Assembly: GCA_031290885.1 (NCBI GenBank)
Contig: JAISLQ010000075.1
Location: 1-41,669, forward strand
Length of the DNA: 41,669 bases
Source: Acidaminococcales bacterium
GTDB taxonomy: Bacteria; Bacillota; Negativicutes; Acidaminococcales; JAISLQ01
Direction: 5' to 3'
The translations under genes were made by a program, and so were the position numbers. The notes beneath the pieces are model-generated. The model was not told the DNA's origin. It saw only the letters and a program-made list of their open reading frames with translations, and ran no database searches. Of this stretch, positions 1 through 41,669 are shown one piece after another (position 1 is the stretch's first letter; each line of letters begins with the position of its first letter).

Positions 1-85
1 CCTTTTGCAGATACTGATGTTCCGGGCGGGGACGCACCCCAAGTTCCTTGAAAATACGCTCCCTTTCCCTTTCCGTCCACGCCAT
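1..85 (-). CDS. N-terminus of a phage gene running off the left edge
   Basis: Only the first 28 residues are present, starting MAWTERERER and followed by IFKELGVRPRP. The ATG at 85-83 has an upstream AAAGGGG Shine-Dalgarno on the minus strand and begins 43 bases after the stop of the 761-aa virion protein gene, so it is the next gene of the late operon. The visible part is charged and helical. In related phages this place is taken by another virion or tail-fibre protein, but nothing in 28 residues identifies it. Confidence 0.55.
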   Translation of the reverse strand, partial: MAWTERERERIFKELGVRPRPEHQYLQK

Positions 86-128
86 GTAAATTCCCCTTTC
101 GCTTTTGCCCGTGGCAAAAACGCCGCAA

Positions 129-2414
129 TCACCAATCGCCCGGATAATCCGTCCCAGGATATGTCTCCTGCGCCTCACGCGGCCTGGGCACGCCTCCGTA
201 TCCCGCGCTTGGCACAATATAATCTTCCCTTTCGCCGGCAAGGATGTCTCGCGCCGCTTTCAGGCCGGCGGCGGAAAAAGGTATGCCTTTCTCCAGAAAA
301 CCGTCCAGCGCCTCCTGGTAAAACGGGTCGTTGCCTCTCGCGCCCTCGTCCAGCAAATCCTTTATCTTTTGCAACTCCCGCGCAGCGTCGTAATCGGACA
401 CATAACTTCGCCGCCTGCCCTGCGCCAAGCTCATGTCTGCCAGTCGTCCGCTTACCAAATCCGAAATCAGCCCGCCCTGTTGCCCGAAAAGCTCCACGGC
501 CGCCTTCCTTTGCGCCGCGCCCTCGGACATGTAATCAACAACAGCCGACCGGCTGTCCCTGTAGTCAAGCGCCTTTACCGCCCTTTCCCGGCGGGCGTCG
601 CCCCTTGCCCCTTCGCTGTCCAGCAGGTAGGTCATGTTTTGGGTGAACCTTTCCAGCTCGTAGCCGCTTGTGATTTTTAGCTTCGCGTACTCTTGCCACG
701 CCGCGTCCGCCAGCTTGTCCGGCTTGTCCTCCTCGTCGAGCCTTATCTTTAGCGCCTCGCCCAGGAATTTCTTCGCGTCGAACTCGCTGAGGTTTCCCAA
801 CGCAATCTCCTCCTCGACATCGCCCACCCCCAGAAGGCCTTGCAAAGAAAGTGCCTGCAAGCGATACCAGACATTCGTGTTGCTCGTGTCCGGCGTTTTG
901 GCCGCGCTTGCCGCCAAGCCCGTAAGTTCCCTTTCCAACATCGTTTTGTCCTCGCCGGGAAGGTTGGCGGAAGAGACAAGCGACGACACCACATCCAGCA
1001 CCGACACGTCGTTAAGCCCCCCGCTTTTTCTAAGCTCAAAGAAACGATTGAGCGCCTTGTTCTTGACGTCGCCCATGACAATCGCCTTTAGCCTGCTGCG
1101 CCCCTCGAAATAGGCGACTATGGAATCAACTCTTTCCTCGCGCCGCGCGGCGGAAAACGAAGAGCCGCCGCCCTTGTACCCAGCGAAAGAAACGTCCATG
1201 TGAGGGCCGGTCCAGTTGGCATCGCCCGTGTCCTCCCACTCGTCGCGGACGGCAATGCCATCCTGCGCCGCAGCCTCAACGAACCGCTTACGATTGGCCG
1301 GGTCGTCGAACCAGTCCGCCTGGCCGGGGCCAGTCGTTCCGATGTCCACCTTGTAGCCGTTCTTGTGGCTGTACTGCCCTTCGGCGTGGGACGAATCCGT
1401 GCCGGACGTGACATACACCCCCGGGGCGCCCAAGTTTTTGAGCAGCCTCGCCACCGCCCCCAGCCCCGCTTTGGCCTGCAGTTTGAGGTTGTCCACTTTT
1501 GCGGTGGGCGCAACTGCCCAACCCGCTTCGGGTTCGCCCACGGCATCCCCTTGCCCAATGTCCGCCAGCGCCGCCGCAAGGTTGCCGTTATACTTAACAT
1601 AGATCCGGGCGTTTTCCGCCTGGTCATTGTTCGCTTTCTCGTAAGCATCGACCAGTCCGCCCAGATTGGCCAGCGCCCCTCGGTCGACAAAGGGGGCGGC
1701 CTCGGCCAGCGCCGCGCGCGCGCCCGACCAATCCCCGCCCCGGACGCGCCCCGTCACGTAGCCGGCAACGGCTTTCGTCATCAAATCCCGCGACAAAGCC
1801 TCCTGTTTTTCCGGCGCGAAGCGCAGCAGCCCCTCCGCCGTTACCATCCGCGTTTGCGCGACAAAAGCCCGAAAACCATCTGCCGTTCCCGTTTCCATAG
1901 CGAAATTGAGCGCGTTGGAAACGCTGTTGTCCACATTCGCCAAAGCCGCCTCGTCAAGCTGCCCGGAGCGCCAACGGTCGATTGCCTGACGGTTCTGGAT
2001 AAAAGAACGCATGCGCAGGTTCTCGAACATCAGCTGCCCCGCCTTGTATTTTATGCCGGACGCGCCGTAAGTCTCCCGAAAGGCCTCCCGTTCCTTGGTC
2101 TCGTAAACCGCCAGCGCGCCCTCGGACTTGGAGCCCTTCATGGTATCGAATATCTCCCGCCGCACCTTGTCCATGCGCAAAATATACGCATTGTCGGCCT
2201 CAATTGCCCGCTGGCTTTCCCGTTCCCTTTCCATCGCAAGCCCGGCCTGGAACGCCTTCGCCCCGAGCCGCGCCATGTCCCCCCACTCCGAGGCCGCCTG
2301 CTTGTGGCCCTGCGCTTCCACGGCGAAACCTTCCGGCGCGCCTTTGGCCAATGCCATGTTGGGCGGCCGGTACTCAATGGCCGGCGCATTGGATTCCAAA
2401 CTGACCTTCGGCAT
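129..2414 (-). CDS. Large internal virion protein with M15-type peptidase motif
   Basis: A 761-aa protein. The start is placed at the ATG at 2414 because a perfect AGGAGGGA site precedes it; the open frame continues upstream to 2636 without another good site. Most of the chain is charged, helical and alanine-rich, as expected of internal core proteins ejected with the genome. About residues 335-410 look like a D-Ala-D-Ala carboxypeptidase/endopeptidase (peptidase M15) fold: the motif YSHKNGYKVDIG gives candidate zinc ligands H350 and D357, and GPHMDVSF gives H405. Inference: a virion-associated murein hydrolase that helps open the wall during DNA entry, analogous in role to the transglycosylase domain of T7 gp16. 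It follows the gp14-like gene in the operon, the usual place for such proteins. The peptidase assignment rests on motif spacing only. Confidence 0.75.
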   Translation of the reverse strand: MPKVSLESNAPAIEYRPPNMALAKGAPEGFAVEAQGHKQAASEWGDMARLGAKAFQAGLAMERERESQRAIEADNAYILRMDKVRREIFDTMKGSKSEGALAVYETKEREAFRETYGASGIKYKAGQLMFENLRMRSFIQNRQAIDRWRSGQLDEAALANVDNSVSNALNFAMETGTADGFRAFVAQTRMVTAEGLLRFAPEKQEALSRDLMTKAVAGYVTGRVRGGDWSGARAALAEAAPFVDRGALANLGGLVDAYEKANNDQAENARIYVKYNGNLAAALADIGQGDAVGEPEAGWAVAPTAKVDNLKLQAKAGLGAVARLLKNLGAPGVYVTSGTDSSHAEGQYSHKNGYKVDIGTTGPGQADWFDDPANRKRFVEAAAQDGIAVRDEWEDTGDANWTGPHMDVSFAGYKGGGSSFSAARREERVDSIVAYFEGRSRLKAIVMGDVKNKALNRFFELRKSGGLNDVSVLDVVSSLVSSANLPGEDKTMLERELTGLAASAAKTPDTSNTNVWYRLQALSLQGLLGVGDVEEEIALGNLSEFDAKKFLGEALKIRLDEEDKPDKLADAAWQEYAKLKITSGYELERFTQNMTYLLDSEGARGDARRERAVKALDYRDSRSAVVDYMSEGAAQRKAAVELFGQQGGLISDLVSGRLADMSLAQGRRRSYVSDYDAARELQKIKDLLDEGARGNDPFYQEALDGFLEKGIPFSAAGLKAARDILAGEREDYIVPSAGYGGVPRPREAQETYPGTDYPGDW

Positions 2415-2445
2415 GTTTGCTCCCTCCTGTTTTTGGGCATGAGAA

Positions 2446-2525
2446 AGCCGCTTACCATCGAAGCTCATGGACGAGCAAGTGCCGAACGCGCCATGGATGG
2501 CGAAGTGTTCGGTTGATAAGCGGCT
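2446..2525. repeat. 9-bp inverted repeat spanning 80 bases
   Basis: AGCCGCTTA at 2446-2454 is mirrored by TAAGCGGCT at 2517-2525. A second short palindrome, CGCCAT-GG-ATGGCG, lies inside at 2489-2502. The right arm overlaps the -35 box of the toxin promoter, and the left arm lies just upstream of the 761-aa virion gene on the other strand. It may form a hairpin in either transcript. Confidence 0.5.
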
Positions 2526-2541
2526 GATTAAACGATATAAT
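2513..2541 (+). promoter_or_regulatory. Sigma-A promoter of the holin-like toxin gene
   Basis: TTGATA (2513-2518), a 17-base spacer and TATAAT (2536-2541), on the strand opposite to the virion operon. A start near 2548 gives an untranslated leader of about 117 bases before the toxin start at 2665, typical of type I toxin mRNAs. Confidence 0.7.
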
Positions 2542-2664
2542 ATTATTGCAGACATCAGGGGGCCGCTCCCCGCCTTCCATGGCGGCGCGGCATTTGTCCA
2601 TCCATGGACAGAACGGTTGGCCACGCTCATTCTCAACTTAGGGTCGAGAAAAGAGGTGGTGTTT

Positions 2665-2739
2665 GTGAAAGTCTATGAAGCGTTGTCACTCGCTATTGCA
2701 TTGGCAACCCTCGTGGTTCTCATCATAAACGGCAAGTAA
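2665..2739 (+). CDS. Small holin-like toxin peptide (Hol-Tox type)
   Basis: A 24-residue peptide, KVYEALSLAIALATLVVLII flanked by the initiator Met and a short NGK tail, read from GTG at 2665 with AGAGG eight bases upstream. One hydrophobic membrane segment covers nearly the whole chain. The sequence and the hairpin directly behind it match the putative holin-like toxin family found in many Firmicute prophages and described as type I toxin-antitoxin candidates. The open frame extends upstream to 2467, but that part has no ribosome site and overlaps the leader. It is the only plus-strand gene within the late virion operon. Whether it acts as toxin, holin or neither in this phage is unknown. 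The family call is from remembered motif similarity. Confidence 0.65.
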   Translation: MKVYEALSLAIALATLVVLIINGK

Positions 2740-2764
2740 CCGCCCCGGCTAAGGTCGGCGGTTA
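2737..2764 (+). terminator. Hairpin overlapping the toxin stop codon
   Basis: TAACCGCC (2737-2744) pairs perfectly with GGCGGTTA (2757-2764); the stem begins at the TAA stop itself. No long T-run follows. The same arrangement is typical behind holin-like toxin genes, where it may stabilise the mRNA or be the target of an antisense RNA. Confidence 0.6.
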
Positions 2765-2813
2765 CTCCGTGTAACCCTTATTCTGAGCCAGCCGTTTCCG
2801 GCGGCATATGTCG

Positions 2814-2839
2814 GGGAAGGGCGTTAGCGCGCCCTTCCC
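2814..2839. terminator. Strong hairpin between the toxin and virion genes
   Basis: GGGAAGGGCG (2814-2823) and CGCCCTTCCC (2830-2839) form a perfect 10-bp stem with a 6-base loop. It lies past the toxin gene on the plus strand and past the gp14-like gene stop (2879) on the minus strand, so it could end or slow transcription from both sides. A clear U-tract is absent on either strand. Confidence 0.5.
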
Positions 2840-2878
2840 TTGCCTTTAGCATACCCCCGCCGCCCGCCTTTGTCAACG

Positions 2879-3520
2879 TCATTTCACCCTGGCCGGCATG
2901 TTGACGGCCTTGTACCCGGCAAACTCATAGCTGCCGGTCGCGGGGTTGAATGCAGTCGTCATCGCGTTTGTGTTCGCCTTGCCCGCCTTGTCGAACAGGC
3001 CGCCCGCCTTCATCGTGGCGAAGTTGAGGGCGAGGCCGCCGAGGGCGCTCCACATCCCGGCGCGCTTGGCGCTTTTCGCCTGTTTCCTGTACATGCTGGC
3101 CTGCTGGCCGAGCCCCAGCGCCTCGGCCTGCAAATTGTTCTGGTCCTGCCTCACGTTGCGGTCGGACGCGTAAAGGTTCATAAGCTCCTTGTTGCTGTCG
3201 TTGAGCCACTGTGACCAATTGGCGACCCCGGCGTCGAACCCGAGGCCGGTTGACGCGTCAAGCCCCGCGCCGCCCAAGGCCGCCGTGTTCTGCCCCGCCA
3301 CGTACCGCGCCCGGCTTGCCAAATCCTGCTGGCGAAAGCTCGATGCCTTCGCCTCCTCCCCGCGCTTTACGTTGAGTTGGCCGGACTGCATACGCGCCGT
3401 GGCCGCCTCGTAGTCCGCCCGCCGCGCCTGGGCGTTATAGGCGTCCGCCTCGGCCCTCGCCCCAGCTATCGTGCTGTAGGTCTGAAACAGCGCCCCCACT
3501 ATCGCCAGCCCTATCCCCAT
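2879..3520 (-). CDS. Internal virion protein, T7 gp14-like
   Basis: A 213-aa protein starting MGIGLAIVGALF behind GGGGGAGGAG. It has a short hydrophobic, glycine-rich N-terminus, then a long alanine/glutamine/arginine-rich helical region (about residues 20-100) containing AEADAYNAQARRA, a GAGLDASTGLGFD motif near the middle, and a final glycine-rich hydrophobic stretch. This layout is that of the small internal core proteins of T7-like podoviruses (gp14 family), which leave the virion with the genome and help form the channel across the envelope. The position between the gp13-like gene and the large internal virion protein agrees. Its first 86 bases overlap the end of the upstream gene in another frame. 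Confidence 0.72.
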   Translation of the reverse strand: MGIGLAIVGALFQTYSTIAGARAEADAYNAQARRADYEAATARMQSGQLNVKRGEEAKASSFRQQDLASRARYVAGQNTAALGGAGLDASTGLGFDAGVANWSQWLNDSNKELMNLYASDRNVRQDQNNLQAEALGLGQQASMYRKQAKSAKRAGMWSALGGLALNFATMKAGGLFDKAGKANTNAMTTAFNPATGSYEFAGYKAVNMPARVK

Positions 3521-3983
3521 GTCTCCTCCCCCTTCCCAGAACCACGTCCGCCAAAGTAAAAGTTATCACAAAACACTCGCCCATCGCCGGGTCGGTCACC
3601 CGCTCCCCGAAGCGCGCCCCCAGCCAGCGGCACCAGCGCACCGTTTCCTTGTACCACTTTGGGATGAGCGCCCACACATAGGAGTGCCGCCCGGGGTCAA
3701 GCGTCCGCGCCAGCATCTCCCTTGTCGCCAGCATAAAATCCTTTTTCCGCTTTTGCGCCGCCTTGGTCGCCACCACGAAAACAAAGTGCTTGTCCGTGAC
3801 CCCCATGAGCACCGCCGGCAGCCCATCGAAATAAACGACGTAGGCCGCTTCCGCCTCCGCCACATATTCCGCCGCCATTTTCGCCGCGTCCTGCCCGCCG
3901 AGCTCCCTCAAAGTATTGTCCGGCAAGTTTTCCACTATATACTCAAGCTCCGCGCGGGTCGGGGAGCTGGTTAGCTCAATCAC
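3435..3983 (-). CDS. Internal virion protein, T7 gp13-like
   Basis: A 182-aa protein read from GTG at 3983, behind GAGGTGAA. The GTGA overlaps the TGA stop of the tail tubular protein B gene, which suggests translational coupling. Residues 1-150 show an acetyltransferase-like alpha/beta pattern (AAYVVYFDGLPAVLMGVTD, then LDPGRHSYVWALIPKWYKET), matching the gp13-type internal virion family of T7-like phages. The last 35 or so residues (from VLGRGRRHGDRAG) are low-complexity and run 86 bases into the gp14-like gene. They look like read-through into the next ribosome site and not like a conserved domain. Function beyond virion assembly is unknown. Confidence 0.68.
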   Translation of the reverse strand: MIELTSSPTRAELEYIVENLPDNTLRELGGQDAAKMAAEYVAEAEAAYVVYFDGLPAVLMGVTDKHFVFVVATKAAQKRKKDFMLATREMLARTLDPGRHSYVWALIPKWYKETVRWCRWLGARFGERVTDPAMGECFVITFTLADVVLGRGRRHGDRAGDSGGAVSDLQHDSWGEGRGGRL

Positions 3984-6286
3984 GTAAACTTCACCTCGCG
4001 CCCCACGGCCGAGAGCTTGAAAGGCAGCGCCGCCCCCTGCCTTATCACAACCCGCCCGTGGTAGTTGGTATCCTGCGAAAGCGTAACCGGCATTACCCCG
4101 GTAAAAAGCTCCGCCTTCAAATCCGGCCACAGAACGTTCCTCCCCACGTCGCGCAGCGTGAAAATATCTCTGCCGGAAACGCCCGCGTCCGTAAACACCA
4201 CCCCGCCGAAAGAACTCTCCAAACGGAGCAGCGCCTTGTCCACCACCCGACGGTGGCCCATGGAGCTGCCCGTGTTGGGGAGGCTCGCGTGAAGGTCAGG
4301 CAAAGCTATTTCCAGCTCGTAAGGGAGGCCGACCGCCAGCCTGTCGCAGGCGTAGGGAAGCGCCAGCGCCCCGTCGTCCGCCACCAGATAGCCCGCTTCG
4401 TCGAAAAGGTGGCTGTCCCCTATAACCTGCACCTTTTGCCCGGCGAAACGCCCAAGGCCGGCAACCGTGGAAACGCCTTCGCCCTCCACGAACTGGGCGC
4501 AGTCGACCAGGCAGTAATCCGCAAGATTGCCGCCGGCGGCCGGCGCCGTGAACCGCTCCAAATAAAGGGCCTTGCCGCCGCCCGGGGCGTCCCGTTCCAC
4601 CGCCGCGTAAAGGACGTCCCGCCTTTCCGAGCGCACCGACCCGATGGCCATGAACTTGCCTTGCGTCTCGATCGTCGACCAGGCGAAAACCTTCTGTTCC
4701 CGAAGATACGTCAAGCAAAGCAGCGCCCCGTCGCCGCGCAGCGCGAAAACCTTCTGCTCCGGCTCGCGCGTCTGCTGCAGGTCAACTATCGGGAGAAACT
4801 CCCCCGCCAAATGCGGGATGAAAACCGTCAGCTCGTCCGTCGAGTAGCCGTCGCTCTCAAAAGTATACCCCGCGTCCCTTATCTTAGTGTTGCCCGCCTG
4901 CGCGTAAATCACCCGAGGGCCCACGACCAGGGGCGGGATGTCGGACGCCCCGAAACCCGACTGCGCCCTGATGTTGAGCTCCGACGGCTTGGCCACGGAC
5001 GCGCCGGAAACCAGCCAAATATCGCCGGAAGTGAAAATGAGCAGATCCGAAACGTTCACCAAGGCCTTTATGTCCACAAACTCACGGGCGACAATGTTGG
5101 TGTTTATCGCGCTGTCGTCGGTGAGCTTGCCGGCCGCCTCCGTAACGTCGAAATTGGTATAGTCGGACGTCCTCGACATCCACAGCCCGTTGGGCCGCCG
5201 GTCGCTGCCGCCGAAACAGAGCCTGTCCTGAAAGAAGCACACGTTTTTCGGATAGCCGTTCCCGAAATTCCACAGCCCGCGCGCGAAAGACTTGGCCGCG
5301 CCGGCCTGCCCCAGGGGCCTCACCGCCTTGCCCTGCGCCTGCGTCGCGCTGTTTACGGCGGTTATCTTCGCCACCCCCTGCGCCACGTAGCTGTTGGATG
5401 TCAAAGTCCCGGCCGTGCCGTCCGAGGTCAGCGCAAAATCCGCGCTCGTCTTGAGGCGCAGGAAAAACGGCTCGTTCGTCGCCGCGCCCGAATCCGTGTA
5501 GTTCATCCCGCCGTTCTTCGCCTGGTCCGTCGAATAAACGCTCTTGTACTCCTTGAACTTGTACCACGCCCCGGCCGCCTGCCCTTCCTCCGTGTCCCTG
5601 CGCTCAATCGTTATCGTCCCCGTCCAGTTGCCGCGCGTCACGAAGCTCCAGCCCGCCCCGCACAGGACGTCAGAAGTCGTTCCCACGTCCACCGTCTTGG
5701 CCGGCGCCGCCTGGTAGACCTTCAAGAAATCGCCCATCCAGCCGGCGTCGAACAGCGCGGCGGAAGCGGTGATGTTGAACGTGCCGACCGCGGCGGAAAC
5801 GGTAAGCGCAATGTCCGTCCTCGCCTCGTCGAAAGGCGGGACGGCCACCGGGAAATCCGAAAGCGAAAAACCGCCCGCGCCGTCGTAGAAAAGCTGCTTG
5901 ACCGAAAGCCGCCCGGACGCGATGAAAAGCGTGTTGGCGCTCTGGGCGAAATCAAGGCGCGGCAGGTCCGCGTCCCCGAAAGGTGAGTCAAGCGCCGCCG
6001 CCAAAACATCGTCAAGATAAACCTCGATAAGGCCCTGCGTAAAGACCAAAAGAAAGTTCTTTCCCCCGCCCGCAGAAAACCGGTGCAGCCTGACCGCGCC
6101 GGTACCGGGCGGGAAAGCCTTGACGAACGCCGTCCCCGGCCTTTTATATACCCCGCCGTAAGGGCGGATAAAAACATTCTTCGCACGTAAAAGCGATTCC
6201 TGATACTTCTCCAAATCCACGCGGGCGGCCACGTCCTCCGCCACCTCGCCGCCCGTGAACGAACACTGCAAAACGTTGACCGTCAC
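3980..6286 (-). CDS. Tail tubular protein B (T7 gp12-like), tail nozzle
   Basis: A 768-aa protein. The start is GTG at 6286 with GGAGGCGAG before it; the GTGA overlaps the stop of the upstream gene. The N-terminus contains SFTGGEVAEDVAARVDLEKY, then AKNVFIRPYGGVYKRPGTAF. This conserved opening (a gene product that starts by declaring tail 'rings' and a PYGG..RRPGT-type motif) is the hallmark of podoviral tail nozzle/stabilisation proteins. The rest is rich in beta strands with many Gly/Asp turns, fitting the beta-propeller nozzle of T7 gp12. Length is close to T7 gp12 (794 aa). It follows tail tubular protein A directly, as in other podoviruses. Confidence 0.85.
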   Translation of the reverse strand: MTVNVLQCSFTGGEVAEDVAARVDLEKYQESLLRAKNVFIRPYGGVYKRPGTAFVKAFPPGTGAVRLHRFSAGGGKNFLLVFTQGLIEVYLDDVLAAALDSPFGDADLPRLDFAQSANTLFIASGRLSVKQLFYDGAGGFSLSDFPVAVPPFDEARTDIALTVSAAVGTFNITASAALFDAGWMGDFLKVYQAAPAKTVDVGTTSDVLCGAGWSFVTRGNWTGTITIERRDTEEGQAAGAWYKFKEYKSVYSTDQAKNGGMNYTDSGAATNEPFFLRLKTSADFALTSDGTAGTLTSNSYVAQGVAKITAVNSATQAQGKAVRPLGQAGAAKSFARGLWNFGNGYPKNVCFFQDRLCFGGSDRRPNGLWMSRTSDYTNFDVTEAAGKLTDDSAINTNIVAREFVDIKALVNVSDLLIFTSGDIWLVSGASVAKPSELNIRAQSGFGASDIPPLVVGPRVIYAQAGNTKIRDAGYTFESDGYSTDELTVFIPHLAGEFLPIVDLQQTREPEQKVFALRGDGALLCLTYLREQKVFAWSTIETQGKFMAIGSVRSERRDVLYAAVERDAPGGGKALYLERFTAPAAGGNLADYCLVDCAQFVEGEGVSTVAGLGRFAGQKVQVIGDSHLFDEAGYLVADDGALALPYACDRLAVGLPYELEIALPDLHASLPNTGSSMGHRRVVDKALLRLESSFGGVVFTDAGVSGRDIFTLRDVGRNVLWPDLKAELFTGVMPVTLSQDTNYHGRVVIRQGAALPFKLSAVGREVKFT

Positions 6287-6894
6287 AATCTCGCCTCCAA
6301 AACGGCGCTGCGCCTTTCCAGCCACCCCTTGCTCTCGTTGCCGTTCTGCTTCATGCCCTCGCGCAAGGCGCTTTGCATGAGCTGAAAATTAAGCTGTTTC
6401 AAATTCGCGTCGGCGGCCAGCGACATGGACAGCTCCGCCGCCAGATAGTAGTAGAGGGCGGCAACGAAGTCCGGCGGGAAAAGCCCGGCGTCCTTCACGT
6501 CGTGCGTGTAGTCAAGATGCGCGGCGGGGATGTTGGCCGCGATCACCTTCTCGGCCTCCGACACGCTGAAAACGTCCCAGCCCCTGCCCATAGAACCTTC
6601 CTGCCGGCTTTCAAAAACTGCCGCCGGCCCCTTGCCGCCGAAGACCCGCCGGACAAAAACGCAGTCGGCGGGATACGCGTACAAAAAGCCCCACAGAGGG
6701 CTTGTGTGATTAGTCAGGGCCAAAGGCGCGATCCGGCGCGCGAAAGCCCAGGGGCATTGGCGAAGGAGCGCCTCGCGGCAAAAGTCGTACATCCGCCGGC
6801 ACTGGTAGGCCTCCTCCGTGTTGTCGTCGAAGGACAAAATCCCGCGCGCCTTTATTTGGCTCAAGGCCATGTTGCAAATGCCGATAGCGTCCAT
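6283..6894 (-). CDS. Tail tubular protein A (T7 gp11-like), adaptor
   Basis: A 203-aa protein beginning MDAIGICNMALSQIKARG, the usual opening of podoviral gp11-like adaptor proteins (a D-x-CN-x-AL motif near residue 5), followed by CRRMYDFCREALLRQCPWAFA, whose WxxA-type helix is also typical. It forms the ring between portal and tail nozzle. The stop overlaps the GTG start of the next gene. Odd point: no Shine-Dalgarno precedes the ATG; instead a perfect 9-bp hairpin (6903-6925) ends nine bases before it, so initiation may depend on coupling or RNA structure. Confidence 0.82.
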   Translation of the reverse strand: MDAIGICNMALSQIKARGILSFDDNTEEAYQCRRMYDFCREALLRQCPWAFARRIAPLALTNHTSPLWGFLYAYPADCVFVRRVFGGKGPAAVFESRQEGSMGRGWDVFSVSEAEKVIAANIPAAHLDYTHDVKDAGLFPPDFVAALYYYLAAELSMSLAADANLKQLNFQLMQSALREGMKQNGNESKGWLERRSAVLEARL

Positions 6895-6902
6895 TGATAG
6901 CT

Positions 6903-6925
6903 AAGGGGCGCTCAACGCGCCCCTT
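6903..6925 (-). terminator. Hairpin between head and tail genes
   Basis: AAGGGGCGC (6903-6911) pairs with GCGCCCCTT (6917-6925), loop of 5. On the minus-strand transcript it comes directly after the repeat-protein stop and directly before the gp11-like start. No U-run follows, so it is more likely an attenuator, processing site or initiation control than a full terminator. Confidence 0.45.
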
Positions 6926-6934
6926 TCCCCCTTG

Positions 6935-7234
6935 TCATTTTTTGCCCGGCGTCGGTTTGGCCGGCGCCTTGGCCGGCTCTTTAGCCGGCTCCTTGCCTGG
7001 CGCTTTGGCCGGCTCCTTGGCCGGCTCCTTGCCTGGCTCCTTGGCCGGCTCCTTGGCCGGCTCCTTGCCTGGCTCCTTGGCCGGCTCCTTGCCTGGCTCC
7101 TTGGCCGGCGCCTTGGCCGGCTTGTCCAGCAAAACAAAATGATCCGGCGCGCCCTGCGCCAGCTCCACCGTCTCGCCCGCCTCGTAAAGCCGGCGGTTCC
7201 AATAACAATCGCGTATGCACCTATGCCTTGCCAT
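6935..7234 (-). CDS. Small phage protein with Lys-Pro-Glu tetrapeptide repeats
   Basis: A 99-aa protein; the ATG follows the preceding TAA stop without a gap (TAAATG). Residues 1-38 (with RDCYWNRRLYEAGETVEL and DHFVLLD) resemble a common small phage head-operon protein with a C-Y-x-x-G-x-L-Y-x-x-G-E pattern. Residues 39-94 are 14 uninterrupted units of P-A/G-K-E/A, a highly charged, extended, probably disordered tail. The DNA repeats are 12-base units in frame. It lies between the cement protein and the tail adaptor genes, so it is probably a virion or head-completion accessory. Alternatives are a capsid-surface fibre or a host-binding extension; none can be chosen from sequence. Confidence 0.7.
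   Translation of the reverse strand: MARHRCIRDCYWNRRLYEAGETVELAQGAPDHFVLLDKPAKAPAKEPGKEPAKEPGKEPAKEPAKEPGKEPAKEPAKAPGKEPAKEPAKAPAKPTPGKK
6953..7120. repeat. Fourteen 12-bp tandem repeats inside a phage gene
   Basis: Imperfect 12-base units such as GGCTCCTTGGCC and GGCTCCTTGCCT on the plus strand. Each encodes one Pro-x-Lys-x unit of the minus-strand protein. Gain or loss of units keeps the frame, so the array can change in length without destroying the gene. Confidence 0.9.
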
Positions 7235-7618
7235 TTAAGTCGGCGCCCCCGTCGACAGCCCGGCGAACACCGCGCCCCCCGCCGGCGTGCCGGACGCCGC
7301 GACAACCAGGCGCATCCACCGTTTCATCCCGCGCGGCAGCTTCATAACGATAAGCTTGGCCGGCGCCGTCTGCGCTATGGTCGTCGGCACCGTAACCGTC
7401 ATGACGTCCACCGCCGCGGCAAAAGCCTCCGCATCCGCCGTCTGCACCTTCACGCTCGCAATCGCGCCGGCGGTGAACCCGGCCGTCAAGTTGACGAACA
7501 GCCAGGGCTGCGCGTCGTAATAGTCCCCGTTGAGTCCCAAGTCCACCGGCGTAGTGTTGGTGGACGCCGCCGAAATCGCCAAATTCTGCGCCGTAACCTG
7601 CGCGCCCTCAATAATCAT
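7235..7618 (-). CDS. Bbp16-like capsid cement protein
   Basis: A 127-aa protein, ATG at 7618 with GGGGGG-rich ribosome site. It begins MIIEGAQVTAQNLAISAAST and contains TPVDLGLNGDYYDAQPWLFV, then a beta-rich body with AAAVDVMTVTVPTTIAQTAP. The small size, beta content and position directly after the major capsid gene fit the Bbp16-type cement (decoration) proteins that stabilise BPP-1-like capsids by bridging capsomers. The family name is given from memory of that family's pattern; a decoration role is well supported by context. Confidence 0.65.
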   Translation of the reverse strand: MIIEGAQVTAQNLAISAASTNTTPVDLGLNGDYYDAQPWLFVNLTAGFTAGAIASVKVQTADAEAFAAAVDVMTVTVPTTIAQTAPAKLIVMKLPRGMKRWMRLVVAASGTPAGGAVFAGLSTGAPT

Positions 7619-7675
7619 CTTTCAACATCCCCCCGCCTAAAATTAGGGGCGGCAAAGAACCGCCCCGCCTTGCCT

Positions 7676-8647
7676 TTAAACTACCTGCGACTCCGCGTTC
7701 AAAATGCCGTCGCACACCCGGACGGGAATCCCCCAGAACTGCGTGGTGGGCTTTCCGGCGTACGTCTCCACCGACAGGTTGACGTTCGCCTTGCTTTGCG
7801 CGAGCTTATCGAGGAGCGTCTTGACCGAGCGGTTGCAATAAATCGCCGCCTTGCCGAGACTGACGTTCTCCAGCCGGTTGTAGGCCGCAATCAACAAATC
7901 CAAGAACCCCGCGTTGGCGGCCGTCACGTCGATGTTGGCCACCCGGGAGGCGTAGCGGTAGTCCTTGACCGCCAGCCCCAAGTACCACTTGTACTGCGCC
8001 TCCAGCACGTAATACTCCGCGCCCGCGTCGTCGTACGCCTTGACCCGCCCGTTGTCGCGGTACTCAAAACCCGCCTTGGTATTTTGCGGGAAAATGCCGT
8101 GGATGGTCGCCGCGTCCCACACCACGAACCACAAAGAAGTCAGGGAACTCCCCGTGCCGCCGGCGTCGAACACATAATCGGCCGCCTCGCAGTTGGCCTT
8201 GACCAGGCTGTAATAATACGCGCCCAGTCCCGTGAAGCCGGCGGGGTTTACCTTCTCGTCCCCGTAAAAAAGCGTCCTGGCCATGGTGTTGTTCATCTGG
8301 ATCTGGAAAGCGCGGTTTTCCGCCAGGCGGTACTCGTCGCCGCCGTTCAAGACAACCTCGTCCTCGTCTATCTGCGCCATCGCCATCATCTGCCCGCAGG
8401 TGAAAGTCTCCTGCCGCTTGCCGGACTTGCCGGGTTTAATCCCCTTGTTGAGCATCCGCCAGGCCACCGCCGGCAGCGCCGTCCTTAGCGCCGCCTTGTG
8501 CACCGTCCCGCTGTTGCACTGCTGGAGAACCATCTCCTCCAAAATCGGGTTGGTCTGCTTCTGGAACTCGATGATGTCCCTGTGCAGCTTGTCCACATTC
8601 TGCGCGATGCCTATGTCCGTAATCGTGCCTTTCAAAAACTCCGGCAT
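7676..8647 (-). CDS. Major capsid protein (podoviral, BPP-1-like)
   Basis: A 323-aa protein with a strong AAGGAGGG site before the ATG at 8647. The N-terminal helix (residues 15-45: AQNVDKLHRDIIEFQKQTNP), the mixed alpha/beta middle with MAMAQIDEDEVV, and the C-terminal TTQFWGIPVRVCDGILNAE segment (the typical end of HK97-fold capsid proteins with a residue pair fixing the A-domain) mark it as the shell protein. Length agrees with podoviral capsid proteins of the BPP-1 group. It sits between scaffold-like and cement genes, the expected order. Confidence 0.85.
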   Translation of the reverse strand: MPEFLKGTITDIGIAQNVDKLHRDIIEFQKQTNPILEEMVLQQCNSGTVHKAALRTALPAVAWRMLNKGIKPGKSGKRQETFTCGQMMAMAQIDEDEVVLNGGDEYRLAENRAFQIQMNNTMARTLFYGDEKVNPAGFTGLGAYYYSLVKANCEAADYVFDAGGTGSSLTSLWFVVWDAATIHGIFPQNTKAGFEYRDNGRVKAYDDAGAEYYVLEAQYKWYLGLAVKDYRYASRVANIDVTAANAGFLDLLIAAYNRLENVSLGKAAIYCNRSVKTLLDKLAQSKANVNLSVETYAGKPTTQFWGIPVRVCDGILNAESQVV

Positions 8648-8667
8648 TTAAGAACCCTCCTTAAAAA

Positions 8668-9312
8668 TCAATACTTGCTGTTCGGAAAATAATCGCGGGC
8701 CGTAACCCCCGCGCCGGACGAGCCTCCGCCGCCCATGAAATTGCCGTCCTCGCCCACCACCTCCCCGACCGCCGCCAAAGCTTTCAGCACCCGGACGTCG
8801 TAGTCGAGCGGGCTTTTGGACAGAGCCTCCCTGAGCCCCGGCACTTTCTTCTCCAAGGCCTCCATCGCCCGCCCGGCCTTGGCCTGCGCCTCCTTGAACT
8901 TCTCCCCCGGCTCTTGGGGCGTGCCGCCGTACTCCTTCACCGCCTCCTCGTAAAGGGCGCCCAAAGCCTTGCCCTCCTGCGCCAAAACATACCCGGCCAG
9001 CTTGTTGGCCACCTGGTTGTCCTTGACCCCGGCTTCGGCAAGCACCTTCTCGTACTCCTTTGCCACCGCCGGGTCGAAAGCCACCCGCGCCTCGGCGAAG
9101 GCCTGCGCCAGGTTGAAATCCACCGGCTTGTCCGCCGGCTTTTCCCCTGCGGGCGGCTGCCCGGCCGCCGGCTGCCCGGCCGCCGGCTCCGCCGGCTGCG
9201 CTGCCGCCGATATGGCCGCCGCCGCCGGAACCCCCTGCGTACCCGGCGCGCCCGGGTCGCCGACAGCGCCCTGCGCCCCCTGCCACTGAATTGCCGCGTT
9301 ATCCTCTGCCAC
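8668..9312 (-). CDS. Scaffold-like head assembly protein
   Basis: A 214-aa protein placed directly before the capsid gene. The GTG at 9312 is preferred to the in-frame ATG at 9321, because AAGGAGG abuts that ATG but lies 9 bases from the GTG. The chain has a Pro/Ala/Gln-rich N-terminal third (about residues 15-60), then a charged helical region (VAKEYEKVLAEAGVKDNQVA), and a Gly/Ser-rich C-terminus ending in RDYFPNSKY. This composition (disordered N-terminus, coiled middle, short conserved tail) is usual for scaffolding proteins that guide procapsid assembly. It overlaps the end of the upstream Bbp19-like gene by 14 bases. Confidence 0.7.
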   Translation of the reverse strand: MAEDNAAIQWQGAQGAVGDPGAPGTQGVPAAAAISAAAQPAEPAAGQPAAGQPPAGEKPADKPVDFNLAQAFAEARVAFDPAVAKEYEKVLAEAGVKDNQVANKLAGYVLAQEGKALGALYEEAVKEYGGTPQEPGEKFKEAQAKAGRAMEALEKKVPGLREALSKSPLDYDVRVLKALAAVGEVVGEDGNFMGGGGSSGAGVTARDYFPNSKY

Positions 9313-9661
9313 TGTCCTCATCCTCCTTCTGTGCTTGTCTTATAGCTTCTTCTGCCGCCGCCCAAAGCTCGGCCTCGGCGAGCAGCAAAAGCTGCCCGAA
9401 GCGCTCCTTCGCCGCGCGCATCCGCTGAAACAGCACCAGCGCGGCGGCGCGCTTGCCCTCGCGAAACCCCGCCTCGGCGTCCGCCCTGAAAGTCGTCCTG
9501 TCCCGGAAATTCTCCTGGGCGAAGCGGGCAACGAGCCAGCGCCCCCGCCTGTCCTCCAAGACAAAGGCGAACGCCTCCAAATCTTTTTCCCGCATTTTCG
9601 CTTCGTACCGGGCAACGCCGGCATCCGACATGGCCAGGCGGCGGTTGTCTATCTCGCTCAT
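9299..9661 (-). CDS. Bbp19-like small head protein
   Basis: A 120-aa protein. The core (LEAFAFVLEDRRGRWLVARF, then RTTFRADAEAGFREGKRAAA, then a leucine-rich helix) matches the pattern of the Bbp19 family: a short all-helical protein with a 'one domain of F..VL..  RG..  L' start and a F-x-EG-x-R motif. These proteins are found between portal and scaffold genes in BPP-1-like phages; their role in the head is not defined. Its ATG overlaps the portal stop by four bases. Confidence 0.6.
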   Translation of the reverse strand: MSEIDNRRLAMSDAGVARYEAKMREKDLEAFAFVLEDRRGRWLVARFAQENFRDRTTFRADAEAGFREGKRAAALVLFQRMRAAKERFGQLLLLAEAELWAAAEEAIRQAQKEDEDSGRG

Positions 9662-11430
9662 CCCCCGCCGCCCCCAATCGCGGACATGAGGTTGGCGAGC
9701 GCCGGGTTGCCGCCCTGCCCCAGTTCCATGACGTTCCTCGCCGCGTTGGTGTAGCTCTCCACCGCCGGGGCGGCCTTGGCCTCCCGCTCGGCGGCCGCCT
9801 GCGCCTCGGCCTGTTTGGCCAGCGCCTCAAGCTCCGCCCGGTAAGCGTCCGGGGACTTCAAGAGCTTCGTCTCCACCCCCGTCTTTTCCGCGAACGCCCG
9901 CACGAACGCCTCCGCGTCCAAGAGACGGAACGTCTCCGGCATGAACTGCGCCATGTTGGCCACCATGGAAAGCAAGAGGTTCATATTGTCAATTCCCGAC
10001 ATCTTCTGCGCCTGCGCCAGAGGGCTGGTGTACTCGATGGCGATTTCCGAATCCTGATACGCCCCGTCAAGCTCAAAGGGCGGGAAAGCCCCGTGCCGCT
10101 CCAAAATGGCGTAGGCCCTTTCAATGACCGCGCCCAAAAACTCCGTGTTCAGCCGCTCCGCCACCGGCCCCAGCTGCTGCAGCCGCTCCTGGTTGCGCAG
10201 GCTCAGTTCGTACGCCGTCCGCTGCCCGGAGCGCAACGCCTCCTGATCCAGCATCGTGAAAAGATTCACATTGTAGGCCCGATTTATTTTGTCCCTGACC
10301 CCCTCGCCGATCTCGAAAAGCTCCCTGAACACCGGCGCCAAGGAAAACAGCGTCTCCGCCTTCATGCCCGGCGCGGACTGCGTCGACACCCTGCCCGGCT
10401 CAAAGTCCACCTCCATGCCCGCCGGCACCTGCAGGGGGGGCTTCACGAAAAGCTCCGCGTTCTTGAACGCGTCGTCGATTATCTTGTAGAGCATGCGGGC
10501 GTCCGAATCCGCGTACCAGCCCGGCCCCAAGCCGTAAGCCTGCTGGCCTATCACCTGGTAGCGCGCGATCGCCACCGGGAAATCCCGAAAGCCCGACACC
10601 CGGACGAACTCATTGCCGGACTTGTCCAGCCAATAATAGGACGCCCACTCCTGAAAGCCGCTGCCCAATTTATTAAGATCGTAGTCCGCGTTCTTCTCCA
10701 CCAGCCAGCACACGTCCCAGGACTGCCTGAGGCCGCCGCCGCTTTTCACGACGTTTTGCGCGTTCTCGGGCAAAGAATCCATGCCGAAGCGCTGGCAAAG
10801 CTGGTAGCCCGTCATGCGGCGGCGCACCGCGAAACAATTGGGCAGCCCCGTGTGGTCCACCTCGTAGGCGTAGCAGCCCACCGGGTAGTTCTCGAAACGC
10901 ACCCCCCGGAACGCGTCCTCGAACATCCCCACCGGCGCCTGCCCGAAAGGCAAATCCATGAACGCCCCGTGCGCGGCGTTATAAAAATTGCTCCCGTTCA
11001 GCGCCTTGTTCAGGATGCCCATCCGCGCGTCCAAGTTGGCGCGCGCCGCCCAGTCGCTTTCCAAATCGGCGTCGGCGAACGCCAGGCGGAACCACTCGAT
11101 GCTCTGCGGCGTCGCGTTCGACGCCATGCCGCCGGCAAAGACCAGGCAGGCGCGCCACGCCTCCCCGTCCAGCGCCTCCCGGTCGCGCTTGGTTCCCTGC
11201 CGCCCCTCGTCATGGTCGACGAACTCCCCGGCGAAAGGCAGCTGCTTGTCGCGGATGCGCAGCCACTCCGTCCGGCAGTTTTGGTAAGCCGGGTTGCCGA
11301 ACAGCCAATGGAACCTCTGCGCCACCCGCTCGAAAACGCCCGGACGCGCAGGCGCCCGCTTGAAATCCGCGCCGCCGCCCCCGCCGAGCGCCGACACGCC
11401 CGTGCAACGCACATGTTCTTTTCCCGCCAT
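9658..11430 (-). CDS. Portal protein (podoviral head-tail connector)
   Basis: A 590-aa protein. It shows the features of the T7 gp8-like head-to-tail connecting proteins: an early helix with WLRIRDKQLPF, a conserved region with WFRLAFADADLESDWAARAN and the segment FENYPVGCYAYEVDHTGLPN, a middle stem region (YKIIDDAFKNAELFVKPPLQ) and a helical crown with a Gln/Ala-rich tail. The last 60 residues (AKQAEAQAAAEREAKAAPAV) are coiled and low-complexity. As a dodecamer it forms the DNA entry pore and docks terminase and the tail adaptor. The start follows the stop of the preceding small gene by three bases, so translation is probably coupled; the ribosome site itself is weak. Confidence 0.85.
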   Translation of the reverse strand: MAGKEHVRCTGVSALGGGGGADFKRAPARPGVFERVAQRFHWLFGNPAYQNCRTEWLRIRDKQLPFAGEFVDHDEGRQGTKRDREALDGEAWRACLVFAGGMASNATPQSIEWFRLAFADADLESDWAARANLDARMGILNKALNGSNFYNAAHGAFMDLPFGQAPVGMFEDAFRGVRFENYPVGCYAYEVDHTGLPNCFAVRRRMTGYQLCQRFGMDSLPENAQNVVKSGGGLRQSWDVCWLVEKNADYDLNKLGSGFQEWASYYWLDKSGNEFVRVSGFRDFPVAIARYQVIGQQAYGLGPGWYADSDARMLYKIIDDAFKNAELFVKPPLQVPAGMEVDFEPGRVSTQSAPGMKAETLFSLAPVFRELFEIGEGVRDKINRAYNVNLFTMLDQEALRSGQRTAYELSLRNQERLQQLGPVAERLNTEFLGAVIERAYAILERHGAFPPFELDGAYQDSEIAIEYTSPLAQAQKMSGIDNMNLLLSMVANMAQFMPETFRLLDAEAFVRAFAEKTGVETKLLKSPDAYRAELEALAKQAEAQAAAEREAKAAPAVESYTNAARNVMELGQGGNPALANLMSAIGGGGG

Positions 11431-11433
11431 CGC

Positions 11434-11697
11434 TCAAATACCCGTTCCCAGCGTCTGCCCCGAATTGGCGCGGCGCTCCTGCGTCTGCGTCCACCACCAG
11501 CCCCGCTTCTTCGCGTTCGACGCGAGCTTGGCGACCTCCGACTCCGGATCCGAATCCGTGGAAACGTTCTGCGCCACCGCCGGCGCGGGCGCGGGCGGCG
11601 TGTAACTTTCGCCGCCCCCCTTGCCCTTGGCCAGCCCCGCGTAAACCAGCAGCAGAAAAGCCAGCCGCGCCAACCTCAAAACCTTTTGTAACCTCAT
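11434..11697 (-). CDS. Small phage protein with N-terminal membrane segment
   Basis: An 87-aa protein between terminase and portal. The ATG at 11697 is chosen because GAGGAGG lies ten bases upstream; the frame also opens at 11718 without a site. Residues 1-24 (MRLQKVLRLARLAFLLLVYA) look like a signal anchor, followed by a Pro/Ala linker (PPAPAPAVAQ) and a conserved-looking end (KKRGWWWTQTQERR, then GQTLGTGI). The C-terminal tail resembles short peptides that precede portal genes in several podoviruses. I do not recognise a family. It could be a membrane-targeted late protein or a head-closure peptide. Confidence 0.55.
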   Translation of the reverse strand: MRLQKVLRLARLAFLLLVYAGLAKGKGGGESYTPPAPAPAVAQNVSTDSDPESEVAKLASNAKKRGWWWTQTQERRANSGQTLGTGI

Positions 11698-11714
11698 CCC
11701 GAAACATCCTCCTC

Positions 11715-13154
11715 TCACATACCCTTTAAAGCGCTGTAATCGGCACCCCGAGCCCTTGCCCCGCCCGGCCTCACCGGCGCGGCGAAAGTCAAGGCCAGCG
11801 CGTCCGCCCGGTTGGGCGACGCCAGGCCGCGTTTTTTCATGTCATCCTTGGACTCAAGCTGCAACTTGCCCGAATGGTTGATGAACGCCTCCGGGCCGAC
11901 AAGCTCATCTCGCAACACCTGATCATCTGCCGGCAGCGCCCCTCCGTCGAGCAGCCACCGCTTCATCTCGCCCCACATCTCGGCGCGGCGGTTGGCATAA
12001 CAATCGTCAAAAGGCTTGCCGGCGAAATTGACCAGCGTCCACCGGCGTCCCATCCCCTTGCCCGCCGAATACACCCCCGTCCCGAACCCCGCGTCGACGT
12101 TGACCGCCGCCGCCTTGCGCTCGTCCTCGAAACGCGCGATTATCCCGGCCATGCGGGAGTCGTCGTCGTTTTTCGCAAACCGCGCCAGAAGTTCGCAAAA
12201 AAGCCCCTGCCGGAGGAAAATTACAAATTCGTCCGCCCCCGTCCAAGACGGATCCACCCCGATGACCACCGGGGCAAATTTTATCTGTCCCTCGCGCAGT
12301 GACACCTTTTGCGCCCTGTCAACAATCTCCGTGGAAATAAACTGGTTTTCCCCGGCGCTCGGGAACACCCCCCGGACGCGCACCTTCACAAAATCGCTGT
12401 CCTCGCCGTAATCCTCGACCCATTGCTTAAGCTGCTTCTTGTTGGTCATGCCCACCTTGCGGCTGTCAATCTGGCGGGTCGTCCAGCGATGCCGCAACCG
12501 ATGGAAACAATCGAAAAAGCGCCCCTGTCCGCGCGTCGGGTTGCCGAAAGCAAAGAAAAATATCTGTGTGCCCTCGTCCGTCAGCGCCCCCTCCGTAACA
12601 TCCCAGATAACGTCAGGGATGGCGGAAGCCTCGTCGAACACGACCAGAATCCGCTTCCCTTTGTTATGCAGTCCGGCGAAAGCCTCCGTGTTGCGCTCCG
12701 ACCACGCCACCATGTCCACCCGCCAAGTCTTGTCGTATCCCGGCTGGGAAGAAAACAGCGCCGTCGCGGTGAAAGCAAAAAGTCTGCGGCCAATGAACAG
12801 CCGGTGCCATTTCGCCAGTTCCGACCAGGTCTTTGTTTTAAGCTGCGTTTCCGTGTTGGCCGTAACTACCCCTTTAGTCTCCTCGTGCGTAGAAAGCGCC
12901 CAAAGGATAAGCCAGGAAACCAAGGCGGACTTGCCAATGCCGTGCCCGGACGCCACTGCCTCGCGCACCGCCTCAAAAGGCGTCAAAAGCTTGTCCCGGA
13001 CTGAACGCAAAACATCCCTTTGCCACCCGTCCGGCCCGTCAAAGCCTGCCAGCGGCCCCTCGCCCCAAGGGAAAGCATAATGCACGAACTTTAAAGGATC
13101 GTGCGCCATCGCTCCCAAATCACGGATCAAGGCGCGCAAATCCTCATTTTGCAT
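11715..13154 (-). CDS. terL: Terminase large subunit
   Basis: A 479-aa DNA-packaging motor. The ATPase domain carries Walker A SGHGIGKS (residues 69-76) and Walker B ILVVFDEA (169-176). The C-terminal RNase H-like nuclease has its acidic residues in VIGVDPSWTGAD (D301), VNVDAGFGTG (D354) and SPNRADAL (D451). It pumps DNA through the portal and cuts the concatemer. Length fits the family and no key residue is missing. The N-terminal 11 bases overlap the small subunit gene, the usual coupling. Confidence 0.93.
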   Translation of the reverse strand: MQNEDLRALIRDLGAMAHDPLKFVHYAFPWGEGPLAGFDGPDGWQRDVLRSVRDKLLTPFEAVREAVASGHGIGKSALVSWLILWALSTHEETKGVVTANTETQLKTKTWSELAKWHRLFIGRRLFAFTATALFSSQPGYDKTWRVDMVAWSERNTEAFAGLHNKGKRILVVFDEASAIPDVIWDVTEGALTDEGTQIFFFAFGNPTRGQGRFFDCFHRLRHRWTTRQIDSRKVGMTNKKQLKQWVEDYGEDSDFVKVRVRGVFPSAGENQFISTEIVDRAQKVSLREGQIKFAPVVIGVDPSWTGADEFVIFLRQGLFCELLARFAKNDDDSRMAGIIARFEDERKAAAVNVDAGFGTGVYSAGKGMGRRWTLVNFAGKPFDDCYANRRAEMWGEMKRWLLDGGALPADDQVLRDELVGPEAFINHSGKLQLESKDDMKKRGLASPNRADALALTFAAPVRPGGARARGADYSALKGM

Positions 13155-13401
13155 CTTTTATCCTCTCGCGCGCTTTCATCAGTTCATCGGCAAAGGCTTC
13201 CGCACCGGACAAATCCGGCTTGTCCGCAAAAAGGCCCAAATGTTTGCCTAAAAGTTCCGCCGCTTTTAACCTGTCCCGGATATTGGCGTCCTCATTGCGC
13301 AAAATTTCTGTTACAACCATCAAAACACCGTCTTCGCCGGCAATAAGGCCATCTGCGCCGTTATGGGCGCGTTGCGGCATCCCCGCCAAACAATCAGCCA
13401 A
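13144..13401 (-). CDS. terS: Terminase small subunit, short form
   Basis: An 85-aa protein read from TTG at 13,401, eight bases after AAGGAGG. An open frame continues to 13,455 but without a start signal. The second half (VTEILRNEDANIRDRLKAAE, then LLGKHLGLF) is the classic C-terminal oligomerisation/TerL-contact segment of small terminase proteins. The DNA-binding helix-turn-helix that normally fills the first 80 or so residues is missing. Either the gene has been shortened, or DNA recognition is done by another protein. The overlap with terL and the position next to a late promoter support the identification. Confidence 0.75.
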   Translation of the reverse strand: MADCLAGMPQRAHNGADGLIAGEDGVLMVVTEILRNEDANIRDRLKAAELLGKHLGLFADKPDLSGAEAFADELMKARERIKDAK

Positions 13402-13461
13402 CCTATCCCCCTCCTTCCTTTCGCTTCGTTCCCGTGCCGCGCGTACGCCGCGCAAACGGCA

Positions 13462-13489
13462 AGAGCGCCCGCCTTGCGGCGAACGCTCT
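13462..13489 (-). promoter_or_regulatory. Hairpin in the late-operon leader
   Basis: AGAGCG (13,462-13,467) pairs with CGCTCT (13,484-13,489), with an inner CGCC/GGCG stem. It lies between the putative late promoter and terS, within the 5' leader of the late transcript. It may act in antitermination or mRNA stability. Confidence 0.4.
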
Positions 13490-13503
13490 CATGCACAGTT
13501 TAT

Positions 13504-13512
13504 ATTATAGCA
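13504..13512 (-). promoter_or_regulatory. Putative late promoter before terS
   Basis: On the minus strand the sequence TGC-TATAAT is an extended -10 box (TATAAT at 13,509-13,504, TG two bases upstream) about 100 bases before the terS start. There is no good -35 box, the usual picture for a promoter that needs an activator. The ArpU-like protein encoded just upstream is the obvious candidate. The start would be near 13,497. Confidence 0.5.
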
Positions 13513-13606
13513 CAGGCCAATGTATCATTTGTATTGAACGGGACTTTGTCCAAGCAAGAAAAGTTGGCGCCGCTCCCGGGGCATCCCCTTGCAAATGCTG
13601 CGCCTG

Positions 13607-14050
13607 TCATGCCAAGGTCAGCGGCCATATTTCCACCGTAGCTTCCGCCGCTTTTTCAAAAGCCCGCAGCGCGCGATTGTGCAGGCTGCCGCGAACATGG
13701 ATTGACGAATAACCCATAATGTCGGCGATTTCATCCCAATGTTTGCGATTGACATAACGCAGCTCCAGCAACTGGCGGTCGCCCTCGTCGGCAAGCGCCC
13801 GCAGCTTATCCAACGTCAACTTTTCCATCTTGCTCAGCCGCAGTTTGTCCAAAACCAATAAATCCTCGACAGAACAGATGCTTGCCACCATTTCGCTCAC
13901 CCTGTCGCCGGGCGAGTTTCCCCGCCCCTCATAACTTATGCGGTTCGGCCGGTAAACCGCGCGCGCCCGCAATTCCCTTATCTTCTCTTCCTTGGCTTTT
14001 ATCAACTTATGTATTCGGTCAAGCTGACGCAAATAATCCTTGGCTTTCAA
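13607..14050 (-). CDS. ArpU/RinA-like late gene regulator
   Basis: A 147-aa protein read from TTG at 14,050 with GGGAGGG upstream. The first 35 residues form a coiled helix (KAKDYLRQLDRIHKLIKAKE). Residues 103-130 (HWDEIADIMGYSSIHVRGSL) form a sigma-70-region-4-like helix-turn-helix. This is the layout of the phage late-transcription regulators of Firmicutes (ArpU, DUF1492 types), encoded just upstream of terS and switching on the packaging and virion operon. The neighbouring extended -10 promoter supports that role. The LELRYVNRKHWDEIA string resembles a sigma factor recognition domain. Confidence in the exact subfamily is moderate. Confidence 0.75.
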   Translation of the reverse strand: MKAKDYLRQLDRIHKLIKAKEEKIRELRARAVYRPNRISYEGRGNSPGDRVSEMVASICSVEDLLVLDKLRLSKMEKLTLDKLRALADEGDRQLLELRYVNRKHWDEIADIMGYSSIHVRGSLHNRALRAFEKAAEATVEIWPLTLA

Positions 14051-14093
14051 CCTGTTTCCCTCCCTTTTGCTTTGTTCCCGCGCGCCGCGCCGC

Positions 14094-14327
14094 TTAAAAA
14101 GCCTCTTCAAAAGTCGCGCCCAAAAACAGCGCTACCTCGTCCCCCTCGTTTTTCAGCGTTTCATAACAATCCATGCAAATGTACGCCCGCGCTGCCCGGA
14201 AACGGTTGTCCCGCAGCACTCGGTCCCCGTCATAGATATCCTTTTCACAAATAACGCAGCGGCAAAGCGGCCCTTGCAAAAAATCACGCCAATATTGCCT
14301 GCTTGTGCCACTACATTGCCTATCCAT
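14094..14327 (-). CDS. Small zinc-ribbon phage protein
   Basis: A 77-aa protein, ATG at 14,327 with a GGGGGCG site. Two cysteine pairs, C24-x2-C27 (RCVICEKDI) and C51-x2-C54 (YICMDCYETL), form a likely zinc ribbon. Between them is a basic stretch (RVLRDNRFRAARAY). The C-terminus is acidic. Such proteins occur in phage regulatory regions and may bind nucleic acid or protein partners. I do not recognise a named family. Its place between the Cro-like and ArpU-like genes suggests expression in the early operon. Confidence 0.6.
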   Translation of the reverse strand: MDRQCSGTSRQYWRDFLQGPLCRCVICEKDIYDGDRVLRDNRFRAARAYICMDCYETLKNEGDEVALFLGATFEEAF

Positions 14328-14356
14328 AACTAAACGCCCCCAATCAAAAATTTTTC

Positions 14357-14380
14357 TTTCCGCCGGATGGCCGGCGGAAA
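14357..14380 (-). terminator. Perfect 10-bp hairpin after the Cro-like gene
   Basis: TTTCCGCCGG (14,357-14,366) and CCGGCGGAAA (14,371-14,380) form a GC-rich stem with a 4-base loop, between the Cro-like gene and the zinc-ribbon gene. On the minus strand it is followed by GAAAAATTTTT. It may act as an attenuator within the early operon. Confidence 0.45.
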
Positions 14381-14387
14381 CCTTTTT

Positions 14388-14403
14388 GTATCCTTTGCGA
14401 CAC
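14388..14403. promoter_or_regulatory. Putative phage operator O1
   Basis: GTATCCTTTGCGACAC, one of four copies of a 16-bp motif with GTNTC and GACAC arms around a 6-base centre. It ends at the stop codon of the Cro-like gene, upstream of the zinc-ribbon gene. Confidence 0.65.
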
Positions 14404-14607
14404 TTAACGGGCAAAAAAAATCCTCGCCACCTCTTCAGCCGACATAGCCAGCACCCGCGCCAACATGCCGGCCTCCCTGACCGTAAAAGATGTTTTGCCG
14501 CCGACCTTGCGGTACAAAGCGCTTCTGCTGATTTTGCAGGCCCGCGCCAACTTTGTCATGCCGTAACCTTTAGATGCCATAAACTTGCGCAAAAAATCCC
14601 CGTCCAA
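14404..14607 (-). CDS. Cro-like small helix-turn-helix regulator
   Basis: A 67-aa protein read from TTG at 14,607, with GGAGG nine bases upstream. Residues 16-40 (GMTKLARACKISRSALYRKV) form a clear Xre/Cro-type helix-turn-helix with no further domain. It is transcribed divergently from the repressor gene, from a consensus promoter (14,646-14,674), the position of Cro in lambdoid switches. It likely competes with the repressor at the operators around that promoter. Neighbouring operators lie at both ends of its gene. Confidence 0.78.
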   Translation of the reverse strand: MDGDFLRKFMASKGYGMTKLARACKISRSALYRKVGGKTSFTVREAGMLARVLAMSAEEVARIFFAR

Positions 14608-14625
14608 AGCATGTCCCCTCCTTTT

Positions 14626-14641
14626 GTGTCCTTTACGACAC
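14626..14641. promoter_or_regulatory. Putative phage operator O2
   Basis: GTGTCCTTTACGACAC, a perfect palindrome in its outer five bases (GTGTC/GACAC). It covers the expected transcription start of the cro promoter, so bound repressor would block early transcription. Confidence 0.75.
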
Positions 14642-14645
14642 TTAA

Positions 14646-14674
14646 ATCATAACAAAAAACCTGCAACCTGTCAA
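14646..14674 (-). promoter_or_regulatory. Promoter of the Cro-like gene (early promoter)
   Basis: On the minus strand TTGACA (14,674-14,669), 17-base spacer, TATGAT (14,651-14,646): a near-consensus sigma-A promoter. Operators O2 and O3 flank it on both sides, O3 overlapping the -35 box by two bases. Confidence 0.85.
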
Positions 14675-14688
14675 CTCCTTTGCGACAC
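14673..14688. promoter_or_regulatory. Putative phage operator O3
   Basis: AACTCCTTTGCGACAC. The right arm and centre match O1 exactly; the left arm is degenerate. It touches the -35 box of the cro promoter. Confidence 0.65.
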
Positions 14689-14711
14689 TTTTTTTATTTT
14701 TTGCAAATTTA

Positions 14712-14742
14712 TGTTGCCTAAAAGCAACAAACATACTATAAT
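14712..14742 (+). promoter_or_regulatory. Promoter of the repressor gene with overlapping palindrome
   Basis: TTGCCT (14,714-14,719), 17-base spacer, TATAAT (14,737-14,742). A palindrome TGTTGC-N6-GCAACA (14,712-14,729) covers the -35 box. Its arm spacing equals that of the GTGTC-N6-GACAC operators but its sequence differs, so it could be bound by the other HTH domain or by Cro. Confidence 0.8.
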
Positions 14743-14784
14743 ACATAATGGCAGGTAAGTTGCATCAGTATTCAGGGGAAAAAT

Positions 14785-15342
14785 ATGGACATTAAACATC
14801 GGATATACAGCAGAAGAAAACAACTGGATTTGACGTTGGAAGAAGTGGCGCAAGTGGCCGGCGTAGGAAAAAGCACGGTCCGCAAATGGGAAACGGGCGA
14901 AATCGACAACATGAAGCTTGACAAGATAGAACTGTTGGCCAAAGCCCTGCGCACCAGCCCCGCTTGGCTCATGGGCTGGGAGGGCGGCCGGCAGCCGGCG
15001 CAAGGCGGCGCTTTTGGCAAAAAACTGGCCGGGCTGCGCGCGGAAAAAAGCCTGACGCAAAAAGATCTGGCCATCGCCCTGAAAACCGAACAGCAAACCA
15101 TAAGCGATTGGGAAACGGGCCGGGCCGAGCCTGACCACGCGGCGTTAGTCATGGTTGCCGAACACTTCGGCGTCTCCATTGACTTTCTGCTTGACCGCAC
15201 CAGCGTGCGCGCCCCGATTGCCACCATCGCCGCGCACATGATCAATCCCCGGGGCGAACTCACCTCTGAAGAAGAAGAAGAACTGACCGAATACTTGAAA
15301 TTCATGCGGGAGAAAACCGCCAGAAAAAAGCGCGGCACATAA
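14785..15342 (+). CDS. Phage repressor with two tandem Xre HTH domains
   Basis: A 185-aa protein behind AGGGGA. Residues 5-60 (LTLEEVAQVAGVGKSTVRKW) form one Cro/C1-type helix-turn-helix. Residues 77-140 (KSLTQKDLAIALKTEQQTIS) form a second, complete one. The end is acidic (EEEEELTEYLKFM) and then basic. There is no LexA/S24 self-cleavage domain, which fits induction by the ImmA protease encoded next, as in the ICEBs1 ImmR/ImmA pair. It is divergent from the Cro-like gene and has its own consensus promoter. Two full HTH units in one chain are unusual for this size of repressor and could let a monomer contact both halves of a site, or two different sites. Confidence 0.85.
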   Translation: MDIKHRIYSRRKQLDLTLEEVAQVAGVGKSTVRKWETGEIDNMKLDKIELLAKALRTSPAWLMGWEGGRQPAQGGAFGKKLAGLRAEKSLTQKDLAIALKTEQQTISDWETGRAEPDHAALVMVAEHFGVSIDFLLDRTSVRAPIATIAAHMINPRGELTSEEEEELTEYLKFMREKTARKKRGT

Positions 15343-15363
15343 CCCGCCGCCGAACCTTCTTTT

Positions 15364-15379
15364 GTAACCTTTTTGACAC
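15364..15379. promoter_or_regulatory. Putative phage operator O4
   Basis: GTAACCTTTTTGACAC, the most divergent copy of the 16-bp motif, in the gap between the repressor stop and the immA start. It could adjust immA expression or simply be a weak site. Confidence 0.5.
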
Positions 15380-15388
15380 GAGGCGGCC

Positions 15389-15898
15389 ATGCAATCTCTA
15401 CTTAACCTTGCCGAGCGGGAACAAATAATTATAGCATATGACAATATCGCCAAGCGCTTCAAAACTCTCGGCCTTTACGACAGCGACGGCGTGAACAGGC
15501 AAATCATCTTGCACACGGAACTAAAGAACTATCCGCGCCTGCATAAATGTATATTGTCCGAAGAACTCGGGCATCATTTCACTTCGGTCGGCACCAGTTT
15601 TTACAAAGCGGCCAACTGCCGCTTCTGGAAACTCAACCACATAAAAACCGAACTTCGGGCGCTAAAATGGTCCTGCTTTTACCTCATGCCCGACAGCAAC
15701 CTGCTGCATGCCGTTCACGCCGAACGCCTGTGCACCGTAGAAGAACTTGAAGATTACTTTGAGGTTACCCACGAATTGTTGCTTTTCCGGCTGCGCTATG
15801 CGAAAAAGCTGGATTTTCCCGACTTGGATCTCCTTCTGCAAAGCGAAGAGCGCCATGTCCTGAAATTGGCGGAAACACTTACGGACAGCGGCTGTTAA
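15389..15898 (+). CDS. immA: ImmA/IrrE-type metallopeptidase
   Basis: A 169-aa protein starting 46 bases after the repressor. The active-site helix reads CILSEELGHHFTS (residues 54-66), the EELGHH form of the HExxH motif common in phage-borne ImmA-like proteins of Firmicutes, with a Glu at the place of the first zinc-binding His. It is followed by the usual helical C-terminal part (AERLCTVEELEDYFEVTHEL), where the third ligand and substrate contacts lie. By analogy with ICEBs1 it would cleave the HTH repressor after DNA damage or quorum signals and so induce the prophage. The gene starts with ATG; the ribosome site CGAGGCGG is fair. Confidence 0.82.
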   Translation: MQSLLNLAEREQIIIAYDNIAKRFKTLGLYDSDGVNRQIILHTELKNYPRLHKCILSEELGHHFTSVGTSFYKAANCRFWKLNHIKTELRALKWSCFYLMPDSNLLHAVHAERLCTVEELEDYFEVTHELLLFRLRYAKKLDFPDLDLLLQSEERHVLKLAETLTDSGC

Positions 15899-16435
15899 AA
15901 ATAGCGCGGCGGCGGAAGCAATCCCTTCTTGTGCCGCCGCCGACAACCAACTGCTCCTGCCGCTTGGCCAAAAGCAGTCAAAAAACCCGCCGACAACCTG
16001 CATCCGTTTGGCTATGGGCGGGAACAATATTTTTGCGCTTTCATGGTACCGGCAGCGCTGTTTTTGCTTGGCGGCTGCTTCGCCGTCACGGAAGCTGCGG
16101 AGAAAATGTCCTCGCCGCCGCTTCTCCCGGCCCTTTGTGGCCGGCTTTGCCCATGCTCGCCTTTTCCTTCCTATTGGAATGTTGCTCCTTTTTCGCAGCC
16201 TTATAAAGAAACGGCAAAAGCTAAAGCGGCGGCAGCCTGCTGTCCGCCATGAAAGCAGAGCCGAAAAACGGCCTTTCGGCCAAAGAAAGCGCCGAAGCGA
16301 CAAACGCGAGCGAAAGGCGCGCGCTGCTGCCGGCGGCTTGTTGAACTATAGGCGGCCGCCAACAATCCATTGCGGCGCTGCGCCGGATTTTTTGCCTTCC
16401 GGGGCAAATCCGGCGCTTGCGCGGCTCGCAAGCGA
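15899..16435. other. 537-base gap at the prophage/chromosome junction
   Basis: No convincing gene. Several open frames exist on both strands but none has a ribosome site or recognisable protein features. Visible elements are a 9-bp GC-only hairpin just after immA (CGGCGGCGG at 15,907-15,915 with CCGCCGCCG at 15,934-15,942) and two hairpins next to ubiD. The prophage right attachment site should lie here. No tRNA gene or integrase remnant was seen. Confidence 0.6.
16380..16434 (-). terminator. Two tandem hairpins directly after ubiD
   Basis: CGCTTGCG (16,414-16,421) with CGCAAGCG (16,427-16,434) begins one base after the ubiD stop. It is followed on the minus strand by an 11-bp stem, GCGCCGGATTT (16,380-16,390) with AAATCCGGCGC (16,406-16,416). 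They share a few bases, so only one may form at a time. There is no U-tract; they probably end or stabilise the ubiD message. Confidence 0.55.
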
Positions 16436-17785
16436 TTATCGGATGTTCCCTATATCGTAGTCCTCCAACTTCACGTCCATGAATTTTATCTTTTCAAACT
16501 TGCTCTCCCGGGGCACGGGATAAGTGCAGTCAAAACCCACCTTTGCGCCCAACCCATTGTCAATGGCCGGGTTAAGCTCATGCCCCAGCATGCCCGGCAC
16601 AACGACAATGTCGGCGGCGGGATCGCAGCGGGTGATCAGCGCGCGCTCCACGTCCACGGCGTCCGTGATGTCAACGTCGCCGTTCACGGCGGTTACCGCC
16701 TGCAGCGGCGGGAAAGCGGCGAAAGTGGCGATTATGGCGTTTTTGCTCATGCCGTTGAGCGGCGGGTCAATCTGAATGACCGCATGATAAAAACCGCAGC
16801 CGCCGTGCGTCAAGTACACGGCTTTCAGCCCTTTCACCTGTTTGGAAACTGTTTCAAAAATACTGGCCTCGGCGGTAAGCCCCACCGAATTCCAAACCTC
16901 CGCCCCGGGCAGCAGGGAATGCAGCAGCGGATTTTCGGCGTGAGTTATCGCTTTCACATCCACCACCCAGCGATCGGCACGGGAACTATAATAACCCGTC
17001 ACCTCGCCGAAAGGGCCTTCCGGCTCGCGCAAAGCCGGCAGCATTTGCCCCTCGATGATAAGCTGGGCATCGGCAATCCCATCCGCCGCGACGGCCTTGC
17101 CCTCGCACAGGCGCGCCGGCTCGCCGAGCAACGCGGAAGCTACCGCCAGCTCGTCCTTGTCAATGGGCGCCGCCGCGCTGGGAGTGATTGCCGCCACATA
17201 ATAGGCGGGATGTACGCCGTTGTTGATCGTAATGTCCAGCGGCCGGCCTTTCGCCTCGGCCCGTTCATAATAATCGCGCAAATGCCGGCCGACATCCAGC
17301 AATATCCCAAGCCGCCTTTTCCCGGCCACCATCAGCCTGTGCACGGAAGCGTTGCGCACGCCGGTGTCAGGGTCCCTGGCGATGACCACGCAACTGGAAA
17401 AATACGGCCCGCCGTCTTTGAGGGCGAAAGTCGGGACAGATAAATCGGCCAAGTCAGGATTTTCCATTGCCACCTTTTGCGCGGGCGCGTCTTTCACCGT
17501 AATCGGCCCCACCGGCGAACTATGGAGGCTTTTGACCGCATCGGAAAACAAAAAAGGCAGTTTCGGCGCCTCAACGCCAAACAAGCAAGCCAAGTTCTCA
17601 CGGTTCCACCAAATGCCGATCGCCAGCGGGAACCTGCCGCCCTTCGGATTGTCGAAAACAACGGCCTTGCCGCCCTCGAACCGTTTGGCCACGCCCGCCA
17701 GCTCATAGCGCAAATCCACGGCGCTGCGCACGCGCGCCAGCCGGCCGGCGGCCGCCAGTTTCTCTATGCATCCTTTGAAATCCAT
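16436..17785 (-). CDS. UbiD-family decarboxylase
   Basis: A 449-aa prenylated-FMN-dependent (de)carboxylase. The ATG at 17,785 follows AGAGGGGGCAAGAG; an upstream in-frame extension to 18,148 overlaps mfd and is unlikely. Family features: the N145/R150 motif in VRNASVHRLMVAG, and the catalytic Glu pair in LREPEGPFGEVTGYY (E256, E261). The C-terminal region includes HELNPAIDNG. The length is slightly below E. coli UbiD (about 490). Relatives act on 4-hydroxy-3-polyprenylbenzoate, phenolic acids or other aromatic/alpha,beta-unsaturated acids. No prenyltransferase (UbiX) is nearby. It is transcribed away from mfd. The substrate cannot be told; a link to the acid pathway downstream is only a guess. 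Confidence 0.85.
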   Translation of the reverse strand: MDFKGCIEKLAAAGRLARVRSAVDLRYELAGVAKRFEGGKAVVFDNPKGGRFPLAIGIWWNRENLACLFGVEAPKLPFLFSDAVKSLHSSPVGPITVKDAPAQKVAMENPDLADLSVPTFALKDGGPYFSSCVVIARDPDTGVRNASVHRLMVAGKRRLGILLDVGRHLRDYYERAEAKGRPLDITINNGVHPAYYVAAITPSAAAPIDKDELAVASALLGEPARLCEGKAVAADGIADAQLIIEGQMLPALREPEGPFGEVTGYYSSRADRWVVDVKAITHAENPLLHSLLPGAEVWNSVGLTAEASIFETVSKQVKGLKAVYLTHGGCGFYHAVIQIDPPLNGMSKNAIIATFAAFPPLQAVTAVNGDVDITDAVDVERALITRCDPAADIVVVPGMLGHELNPAIDNGLGAKVGFDCTYPVPRESKFEKIKFMDVKLEDYDIGNIR

Positions 17786-17921
17786 CTCTTGCCCCCTCTT
17801 TCCCATTTTTCTTGCCGCGCCTGTCCGCTCATCAACATTTAAGTTCAATTCGCTATAAAAATCGCAACCCCTTCTTTGCTCGCGGCAAACCGCAAAAAAT
17901 ATTCGCAACGGGTAAAAACTT

Positions 17922-20900
17922 TTGCATAACCTTTTACAACTTATCGCCTCAAGCAAAATCTTCCAAACTTTGGCCGCCCTCCCAACACAACAAACAAAAG
18001 CCTCCGGCATCGACGGCGCGCAAAAAGCGGCCCTAGCGGCGGCTTTGTTCGCGGCGCGTTCGGGCCCGTTGCTGATAGCCGCGCCCGGCCGCGAAGAATT
18101 GCGGGAAATGAGGCGCGGACTGAACGCGCTCTTGCCTGACGCGGCCATTGAAGAATTCTACCCGGCCGACCGCCAAGACATCGCGGCCAACCACAAAAGC
18201 CTGGAAATAACTGCGGCCAGGCTGTCTGTCCTGCGCCAACTCTGCGCCGGGCAGCGCCGTATAGTAATCGTTACTGCGGAAGCCCTTGCGCAGCCGCTGG
18301 AACAGCCGCAGGAACTTCTCGGCAGCGGCCTCGCCCTGTCCGCCGGCGCCGCCTGCGGCATGGGCGAGGCCGCCGCCGCTTTTATTGCCGCCGGCTACGA
18401 ACGCTCCTCCCTGGTGGACGCGCCGGGACAATTTTCCGTGCGCGGCGGCATAATCGACATCTTCCCGCCCACCCACTCCCTGCCCCTGCGCATTGAATGG
18501 CTTGGCGGCGAAATAGAAAGCATCCGCTCCTTCTCCGCCGAAACCCAGCGTTCCCTGGAAGGGCTGAAAGAAACCGTAATACCCGCCCTCGCCCGGCCGG
18601 ACGGCGTCCCTTTGACCGCCAGCCTGCTCGATTACCTGCCGGCTTCGGCTCTTTTTGTCATTGACGAACCGGCCAGGCTCAAAGAAAGGCTTGCCCCTCC
18701 GCTCGGCGATTCCCCCTCCTGCGCGCGGACATTCTCCTGGCGGCAGCTCACAGACATAATTGGCGGCTTGCCAAACTTTCTGTGCCTCTCCGCCCTGCCT
18801 TTGCAAATGTTTCCGCATGCCCGCCCCGTCCGCGCCGATATACGCGCCATCCCGCCCTATCACCGGCAATGGGGCCTCCTGGCCGAAGACCTGAAAAAAT
18901 ACTTGGACAAAAACATACAGCCCGTCATCAGCATGAGCAGCGACAACAAGGCCGCCGGGATGATCAAGACCCTATCCGGCCTGAAAATACCGTCCGCACT
19001 TTGGCCGGACGGCGAACCCCGGCCAAAAAACAAAGCCCTCGCCATAGTCGGCGGACTGGCCGCGGGCATGGAATTCGTGGGCGAAAACTGGCTGCTGATC
19101 ACCGAGCAGGACATCTTTGGCGCGATGAAACAGCGCCGCTTGACAAAAAAACCGCCGGGGCAGGCCATCCGCTATTTTTCCGAAATAAAAGCGGGCGATT
19201 ACGTAGTCCATTCCGTACACGGCATCGGCCGCTATGTGGGCAGCGAATCCCTTGCCGCCGGCGGCGCGACCCGCGACTACCTTTTAATCCGTTACGCCGG
19301 CGACGACAAACTCTATGTCCCCGTGGACCAAGTGCAAACGCTGCAAAAATACATCGGCGCGGAAGGGCAGCCGCCGCGCCTGTCGCGCATGGGCGGAGCC
19401 GACTGGGGCCGCGTCCGCGGGCGCGCCCGGGCGGCCGTAACGGAAATGGCGGCGGAACTCCTGCGCCTGCAAGCCGAACGCAAACTGCTGCCAGGCCATG
19501 CCTTTTCCCCCGACACCGTCTGGCAGCAAGAATTTGAAGAAGCCTTTCCCTACGAAGAAACCCCGGACCAACTGCGCGCCATCGAAGAAATCAAACGCGA
19601 CATGGAACGGCCCTACCCAATGGATCGCATCCTGTGCGGCGACGTTGGCTACGGGAAAACGGAAGTAGCCTTGCGGGCGGCCTTCAAAGCGGTAATGGAC
19701 AGCAAGCAGGTGGCCGTTTTAGTCCCGACCACCGTGCTGGCCCAGCAGCACCTGCTCACCTTCAGCGAGCGTATGCGCCCGTTTGGCATCAACATTGAAA
19801 TGATAAGCCGCTTCCGCTCGCCCAAAGAACAACGCGCGGCATTGGCCGGCGCCGCCGGGGGCGAAGTGGACATCGTCATCGGCACCCATCGCCTGCTGCA
19901 AAACGACATAAATTTTAAAAACCTCGGCCTTTTAGTAATAGACGAAGAACAACGTTTCGGCGTGGGGCAGAAAGAAAAAATCAAACTCTGGAGCAAAAAC
20001 GTCGACGTCCTGTCCATGTCGGCGACGCCGATCCCGCGCACCCTCCACATGGGGCTGGTCAGCGCGCGCGACATGAGCATCATCGAAACCGCGCCGGAAG
20101 AGCGCCTGCCGGTGGAAAGCTACGTAGCCGAATACAGCGACGAACTTGTGCGCCAAGCCATACTGCGCGAAGTCCGGCGCGGCGGCTACGTCTACTACGT
20201 ATACAACCGTGTCGCGGATATTGAGCGCGTTGCGGAAACATTGAGAAAACTCGTCCCCGGCATATCAATAAAAATAGCGCACGGGCAAATGCCGGAAGAC
20301 CTGCTGGAAACAGTCATGCTGGAATTTTACCAAGGCGGTTTCGACGTTCTCCTGTGCACATCCATCATCGAAAACGGCCTGGACATACCGCTGGCCAATA
20401 CGATCATCGTCCACGGCGCGGAAAATTTCGGCCTGTCGCAGCTTTACCAAATGCGCGGCCGGGTAGGCCGCTCCAGCCGGCTGGCCTACGCCTGGTTTTT
20501 TTATCCCCCGGACAGGATCTTAAGCGAAATAGCGGAAAAACGCCTGCAAGCGATACGCGACTTCAGCGACTTGGGCGCCGGTCTGCGCATTGCCATGCGC
20601 GACCTTGAAATACGCGGCGCGGGCAACATACTGGGTCCGCAGCAACACGGGCACATCATCAGCGTCGGTTTTGAAACCTACTGCCGCCTGCTGGAGGAAA
20701 GCATAAACGAACTGGCGCAAGCGCCGGCGCGGGCCGAACCGTCCGCCGAACCGTCCCTTGACGTGGCGGCGGACGCCTACCTCCCCGATGACTACATTGA
20801 CGATCCCGGGCACAAACTGGACATCTACCGGCGCTTGCAATACATAAACGAACGCCCGGACTTTCTGGAACTGCTCGCCGAGATGTCCGACCGTTTCGGC

Positions 20901-21188
20901 GAGCCGCCGCCGCCCGCGAAAAACCTCCTGCGCCTTGCCCTTTTGCGCGGCCATTGCCGCAAATTGGGCGTAAAATCCATAAACACGAAGGCCATGGAGA
21001 CGAAAATAATTTTTGCCGAAAAAGCATCCGTAAACCCCGAAACCCTGCTGGCCATGGCCGTATCTGCCCGTTACGCGGCCGTCCTAAGACAAGGGCCGCC
21101 GATCAGCGTAAAAATTAAACGGCCAAAAAAACGCCCTCCCTTAGATTGGATCGAAGAAGCGATAGAATTTTTGCTGCAAAAAAGCTGA
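17922..21188 (+). CDS. mfd: Transcription-repair coupling factor Mfd
   Basis: A 1088-aa helicase/translocase. It removes RNA polymerase stalled at DNA damage and recruits UvrA. Domains in order: UvrB-like N-terminal module (about 25-330; FSVRGGIIDIFPP at 171-183), RNA polymerase interaction domain (about 415-480; AGDYVVHSVHGIGRY), then the SF2 motor with Walker A GDVGYGKT (573-580) and the DEEQ box LVIDEEQRFGV (671-681), the second RecA lobe with QMRGRVGRS, and the C-terminal UvrA-binding-inhibitory domain. It is about 60-90 residues shorter than E. coli or Bacillus Mfd. The start TTG at 17,922 lacks a strong ribosome site, so the true start is uncertain by a few residues. Confidence 0.95.
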   Translation: MHNLLQLIASSKIFQTLAALPTQQTKASGIDGAQKAALAAALFAARSGPLLIAAPGREELREMRRGLNALLPDAAIEEFYPADRQDIAANHKSLEITAARLSVLRQLCAGQRRIVIVTAEALAQPLEQPQELLGSGLALSAGAACGMGEAAAAFIAAGYERSSLVDAPGQFSVRGGIIDIFPPTHSLPLRIEWLGGEIESIRSFSAETQRSLEGLKETVIPALARPDGVPLTASLLDYLPASALFVIDEPARLKERLAPPLGDSPSCARTFSWRQLTDIIGGLPNFLCLSALPLQMFPHARPVRADIRAIPPYHRQWGLLAEDLKKYLDKNIQPVISMSSDNKAAGMIKTLSGLKIPSALWPDGEPRPKNKALAIVGGLAAGMEFVGENWLLITEQDIFGAMKQRRLTKKPPGQAIRYFSEIKAGDYVVHSVHGIGRYVGSESLAAGGATRDYLLIRYAGDDKLYVPVDQVQTLQKYIGAEGQPPRLSRMGGADWGRVRGRARAAVTEMAAELLRLQAERKLLPGHAFSPDTVWQQEFEEAFPYEETPDQLRAIEEIKRDMERPYPMDRILCGDVGYGKTEVALRAAFKAVMDSKQVAVLVPTTVLAQQHLLTFSERMRPFGINIEMISRFRSPKEQRAALAGAAGGEVDIVIGTHRLLQNDINFKNLGLLVIDEEQRFGVGQKEKIKLWSKNVDVLSMSATPIPRTLHMGLVSARDMSIIETAPEERLPVESYVAEYSDELVRQAILREVRRGGYVYYVYNRVADIERVAETLRKLVPGISIKIAHGQMPEDLLETVMLEFYQGGFDVLLCTSIIENGLDIPLANTIIVHGAENFGLSQLYQMRGRVGRSSRLAYAWFFYPPDRILSEIAEKRLQAIRDFSDLGAGLRIAMRDLEIRGAGNILGPQQHGHIISVGFETYCRLLEESINELAQAPARAEPSAEPSLDVAADAYLPDDYIDDPGHKLDIYRRLQYINERPDFLELLAEMSDRFGEPPPPAKNLLRLALLRGHCRKLGVKSINTKAMETKIIFAEKASVNPETLLAMAVSARYAAVLRQGPPISVKIKRPKKRPPLDWIEEAIEFLLQKS

Positions 21189-21370
21189 AAATGCCCCGAT
21201 GCCGCCGTCTGAAAGCCTGGCGATGGTCAAATGCGGCCTGTTGCCCACATCATCGCAGCCCGCGGCGCAAAATGCATCATTAAACAAATGATTCCCGACA
21301 ACAAACTTTATTGGGAACTTTCAATGAAAAAATTTTTATTGCCTGCTATACTTATTAATATAAAGACTTG

Positions 21371-21391
21371 CCGCCCGCTGACGCCGGGCGG
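21371..21391 (+). promoter_or_regulatory. Hairpin in the leader of the TPR gene
   Basis: CCGCCCG (21,371-21,377) and CGGGCGG (21,385-21,391), loop of 7, about 10 bases before the GGAGGTG ribosome site. A TATACT box with AT-rich surroundings lies at 21,348-21,353, but without a clear -35. Confidence 0.35.
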
Positions 21392-21416
21392 ACATAAAAC
21401 CGGAGGTGCGCGCATA

Positions 21417-22361
21417 ATGGAAATCAAAGAAATCCTGCGGGAAATCGACAGACAGTATCAAGTGCTGGGACCGGCCGATATGGAAGAATTTTTCAAAAAA
21501 ACCTTGGAATTTTACAAGGACGAGCACGGCCGGGACAGTCCGGGCTACGCTTCCCTGGCCAATGAGTTTGGCGCTTTCTACCGCAACCAGAGCCGCTACG
21601 AGGAAGGCGAGCAGCTTTTTCTGGAAGCCGCGGAAATCCTGGCAAAACTGCAAGGGAAAAACAGCGCGGAATACGCCACCGCCCTGAACAACCTGGCCGA
21701 GCTTTACCGGCTGGCCGGCAACCGGGACAAAGCCGAAGAAATCCTCAACCAGGTTATCGGCATCTTCCGCGAGTCGGTGGGCGAGCGGCATTTCCTCTAC
21801 GCCAGCGCCCTTAACTATTTGGGGCACTTTCGCCATGAGGGCGGCCAAGCCCAGGAAGCATTGGATCTTTATGAAGAATCCCTGAAAATAGTGTCCGAGA
21901 TGCCAGAGAACCACGCCCTTTTGGCCACCGCTTACGGCAACGTGGCCGGTGCGCTGCGTTCCCTGAAACGCTACCCCGAGGCCGTAAAATACTTGGAAGA
22001 CGCCAAAAAGCTGCACGAGGAGAAATTAGGCGCCAACGACCAACATTACAGCGCCGTTTTAAACGGCATCGGATCGCTTTGGCATACCATGGGCGATCTT
22101 GACAAGGCGGCGGAATACTATGACAAGGTAATGCAGCTCTTGCTTCGCCACAACAGCAAAAAAACCCGGGACTACGCCATAGCCGCCGGCAACTACGCCG
22201 CCTGCTGCGAAGCCCGGGGCGAACTGGACAAAGCCGTCCACTACGCCAAGGAAGCCAGGGACTGTTTCGCCGCCGTCTATGGCCCTGACGGCCCCTTCAC
22301 GCCGGGGGCGCGAAAATATCTTGACCATCTGGAAAAAAAAGCCGCCAAAAACAACGCCTGA
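21417..22361 (+). CDS. Tetratricopeptide repeat protein
   Basis: A 314-aa protein started at the ATG (21,417) behind CGGAGGTG. After a short helical N-terminus (residues 1-40), six 42-residue TPR units of the kinesin-light-chain type fill residues about 41-290: each has the pattern Y-A-x-A-L-N-N-L-A-x-L-Y-x-x-x-G followed by a second helix with A-E-x-x-x-x-x-A (for example SAEYATALNNLAELYRLAGN). No signal peptide or catalytic domain. It would act as a cytoplasmic protein-interaction scaffold; the partner is not known. It lies between mfd and the acyl-CoA gene cluster and ends at a strong terminator, so it is its own transcription unit. Confidence 0.82.
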   Translation: MEIKEILREIDRQYQVLGPADMEEFFKKTLEFYKDEHGRDSPGYASLANEFGAFYRNQSRYEEGEQLFLEAAEILAKLQGKNSAEYATALNNLAELYRLAGNRDKAEEILNQVIGIFRESVGERHFLYASALNYLGHFRHEGGQAQEALDLYEESLKIVSEMPENHALLATAYGNVAGALRSLKRYPEAVKYLEDAKKLHEEKLGANDQHYSAVLNGIGSLWHTMGDLDKAAEYYDKVMQLLLRHNSKKTRDYAIAAGNYAACCEARGELDKAVHYAKEARDCFAAVYGPDGPFTPGARKYLDHLEKKAAKNNA

Positions 22362-22514
22362 CAAAACTTCGTTGGCCCGGCCGCGACGTGCCGCCTTCCG
22401 GCTGAAACCATGGCGCGCTGCGTTTAAATTGCCACGATACTTTTGCGGCAAATTAAACGCCAAACTTTTTACCGGCAAAATCATGGACCCTTTTTCAATC
22501 GATCAAAAGAAGGC

Positions 22515-22537
22515 CGCTGCCGCGGAGCGCGGCAGCG
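22515..22537 (+). repeat. GC-rich 10-bp hairpin before the TPR terminator
   Basis: CGCTGCCGCG (22,515-22,524) and CGCGGCAGCG (22,528-22,537) with a 3-base loop, 32 bases before the rho-independent terminator. It may protect the 3' end of the TPR mRNA. Confidence 0.55.
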
Positions 22538-22568
22538 ATTCCCGGCGCGGCGAGGAGATATTGCGGCG

Positions 22569-22603
22569 CAGCCCCTTATTCAGCCAATAAGGGGCTGTTT
22601 TTT
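22569..22603 (+). terminator. Rho-independent terminator of the TPR gene
   Basis: CAGCCCCTTATT (22,569-22,580), loop CAGCC, AATAAGGGGCTG (22,586-22,597), followed by six T residues. A textbook terminator separating mfd/TPR from the acyl-CoA cluster. Confidence 0.92.
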
Positions 22604-22766
22604 GCATGTCGCGCTTTTTCTGGCCCGGCCGGCCCTGCTCATTTTGCTAAACACATCCTTTTTCTATATGCCATCACAAAAAACAGTCAGGATGGCATAT
22701 TGACTGCAAGCTTTGCGGCGAATATAATAAACATAACAAATCAGGTCATAGTGCGGCTCGTACGGC

Positions 22767-22922
22767 AAAGCCAACGCGACACAATTTCAATTGAGTTGAG
22801 TTTTGCCCGGGTAAAAACCTGATTAAATAGCCTTCCCCAAAAATTAATTTTTGGGGAATTTACGGAGCAAAAGAAAAAATCCCCTGACAAGGGGACAATA
22901 GAAAAGCCAACGCGACACAATT
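22767..22922. repeat. 20-bp direct repeat, two copies 136 bases apart
   Basis: AAAGCCAACGCGACACAATT at 22,767-22,786 and again at 22,903-22,922. In the second copy it runs into a perfect palindrome (GCGACACAAT, four bases, ATTGTGTCGC, 22,912-22,935); in the first copy the palindrome is decayed. Possible activator sites or the trace of a small duplication. Confidence 0.75.
22833..22858. promoter_or_regulatory. 26-bp perfect palindrome
   Basis: Half-site TTCCCCAAAAATT followed directly by its complement. It could be a protein-binding site or a hairpin with a stem of up to 11-12 bp. Nearby, TCCCC-N6-GGGGA (22,880-22,895) followed on the minus strand by TTTTTTCTTTT looks like a terminator facing left. 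Confidence 0.6.
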
Positions 22923-23011
22923 GAAATTGTGTCGCACCCGGCGCGGACGCCTGGCGCCAAAAAAATATTTATTTCTCAACCCGGCTTTTCAGTGCCTATC
23001 TTTCCCGTATT

Positions 23012-23046
23012 TGTTTACCAAAGTAAACAGTCCGAAAAAACGGACT
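23012..23046. promoter_or_regulatory. Two adjoining palindromes, candidate activator sites
   Basis: TGTTTAC-CAAA-GTAAACA (23,012-23,029) and AGTCCG-AAAAAA-CGGACT (23,029-23,046), sharing one base. They lie about 280-310 bases upstream of the sigma-54 promoter, within the range at which sigma-54 activators bind. Confidence 0.5.
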
Positions 23047-23321
23047 CGGCCGTCAGCAAAAAAGCGCGTTCCGGCACGTCAGCCATTTTTGCCTGTCAGG
23101 ACGCAAAAGTATACACTCGGCCGCTTGGTATACATGAAATTCCGATGTCCGCTTGCCGCAAGCCTTTCCCCGTTTTGCCGCTGGCCGGCGCGGATATTAC
23201 AAAAGGCCAATCTTGTTTTGCTTCTACTGCGCCAAGTTTACAACTATTTATTCGCAAGCGTCATAAATCCTGTTTTTCCCTGACTTATTGTTTCCGATCG
23301 CGCCGCTGAAAAATTTTTAAA

Positions 23322-23337
23322 TTGGCACAACAATTGC
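23322..23337 (+). promoter_or_regulatory. Sigma-54 promoter of the acyl-CoA gene cluster
   Basis: TTGGCAC-AACAA-TTGC matches the -24/-12 consensus in every conserved base with exact spacing (GG at 23,324-23,325, GC at 23,336-23,337). Start would be near 23,349, giving a leader of about 118 bases that holds the palindrome at 23,419-23,438 and a GGGAGG ribosome site. A sigma-54 activator is encoded 2.9 kb downstream. Confidence 0.88.
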
Positions 23338-23418
23338 ATAATATAATTTGCGGGTTTTTTACGCGAAATTAACCTGCCCATGCGCCTTGCCGCAACGGAC
23401 GCACAAACACGCCCGCAA

Positions 23419-23438
23419 TTATCCAAAAATTTGGATAA
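23419..23438 (+). promoter_or_regulatory. 20-bp palindrome in the 5' leader
   Basis: TTATCCAAA-AA-TTTGGATAA lies between the sigma-54 start and the ribosome site of acyl-CoA dehydrogenase 1. An operator for a repressor or an RNA hairpin near the initiation region. Confidence 0.55.
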
Positions 23439-23466
23439 TAAATAAAAACAAGGGAGGATTTGAAAA

Positions 23467-24594
23467 ATGCAGTTACCGGAAGAAGTAGTAGCTCTACAAA
23501 AAATGGTGAGGGATTTTGTCAATAAGGAGGTCATCCCCAAAGCCGCCGATTACGAAAAAAGAGGCGAGTATCCGAAAGAGTTGGATATGATGGCTTTTGA
23601 CATGGGACTGCCCGTTCTTTGCCTTCCGACACAATACGGCGGCGGCGGCATGAGCGAATTGGCCCTTACCGTAGTCATGGAAGAGTTGGCGCGGGGAGAT
23701 TTGGGGTTTGCCAACTACGTCAGCGCCAGTACGCTCGCGACATTGCCGATATTGATCGCCGGCACGGAAGAACAGAAGAAACAGTGGACCGAGCTGCTGC
23801 TGGAAACCAAATACGCCGCGTTTGCGCTTACCGAACCGGAAGCGGGTTCTGACGCCGCCGGCGCAAAGACCACCGCCACCAAGGACGGGAACGACTATAT
23901 CATCAATGGCCGCAAATGTTTCATCACCAATGGCAGCAACGCCGGCGAATATCTCGTCATGGCCTCCATTGACCGTTCCAAAGGAATAAAAGGCCTCACC
24001 TGTTTCATCGTTGAAAGAAGCCGGCCCGGCATTTCCATCGGCAAAGAAGAAGACAAAATGGGCATACGCAACTCCAACACCGCCGACGTCATCTTCGACA
24101 ACGTCAGGATACCGGCCGCCAACCGAGTAGGAGAGGAAGGCAAGGGGTTCGGCATCATCATGAAAACCCTTGACGCCTCCAGGCCGTCCGTGGGCGCGCA
24201 CGGCGTCGGCGTAGCGCAAAGGGCCCTTGAGGAAGCGATCAAGTACGCAAAACAAAGAATCCAGTTTGGCAAGCCGATCGCGGCGATTCCCGCCGTGCAG
24301 ATAATGGTCGCCGACATGGCCATAAAAATCGAGACGGCGCGCCAGATGATATATCACGCCTGCGACTTGTATGACAGAGGCTTGCCGCATACCATCGAAT
24401 CCTGCATAGCCAAGACCGTTGGCGCGGAAGCGGGCTGGGAGGCTGTTGACTTGGCCTTGCAGATCCACGGCGGCTATGGCTACATGCGCGAATATCCGAT
24501 TGAAAAACTCTACCGGGACGTGCGGATAGTCAAGATTTACGAAGGCACGAACCAAATCCAGCGCGGCATCATCGGCGGCAGCCTGCTCAGATAA
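23467..24594 (+). CDS. Acyl-CoA dehydrogenase 1 (butyryl-CoA type)
   Basis: A 375-aa FAD flavoprotein behind GGGAGG. It has the motif ALTEPEAGSDAAG (residues 120-132) that contacts FAD and substrate, GRKCFITNGS (148-157), the QIHGGYGYMREYP segment and the catalytic base in KIYEGTNQIQRG (E359). Length and motifs match short-chain acyl-CoA dehydrogenases such as butyryl-CoA dehydrogenase (Bcd). It interconverts butyryl-CoA (or a similar acyl-CoA) and the 2-enoyl-CoA with Etf as electron carrier. It is the first gene after the sigma-54 promoter. It is clearly different from dehydrogenases 2 and 3 downstream, and has no Etf genes directly next to it. Exact chain-length preference is not readable. 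Confidence 0.9.
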   Translation: MQLPEEVVALQKMVRDFVNKEVIPKAADYEKRGEYPKELDMMAFDMGLPVLCLPTQYGGGGMSELALTVVMEELARGDLGFANYVSASTLATLPILIAGTEEQKKQWTELLLETKYAAFALTEPEAGSDAAGAKTTATKDGNDYIINGRKCFITNGSNAGEYLVMASIDRSKGIKGLTCFIVERSRPGISIGKEEDKMGIRNSNTADVIFDNVRIPAANRVGEEGKGFGIIMKTLDASRPSVGAHGVGVAQRALEEAIKYAKQRIQFGKPIAAIPAVQIMVADMAIKIETARQMIYHACDLYDRGLPHTIESCIAKTVGAEAGWEAVDLALQIHGGYGYMREYPIEKLYRDVRIVKIYEGTNQIQRGIIGGSLLR

Positions 24595-24639
24595 AATATT
24601 TGGCGTTTGCCGTTTAATCCTGTTAGCGCCTTTTAAAAA

Positions 24640-24710
24640 ATTAGTGGCGCCGTAAAGCGGTTTTAGTTTACGCAGCCGTCCTAACGCCAACTGTTTATGG
24701 CGCCACTAAT
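24640..24710 (+). repeat. 12-bp inverted repeat forming a long hairpin
   Basis: ATTAGTGGCGCC (24,640-24,651) and GGCGCCACTAAT (24,699-24,710) enclose 47 bases containing a second stem (GTAAA/TTTAC). It is followed by TTTGTTTTT at 24,716. In addition TTGGCGTT at 24,600 can pair with AACGCCAA at 24,683, so two folds are possible. It may be a terminator or attenuator between dehydrogenase 1 and CoA-transferase 1. Confidence 0.7.
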
Positions 24711-24793
24711 CAAGGTTTGTTTTTAAAACTCAAATGCACGCTTTAAATTCAGGATATCAATAAAGAAATTTGATTTTTTCAGGAGAAAGCAGA

Positions 24794-26173
24794 ATGAAAA
24801 TAGACTATACAAACATCAAGCCTAAAAGAAAAGGCCGCCTGTCGGACTTGCCCTGGCGCGAACAAGTAAAACAAAAAACTATCTCCTGCGACGATGCCGC
24901 GAAGATTGTCAACAAAGGCGACAGATTGTATTTTCCCGGCGCGGCCAATTTCCCACAGGGTTTTGAGAAAGCGCTGGCCAAAAGGATCCGGGCCGAAGGC
25001 TTAACTGTGGAGATTTACACGATTTTCGTCATTCACGCCTCGGAAATCATAAAACCCGAATTCAAGGACAATATTTTCCTTTACAGCCATTTTTTGGCCG
25101 GCGAACGCAGCATGCAAAAGCAGGGGAACATTTCCTTCGTCCCCACCCAATTGGGGCAGGGCGGAAAAGGCGTCAAGGCTTGGCGCCCGCGCATCGCCGT
25201 ACTGACCTGCAGCCCGCCCAACGAAGATGGCTGGCTTTCCCGCAGCATCTGGTGCCACCATTATGACAGCAACCTGCTTGATGACGATTTGGACATTTTG
25301 ATTGTGGAAATCAACAAAAACCTGCCGTTTTGCTACACGGAAGGCAAACATCACACCCTGCTTCACATATCCGAGATCGATCACCTGATCGAATACGACT
25401 CTTGGTGGCCGGAAGTCAAAACCCCTCCCGCTAACGCGGTCGATACCAAAATAGGCAATTATGTTACCGAGCTTGTAAAAAACGGCGATTGCCTGCAAAT
25501 CGGCTTGGGCGGGTTGGCCGACACTGTCTCCAAAAACATGCTGAGCGGCGGGTTTAAAGACTTGGGAATCCATACGGAGCTATTGACCAACGGATTGTTG
25601 GATCTTATCAAGGCCGGCTGCGTCAATAACACCAAAAAACGCGTATACCCGGGAAAAACCGTAATATCGGCCTTCGTCGGCGATTATGGCCTGCGCGACT
25701 ACGCCGAAAAAAATACGGACTATCTGCTGCTCAACGTTGATTTTGTCAACGACCCGAGAGTTATCTGCCAAAACGACAATGTCCTTTCGGTCAACAATTG
25801 CATGGAAATTGACCTCGTAGGACAGATAAACGCCGAAAGCATAGGCCCTGCGCAATATTCGGCGACAGGCGGGCAGATGGAATTCGTAACCGGGTCGCAG
25901 TGGAGCAAAGGCGGCCGGAGCGTCATTGCCTTAAACTCTTCTTTCACAGACAAAAGCGGCGCGCTCAAAAGTAAAATAGTGCCTACCCTGCCTCTGGGAT
26001 CCGTAGTTACTACTCCCAGGACGTTTGTCAATTATGTCGTTACCGAATACGGCATGGTGGATTTAAAATACAAGTCCGTAAAAGACAGGGCGAAACTGCT
26101 GATCAGCATAGCGCATCCGGAATTTAGGGACGAATTGGCTCAACAGGCGAAAAAACTCGGCTTTTATTCCTGA
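24794..26173 (+). CDS. CoA-transferase 1 (acetyl-CoA hydrolase/transferase family)
   Basis: A 459-aa protein, ATG behind AGGAGAAAGC. It belongs to the family of 4-hydroxybutyrate and butyryl-CoA:acetate CoA-transferases. Seen: LQIGLGGLADTVSKNML (235-251), the likely active-site glutamate in GIHTELLTNG (E262), and the ATGGQMEFVTGSQWSKGGRS segment typical of the C-terminal domain. It would swap CoA between acetyl-CoA (or another acyl-CoA) and a free acid, activating an imported acid or releasing the end product. Relative to CoA-transferase 2 at the far end it has a longer N-terminal region. The acid it takes cannot be deduced. Confidence 0.85.
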   Translation: MKIDYTNIKPKRKGRLSDLPWREQVKQKTISCDDAAKIVNKGDRLYFPGAANFPQGFEKALAKRIRAEGLTVEIYTIFVIHASEIIKPEFKDNIFLYSHFLAGERSMQKQGNISFVPTQLGQGGKGVKAWRPRIAVLTCSPPNEDGWLSRSIWCHHYDSNLLDDDLDILIVEINKNLPFCYTEGKHHTLLHISEIDHLIEYDSWWPEVKTPPANAVDTKIGNYVTELVKNGDCLQIGLGGLADTVSKNMLSGGFKDLGIHTELLTNGLLDLIKAGCVNNTKKRVYPGKTVISAFVGDYGLRDYAEKNTDYLLLNVDFVNDPRVICQNDNVLSVNNCMEIDLVGQINAESIGPAQYSATGGQMEFVTGSQWSKGGRSVIALNSSFTDKSGALKSKIVPTLPLGSVVTTPRTFVNYVVTEYGMVDLKYKSVKDRAKLLISIAHPEFRDELAQQAKKLGFYS

Positions 26174-26246
26174 ACTGAAACCCGTCAGCCGCACTATTTT
26201 TTGTCCCGCCCGCCATACGGCAAAAAAAAATAAAGGCAGCCAAATT

Positions 26247-27659
26247 ATGGACGCAAACAATTATTCCAAATTAAGCGAAATATTCAAAAAAACCGAAAGC
26301 AGCCCTGAAGTATCTTTGCCGCTCAGCGTCTTGGGCGCCCTTCAGCCGACAATCATCATCACCGACGCCGCCGGGCGGATCCTTTATATAAACAAACCGC
26401 GCGCGGCAGCGGCGAACATTGGCGCGCCGAAGGCGCAGCGGCCGATGGGGTGTCCTTTTGAGGCGCTGTTTCGGGAGGAGCAGTTCACAAAAATCCTAAA
26501 AGAGCAAAAGCGCGTCGAGGGGCGGCTCTGCCGCCTGAAATCCTTCAATATGGACGCGCTTGTGAATATGTACCCCCTGACGGGCGGCGGCAAAACCGTC
26601 GGTTTTATTGTCAGTTACATAAACATCAATGAATTCAGCAACCTAACCAGCAACGCGGAATATTACAAAGATATTTTCGCGGAAGATACGCAAAGCAGGG
26701 ATCCGTTGCCGGCGCCCTTTCAAAACATCATTGGCAATTGCCGCAAAATGTACGAGGCCAAATATACCGCCGCCAAAATAGCCGGCTCCGACATTACCGT
26801 GCTGCTGACGGGCGAAAGCGGCGTAGGCAAGGAACTTTTCGCCGAGGCCATCCACAATTGCAGCAATCGGCGCAACGGGCCGCTCGTCAAAACAAATTGC
26901 GCCGCGATCCCCGAGCCTTTGCTGGAAAGCGAACTATTTGGCTATGACGGCGGCGCTTTTACCGGCGCGAAAGCGGACGGCAAAAAAGGGAAATTTGAAT
27001 TGGCCGACGGCGGGACGCTCTTCCTGGACGAAATAGGCGACATGGGTATGTCCATGCAAACAAAGTTGCTAAGGGTATTGCAGGAAAAAGAAATAGAACG
27101 CGTCGGCGGCGCGCGGACAAAAAAAATTGACGTGCGGATCGTCGCGGCTACCAATAAAAACATCTGCCAGATGGTCAAAGAGGAAGAATTCCGCGAAGAT
27201 CTTTATTACCGGCTGGCGGTGGTCAGCTTAAAAATACCGCCGCTGCGGGAACGCAAAGAAGACATCTTGCTGTTGGTCGACTATTTCCTGAAAAGGCTTA
27301 ACCTGACCCATAACAAAAACATTGCCTGCACCAAGGATGCCGTTAATATTTTATTGAGCTATTTTTGGCGGGGAAACGTCCGGGAATTGCAAAATGTGTT
27401 GGAACGCGCGTTTGTACTTTGCAGCGGCGAAGTTATCTGCCCGCGCGACCTGCCCGACCCCCTGAACAAATGGGACAAATCCTCGCGGCTGAAAATCAGC
27501 GCCGGGAAAACGCTGGAAACCATCATGGAAGAAACAGAAAAAGAAGTCTTAAAGTCAGTCCTGAAACTGGCCAACAACAACCGTACAAACGCGATGAAAA
27601 TGCTTGGCGTTTCGCGGCGCACCCTTTACAAAAAATTAAACAAATACAATATTGACTAA
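26247..27659 (+). CDS. Sigma-54-dependent transcriptional activator with PAS domain
   Basis: A 470-aa regulator. N-terminal PAS-like sensor (about 25-125; TIIITDAAGRILYINKP), central AAA+ domain with Walker A GESGVGKE (189-196), the sigma-54 contact loop GAFTGA (236-241) and Walker B TLFLDEIGD (257-265), then a Fis-type helix-turn-helix at the C-terminus (about 440-465; NRTNAMKMLGVSRRTLYKKL). There is no phosphoreceiver domain, so it likely senses a small ligand or redox state itself. It lies inside the acyl-CoA cluster, 2.9 kb after a perfect sigma-54 promoter, and is the natural regulator. The motif before GAFTGA reads YDG where most relatives have Y-E-K or similar. Confidence 0.93.
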   Translation: MDANNYSKLSEIFKKTESSPEVSLPLSVLGALQPTIIITDAAGRILYINKPRAAAANIGAPKAQRPMGCPFEALFREEQFTKILKEQKRVEGRLCRLKSFNMDALVNMYPLTGGGKTVGFIVSYININEFSNLTSNAEYYKDIFAEDTQSRDPLPAPFQNIIGNCRKMYEAKYTAAKIAGSDITVLLTGESGVGKELFAEAIHNCSNRRNGPLVKTNCAAIPEPLLESELFGYDGGAFTGAKADGKKGKFELADGGTLFLDEIGDMGMSMQTKLLRVLQEKEIERVGGARTKKIDVRIVAATNKNICQMVKEEEFREDLYYRLAVVSLKIPPLRERKEDILLLVDYFLKRLNLTHNKNIACTKDAVNILLSYFWRGNVRELQNVLERAFVLCSGEVICPRDLPDPLNKWDKSSRLKISAGKTLETIMEETEKEVLKSVLKLANNNRTNAMKMLGVSRRTLYKKLNKYNID

Positions 27660-27699
27660 ACGTAGCTTCGTTCGGCAAAGGACTTGGCGCCATTGAATA

Positions 27700-27715
27700 T
27701 TGGCCGGTTTTATGC
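27700..27715 (+). promoter_or_regulatory. Possible second, weaker sigma-54 promoter
   Basis: TTGGCCG-GTTTT-ATGC has GG and GC at the right 12-base distance (27,702-27,703 and 27,714-27,715) but deviates from consensus in the CAC and first T of TTGC. It lies about 200 bases before acyl-CoA dehydrogenase 2. Confidence 0.3.
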
Positions 27716-27740
27716 CGGGGCTTGGCGGTTTGGAGCAAAA

Positions 27741-27890
27741 AAGCCGCTTTAAATAACAAAAGAACGCCAGGAAAGCGGGCGATGAAGATGCAGCTCAAAT
27801 CAGGCGGCGCGTCTATCAATATTTGCCGGCAATGGAGGGCATTTAACGGTTATCGTAGCCTTTGCCCGGCTATCTAATTTAAAGCGGCTT
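27741..27890. repeat. 14-bp perfect inverted repeat flanking 122 bases
   Basis: AAGCCGCTTTAAAT (27,741-27,754) and ATTTAAAGCGGCTT (27,877-27,890), in the gap between the activator and acyl-CoA dehydrogenase 2. No open frame lies between. It resembles the ends of a tiny mobile element or paired binding sites. The right arm ends ten bases before the AAGGAGG ribosome site. Confidence 0.75.
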
Positions 27891-27913
27891 ATTAATTCAA
27901 GGAGGTTGCTTAC

Positions 27914-29056
27914 ATGGATTTCAAATTGAACGAAGTTCAGGAAGCCATGCAAAAACAGGCAAAAGATTTTGCCGAAAAGTATTTGGCCGGGCGGGTTGAA
28001 GAGCTCGAATCAGCCGACAATTTTCCCAAAGAAATACACGATAAAATGGCGGAAGTGGGTTTTACGGGACTGACGTTTTCGGAAAAATACGGCGGCATGG
28101 AAGTTGGCTACGATAGTTTCTCGTTAGTTGTGGAGCAAATCGCCAAAGTATCCGGCAGTACGGCCAAAGCGCTTTTGATCGACGTTTTGCCTTTGGAAGC
28201 TATCAATCTATTCGGAACGGAAGCGCAAAAGCAAAAATATCTGCGGGAAGGGATTGCCGGCAAGACCAGGGGGTCTTTCGCTTTCACGGAACCGGGGACA
28301 GGTTCCGATCCCAAACAATTAGTAACCGTCGCCAAAAAGAAAGGCGGCCAATACGTAATAAGCGGCACAAAGCGCTTTATTTCCAACTCGGCGTATGAAG
28401 GGCCGATCGTGCTGTTTGCCAGGGACGAGGGCGCCGATACCTGCACGGCTTTTATTTTTGACAAATTTTGCAAAGGCTACTCCATATCGACGCACTGGGA
28501 AAAGATCGGCATGACCGGCAGCGCCGTTTACGACATCTTTCTTGACGGCGTAACGGTGGACGAAAGCCAGATACTTGGCAAAGCGGGCGATGGCTACAAC
28601 ATCCTGCTTGCCACCACTGCTTTTGGCAAACTCGGCTTCAGCGCATCCTTTGTCGGCGTAATGGGCGGCGCTTACGATGCCGCAGTCAAATATGTCAAAG
28701 AAAAAATGCACAGAGGCCAATCGATCATGAAGTTTCAGGCCATTCAGCTCAAAACGGCGAATTTGGCGGCAAAAGTGGAGAGCGCCCGCTATTTTCTTTA
28801 CAAAACAAGCGAGGACGCCAACAATGCCCACGCGGACATGAAGAAGTATCAAGCGCAATCGGCTTTGCTGAAAGGCTATATTTCCGACCTCGGCGTTGAG
28901 TGCTGCGTGTTGGCGATGAACCTTATGGGTTCATACGGCGTCATGAAAGAGTACAACGTGGAGCGCTGCCTCAGGGATTCGCTGATTGGGCCGCATATCG
29001 AAGGGGCTTCCGATATACAAAGGATTATCGCCGGCAATTACCTCCTGCGAAATTGA
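27914..29056 (+). CDS. Acyl-CoA dehydrogenase 2
   Basis: A 380-aa flavoprotein behind AAGGAGG. Motifs: AFTEPGTGSDPKQ (123-135), GTKRFISNSAYEG, and the catalytic glutamate in PHIEGASDIQR (E363). The pattern around the active site (IEG-A/V-SD-I/M-QR) is shared with dehydrogenase 3 (32,877) but differs from the YEGTNQIQR of dehydrogenase 1; 2 and 3 are clear paralogues along their whole length. It is followed by an isomerase-like gene and EtfB1/EtfA1, suggesting it hands electrons to that Etf. It probably acts on a short or modified acyl-CoA; the substrate is unknown. Confidence 0.88.
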   Translation: MDFKLNEVQEAMQKQAKDFAEKYLAGRVEELESADNFPKEIHDKMAEVGFTGLTFSEKYGGMEVGYDSFSLVVEQIAKVSGSTAKALLIDVLPLEAINLFGTEAQKQKYLREGIAGKTRGSFAFTEPGTGSDPKQLVTVAKKKGGQYVISGTKRFISNSAYEGPIVLFARDEGADTCTAFIFDKFCKGYSISTHWEKIGMTGSAVYDIFLDGVTVDESQILGKAGDGYNILLATTAFGKLGFSASFVGVMGGAYDAAVKYVKEKMHRGQSIMKFQAIQLKTANLAAKVESARYFLYKTSEDANNAHADMKKYQAQSALLKGYISDLGVECCVLAMNLMGSYGVMKEYNVERCLRDSLIGPHIEGASDIQRIIAGNYLLRN

Positions 29057-29135
29057 ACAGGGAACTGCCCGGCGGCGCAATACGTTCAAAACGGCACAGG
29101 CCGAAATATAGCAAAATACGAGGAGGTTATTTAGT

Positions 29136-29921
29136 ATGGATTACAAATGTCTTAGTTGCGAACTGAAAGACGGGATCGCGACCATCAAAATGAACCGGCC
29201 CAAAGAATTGAACGCCATGTCCACGCCTATGTTTGAAGAACTGCTTGATTTGTTCCCCAAAGTGGATCTTGACCCTAACGTAAGAGTCGTGATCCTCACC
29301 GGGGAAGGACGGGCTTTCTGCGCGGGCGGCGACGTCGCCGAAATGAAAGAGGGCTACGGCGGGGCGACCGGTTTTTACCGGCACATGGAACTGGTCAACA
29401 AATCCGTCATTGCTTTGACCGAATTGTCCAAACCGGTCATCGCGGCGGTAAACGGCGTGGCTACCGGCGCCGGCATGAATATCGCCTTGGCGGCCGATAT
29501 CGCCATTGCCTCCGACAAAGCCAAGTTCTCGGAGATTTTCGGCAACGTAGGGCTGGCGCCGGACGTTGGCGGCACCTATCTTCTGCCGCGCCTGGTCGGC
29601 AGGCAGAAAGCCAAAGAAATCGTTTTCTCCTTCCGCATGATCGATGCCGCCGAAGCGTTGCAGCTCGGTTTGGTGACCAAAGTCGTGCCGCTGGAAGAAC
29701 TGATGGGCGAAGTCAACAAACTGGCCGCGAAAATCGCGCAGGGGCCGACGCTTGCTTTTGCCCTCGGCAAAAAATTGATCAACCGCTCCTTTGAAACCGA
29801 CATCCGTACCATGCTCGACCTGGAAAGCCTGTCGCAGTCCATTGCCGGAGTTTCCCACGACCACAAGGAAGGGACCAACGCTTTCTTTGAAAAACGGCCG
29901 ACGAAATTCACCGGCGAATAA
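29136..29921 (+). CDS. Crotonase-fold enoyl-CoA isomerase-like protein
   Basis: A 261-aa protein with GAGGAGG before the ATG. The crotonase fold is clear: FCAGGDVAEM (oxyanion hole strand, 61-70) and ATGAGMNIALAADIAIA (109-125). Both glutamates of classical enoyl-CoA hydratase are replaced (N115 and F135). Instead it has an Asp in GLAPDVGGTYLLPRLVG (D143), the pattern of PaaG-like isomerases that shift double bonds. It therefore likely isomerises an enoyl-CoA and does not hydrate it. It stands between dehydrogenase 2 and EtfB1, pointing to a position near the dehydrogenation step. Confidence 0.82.
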   Translation: MDYKCLSCELKDGIATIKMNRPKELNAMSTPMFEELLDLFPKVDLDPNVRVVILTGEGRAFCAGGDVAEMKEGYGGATGFYRHMELVNKSVIALTELSKPVIAAVNGVATGAGMNIALAADIAIASDKAKFSEIFGNVGLAPDVGGTYLLPRLVGRQKAKEIVFSFRMIDAAEALQLGLVTKVVPLEELMGEVNKLAAKIAQGPTLAFALGKKLINRSFETDIRTMLDLESLSQSIAGVSHDHKEGTNAFFEKRPTKFTGE

Positions 29922-29960
29922 AATAAAAAAGGATATATGCGCTGAGAGGAACGTATCTTA

Positions 29961-30761
29961 ATGAAAATAATAGTATGCGTTAAACAAATACCCGATCCGG
30001 AACAATTCGTCGCGAAAATCAATCCGGAAACAAAAACGTTGATCCGCGAAGGCTTTTCCGGCGTCATCAATTCTTTTGACGGCTACGCTTTGGAAATGGC
30101 CGTAAGGCTCAAAGAAAGCGTTGAAGGCTCTACCGTCGCCGTCCTCGCCATGAGCGCGCCCAATGCCAAAAGCATGCTGCAAATATGTTTGTCGGTAGGC
30201 GCCGACAAGGCTTTCTTAGTAACGGGGGCGGCCGGGTCCGATACGATGGGGACAAGCCTCGTCCTCTCTCGCGCCATTCGCAAAATAGAAGAGGAAGACG
30301 GGCCTTTTGACGCCATCTTCTGCGGCCGGCAGGCCACCGACGGCTATACCGGCTTTGTCGGCCCGGAGCTGGCCGAAAGGCTGAACCTTGCGCAAGTTAC
30401 TTTCGTAACCGACATATCGGCGCAGGGGCAGCTTCTTAAAGCGAAACGGGAAAACAACAACGGCTTTGAAATCATCGAAACCGCCATGCCGGCTTTGTTC
30501 ACCGTAACGAAAACCGACTATGAGCCGCGCTTTCCTACCGTAAGGTCAAGGCTGGCGTCGCTTAAAGCGCCCATTCACAATATGGATTTGGCGGGACTTG
30601 GCATCGACGCGGACCTGGTAGGGCTGAAAGGCGCCAAAGTGGAAGTGACGAACGTATCCGAGCCCGAACAAAAGAGGGCCGGCATAATCATTACCGTAGA
30701 GGATCCCGGCGCAGCCGCGGCGCAGTTAGGCAAAATTTTAAACGAAAAGAACCTGATATAA
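29961..30761 (+). CDS. etfB: Electron transfer flavoprotein beta subunit, first copy
   Basis: A 266-aa EtfB behind GAGAGGAACG. It opens with the typical MKIIVCVKQIPDPEQ. The nucleotide-binding signature, usually DGDTAQVGPE, reads DGYTGFVGPELAE here (127-139): three positions differ. This copy could thus have altered cofactor binding or partner choice compared with the second EtfB (36,583), which keeps the standard motif. It pairs with EtfA1 downstream; together they carry electrons between acyl-CoA dehydrogenase and a further acceptor (ferredoxin/NAD or membrane quinone). Confidence 0.9.
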   Translation: MKIIVCVKQIPDPEQFVAKINPETKTLIREGFSGVINSFDGYALEMAVRLKESVEGSTVAVLAMSAPNAKSMLQICLSVGADKAFLVTGAAGSDTMGTSLVLSRAIRKIEEEDGPFDAIFCGRQATDGYTGFVGPELAERLNLAQVTFVTDISAQGQLLKAKRENNNGFEIIETAMPALFTVTKTDYEPRFPTVRSRLASLKAPIHNMDLAGLGIDADLVGLKGAKVEVTNVSEPEQKRAGIIITVEDPGAAAAQLGKILNEKNLI

Positions 30762-30790
30762 CAGGCCGGCCTATCTTCTGGGAGATGACG

Positions 30791-30814
30791 GGGGAAAGGA
30801 CGGTGCCTTTCCCC
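30791..30814 (+). promoter_or_regulatory. Hairpin between etfB1 and etfA1
   Basis: GGGGAAAGG (30,791-30,799) pairs with CCTTTCCCC (30,806-30,814), loop of 6. No U-run follows, so it may be an RNA processing or stability element that sets the relative amounts of the two subunits. Confidence 0.5.
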
Positions 30815-30873
30815 GCCGGCCTCTGTTTCACAAAACGCTTTTGGGGCAAAGAAAGATGGGAGCATGCAGGAAT

Positions 30874-31881
30874 ATGGAAGAATATAAAAACTTCTGGGTA
30901 ATAGTTGAACTGGCCGATGGAAAGCCTAAAGGCGTCGGTTTTGAACTGTTAAATCCCGGCAAACAGCTGGCAGAACAAAAAAACGAGAAAATCGTCGCGG
31001 TGATAATCGGCAAAAACGCCGGCGCCAGCGCGAACCAGGCCATAGCGTACGGCGCCGGCGAGGTTATTGTGGTTGAGAACGAAAAACTCGACGAATATTC
31101 CACGGACGGCTACACATACGCATTGGAAAAACTTGCGCAAAAGTACAAGCCTGCCGCGTTGCTTGTCGGCGCGACCAACAACGGCCTCGATCTGGCGCCG
31201 CGGCTGGCGGCGAGGCTAAATACCGGCATCGCGGCCGACTGTACCGGCCTGGCCCTTGACGAAGGCGGCAACGTCCTCTGGACGCGGCTGAGCTTCAACG
31301 GCAAAATCAAGGCCGAGGCCGTTTGCCGTAAATGCCGCCCGCAAATAGGCACCGTGCGCCCGGGCGTCTTTAAAAGAAACGAACCTGATGAAACGCTGAA
31401 AGGCAACGTAACCAAAGAAGATATTGACATTCCGGCAAATTTAATCAGAACCAGGCTCGTGGAAAAAATAGCGCCCGAAACTTCCGAAACCGTCGATCTG
31501 GAAACGGCGGAAATCATCGTGACCGGAGGGCGCGGCCTTGGCAACGCGGACAATTTTTCCATAATCAGGGAACTGGCAAGCGCGCTCGGCGCGACGGTCG
31601 GCGCGTCAAGGTCCGCCGTGGACTCCGGCTGGATATCGCACGATCATCAGGTCGGCCAAACCGGCAAAACCGTACAGCCGCAATTGTACATCGCCTGCGG
31701 CGTTTCCGGCGCCATACAGCATTTGGCCGGCATGTCCGGATCCCACAATGTCGTCGCCATCAATACGGACGAAGAAGCGGCCATTTTCAAAATAACCGAC
31801 TACGGCGTTGTGGGGGATTTGACGAAAGTCGTGCCGGAACTTACCAAAGTTGTCAAAGAAATTAAAGAAAAGAACCAATAA
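30874..31881 (+). CDS. etfA: Electron transfer flavoprotein alpha subunit, first copy
   Basis: A 335-aa EtfA. The ATG at 30,874 aligns with the start of EtfA2; an upstream in-frame ATG (30,856) is possible. The C-terminal FAD domain has GGRGLGNADNF, GASRSAVDSGWI, HQVGQTGKTVQPQLYIACGV and the signature SGAIQHLAGMSGSHNVVAIN. The N-terminal domain differs from EtfA2 (NTGIAADCTGLALDE, and a KCRPQIGTVRPGVF segment). It is separated from etfB1 by 112 bases with a hairpin, unlike the tight spacing of the second pair. Confidence 0.9.
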   Translation: MEEYKNFWVIVELADGKPKGVGFELLNPGKQLAEQKNEKIVAVIIGKNAGASANQAIAYGAGEVIVVENEKLDEYSTDGYTYALEKLAQKYKPAALLVGATNNGLDLAPRLAARLNTGIAADCTGLALDEGGNVLWTRLSFNGKIKAEAVCRKCRPQIGTVRPGVFKRNEPDETLKGNVTKEDIDIPANLIRTRLVEKIAPETSETVDLETAEIIVTGGRGLGNADNFSIIRELASALGATVGASRSAVDSGWISHDHQVGQTGKTVQPQLYIACGVSGAIQHLAGMSGSHNVVAINTDEEAAIFKITDYGVVGDLTKVVPELTKVVKEIKEKNQ

Positions 31882-31940
31882 CAACGCCGGGGGCAAACAA
31901 CTGCCTGCCCCCTGACCATATTCAACAAAAAGGAGACGGG

Positions 31941-32801
31941 ATGGACTTGCTCGCTATAAAGAAAATCGGTGTTGTCGGAAGCGGACTGATGGGCAACGGA
32001 ATAGCGCAGATTGTCGCTGCCGCAGGCTACGGCGTCGTGTTTTGCGATATATCGCAACAAAACCTGGACAAAGGCTACAAAGCAATCGCCGCGAGATTGG
32101 AAAAGGAAGTCAAAAACGGCAAACGGTCAAGCGCCTCGAAAGAGGAACTTCTGTCCAAGATTAAGGCCACGGTAAATTATGAAGATTTGGCGGACATCGA
32201 CTATCTGTATGAAGCGGTATTTGAAGAAATACGGACAAAAAAGGAACTGTATGGAAAAATAAGCAAAATATGCCAACCTGCTTGTATTTTTTCCACAAAC
32301 ACGTCCGGGCTGAGCATTTCGGAAATAGCTTCCGTTACCGACCGTCCCGACAAATTTATCGGCACGCACTTTTTCAACCCCGTGCCCGTGATGAAACTGC
32401 TGGAAATCATCCGCGGCTACGATACCTCTGACGCCACTTATGAAACAGCCGTTGCCGTCGGCAAGTCTATCGGCAAAGAAATCATTACCGTTGCGGAAGC
32501 GCCGCTGTTTTGCGTCAACAGGATACTGGTGCCGATGCTTAACGAAGCCATGTTCGTCCTATCGGAAGGAATCGCCACCAAAGAAGACATAGACAAGGGC
32601 ATGGCGCTTGGCGCCAATCACCCCATCGGGCCTTTGGCGCTGGCCGATTTGGTCGGGCTGGACACCTTGCTGCAGGTAATAAAAACTCTCTACGAAGAAA
32701 CCGGCGACAGCAAATACCGCCCCTGCCCCCTGCTGGTAAAAATGGTACGGGCCGGTAAATACGGCCGAAAAAACGGCAAAGGATTCTACGCCTATAACTA
32801 A
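31941..32801 (+). CDS. hbd: 3-hydroxybutyryl-CoA dehydrogenase
   Basis: A 286-aa NAD(P)-dependent enzyme with AAGGAG before the ATG. The Rossmann motif GVVGSGLMGNG lies at 10-20, the catalytic histidine is in GTHFFNPVPVM (H143) with a partner glutamate shortly after, and the C-terminal domain contains NHPIGPLALADLVGLD. Length and motifs match Hbd/PaaH of butyrate producers. It interconverts acetoacetyl-CoA and 3-hydroxybutyryl-CoA. With thiolase and the enoyl-CoA hydratase downstream it completes the C4 route. Confidence 0.92.
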   Translation: MDLLAIKKIGVVGSGLMGNGIAQIVAAAGYGVVFCDISQQNLDKGYKAIAARLEKEVKNGKRSSASKEELLSKIKATVNYEDLADIDYLYEAVFEEIRTKKELYGKISKICQPACIFSTNTSGLSISEIASVTDRPDKFIGTHFFNPVPVMKLLEIIRGYDTSDATYETAVAVGKSIGKEIITVAEAPLFCVNRILVPMLNEAMFVLSEGIATKEDIDKGMALGANHPIGPLALADLVGLDTLLQVIKTLYEETGDSKYRPCPLLVKMVRAGKYGRKNGKGFYAYN

Positions 32802-32876
32802 TGCGCAAAGGGCGGCAAACAATAATATGGCGCGGCTTTCCGTATCCGCAAAGACAAAAGGAGAAGTAACGCGAAA

Positions 32877-34031
32877 ATGGAGTTCAAGTTGACCGACATA
32901 CAAGAAATGGTACAGGAAACCGCGAGAGAAGTCGCCCAAAAAGTTATTTGGGGGCAAGTGGCGCAAATTGAAAAAGAAAGGCATATCTCCGACGGCATTG
33001 CCAAGGCCGTAGCGGACGCGGGCATTTTAGGGATCCCTTTCCCGGAAGAATATGGCGGCATCGATGCCGGTTATATCGCCCAAGCCCTCGCCTTCGAAGA
33101 AATCGCCAAAGTATCGCCAAGCGTCTCCTTGTCGCTTTTGGTCAGCGTTACCTGTCTGGAGGCCGTAAGGCATTACGGCAGCGCCGAGCAAAAAGAAAAA
33201 TACTTAAAAGCCGGCATTGAAGGGGAGTTCCGCGCATCGCTGGCATTTACGGAAGCCGGCACGGGTTCCGACCCGAAACAGATTCTCACCACTTACCGAA
33301 AGGAGGGCAGCGGGTTCGTAATAAACGGCGCAAAACGATTCATCACCAATGCCGCCTACAAAGGCCCCATTCTGCTTTTCGCCAAAAACGAACAAACCCT
33401 GCTGGTGTCCGCCTTCATGTTTGAAAAATTCACCGAAGGCTATTCGCTGTCAACGCCGTGGGACACGGTTGGCTGCCGGGGAAGCGCGATTTACGACATA
33501 TTTTTGGACGACGTGCGCATACCCGCATCCGCCTTGCTGGGCAAAGAAGCCGATGGGCACAAAATACTGCTGAGCAGCGTCGCCCATAGCAAAGTAGCCC
33601 TTTGCGCGACCTTCGTCGGCATTATGGCGGCAGGTTATGAGGCGGCGGTAAAATACGCCAAGGAAAAAACGCATCGCGGCGCCCCTATCGCCAAATTTCA
33701 ATCCATACAATTAAAAATCGCCACCATCGCGGCCATGGTGGAAAGCGCCCGGCTGATGACCTACAAACTCGCCGAAGAATCCGAAAACAGATCAAACATT
33801 GCCCGGATGAAGGCGTGGGTGGGGCTGGCAAAAGCTTATGTGTCGGACATCGCGGTTGAATGTAACTCCATGGTCATGAAAGTGCTCGGCCCTTACGGCG
33901 TTACGGAAGAATTTTTAGTGGAAAAGTATATGCGGGACGCTTTGATCGCCCCCAATATCGAAGGCGTGTCGGACATGCAGCGGGTAATCGCTGCGGGCTA
34001 CATCCTCAATTCCGATGATTTGTTGATTTGA
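32877..34031 (+). CDS. Acyl-CoA dehydrogenase 3
   Basis: A 384-aa flavoprotein behind AAAGGAG. Motifs: AFTEAGTGSDPKQ, GAKRFITNAAYKG and the catalytic glutamate in PNIEGVSDMQR (E362). It is a paralogue of dehydrogenase 2: many blocks match nearly word for word, for example FQSIQLKIATIAAMVESAR against FQAIQLKTANLAAKVESAR. The two may act on successive or related acyl-CoAs. It is followed by the permease gene 57 bases on. Confidence 0.88.
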   Translation: MEFKLTDIQEMVQETAREVAQKVIWGQVAQIEKERHISDGIAKAVADAGILGIPFPEEYGGIDAGYIAQALAFEEIAKVSPSVSLSLLVSVTCLEAVRHYGSAEQKEKYLKAGIEGEFRASLAFTEAGTGSDPKQILTTYRKEGSGFVINGAKRFITNAAYKGPILLFAKNEQTLLVSAFMFEKFTEGYSLSTPWDTVGCRGSAIYDIFLDDVRIPASALLGKEADGHKILLSSVAHSKVALCATFVGIMAAGYEAAVKYAKEKTHRGAPIAKFQSIQLKIATIAAMVESARLMTYKLAEESENRSNIARMKAWVGLAKAYVSDIAVECNSMVMKVLGPYGVTEEFLVEKYMRDALIAPNIEGVSDMQRVIAAGYILNSDDLLI

Positions 34032-34088
34032 TCTGCCTTCGCTTGTTGCAATTGCCCTTGTAATTATTGTGAGAAGGAGATGATACCC

Positions 34089-35480
34089 ATGCCTATAATC
34101 AAACGCAAAGACGGCGAAGAGGCTCCGTATATCCCTTGCGGCCCTTTCAAACTGCGTTTGCCCTTCCTGCATTTCAACCTCATGCCGGCCATCATTTTGC
34201 AAGGTTTGTTCATAGTGGCTTTGAACGTGGCTTCCATCCCGTTCATGCAGCAGTGCATCCCCGGGCTGGAATACGAAGAATACGTTGCCATGATGCTGAC
34301 CTTCGACATCATGATCACCTTGGAAGTCATGTTCGGCAATCCCACCTATTCGGGCTACATCACGCCGGGCATACCATTGGTCATCGCCTTCGTAACCAGC
34401 TATCCGACGACGGACGAGCGCATTTACGCCATCACGGCGCTGGCCGTGGAGCTGACCGTAGTGTTTGCCTTTCTGGGCGCCACCGGCCTGGCGAACAAAA
34501 TCATGGCGAAAATTCCCGACTGGTTTAAAGGCGGCGTCATGTACGGCGCTTGTTTCTCGGCGCTGACCACCGTGTTTTCCCCGACGGGGAGACTGGCGGG
34601 GCAGTGGTATTGCGGCGCGGCCGCCTGCCTCGTCTTGCTGTTCGTAACCTATTCCGTCCATATCGCCAAGAAAAAGCAGCAGAGCAAAACCATCTCCACC
34701 ATTTGCGCGCAAGGCGTCGTCATTGGCTGTGTCGTGGGCATCGTGATCGGCCACTTTACCGGCGAGCTGAAAGTGGCGGAAATTGAATGGGGGATCAATT
34801 CCCTGGTTCCGCTGATCAGCGCCATGGAGAAAGCGTCCATCTTTACTCACGGCGTACCGCCCCTCGAATTTTGGATCGCCGCCATACCGACATTGTGCGT
34901 GGAATACATCATCGCGTTCGGCGACTTCATACTGGCCGACTCTGTCTTTAACGAATGCAACAAAGTCCGCACCGACGAGAAAATTGAGTACAGCCCCAAC
35001 CGTTCCAGCATTATCTGCGGCATCCGCAATGCTTTGATGGCCTTCACCGTCCCTTCGCCGACCATGGCCGGCCCCATCTGGGCGGGCGGCTGCATAACCA
35101 TCGGCGAGCTTTACAAAGAAGGCCGGTCGCGGATGGACGGCATCTACGACGGCATGTTCAGCCTGATTATCGGCCCCACGATATTTAACTTCCTGCGGCC
35201 GTGCACCTCTTTCTTCAGGCCCATTGGCTCCCTGGGCGCCGCCTTGCTTTTGGCCGTGCAGGGTTTCGCGACCGGGATCATCGCCAACGGCTATGTGAAG
35301 GGGAAAATTGAAACCGGCATCGCCATCAGCATGGGCATGGCGATGAATCTGCAATCCACCGCCGTCGGCTTGTTCGTAGGCATCCTTATGTACCTGATTT
35401 TGGGCGCGGAAGAAGACGAACGCCGGCGGGAGGCAAAATTGGCGTTTGCCAGCGGCGCGCAAGACAGAAATATCGAATAG
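34089..35480 (+). CDS. Multi-pass membrane permease, substrate unknown
   Basis: A 463-aa integral membrane protein. The ATG at 34,089 is chosen because AAGGAG abuts the in-frame ATG at 34,080. Roughly ten to twelve hydrophobic segments are visible (for example IILQGLFIVALNVASIPF, ALAVELTVVFAFLGA, GAAACLVLLFVTYSV, GVVIGCVVGIVIG). A large polar part between them includes FNECNKVRTDEKIEYSP. The overall style recalls inverted-repeat transporters of the nucleobase/sulphate (UraA/SulP) type, but no diagnostic motif was recognised, so the family is left open. It sits between acyl-CoA dehydrogenase 3 and a crotonase gene, so the acid used by the cluster is its most likely cargo. Confidence 0.75.
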   Translation: MPIIKRKDGEEAPYIPCGPFKLRLPFLHFNLMPAIILQGLFIVALNVASIPFMQQCIPGLEYEEYVAMMLTFDIMITLEVMFGNPTYSGYITPGIPLVIAFVTSYPTTDERIYAITALAVELTVVFAFLGATGLANKIMAKIPDWFKGGVMYGACFSALTTVFSPTGRLAGQWYCGAAACLVLLFVTYSVHIAKKKQQSKTISTICAQGVVIGCVVGIVIGHFTGELKVAEIEWGINSLVPLISAMEKASIFTHGVPPLEFWIAAIPTLCVEYIIAFGDFILADSVFNECNKVRTDEKIEYSPNRSSIICGIRNALMAFTVPSPTMAGPIWAGGCITIGELYKEGRSRMDGIYDGMFSLIIGPTIFNFLRPCTSFFRPIGSLGAALLLAVQGFATGIIANGYVKGKIETGIAISMGMAMNLQSTAVGLFVGILMYLILGAEEDERRREAKLAFASGAQDRNIE

Positions 35481-35575
35481 GCCCTTAGGCCACCGGCGGC
35501 AAAGCCCCGGACAAACGGGCAGCGCCCAGGCGGCAAGGCAAAGCAATTATCCCATTAATTAAGGAGGCTTTAATT

Positions 35576-36427
35576 ATGAGCTACGAAACGATCAAGTCCG
35601 AAGTCGCCGACAAAGTCGCGACCATTACCTTGAACCGGCCCAACAACATGAACTCCTTCAACCCCCTGATGTGCGACGAACTGCTGGACGCTTTCAACAA
35701 GGCGGACGAAAACGACAATGTCCGGGTGGTAATCGTTACCGGCGCGGGCAAAGCGTTTTGCGCCGGCAGCGATTTGAGCGGCGACCCGTTTGACTATTCC
35801 AAGACGAACATCTTCGCGCACCGGGACACCGGCGGACAGGTTTCCCTCCGAATATACGACATGAAAAAACCGGTCATCGGCGCGATTAACGGCGCCGCGG
35901 TCGGCGTGGGCATAACCATGACCCTGCCCATGGACATCCGCGTCATATCGGAAAAAGCAAAAATAGGGTTTGTTTTCGCCAGCCGGGGCATTATCAACGA
36001 AGGCTGCAGCGGCTGGTTTTTGCCAAGGCTGGTCGGCGCGGGCAAAGCGGTGGAATGGGTGGCGACCGGGCGCATCATCAGCGGCGCCGAAGTGCTCGAT
36101 TCCGGCCTGGCCACCTATATGGTGCCGCCCGAAGAAGTATACGCGAAAGCGCTGGTCATAGCGCACGAAATCGTCAACAACACGGCGCCCGTGTCGGTGG
36201 CCATGGCCAGACAGTTGATGTGGAAAATGCTGGGCGAGTCGCATCCCATGGCATCGCACAAACTTGAGTCCATGACCCTGCAATGGATAGGGACTTCCCC
36301 GGATGCCCTTGAAGGCGTAAAATCCTTCCTTGAGAAGCGCCCCCCGAATTACTCCATGAAACCGTCGAAAGAAATGCCGCCTTATTATCCGTGGTGGGAC
36401 GCGAAAGGATTTCCCAAAATGCTTTGA
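35576..36427 (+). CDS. Crotonase-fold protein with atypical active site
   Basis: A 283-aa protein with AAGGAGG before the ATG. It has the crotonase core (FCAGSDLSGD, INGAAVGVGITMTLPMD). The two hydratase glutamates are replaced (T114 and F135 by alignment), while a Glu lies in GIINEGCSGWFLPRLVG (E142), where isomerases carry Asp or Glu. The C-terminus is extended by about 20 residues (MKPSKEMPPYYPWWDAKGFP), rich in Pro/Trp/Tyr. It could be an isomerase, hydrolase or ring-acting member; a simple 2-enoyl-CoA hydratase is unlikely. It is followed by EtfB2/EtfA2. Confidence 0.8.
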   Translation: MSYETIKSEVADKVATITLNRPNNMNSFNPLMCDELLDAFNKADENDNVRVVIVTGAGKAFCAGSDLSGDPFDYSKTNIFAHRDTGGQVSLRIYDMKKPVIGAINGAAVGVGITMTLPMDIRVISEKAKIGFVFASRGIINEGCSGWFLPRLVGAGKAVEWVATGRIISGAEVLDSGLATYMVPPEEVYAKALVIAHEIVNNTAPVSVAMARQLMWKMLGESHPMASHKLESMTLQWIGTSPDALEGVKSFLEKRPPNYSMKPSKEMPPYYPWWDAKGFPKML

Positions 36428-36488
36428 TCTGGCCAAGGCTTCATTCAGCGCGCGTCAAATCTCCCGCTGAATAATTTCGCGCCGCGCC

Positions 36489-36530
36489 CCGCCGCCCTTG
36501 AGACGTCCGCTTCCCGGATACGGGCGGCGG
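36489..36530 (+). promoter_or_regulatory. GC-rich hairpin before etfB2
   Basis: CCGCCGCCC (36,489-36,497) pairs with GGGCGGCGG (36,522-36,530), loop of 24; outer bases CGCCCC/GGGGCG could extend it. It lies in the 155-base gap before etfB2, and may be an attenuator or processing site. Confidence 0.45.
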
Positions 36531-36582
36531 CCTTAGGGGCGGCCCGGCCCGGCAATAAAACACGTTAAGGATGAATAATGCC

Positions 36583-37380
36583 ATGAACATATTGGTCTGC
36601 GTAAAGCAAGTGCCTGACACGACGGAAATCAAAATTGATCCGGCAACAAATACGCTCATTCGGGCAGGCGTGCCCAGCATCGTGAACACTTTTGACGGTT
36701 TTGCCCTAGAAATGGCGGCAAGGTTGGCGCAAGCGAGCGGCGGCCGGGTAGCCGTCGTCAGCATGGGGCCGGAACAAGCCAAAGAAGCGCTTAGAAGCTG
36801 TTTGGCCTTGGGCGCGCAAAAAGCCTATTTAGTTAGCGACGGAAAATTTGGCGGCTCGGATACATTGGCCACCAGCTATATTTTGTCCGGGGCTGTTTCG
36901 GAAATGGAAAAAAGGGAAGGCGCGTTTGATCTTATTTTTTGCGGCAAACAGGCGATAGACGGCGATACCGCCCAAGTAGGGCCGGAATTGGCCGAATGGC
37001 TTGACTTGCCGCAAATCACTTGCGCCTTGGACGTGATTTTGTCTGACGGCAAGGTTCAGGTCAAAAGAGAGTCCGACGAAGGCTATGAAGTAGTCGAAAC
37101 TTCCTGCCCGGCCGTTATAACGGTTACAAAACCGTCTTTTGGGCCAAGGATCGCTTCCATTAAAGATAAAATAAAAGCCAAACAATCCGAAATCGTTAAA
37201 CTGACGCTTAACGAAATAAAACTGGATCAAAACCGGATCGGCCTGAAAGGTTCGCCCACCAAAGTAAAAAAGACTTTCACCCCGTCAACGCAAAAGCATT
37301 GCGTCAAAATAGAAGAACAAACCGCCGCGGCGTCCGCCGCCAAATTAATGAAGCTTTTGTCGGACGCGGCAGTATTGTAA
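36583..37380 (+). CDS. etfB: Electron transfer flavoprotein beta subunit, second copy
   Basis: A 265-aa EtfB. The ATG at 36,583 (MNILVCVKQVPDTTEIKI) is preferred to 36,571, which abuts the AAGGA site. The signature is the standard one, GKQAIDGDTAQVGPELAEWL (121-140). The sequence style resembles EtfB of Acidaminococcus and Megasphaera, which bifurcate electrons between crotonyl-CoA and ferredoxin. With EtfA2 fifteen bases downstream it forms the second Etf. Confidence 0.92.
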   Translation: MNILVCVKQVPDTTEIKIDPATNTLIRAGVPSIVNTFDGFALEMAARLAQASGGRVAVVSMGPEQAKEALRSCLALGAQKAYLVSDGKFGGSDTLATSYILSGAVSEMEKREGAFDLIFCGKQAIDGDTAQVGPELAEWLDLPQITCALDVILSDGKVQVKRESDEGYEVVETSCPAVITVTKPSFGPRIASIKDKIKAKQSEIVKLTLNEIKLDQNRIGLKGSPTKVKKTFTPSTQKHCVKIEEQTAAASAAKLMKLLSDAAVL

Positions 37381-37395
37381 GAAGGGCTGAGCATT

Positions 37396-38409
37396 ATGGC
37401 AATTACAGATTACAAGGACCTGTGGGTATTCATTGAAGCAAAAGACGGCAAAATTAAGCCGGTCAGCCTGGAATTGTTAAATCCCGGCCGAAAGCTGGCC
37501 GATTCTATGGGCGAGATGCTATGCGCCGTCGTGATTGCCGACAATTGCGCTGAAATATGCCAAATAGTGGAAAATTACGGCGTGGATAAAATTTACACGG
37601 CAGAAAACCGGGCGTACGCAGATTATCATACCGAGCCTTATACAAACGCCCTTTATAAGTTAGTTGAAAAATACAAGCCGTCGGCGATTTTGATCGGCGC
37701 GACCAACAACGGACGGGACATGGGGCCGCGCTTGGCTTGCCGCTTGAAAACCGGCCTGACGGCGGATTGCACCGGGCTTGCCATTGACGATATTGCCGGG
37801 CATGTGGCGTGGACCCGCCCGGCTTTTGGCGGCAACCTGATGGCTACCATCATGTGCCCCGACACTAGGCCGCAAATCGGCACCGTGCGCCCGGGCGTTT
37901 TCAAAAAAGCGGCGGCCGGCGGCAAAAAAGCGGCGGAAATTATTCGCTTTGCCGAAAAAATTGACACAACCGCGCGCACGAAAAAAATCCTGAACGTCAA
38001 AGAAGCCGGCCGGGATTTGGCGAATATCGAGGAAGCCGAAATCATCGTCTCCGGCGGCCGGGGCCTCGGCAAAGCGGAAAACTTTTCCTATATACGCGAA
38101 TTGGCCGATGTTTTAGGCGGCGCGGTCGGCGCGTCCAGGGCGGCGGTTGACGCGGGCTGGATACCGCATGTCCATCAAGTCGGGCAAACCGGCAAGACAG
38201 TAGGCCCGAAACTTTACATAGCGTGCGGCATTTCCGGCGCCATACAGCATTTGGCCGGCATCTCCGGCGCCGACAGGGTCATTGCCATCAACAAAGACCC
38301 GCAAGCGCCTATATTTTCTTGCGCCGACTACGGCATCGTCGGCAATCTGTTTGACGTCATTCCGGCGCTGGTCGCCGAATACAAAAAAGCAAAACAAGCA
38401 AAGCAATAA
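37396..38409 (+). CDS. etfA: Electron transfer flavoprotein alpha subunit, second copy
   Basis: A 337-aa EtfA. It has LKTGLTADCTGLAID and TRPAFGGNLMATIMCPDTRP in the N-terminal half, and GGRGLGKAENF, GASRAAVDAGWIPHVHQVGQ and SGAIQHLAGISGADRVIAIN in the FAD domain. The N-terminal segments match bifurcating EtfA of Acidaminococcus-type butyrate producers more closely than EtfA1 does. Bifurcation cannot be proven from sequence alone. Confidence 0.92.
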   Translation: MAITDYKDLWVFIEAKDGKIKPVSLELLNPGRKLADSMGEMLCAVVIADNCAEICQIVENYGVDKIYTAENRAYADYHTEPYTNALYKLVEKYKPSAILIGATNNGRDMGPRLACRLKTGLTADCTGLAIDDIAGHVAWTRPAFGGNLMATIMCPDTRPQIGTVRPGVFKKAAAGGKKAAEIIRFAEKIDTTARTKKILNVKEAGRDLANIEEAEIIVSGGRGLGKAENFSYIRELADVLGGAVGASRAAVDAGWIPHVHQVGQTGKTVGPKLYIACGISGAIQHLAGISGADRVIAINKDPQAPIFSCADYGIVGNLFDVIPALVAEYKKAKQAKQ

Positions 38410-38459
38410 AAAAAGTATGGATAGAGAGCCATATTATAAACGCAAAGGATGGGTAAATT

Positions 38460-39665
38460 ATGGGCGCCGAAAAAACAAAAAACATTATTAAAGATGTTGT
38501 TATCGTAGGAATGTGCCGGACGGCCATCGGTAAATTTCAAGGTTCTTTGTCTTCCGTGCCGGCCGTGGAGCTGGCCAAAACAGTTTCGGCGGCGGCTATT
38601 AAAAGGGCGGGCGCCGCCCCTGAAAACATCGATGAAGTCGTGCTTGGCACCGTTTATAAACACGGCATGAAAGGAAACCCCGCGCGGCAAGTGCAACTGG
38701 CCTTGGGCATACCGATAGCGGGCGCGGCGGTAACGGTCGAGCAGCAATGCGCTTCCAGCATGCGCGCCTTGGAAATAGCCTGCCAGCAAATACAACTGGG
38801 CAAAACGGAAGCCGCCCTGGTTTGCGGCGTGGAAAGCATGTCCAATGTCCCCTATATGTTGCTGAACGCGCGCAAAGGATTTGTCATCGGCCCGTCGCGG
38901 GCGGAGGACGCCATGCAGTACGACGCTTTGACGGATGCCTTCTCCGGCGAAAGCATCATGCGGACAGCCGAAAACGTTGCGCAAAAATACAACGCCAGCC
39001 GCAAAGAACAGGATGAATACGCCCTGTTAAGCCAGCAAAGAGCCGATGCCGCCATAAAGGCAGGCGTTTTCAAAGAAGAGATCATACCTGTTGAAATAAA
39101 AACGCGCAAAGGCACGGTCGTTTTTGATACCGACGAGCATCCGCGCGCCGTCACCCTCCAAGAACTTTCCGCGCTTAAACCGGCCTTCATGAAAGACGGC
39201 ACGGTAACGGCGGGCAACGCCTCCGGCATCAACGACGGCGCCAGCGCGGCGGTGATAATGTCCGAAGACAAAGCCAAAAGCCTTGGCCTCAAGCCGCTGG
39301 CGCGCATCCTGTCAACGGCAACGGCTGGCTGCGCGCCGGAACTAATGGGAATAGGCCCTATTTACGCCATTCCCAAAGCCATTGAATTGGCCGGGCTGCA
39401 AAAGGGCGACATCGACTATTATGAAATAAACGAAGCTTTCGCCGCGCAGGTAGTGCCGTGCCTTAAAATACTGGAAATACCTCTCGGGCAGGTAAACGCG
39501 AACGGATCCGGCATCGCGCTGGGGCATCCCGTAGGCATGACCGGCTTGCGCCTGATCATCAGCGGTTATTATGAACTGAAGCGCCGGGGGATGAAAATCG
39601 GCTGCGCTTCGCTTTGCGCGGGCGGCGGCCCGGCGATGGCGGCCGTATATGAAGTTATAAATTAA
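38460..39665 (+). CDS. thlA: Acetyl-CoA acetyltransferase (thiolase)
   Basis: A 401-aa thiolase with AAAGGATGGG before the ATG. The nucleophile is in VEQQCASSMRALEIA (C97); NEAFAAQ, GSGIALGHPVGMTG (H356) and SLCAGGGPAMA (C386) complete the catalytic set. It condenses two acetyl-CoA to acetoacetyl-CoA, or cleaves acetoacetyl-CoA or another 3-ketoacyl-CoA in the other direction. The N-terminus is about eight residues longer than usual. It follows etfA2 by 50 bases and precedes the hydratase by 25. Confidence 0.93.
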   Translation: MGAEKTKNIIKDVVIVGMCRTAIGKFQGSLSSVPAVELAKTVSAAAIKRAGAAPENIDEVVLGTVYKHGMKGNPARQVQLALGIPIAGAAVTVEQQCASSMRALEIACQQIQLGKTEAALVCGVESMSNVPYMLLNARKGFVIGPSRAEDAMQYDALTDAFSGESIMRTAENVAQKYNASRKEQDEYALLSQQRADAAIKAGVFKEEIIPVEIKTRKGTVVFDTDEHPRAVTLQELSALKPAFMKDGTVTAGNASGINDGASAAVIMSEDKAKSLGLKPLARILSTATAGCAPELMGIGPIYAIPKAIELAGLQKGDIDYYEINEAFAAQVVPCLKILEIPLGQVNANGSGIALGHPVGMTGLRLIISGYYELKRRGMKIGCASLCAGGGPAMAAVYEVIN

Positions 39666-39690
39666 AAGAATGTGAGGGGTATTGCAGCCT

Positions 39691-40470
39691 ATGGAATTTG
39701 AAACGCTTAAACTTTCCCATGACGATTTTATATCCACGGTCACCATTGACAATCCGCCGATCAACGCCATTGACGCAAGGGCTGTCGAAGATTTGGACGC
39801 GGCTTTCTCCGAACTGGCCAATAGGGAAAATTTGCGCGCCGTGATACTGGCCAGCGCGTTAAAAAAAGTTTTCATCGCGGGCGCGGATATAAACCAATTT
39901 ATCGCTTGGAAGAAAAAAGACGGCATCATGGTTACCAGCAGGGGGCACGAGGTATTAAGAAAAATCGCGCATTTCAGCAAACCCGTCATCTGCGCCATCA
40001 ACGGCGTTGCTTTTGGCGGCGGCCTGGAAATAGCCTTGGCTTGCGATATAAGGGTAATCGACAAAAAGGCGCAGGTCGGCCTTCCGGAAACAGGATTGGG
40101 CGTCGTGCCCGGCTACGGCGGAACACAAAGGCTGCCGCGGCTGGTTGGCCCGGGCATGGCCAAAAAATTGATTCTCACGGCACAAGCCATCGGCGCGGAA
40201 GAAGCTTATAGAATAGGGATCGCGGAGGTGCTCGCCGAAGCGGGGGAATGTCTGGCCGAAGCGAGGAAAATGGCGGAAAGGATAAGCGCGCAAGCTCCCC
40301 TGGCCATCTCCGCCGGGAAAAGATGCGTGGACTTCGCCATGGAAGAATCCTTAGAGGACGGCATTAAATTTGAAATACAGTCCGTGGGCGAACTTGCCGA
40401 CACGGAAGACAAAACGGAAGGCTCGTCCGCTTTTTTGGAAAAACGGCCGGCCGTATTCAAGAATAAGTAA
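39691..40470 (+). CDS. crt: Enoyl-CoA hydratase (crotonase)
   Basis: A 259-aa protein; the ATG at 39,691 is preferred to an upstream TTG because GAGGGG lies eleven bases before it. It is the only crotonase in the cluster with both catalytic glutamates: FGGGLEIALACD (E113) and GLPETGLGVVPGYGGTQRLP (E133). It hydrates crotonyl-CoA (or similar) to 3-hydroxyacyl-CoA. With thlA and hbd it provides the classical C4 steps. Confidence 0.9.
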   Translation: MEFETLKLSHDDFISTVTIDNPPINAIDARAVEDLDAAFSELANRENLRAVILASALKKVFIAGADINQFIAWKKKDGIMVTSRGHEVLRKIAHFSKPVICAINGVAFGGGLEIALACDIRVIDKKAQVGLPETGLGVVPGYGGTQRLPRLVGPGMAKKLILTAQAIGAEEAYRIGIAEVLAEAGECLAEARKMAERISAQAPLAISAGKRCVDFAMEESLEDGIKFEIQSVGELADTEDKTEGSSAFLEKRPAVFKNK

Positions 40471-40484
40471 CATAGGCGGAATTT

Positions 40485-41669
40485 ATGGACAAATACAAGA
40501 AAGAATACCTAAACAAAAAAATGACGCCCGCGGAAATCGCCTCTTATGTAAAGTCCGGTTTTGTTTGCGCCTGCCCTTCCGCCCTCGGCGAACCGCGCTC
40601 CATCGTAAGGGCTGTCTGCGCCCATGCTTTGCGCGCCAACCTTAAAGACGTTCGGCATAACATAACCTTTCCGCAATATCCCCTGCCCCTTTACGACGAC
40701 GAAACAATAAGCGGCCACGTGCGCGGCGTGCTTTGGTTCGTCGGAGCCGTTTCGCGCAAAGCCGTAAATGAAGGCCGGGCGGACATGATGCCTTGCTATT
40801 ATAAAGACATTCCCGGCTTATGGCAAAATACTGTAAAAGCGGATGTTTTTTACGCTGCGGTTTCGCCGATGGACAAACACGGCTATTTCAGTTTTGGACT
40901 TACCGGCAGCGAAGCCGTAGCGCAAATGGAAAGGGCGGATTTGCGCTTTCTGGAAGTAAACTCCACCGTCCCGCGCACGCACGGCAGCGCCTTCATACAC
41001 ATTTCGCAAATAACGGGCCTCTGCGAAAGCGACGAGGCGGTCATGACTTTGCCGGAGCCGGGCGAGATGGACGCGGATAGCCTAAGCATCGGCAAATATG
41101 TCGCCGCGGAAATAGAAAACGGCTCAACGCTGCAACTGGGCTGGGGCAACGTGCCCAGCGCGGCAGGGCAAGCCCTGGCGGACAAACAGGATCTCGGCAT
41201 CCATACGGAACTGTTTACCGACAGCATGCTTTCGCTGATCGAATGTGGCGCGGTAACCAACAGCCGCAAGAACATTGACCGCTACAAAAACATTACGGCT
41301 TTCGCCTTGGGCAGCCGTAAGTTGTATGATTTCATGGACGACAACCAGGCAGTGGAAATCCGTGCGGTTGACTATGTAAACGATCCGGGCGTAATCGCGC
41401 TGAACGACAAAGCCGTTTCCGTAAACGCGGGCCTGGAAATCGACTTTTTGGGCCAAGTTTGCGCCGAAACCTTGAACGGCCGTCCGTACAGCTCTACCGG
41501 CGGGCAGGTGGACTTCGTGCGCGGCGCGCAAATGTCCAAAGGCGGGCGTTCCTTCATTACCATGCCGTCCACCGCGAAAGGCGGGGAACTAAGCCGCATA
41601 AAAGCAACGCTTGGCAAAGGCTCTGTCGTTACCACCGGCAAAAACGAAGTCGATTGCATCGTCACGGAA
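40485..41669 (+). CDS. CoA-transferase 2, cut by the right edge
   Basis: 395 residues are visible and the frame is still open at the window end. The start is the ATG at 40,485 behind GGCGGA. It belongs to the same family as CoA-transferase 1: LQLGWGNVPSAAGQALADK (217-235), the likely active-site glutamate in LGIHTELFTDS (E242, near the E238 reported for 4-hydroxybutyrate CoA-transferase), and STGGQVDFVRGAQMSKGGRS. Its N-terminus resembles butyryl-CoA:acetate and 4-hydroxybutyrate CoA-transferases more than CoA-transferase 1 does. It probably releases or activates the C4 acid. Only the last part is missing. Confidence 0.87.
   Translation, partial: MDKYKKEYLNKKMTPAEIASYVKSGFVCACPSALGEPRSIVRAVCAHALRANLKDVRHNITFPQYPLPLYDDETISGHVRGVLWFVGAVSRKAVNEGRADMMPCYYKDIPGLWQNTVKADVFYAAVSPMDKHGYFSFGLTGSEAVAQMERADLRFLEVNSTVPRTHGSAFIHISQITGLCESDEAVMTLPEPGEMDADSLSIGKYVAAEIENGSTLQLGWGNVPSAAGQALADKQDLGIHTELFTDSMLSLIECGAVTNSRKNIDRYKNITAFALGSRKLYDFMDDNQAVEIRAVDYVNDPGVIALNDKAVSVNAGLEIDFLGQVCAETLNGRPYSSTGGQVDFVRGAQMSKGGRSFITMPSTAKGGELSRIKATLGKGSVVTTGKNEVDCIVTE

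Follow-up and report, generated by a model that had tools for sequence, protein, structure and literature searches.

Why should a stretch of DNA that encodes no gene be so crowded with repeats? The question is raised by positions 22767-23438 of a 41,669-nucleotide window (the whole stretch of DNA analysed here) from an Acidaminococcales bacterium, where an initial annotation had recorded five palindromes, a pair of GTATAC boxes and a direct repeat, and had proposed that several regulators act here or that an RNA or mobile element had gone unrecognised. Overall, we believe the cluster is probably two things side by side: a decayed inversion switch on the left, and the control region of a sigma-54 promoter on the right. 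What was proposed as a set of alternatives is then better taken as a composite, in which the left half is a recombinase unit of mobile-element character and the right half is conserved DNA of the regulator type, with RNA disfavoured.

All of the repeats lie where the annotation had placed them. A 26-bp palindrome at 22833-22858, only loosely kept in the same-genus genome G001, is followed by one at 22912-22935 (11-nt arms, 2-nt centre), by TGTTTACCAAAGTAAACA at 23012-23029 (7-nt arms, 4-nt centre), by AGTCCGAAAAAACGGACT at 23029-23046 (6-nt arms, 6-nt centre) and, at the far right, by ATTATCCAAAAATTTGGATAAT at 23419-23438 (9-nt arms, 2-nt centre, or 22 bp if 23418-23439 is taken). The GTATAC boxes, a candidate regulator site, begin at 23109 and 23128, 19 bases apart, and together span 23109-23133; the direct repeat consists of 20 identical bases at 22767 and 22903 within a 30-nt repeat of 90% identity. 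The five had been called perfect palindromes, a description that holds for 22833-22858, which has no loop, but not for the other four, which have unpaired centres. Likewise, a density above chance was borne out for the long palindromes but not for the short ones, whose count falls within the range of 300 shuffles of the 672-nt region. Seven palindromes with arms of at least 6 nt were seen against a shuffle mean of 2.75 and maximum of 11, and four with arms of at least 7 against a mean of 0.82 and maximum of 4; for arms of at least 9 the figures are three against 0.06 and 2, and for arms of at least 10, two against 0.01 and 1. Judged by these counts at each arm length, the excess over chance is due to the long palindromes. 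That the region is without a gene is in practice correct, since it holds only mechanical open reading frames of 120 and 126 aa and its alignment with G001 is interrupted throughout by gaps of 1 to 11 nt.

The key to the left half sits just to the left of the annotated interval, and was therefore outside its view. On the minus strand at 22432-22642 is rec1, a pseudogene of a small tyrosine recombinase, of which only the N-terminal half is left, interrupted by stop codons and frameshifts. When the gap was used as a query against the genome of the window, another partial copy turned up on the same contig (C75:44480-44691), beside an intact paralogue, rec2 (C75:43856-44482, 247 aa, Phage_integrase E 2e-25), about 21 kb from rec1. 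In a protein search the intact 247-aa rec2 reading matches the minus strand of the window at 22432-22587 and 22589-22738, with internal stops, and a three-frame reading of the rec1 stretch meets stops in each frame. At the nucleotide level, window 22440-22802 is 75% identical, plus/plus, to L005:4279-4657 in the rec2 unit. Six residues are invariant in an alignment of five paralogues, namely R41, K71, H139, R142, H165 and Y174, which we take to be the catalytic residues of tyrosine recombinases. Unlike FimB and FimE, the recombinases here fall far below the curated cut-offs of both NCBIfam "tyrosine-type DNA invertase" (FimB/FimE-like) models, NF007370 and NF007371: rec2 scores 23.2 and 42.6 bits against cut-offs of 221 and 222, and three other recombinases that were scanned are also far under. 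On the 5' side of rec2 is a 48-bp perfect palindrome with 24-nt arms, to which the direct repeat and the 22912-22935 palindrome of the window correspond. It is the one palindrome of the rec2 locus, where its partner is only partial (10 nt, 104 nt further on).

Two further features of this side of the window deserve mention in their own right. Inside rec1, at 22568-22598, there is a hairpin with a T run (-24.7 kcal/mol for a 50-nt stretch), whose counterpart reaches -16.0 kcal/mol in rec2 and only -10.7 in the corresponding G001 rec2 stretch; it may now serve as the terminator of a TPR gene that ends at 22361. The left part of the window also contains phage genes, among them a Phage head-to-tail connecting protein on the minus strand at 9658-11430 (Pfam E 5.8e-103).

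To the right of rec1 the repeats resolve into two crossover-like sites on the plus strand. The recombinase-proximal site 1 (22767-22802) contains the left copy of the direct repeat and an inverted arm at 22776-22802, while the distal site 2 (22903-22938) contains the right copy, the 22912-22935 palindrome and an inverted arm at 22909-22935. The two 27-nt arms are 89% complementary and lie 106 nt apart, and as an inverted pair they exceed 200 of 200 shuffles; the site centres, TTTCAA in site 1 and TTGAAA in site 2, are reverse complements and so stand in opposite orientation. Between the arms is the proposed invertible segment, 22803-22908, with the 26-bp palindrome inside it. The pattern CGACACAATN{2,8}ATTG occurs at three places in the genome, which are the two window sites and rec2 (three forward and two reverse matches, against 0 and 1 for the reversed control). 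Window 22874-22935 aligns with L005:4631-4692 of the rec2 unit plus/minus, at 84% over 62 nt. The symmetry of the palindrome does not explain this opposite-strand match, because 26 of the 62 bases lie outside it and 20 of these 26 are identical. Read from this alignment, the segment is inverted in the window copy relative to the rec2 copy, or vice versa. In G001, the one same-genus relative, the segment has the same orientation as in the window, with no inversion between the orthologues, which fits a fixation before the two species parted.

Is the same geometry found at other recombinase loci? The 350 nt on the 5' side of recombinase genes were searched for inverted pairs with gaps of 60-200 nt, with 200 shuffles per locus, at 110 of 114 loci (four with less than 250 nt of upstream DNA were left out). 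The 110 comprise seven chosen loci, 27 further ones among the matches listed (35 of 380 genomes of the class match) and 76 from a viral collection, taken from the best 80 of 363 relatives. Eight exceed all 200 shuffles: L165, L035, the window, L137, L164, L039, L037 and L148. Seven of these share arms of 20-29 nt and gaps of 106-125 nt, or 118-125 nt for the six loci other than the window; L148 passes with another geometry, 17-nt arms and a gap of 71. The remaining 102 of the 110 homologous loci do not beat all their shuffles, and the inverted pair does not characterise these recombinases in general. L037 and L039 share 82.6% identity, L164 is close to L165, and L137, from another family of the class, resembles the window at site 1 (GACACAATGGAATTGAGT in L137, GACACAATTTCAATTGAGT in the window), so that the seven loci represent four or five arm types. 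In L165 and L137 the arms match along 20-29 nt with the unpaired centre included.

A recombinase tree of 41 rows places rec2, its G001 counterpart, L035, L036, L037, L163, L164, L165 and G046 in a nine-row clade with support of 100/100, and puts L137 outside it on a long branch, in a tree where the placement of long branches is unsure. Membership of the clade does not imply a pair that passes: 19 of 200 shuffles reach the pair score of G046, and rec2 does not pass either. L036, considered as a sister switch, was rejected on the grounds of its weak pair (reached by 4 of 200 shuffles), the absence of an orientation-dependent terminator and, in addition, a relative in G001 that has no recombinase in the 3.5 kb read. 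That relative (L252, G001:C185, approximately 1738-1906 of the reverse complement) is located between dapB-like and asd-like genes, named by eye, and may be a non-autonomous copy or else an RNA leader; elsewhere L252 contains a lysine riboswitch.

The surroundings of these recombinases are varied. In L035 (2900-6260, contig C79) a recombinase and inverted pair precede GrpE-like and Hsp70-like genes, an unusual target for a phase switch; its counterpart was not found in G001, a genome given as 75% complete. The L137 recombinase (G085:C37), with its 20-nt perfect inverted pair, adjoins a gene whose product we presume, by eye, to be like ArdC-type antirestriction proteins. In G046, two tandem cobalamin riboswitches (L160, 1896-2319) lie 5' of a recombinase of the nine-row clade. 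At four contig ends of G000 (L038 2673-2866, L040 1-168, L041 1-119 and L042 1-119) the 3' ends of recombinase genes are 96-100% identical in four different surroundings, and the assembly probably breaks here at copies of a recombinase unit that multiplied recently and may be mobile. Two G001 contigs, C245 at its end and C26 at its start, also break within a recombinase-plus-site unit, as would be expected from near-identical units or mixed orientations.

What, then, might inversion of the segment have controlled? A sigma-70-like promoter, TTGACT-17-TATAAT (11 of 12 positions), is predicted on the plus strand at 22700-22728, pointing to the switch and the operon, and only 0.2% of 1000 shuffles of the stretch from rec1 to site 1 reach a score of 11. 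For the matching stretches elsewhere, against this fraction of 0.002, the shuffle fractions are 0.018 (L036), 0.025 (L039), 0.04 (L037), 0.10 (L035) and 0.24 (rec2), and at L037 and L039 leftward promoter-like matches are as good as rightward ones. On the segment itself, a hairpin with a T run that resembles an intrinsic terminator (22879-22896, minus strand) points left in the present orientation, and the hairpin is kept in G001. We flipped the segment in silico at the window, L035, L036, L037 and L039, with the recombinase set on the left in each case. The window now has predicted leftward terminators only and, when flipped, gains two predicted rightward ones, of -31.1 and -9.8 kcal/mol; in the present orientation none facing right is predicted between 22728 and the start of the operon. 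L035, L039 and L037 now have two, two and one rightward terminator-like hairpins, respectively, at or after site 1, and none facing right when flipped. At the window, L035 and L039 an intrinsic terminator is predicted at the recombinase-proximal junction in one orientation only. The L037 junction hairpin is more stable in the present orientation (-25.0) than when flipped (-16.9), and only the second terminator there was called by the prediction rule, while L036 has the same rightward hairpin in both orientations. No terminator is predicted at L137 despite the shared geometry, and we therefore propose the terminator part for this genus and not for all.

Taken together, these observations make it likely, in our judgement, that the left half is the relic of an invertible terminator switch and that the right half is the sigma-54 control region of an acyl-CoA operon. 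The pseudogene, the inverted site pair, its geometry at six other loci, the opposite-strand match and the conservation in G001 are all read directly from the sequence; from them we infer recombination at the sites, the activity of the terminators and promoter, and the binding of an activator. The general scheme would be as follows. Before its decay, rec1 would have flipped a segment of about 130 bp between the two palindromic sites, with their TTTCAA and TTGAAA cores in opposite orientation. In one orientation a long hairpin would form at the recombinase-proximal junction, with a second intrinsic terminator after it; both would face right, and transcripts from a promoter between rec1 and site 1 would stop. 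In the other, which is the present one, both elements would face left and rightward transcription could pass into the operon. Since rec1 survives only as a truncated pseudogene, its product can no longer flip the window switch; lacking a functional recombinase in cis, the locus is at most a relic and not a self-sufficient inverton. With rec1 broken, the switch would be fixed in the read-through state unless its paralogue acts in trans. We consider it unlikely that rec2, 21 kb away and with a palindrome of nearly the same arms, still flips the window switch, so that the sigma-54-controlled acyl-CoA pathway would be phase-variable, and that the rec2 palindrome could recombine with the window sites so as to delete or invert the whole 21-kb operon.

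The right half has a different character. A -24/-12 promoter for sigma-54, TTGGCACAACAATTGCAT, lies on the plus strand at 23322-23339, with the site TGGCACAACAATTGCA at 23323-23338. The sigma-54 pattern is found twice in the window against 1.38 expected, and with up to one mismatch at five places in the genome against three for the reversed control, figures that are not above chance for the window alone and not clearly so for the genome. Since pattern counts alone are not above chance, support for the promoter comes from its conservation in G001, the only other genome of the genus compared, whose locus L007 starts inside site 1, spans the gap as far as the operon and keeps the promoter apart from a C-to-T change where the -24 element ends. 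The initial annotation had made its proposal depend on conservation in close relatives, and in this one same-genus genome several blocks are kept but AGTCCG...CGGACT is not. GTTTACC-N3-GTAAAC is conserved, as are both GTATAC boxes, at a spacing one base longer, and ATTATCCAAAAATTTGGATAAT is identical together with the 22 bases after it. At the four other sigma-54-like places in the genome, the 500 nt upstream contain neither a GTTTAC palindrome nor a single GTTTAC/GTAAAC or GTATAC box. The GTTTAC palindrome at 23012-23029 is a candidate upstream site for the sigma-54 activator and, by its form, appears the likeliest one; the AGTCCG...CGGACT palindrome (23029-23046) is probably without function. 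The 23418-23439 palindrome, which immediately precedes the ribosome-binding site within the predicted 5' untranslated region, is a candidate operator or leader hairpin; with up to two mismatches allowed, its 18-base core occurs only once in the genome. The operon begins on the plus strand with an acyl-CoA dehydrogenase (23467-24594; the nearest NCBIfam model is acryloyl-CoA reductase AcrC, below its cut-off), and the gene run also encodes a CoA-transferase-type protein, further acyl-CoA dehydrogenases, enoyl-CoA hydratases, electron-transfer flavoproteins and a thiolase. It includes a sigma-54 activator with an AAA+ domain and a Fis-type HTH (26247-27659, plus strand; nearest model PrdR, below its cut-off), the probable activator of the sigma-54 promoter.

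Could the whole cluster instead be a landing pad for regulators, each palindrome binding a repressor or activator of the sigma-54 operon? The right half suits this idea, with its GTTTAC, GTATAC and ATTATCC blocks kept in G001 and the activator gene in the same run, but the left half has its homologue in the 5' flank of a recombinase gene elsewhere, which adjoins a FolC-like gene and has no such operon to its right, and we regard the idea as decidedly unlikely for the cluster as a whole. It is also quite unlikely, in our view, that the left palindromes are duplicated bidirectional terminators and that an inversion system was never present. They do have terminator-like tails, and the rec2 palindrome is located between two genes on the same strand, a FolC-like gene of the Mur ligase family and rec2 itself. 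At odds with this are the recurrence of oppositely oriented site pairs, similarly spaced and with four or five different arm sequences, next to small recombinases, the L165 and L137 arms that match through an unpaired centre for which a terminator has no need, and the part of the unit that is inverted relative to rec2.

A more serious rival, if still a doubtful one, is a mobile element, a recombinase and its palindrome that travel together to new locations, the repeats being the ends of the unit or its attachment sites. Two homologous units do flank about 21 kb of the same contig, and near-identical recombinase 3' ends recur in different surroundings at the four contig ends described above; contig breaks, however, keep both ends from being read, and paired inverted sites suit a switch better than an insertion. 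The two readings can in any case both hold together. An unrecognised small RNA or riboswitch seems to us most improbable. The strong hairpins, and the relative of the L036 element upstream of an asd-like gene in G001, could be cited in its favour, but the whole window contains no Rfam family at gathering scores, the six Rfam matches within 22300-23600 all score below gathering and were treated as chance, and the paired inverted sites are explained otherwise. The invertible terminator switch, joined to a sigma-54 control region, remains the reading we prefer.

Phase switches of this kind are already known. In fimS the invertible segment carries the promoter, and a small catalytic-domain tyrosine recombinase adjoins its inverted repeats. 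The element measures 314 bp and operates with FimB/FimE (PMC9993118). The cwpV switch of Clostridioides difficile, as described in passages of PMC2784873, has imperfect 21-bp repeats with 195 bp between them, a recombinase, RecV, encoded elsewhere, and a demonstrated inversion; its promoter is not part of the invertible DNA, and the OFF transcript is proposed to form an intrinsic terminator at the left-repeat junction. On that description, the window resembles cwpV in its short inverted repeats upstream of a gene, its segment without promoter or open reading frame, the promoter predicted upstream and the junction terminator predicted for the OFF state, and differs in its 27-nt arms 106 nt apart, its adjacent broken recombinase gene, the second terminator on the segment and in being known from sequence alone. 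Passages of PMC7446863 describe the C. difficile flg switch as a 154-bp element with imperfect inverted repeats in an operon leader, where post-initiation, Rho-mediated termination sets ON and OFF; as portrayed there, it shares with the window a segment flanked by inverted repeats ahead of an operon and an output set by termination, in the window a proposed one, whereas the terminators predicted for the window are all intrinsic. In passages of PMC11892184, groups of invertons in a defined gut community are linked to tyrosine-type recombinases, and some enriched motifs are suggested as possible terminators. As in the invertons covered there, a recombinase gene here adjoins short, putatively invertible DNA; the organisms differ, and those passages contain no element from the genus of the window. 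Titles and abstract openings of the open papers searched on invertible terminators, Negativicutes invertons and termite-gut DNA inversion do not describe this family of recombinases and sites.

The repeat cluster can now be replaced by a testable layout: a small recombinase, paired sites about 130-150 bp apart from centre to centre, and a segment able to carry a terminator. The sister units comprise two with a whole recombinase gene within the genus (C79, segment at L035:3676-3843, and C85 of G001), one truncated where its contig stops (C64, segment at L039:390-566) and two from the viral collection. If the terminator reading is true, a switch of the cwpV kind would also stand before metabolic and chaperone-like genes, and not only before those for surface structures.
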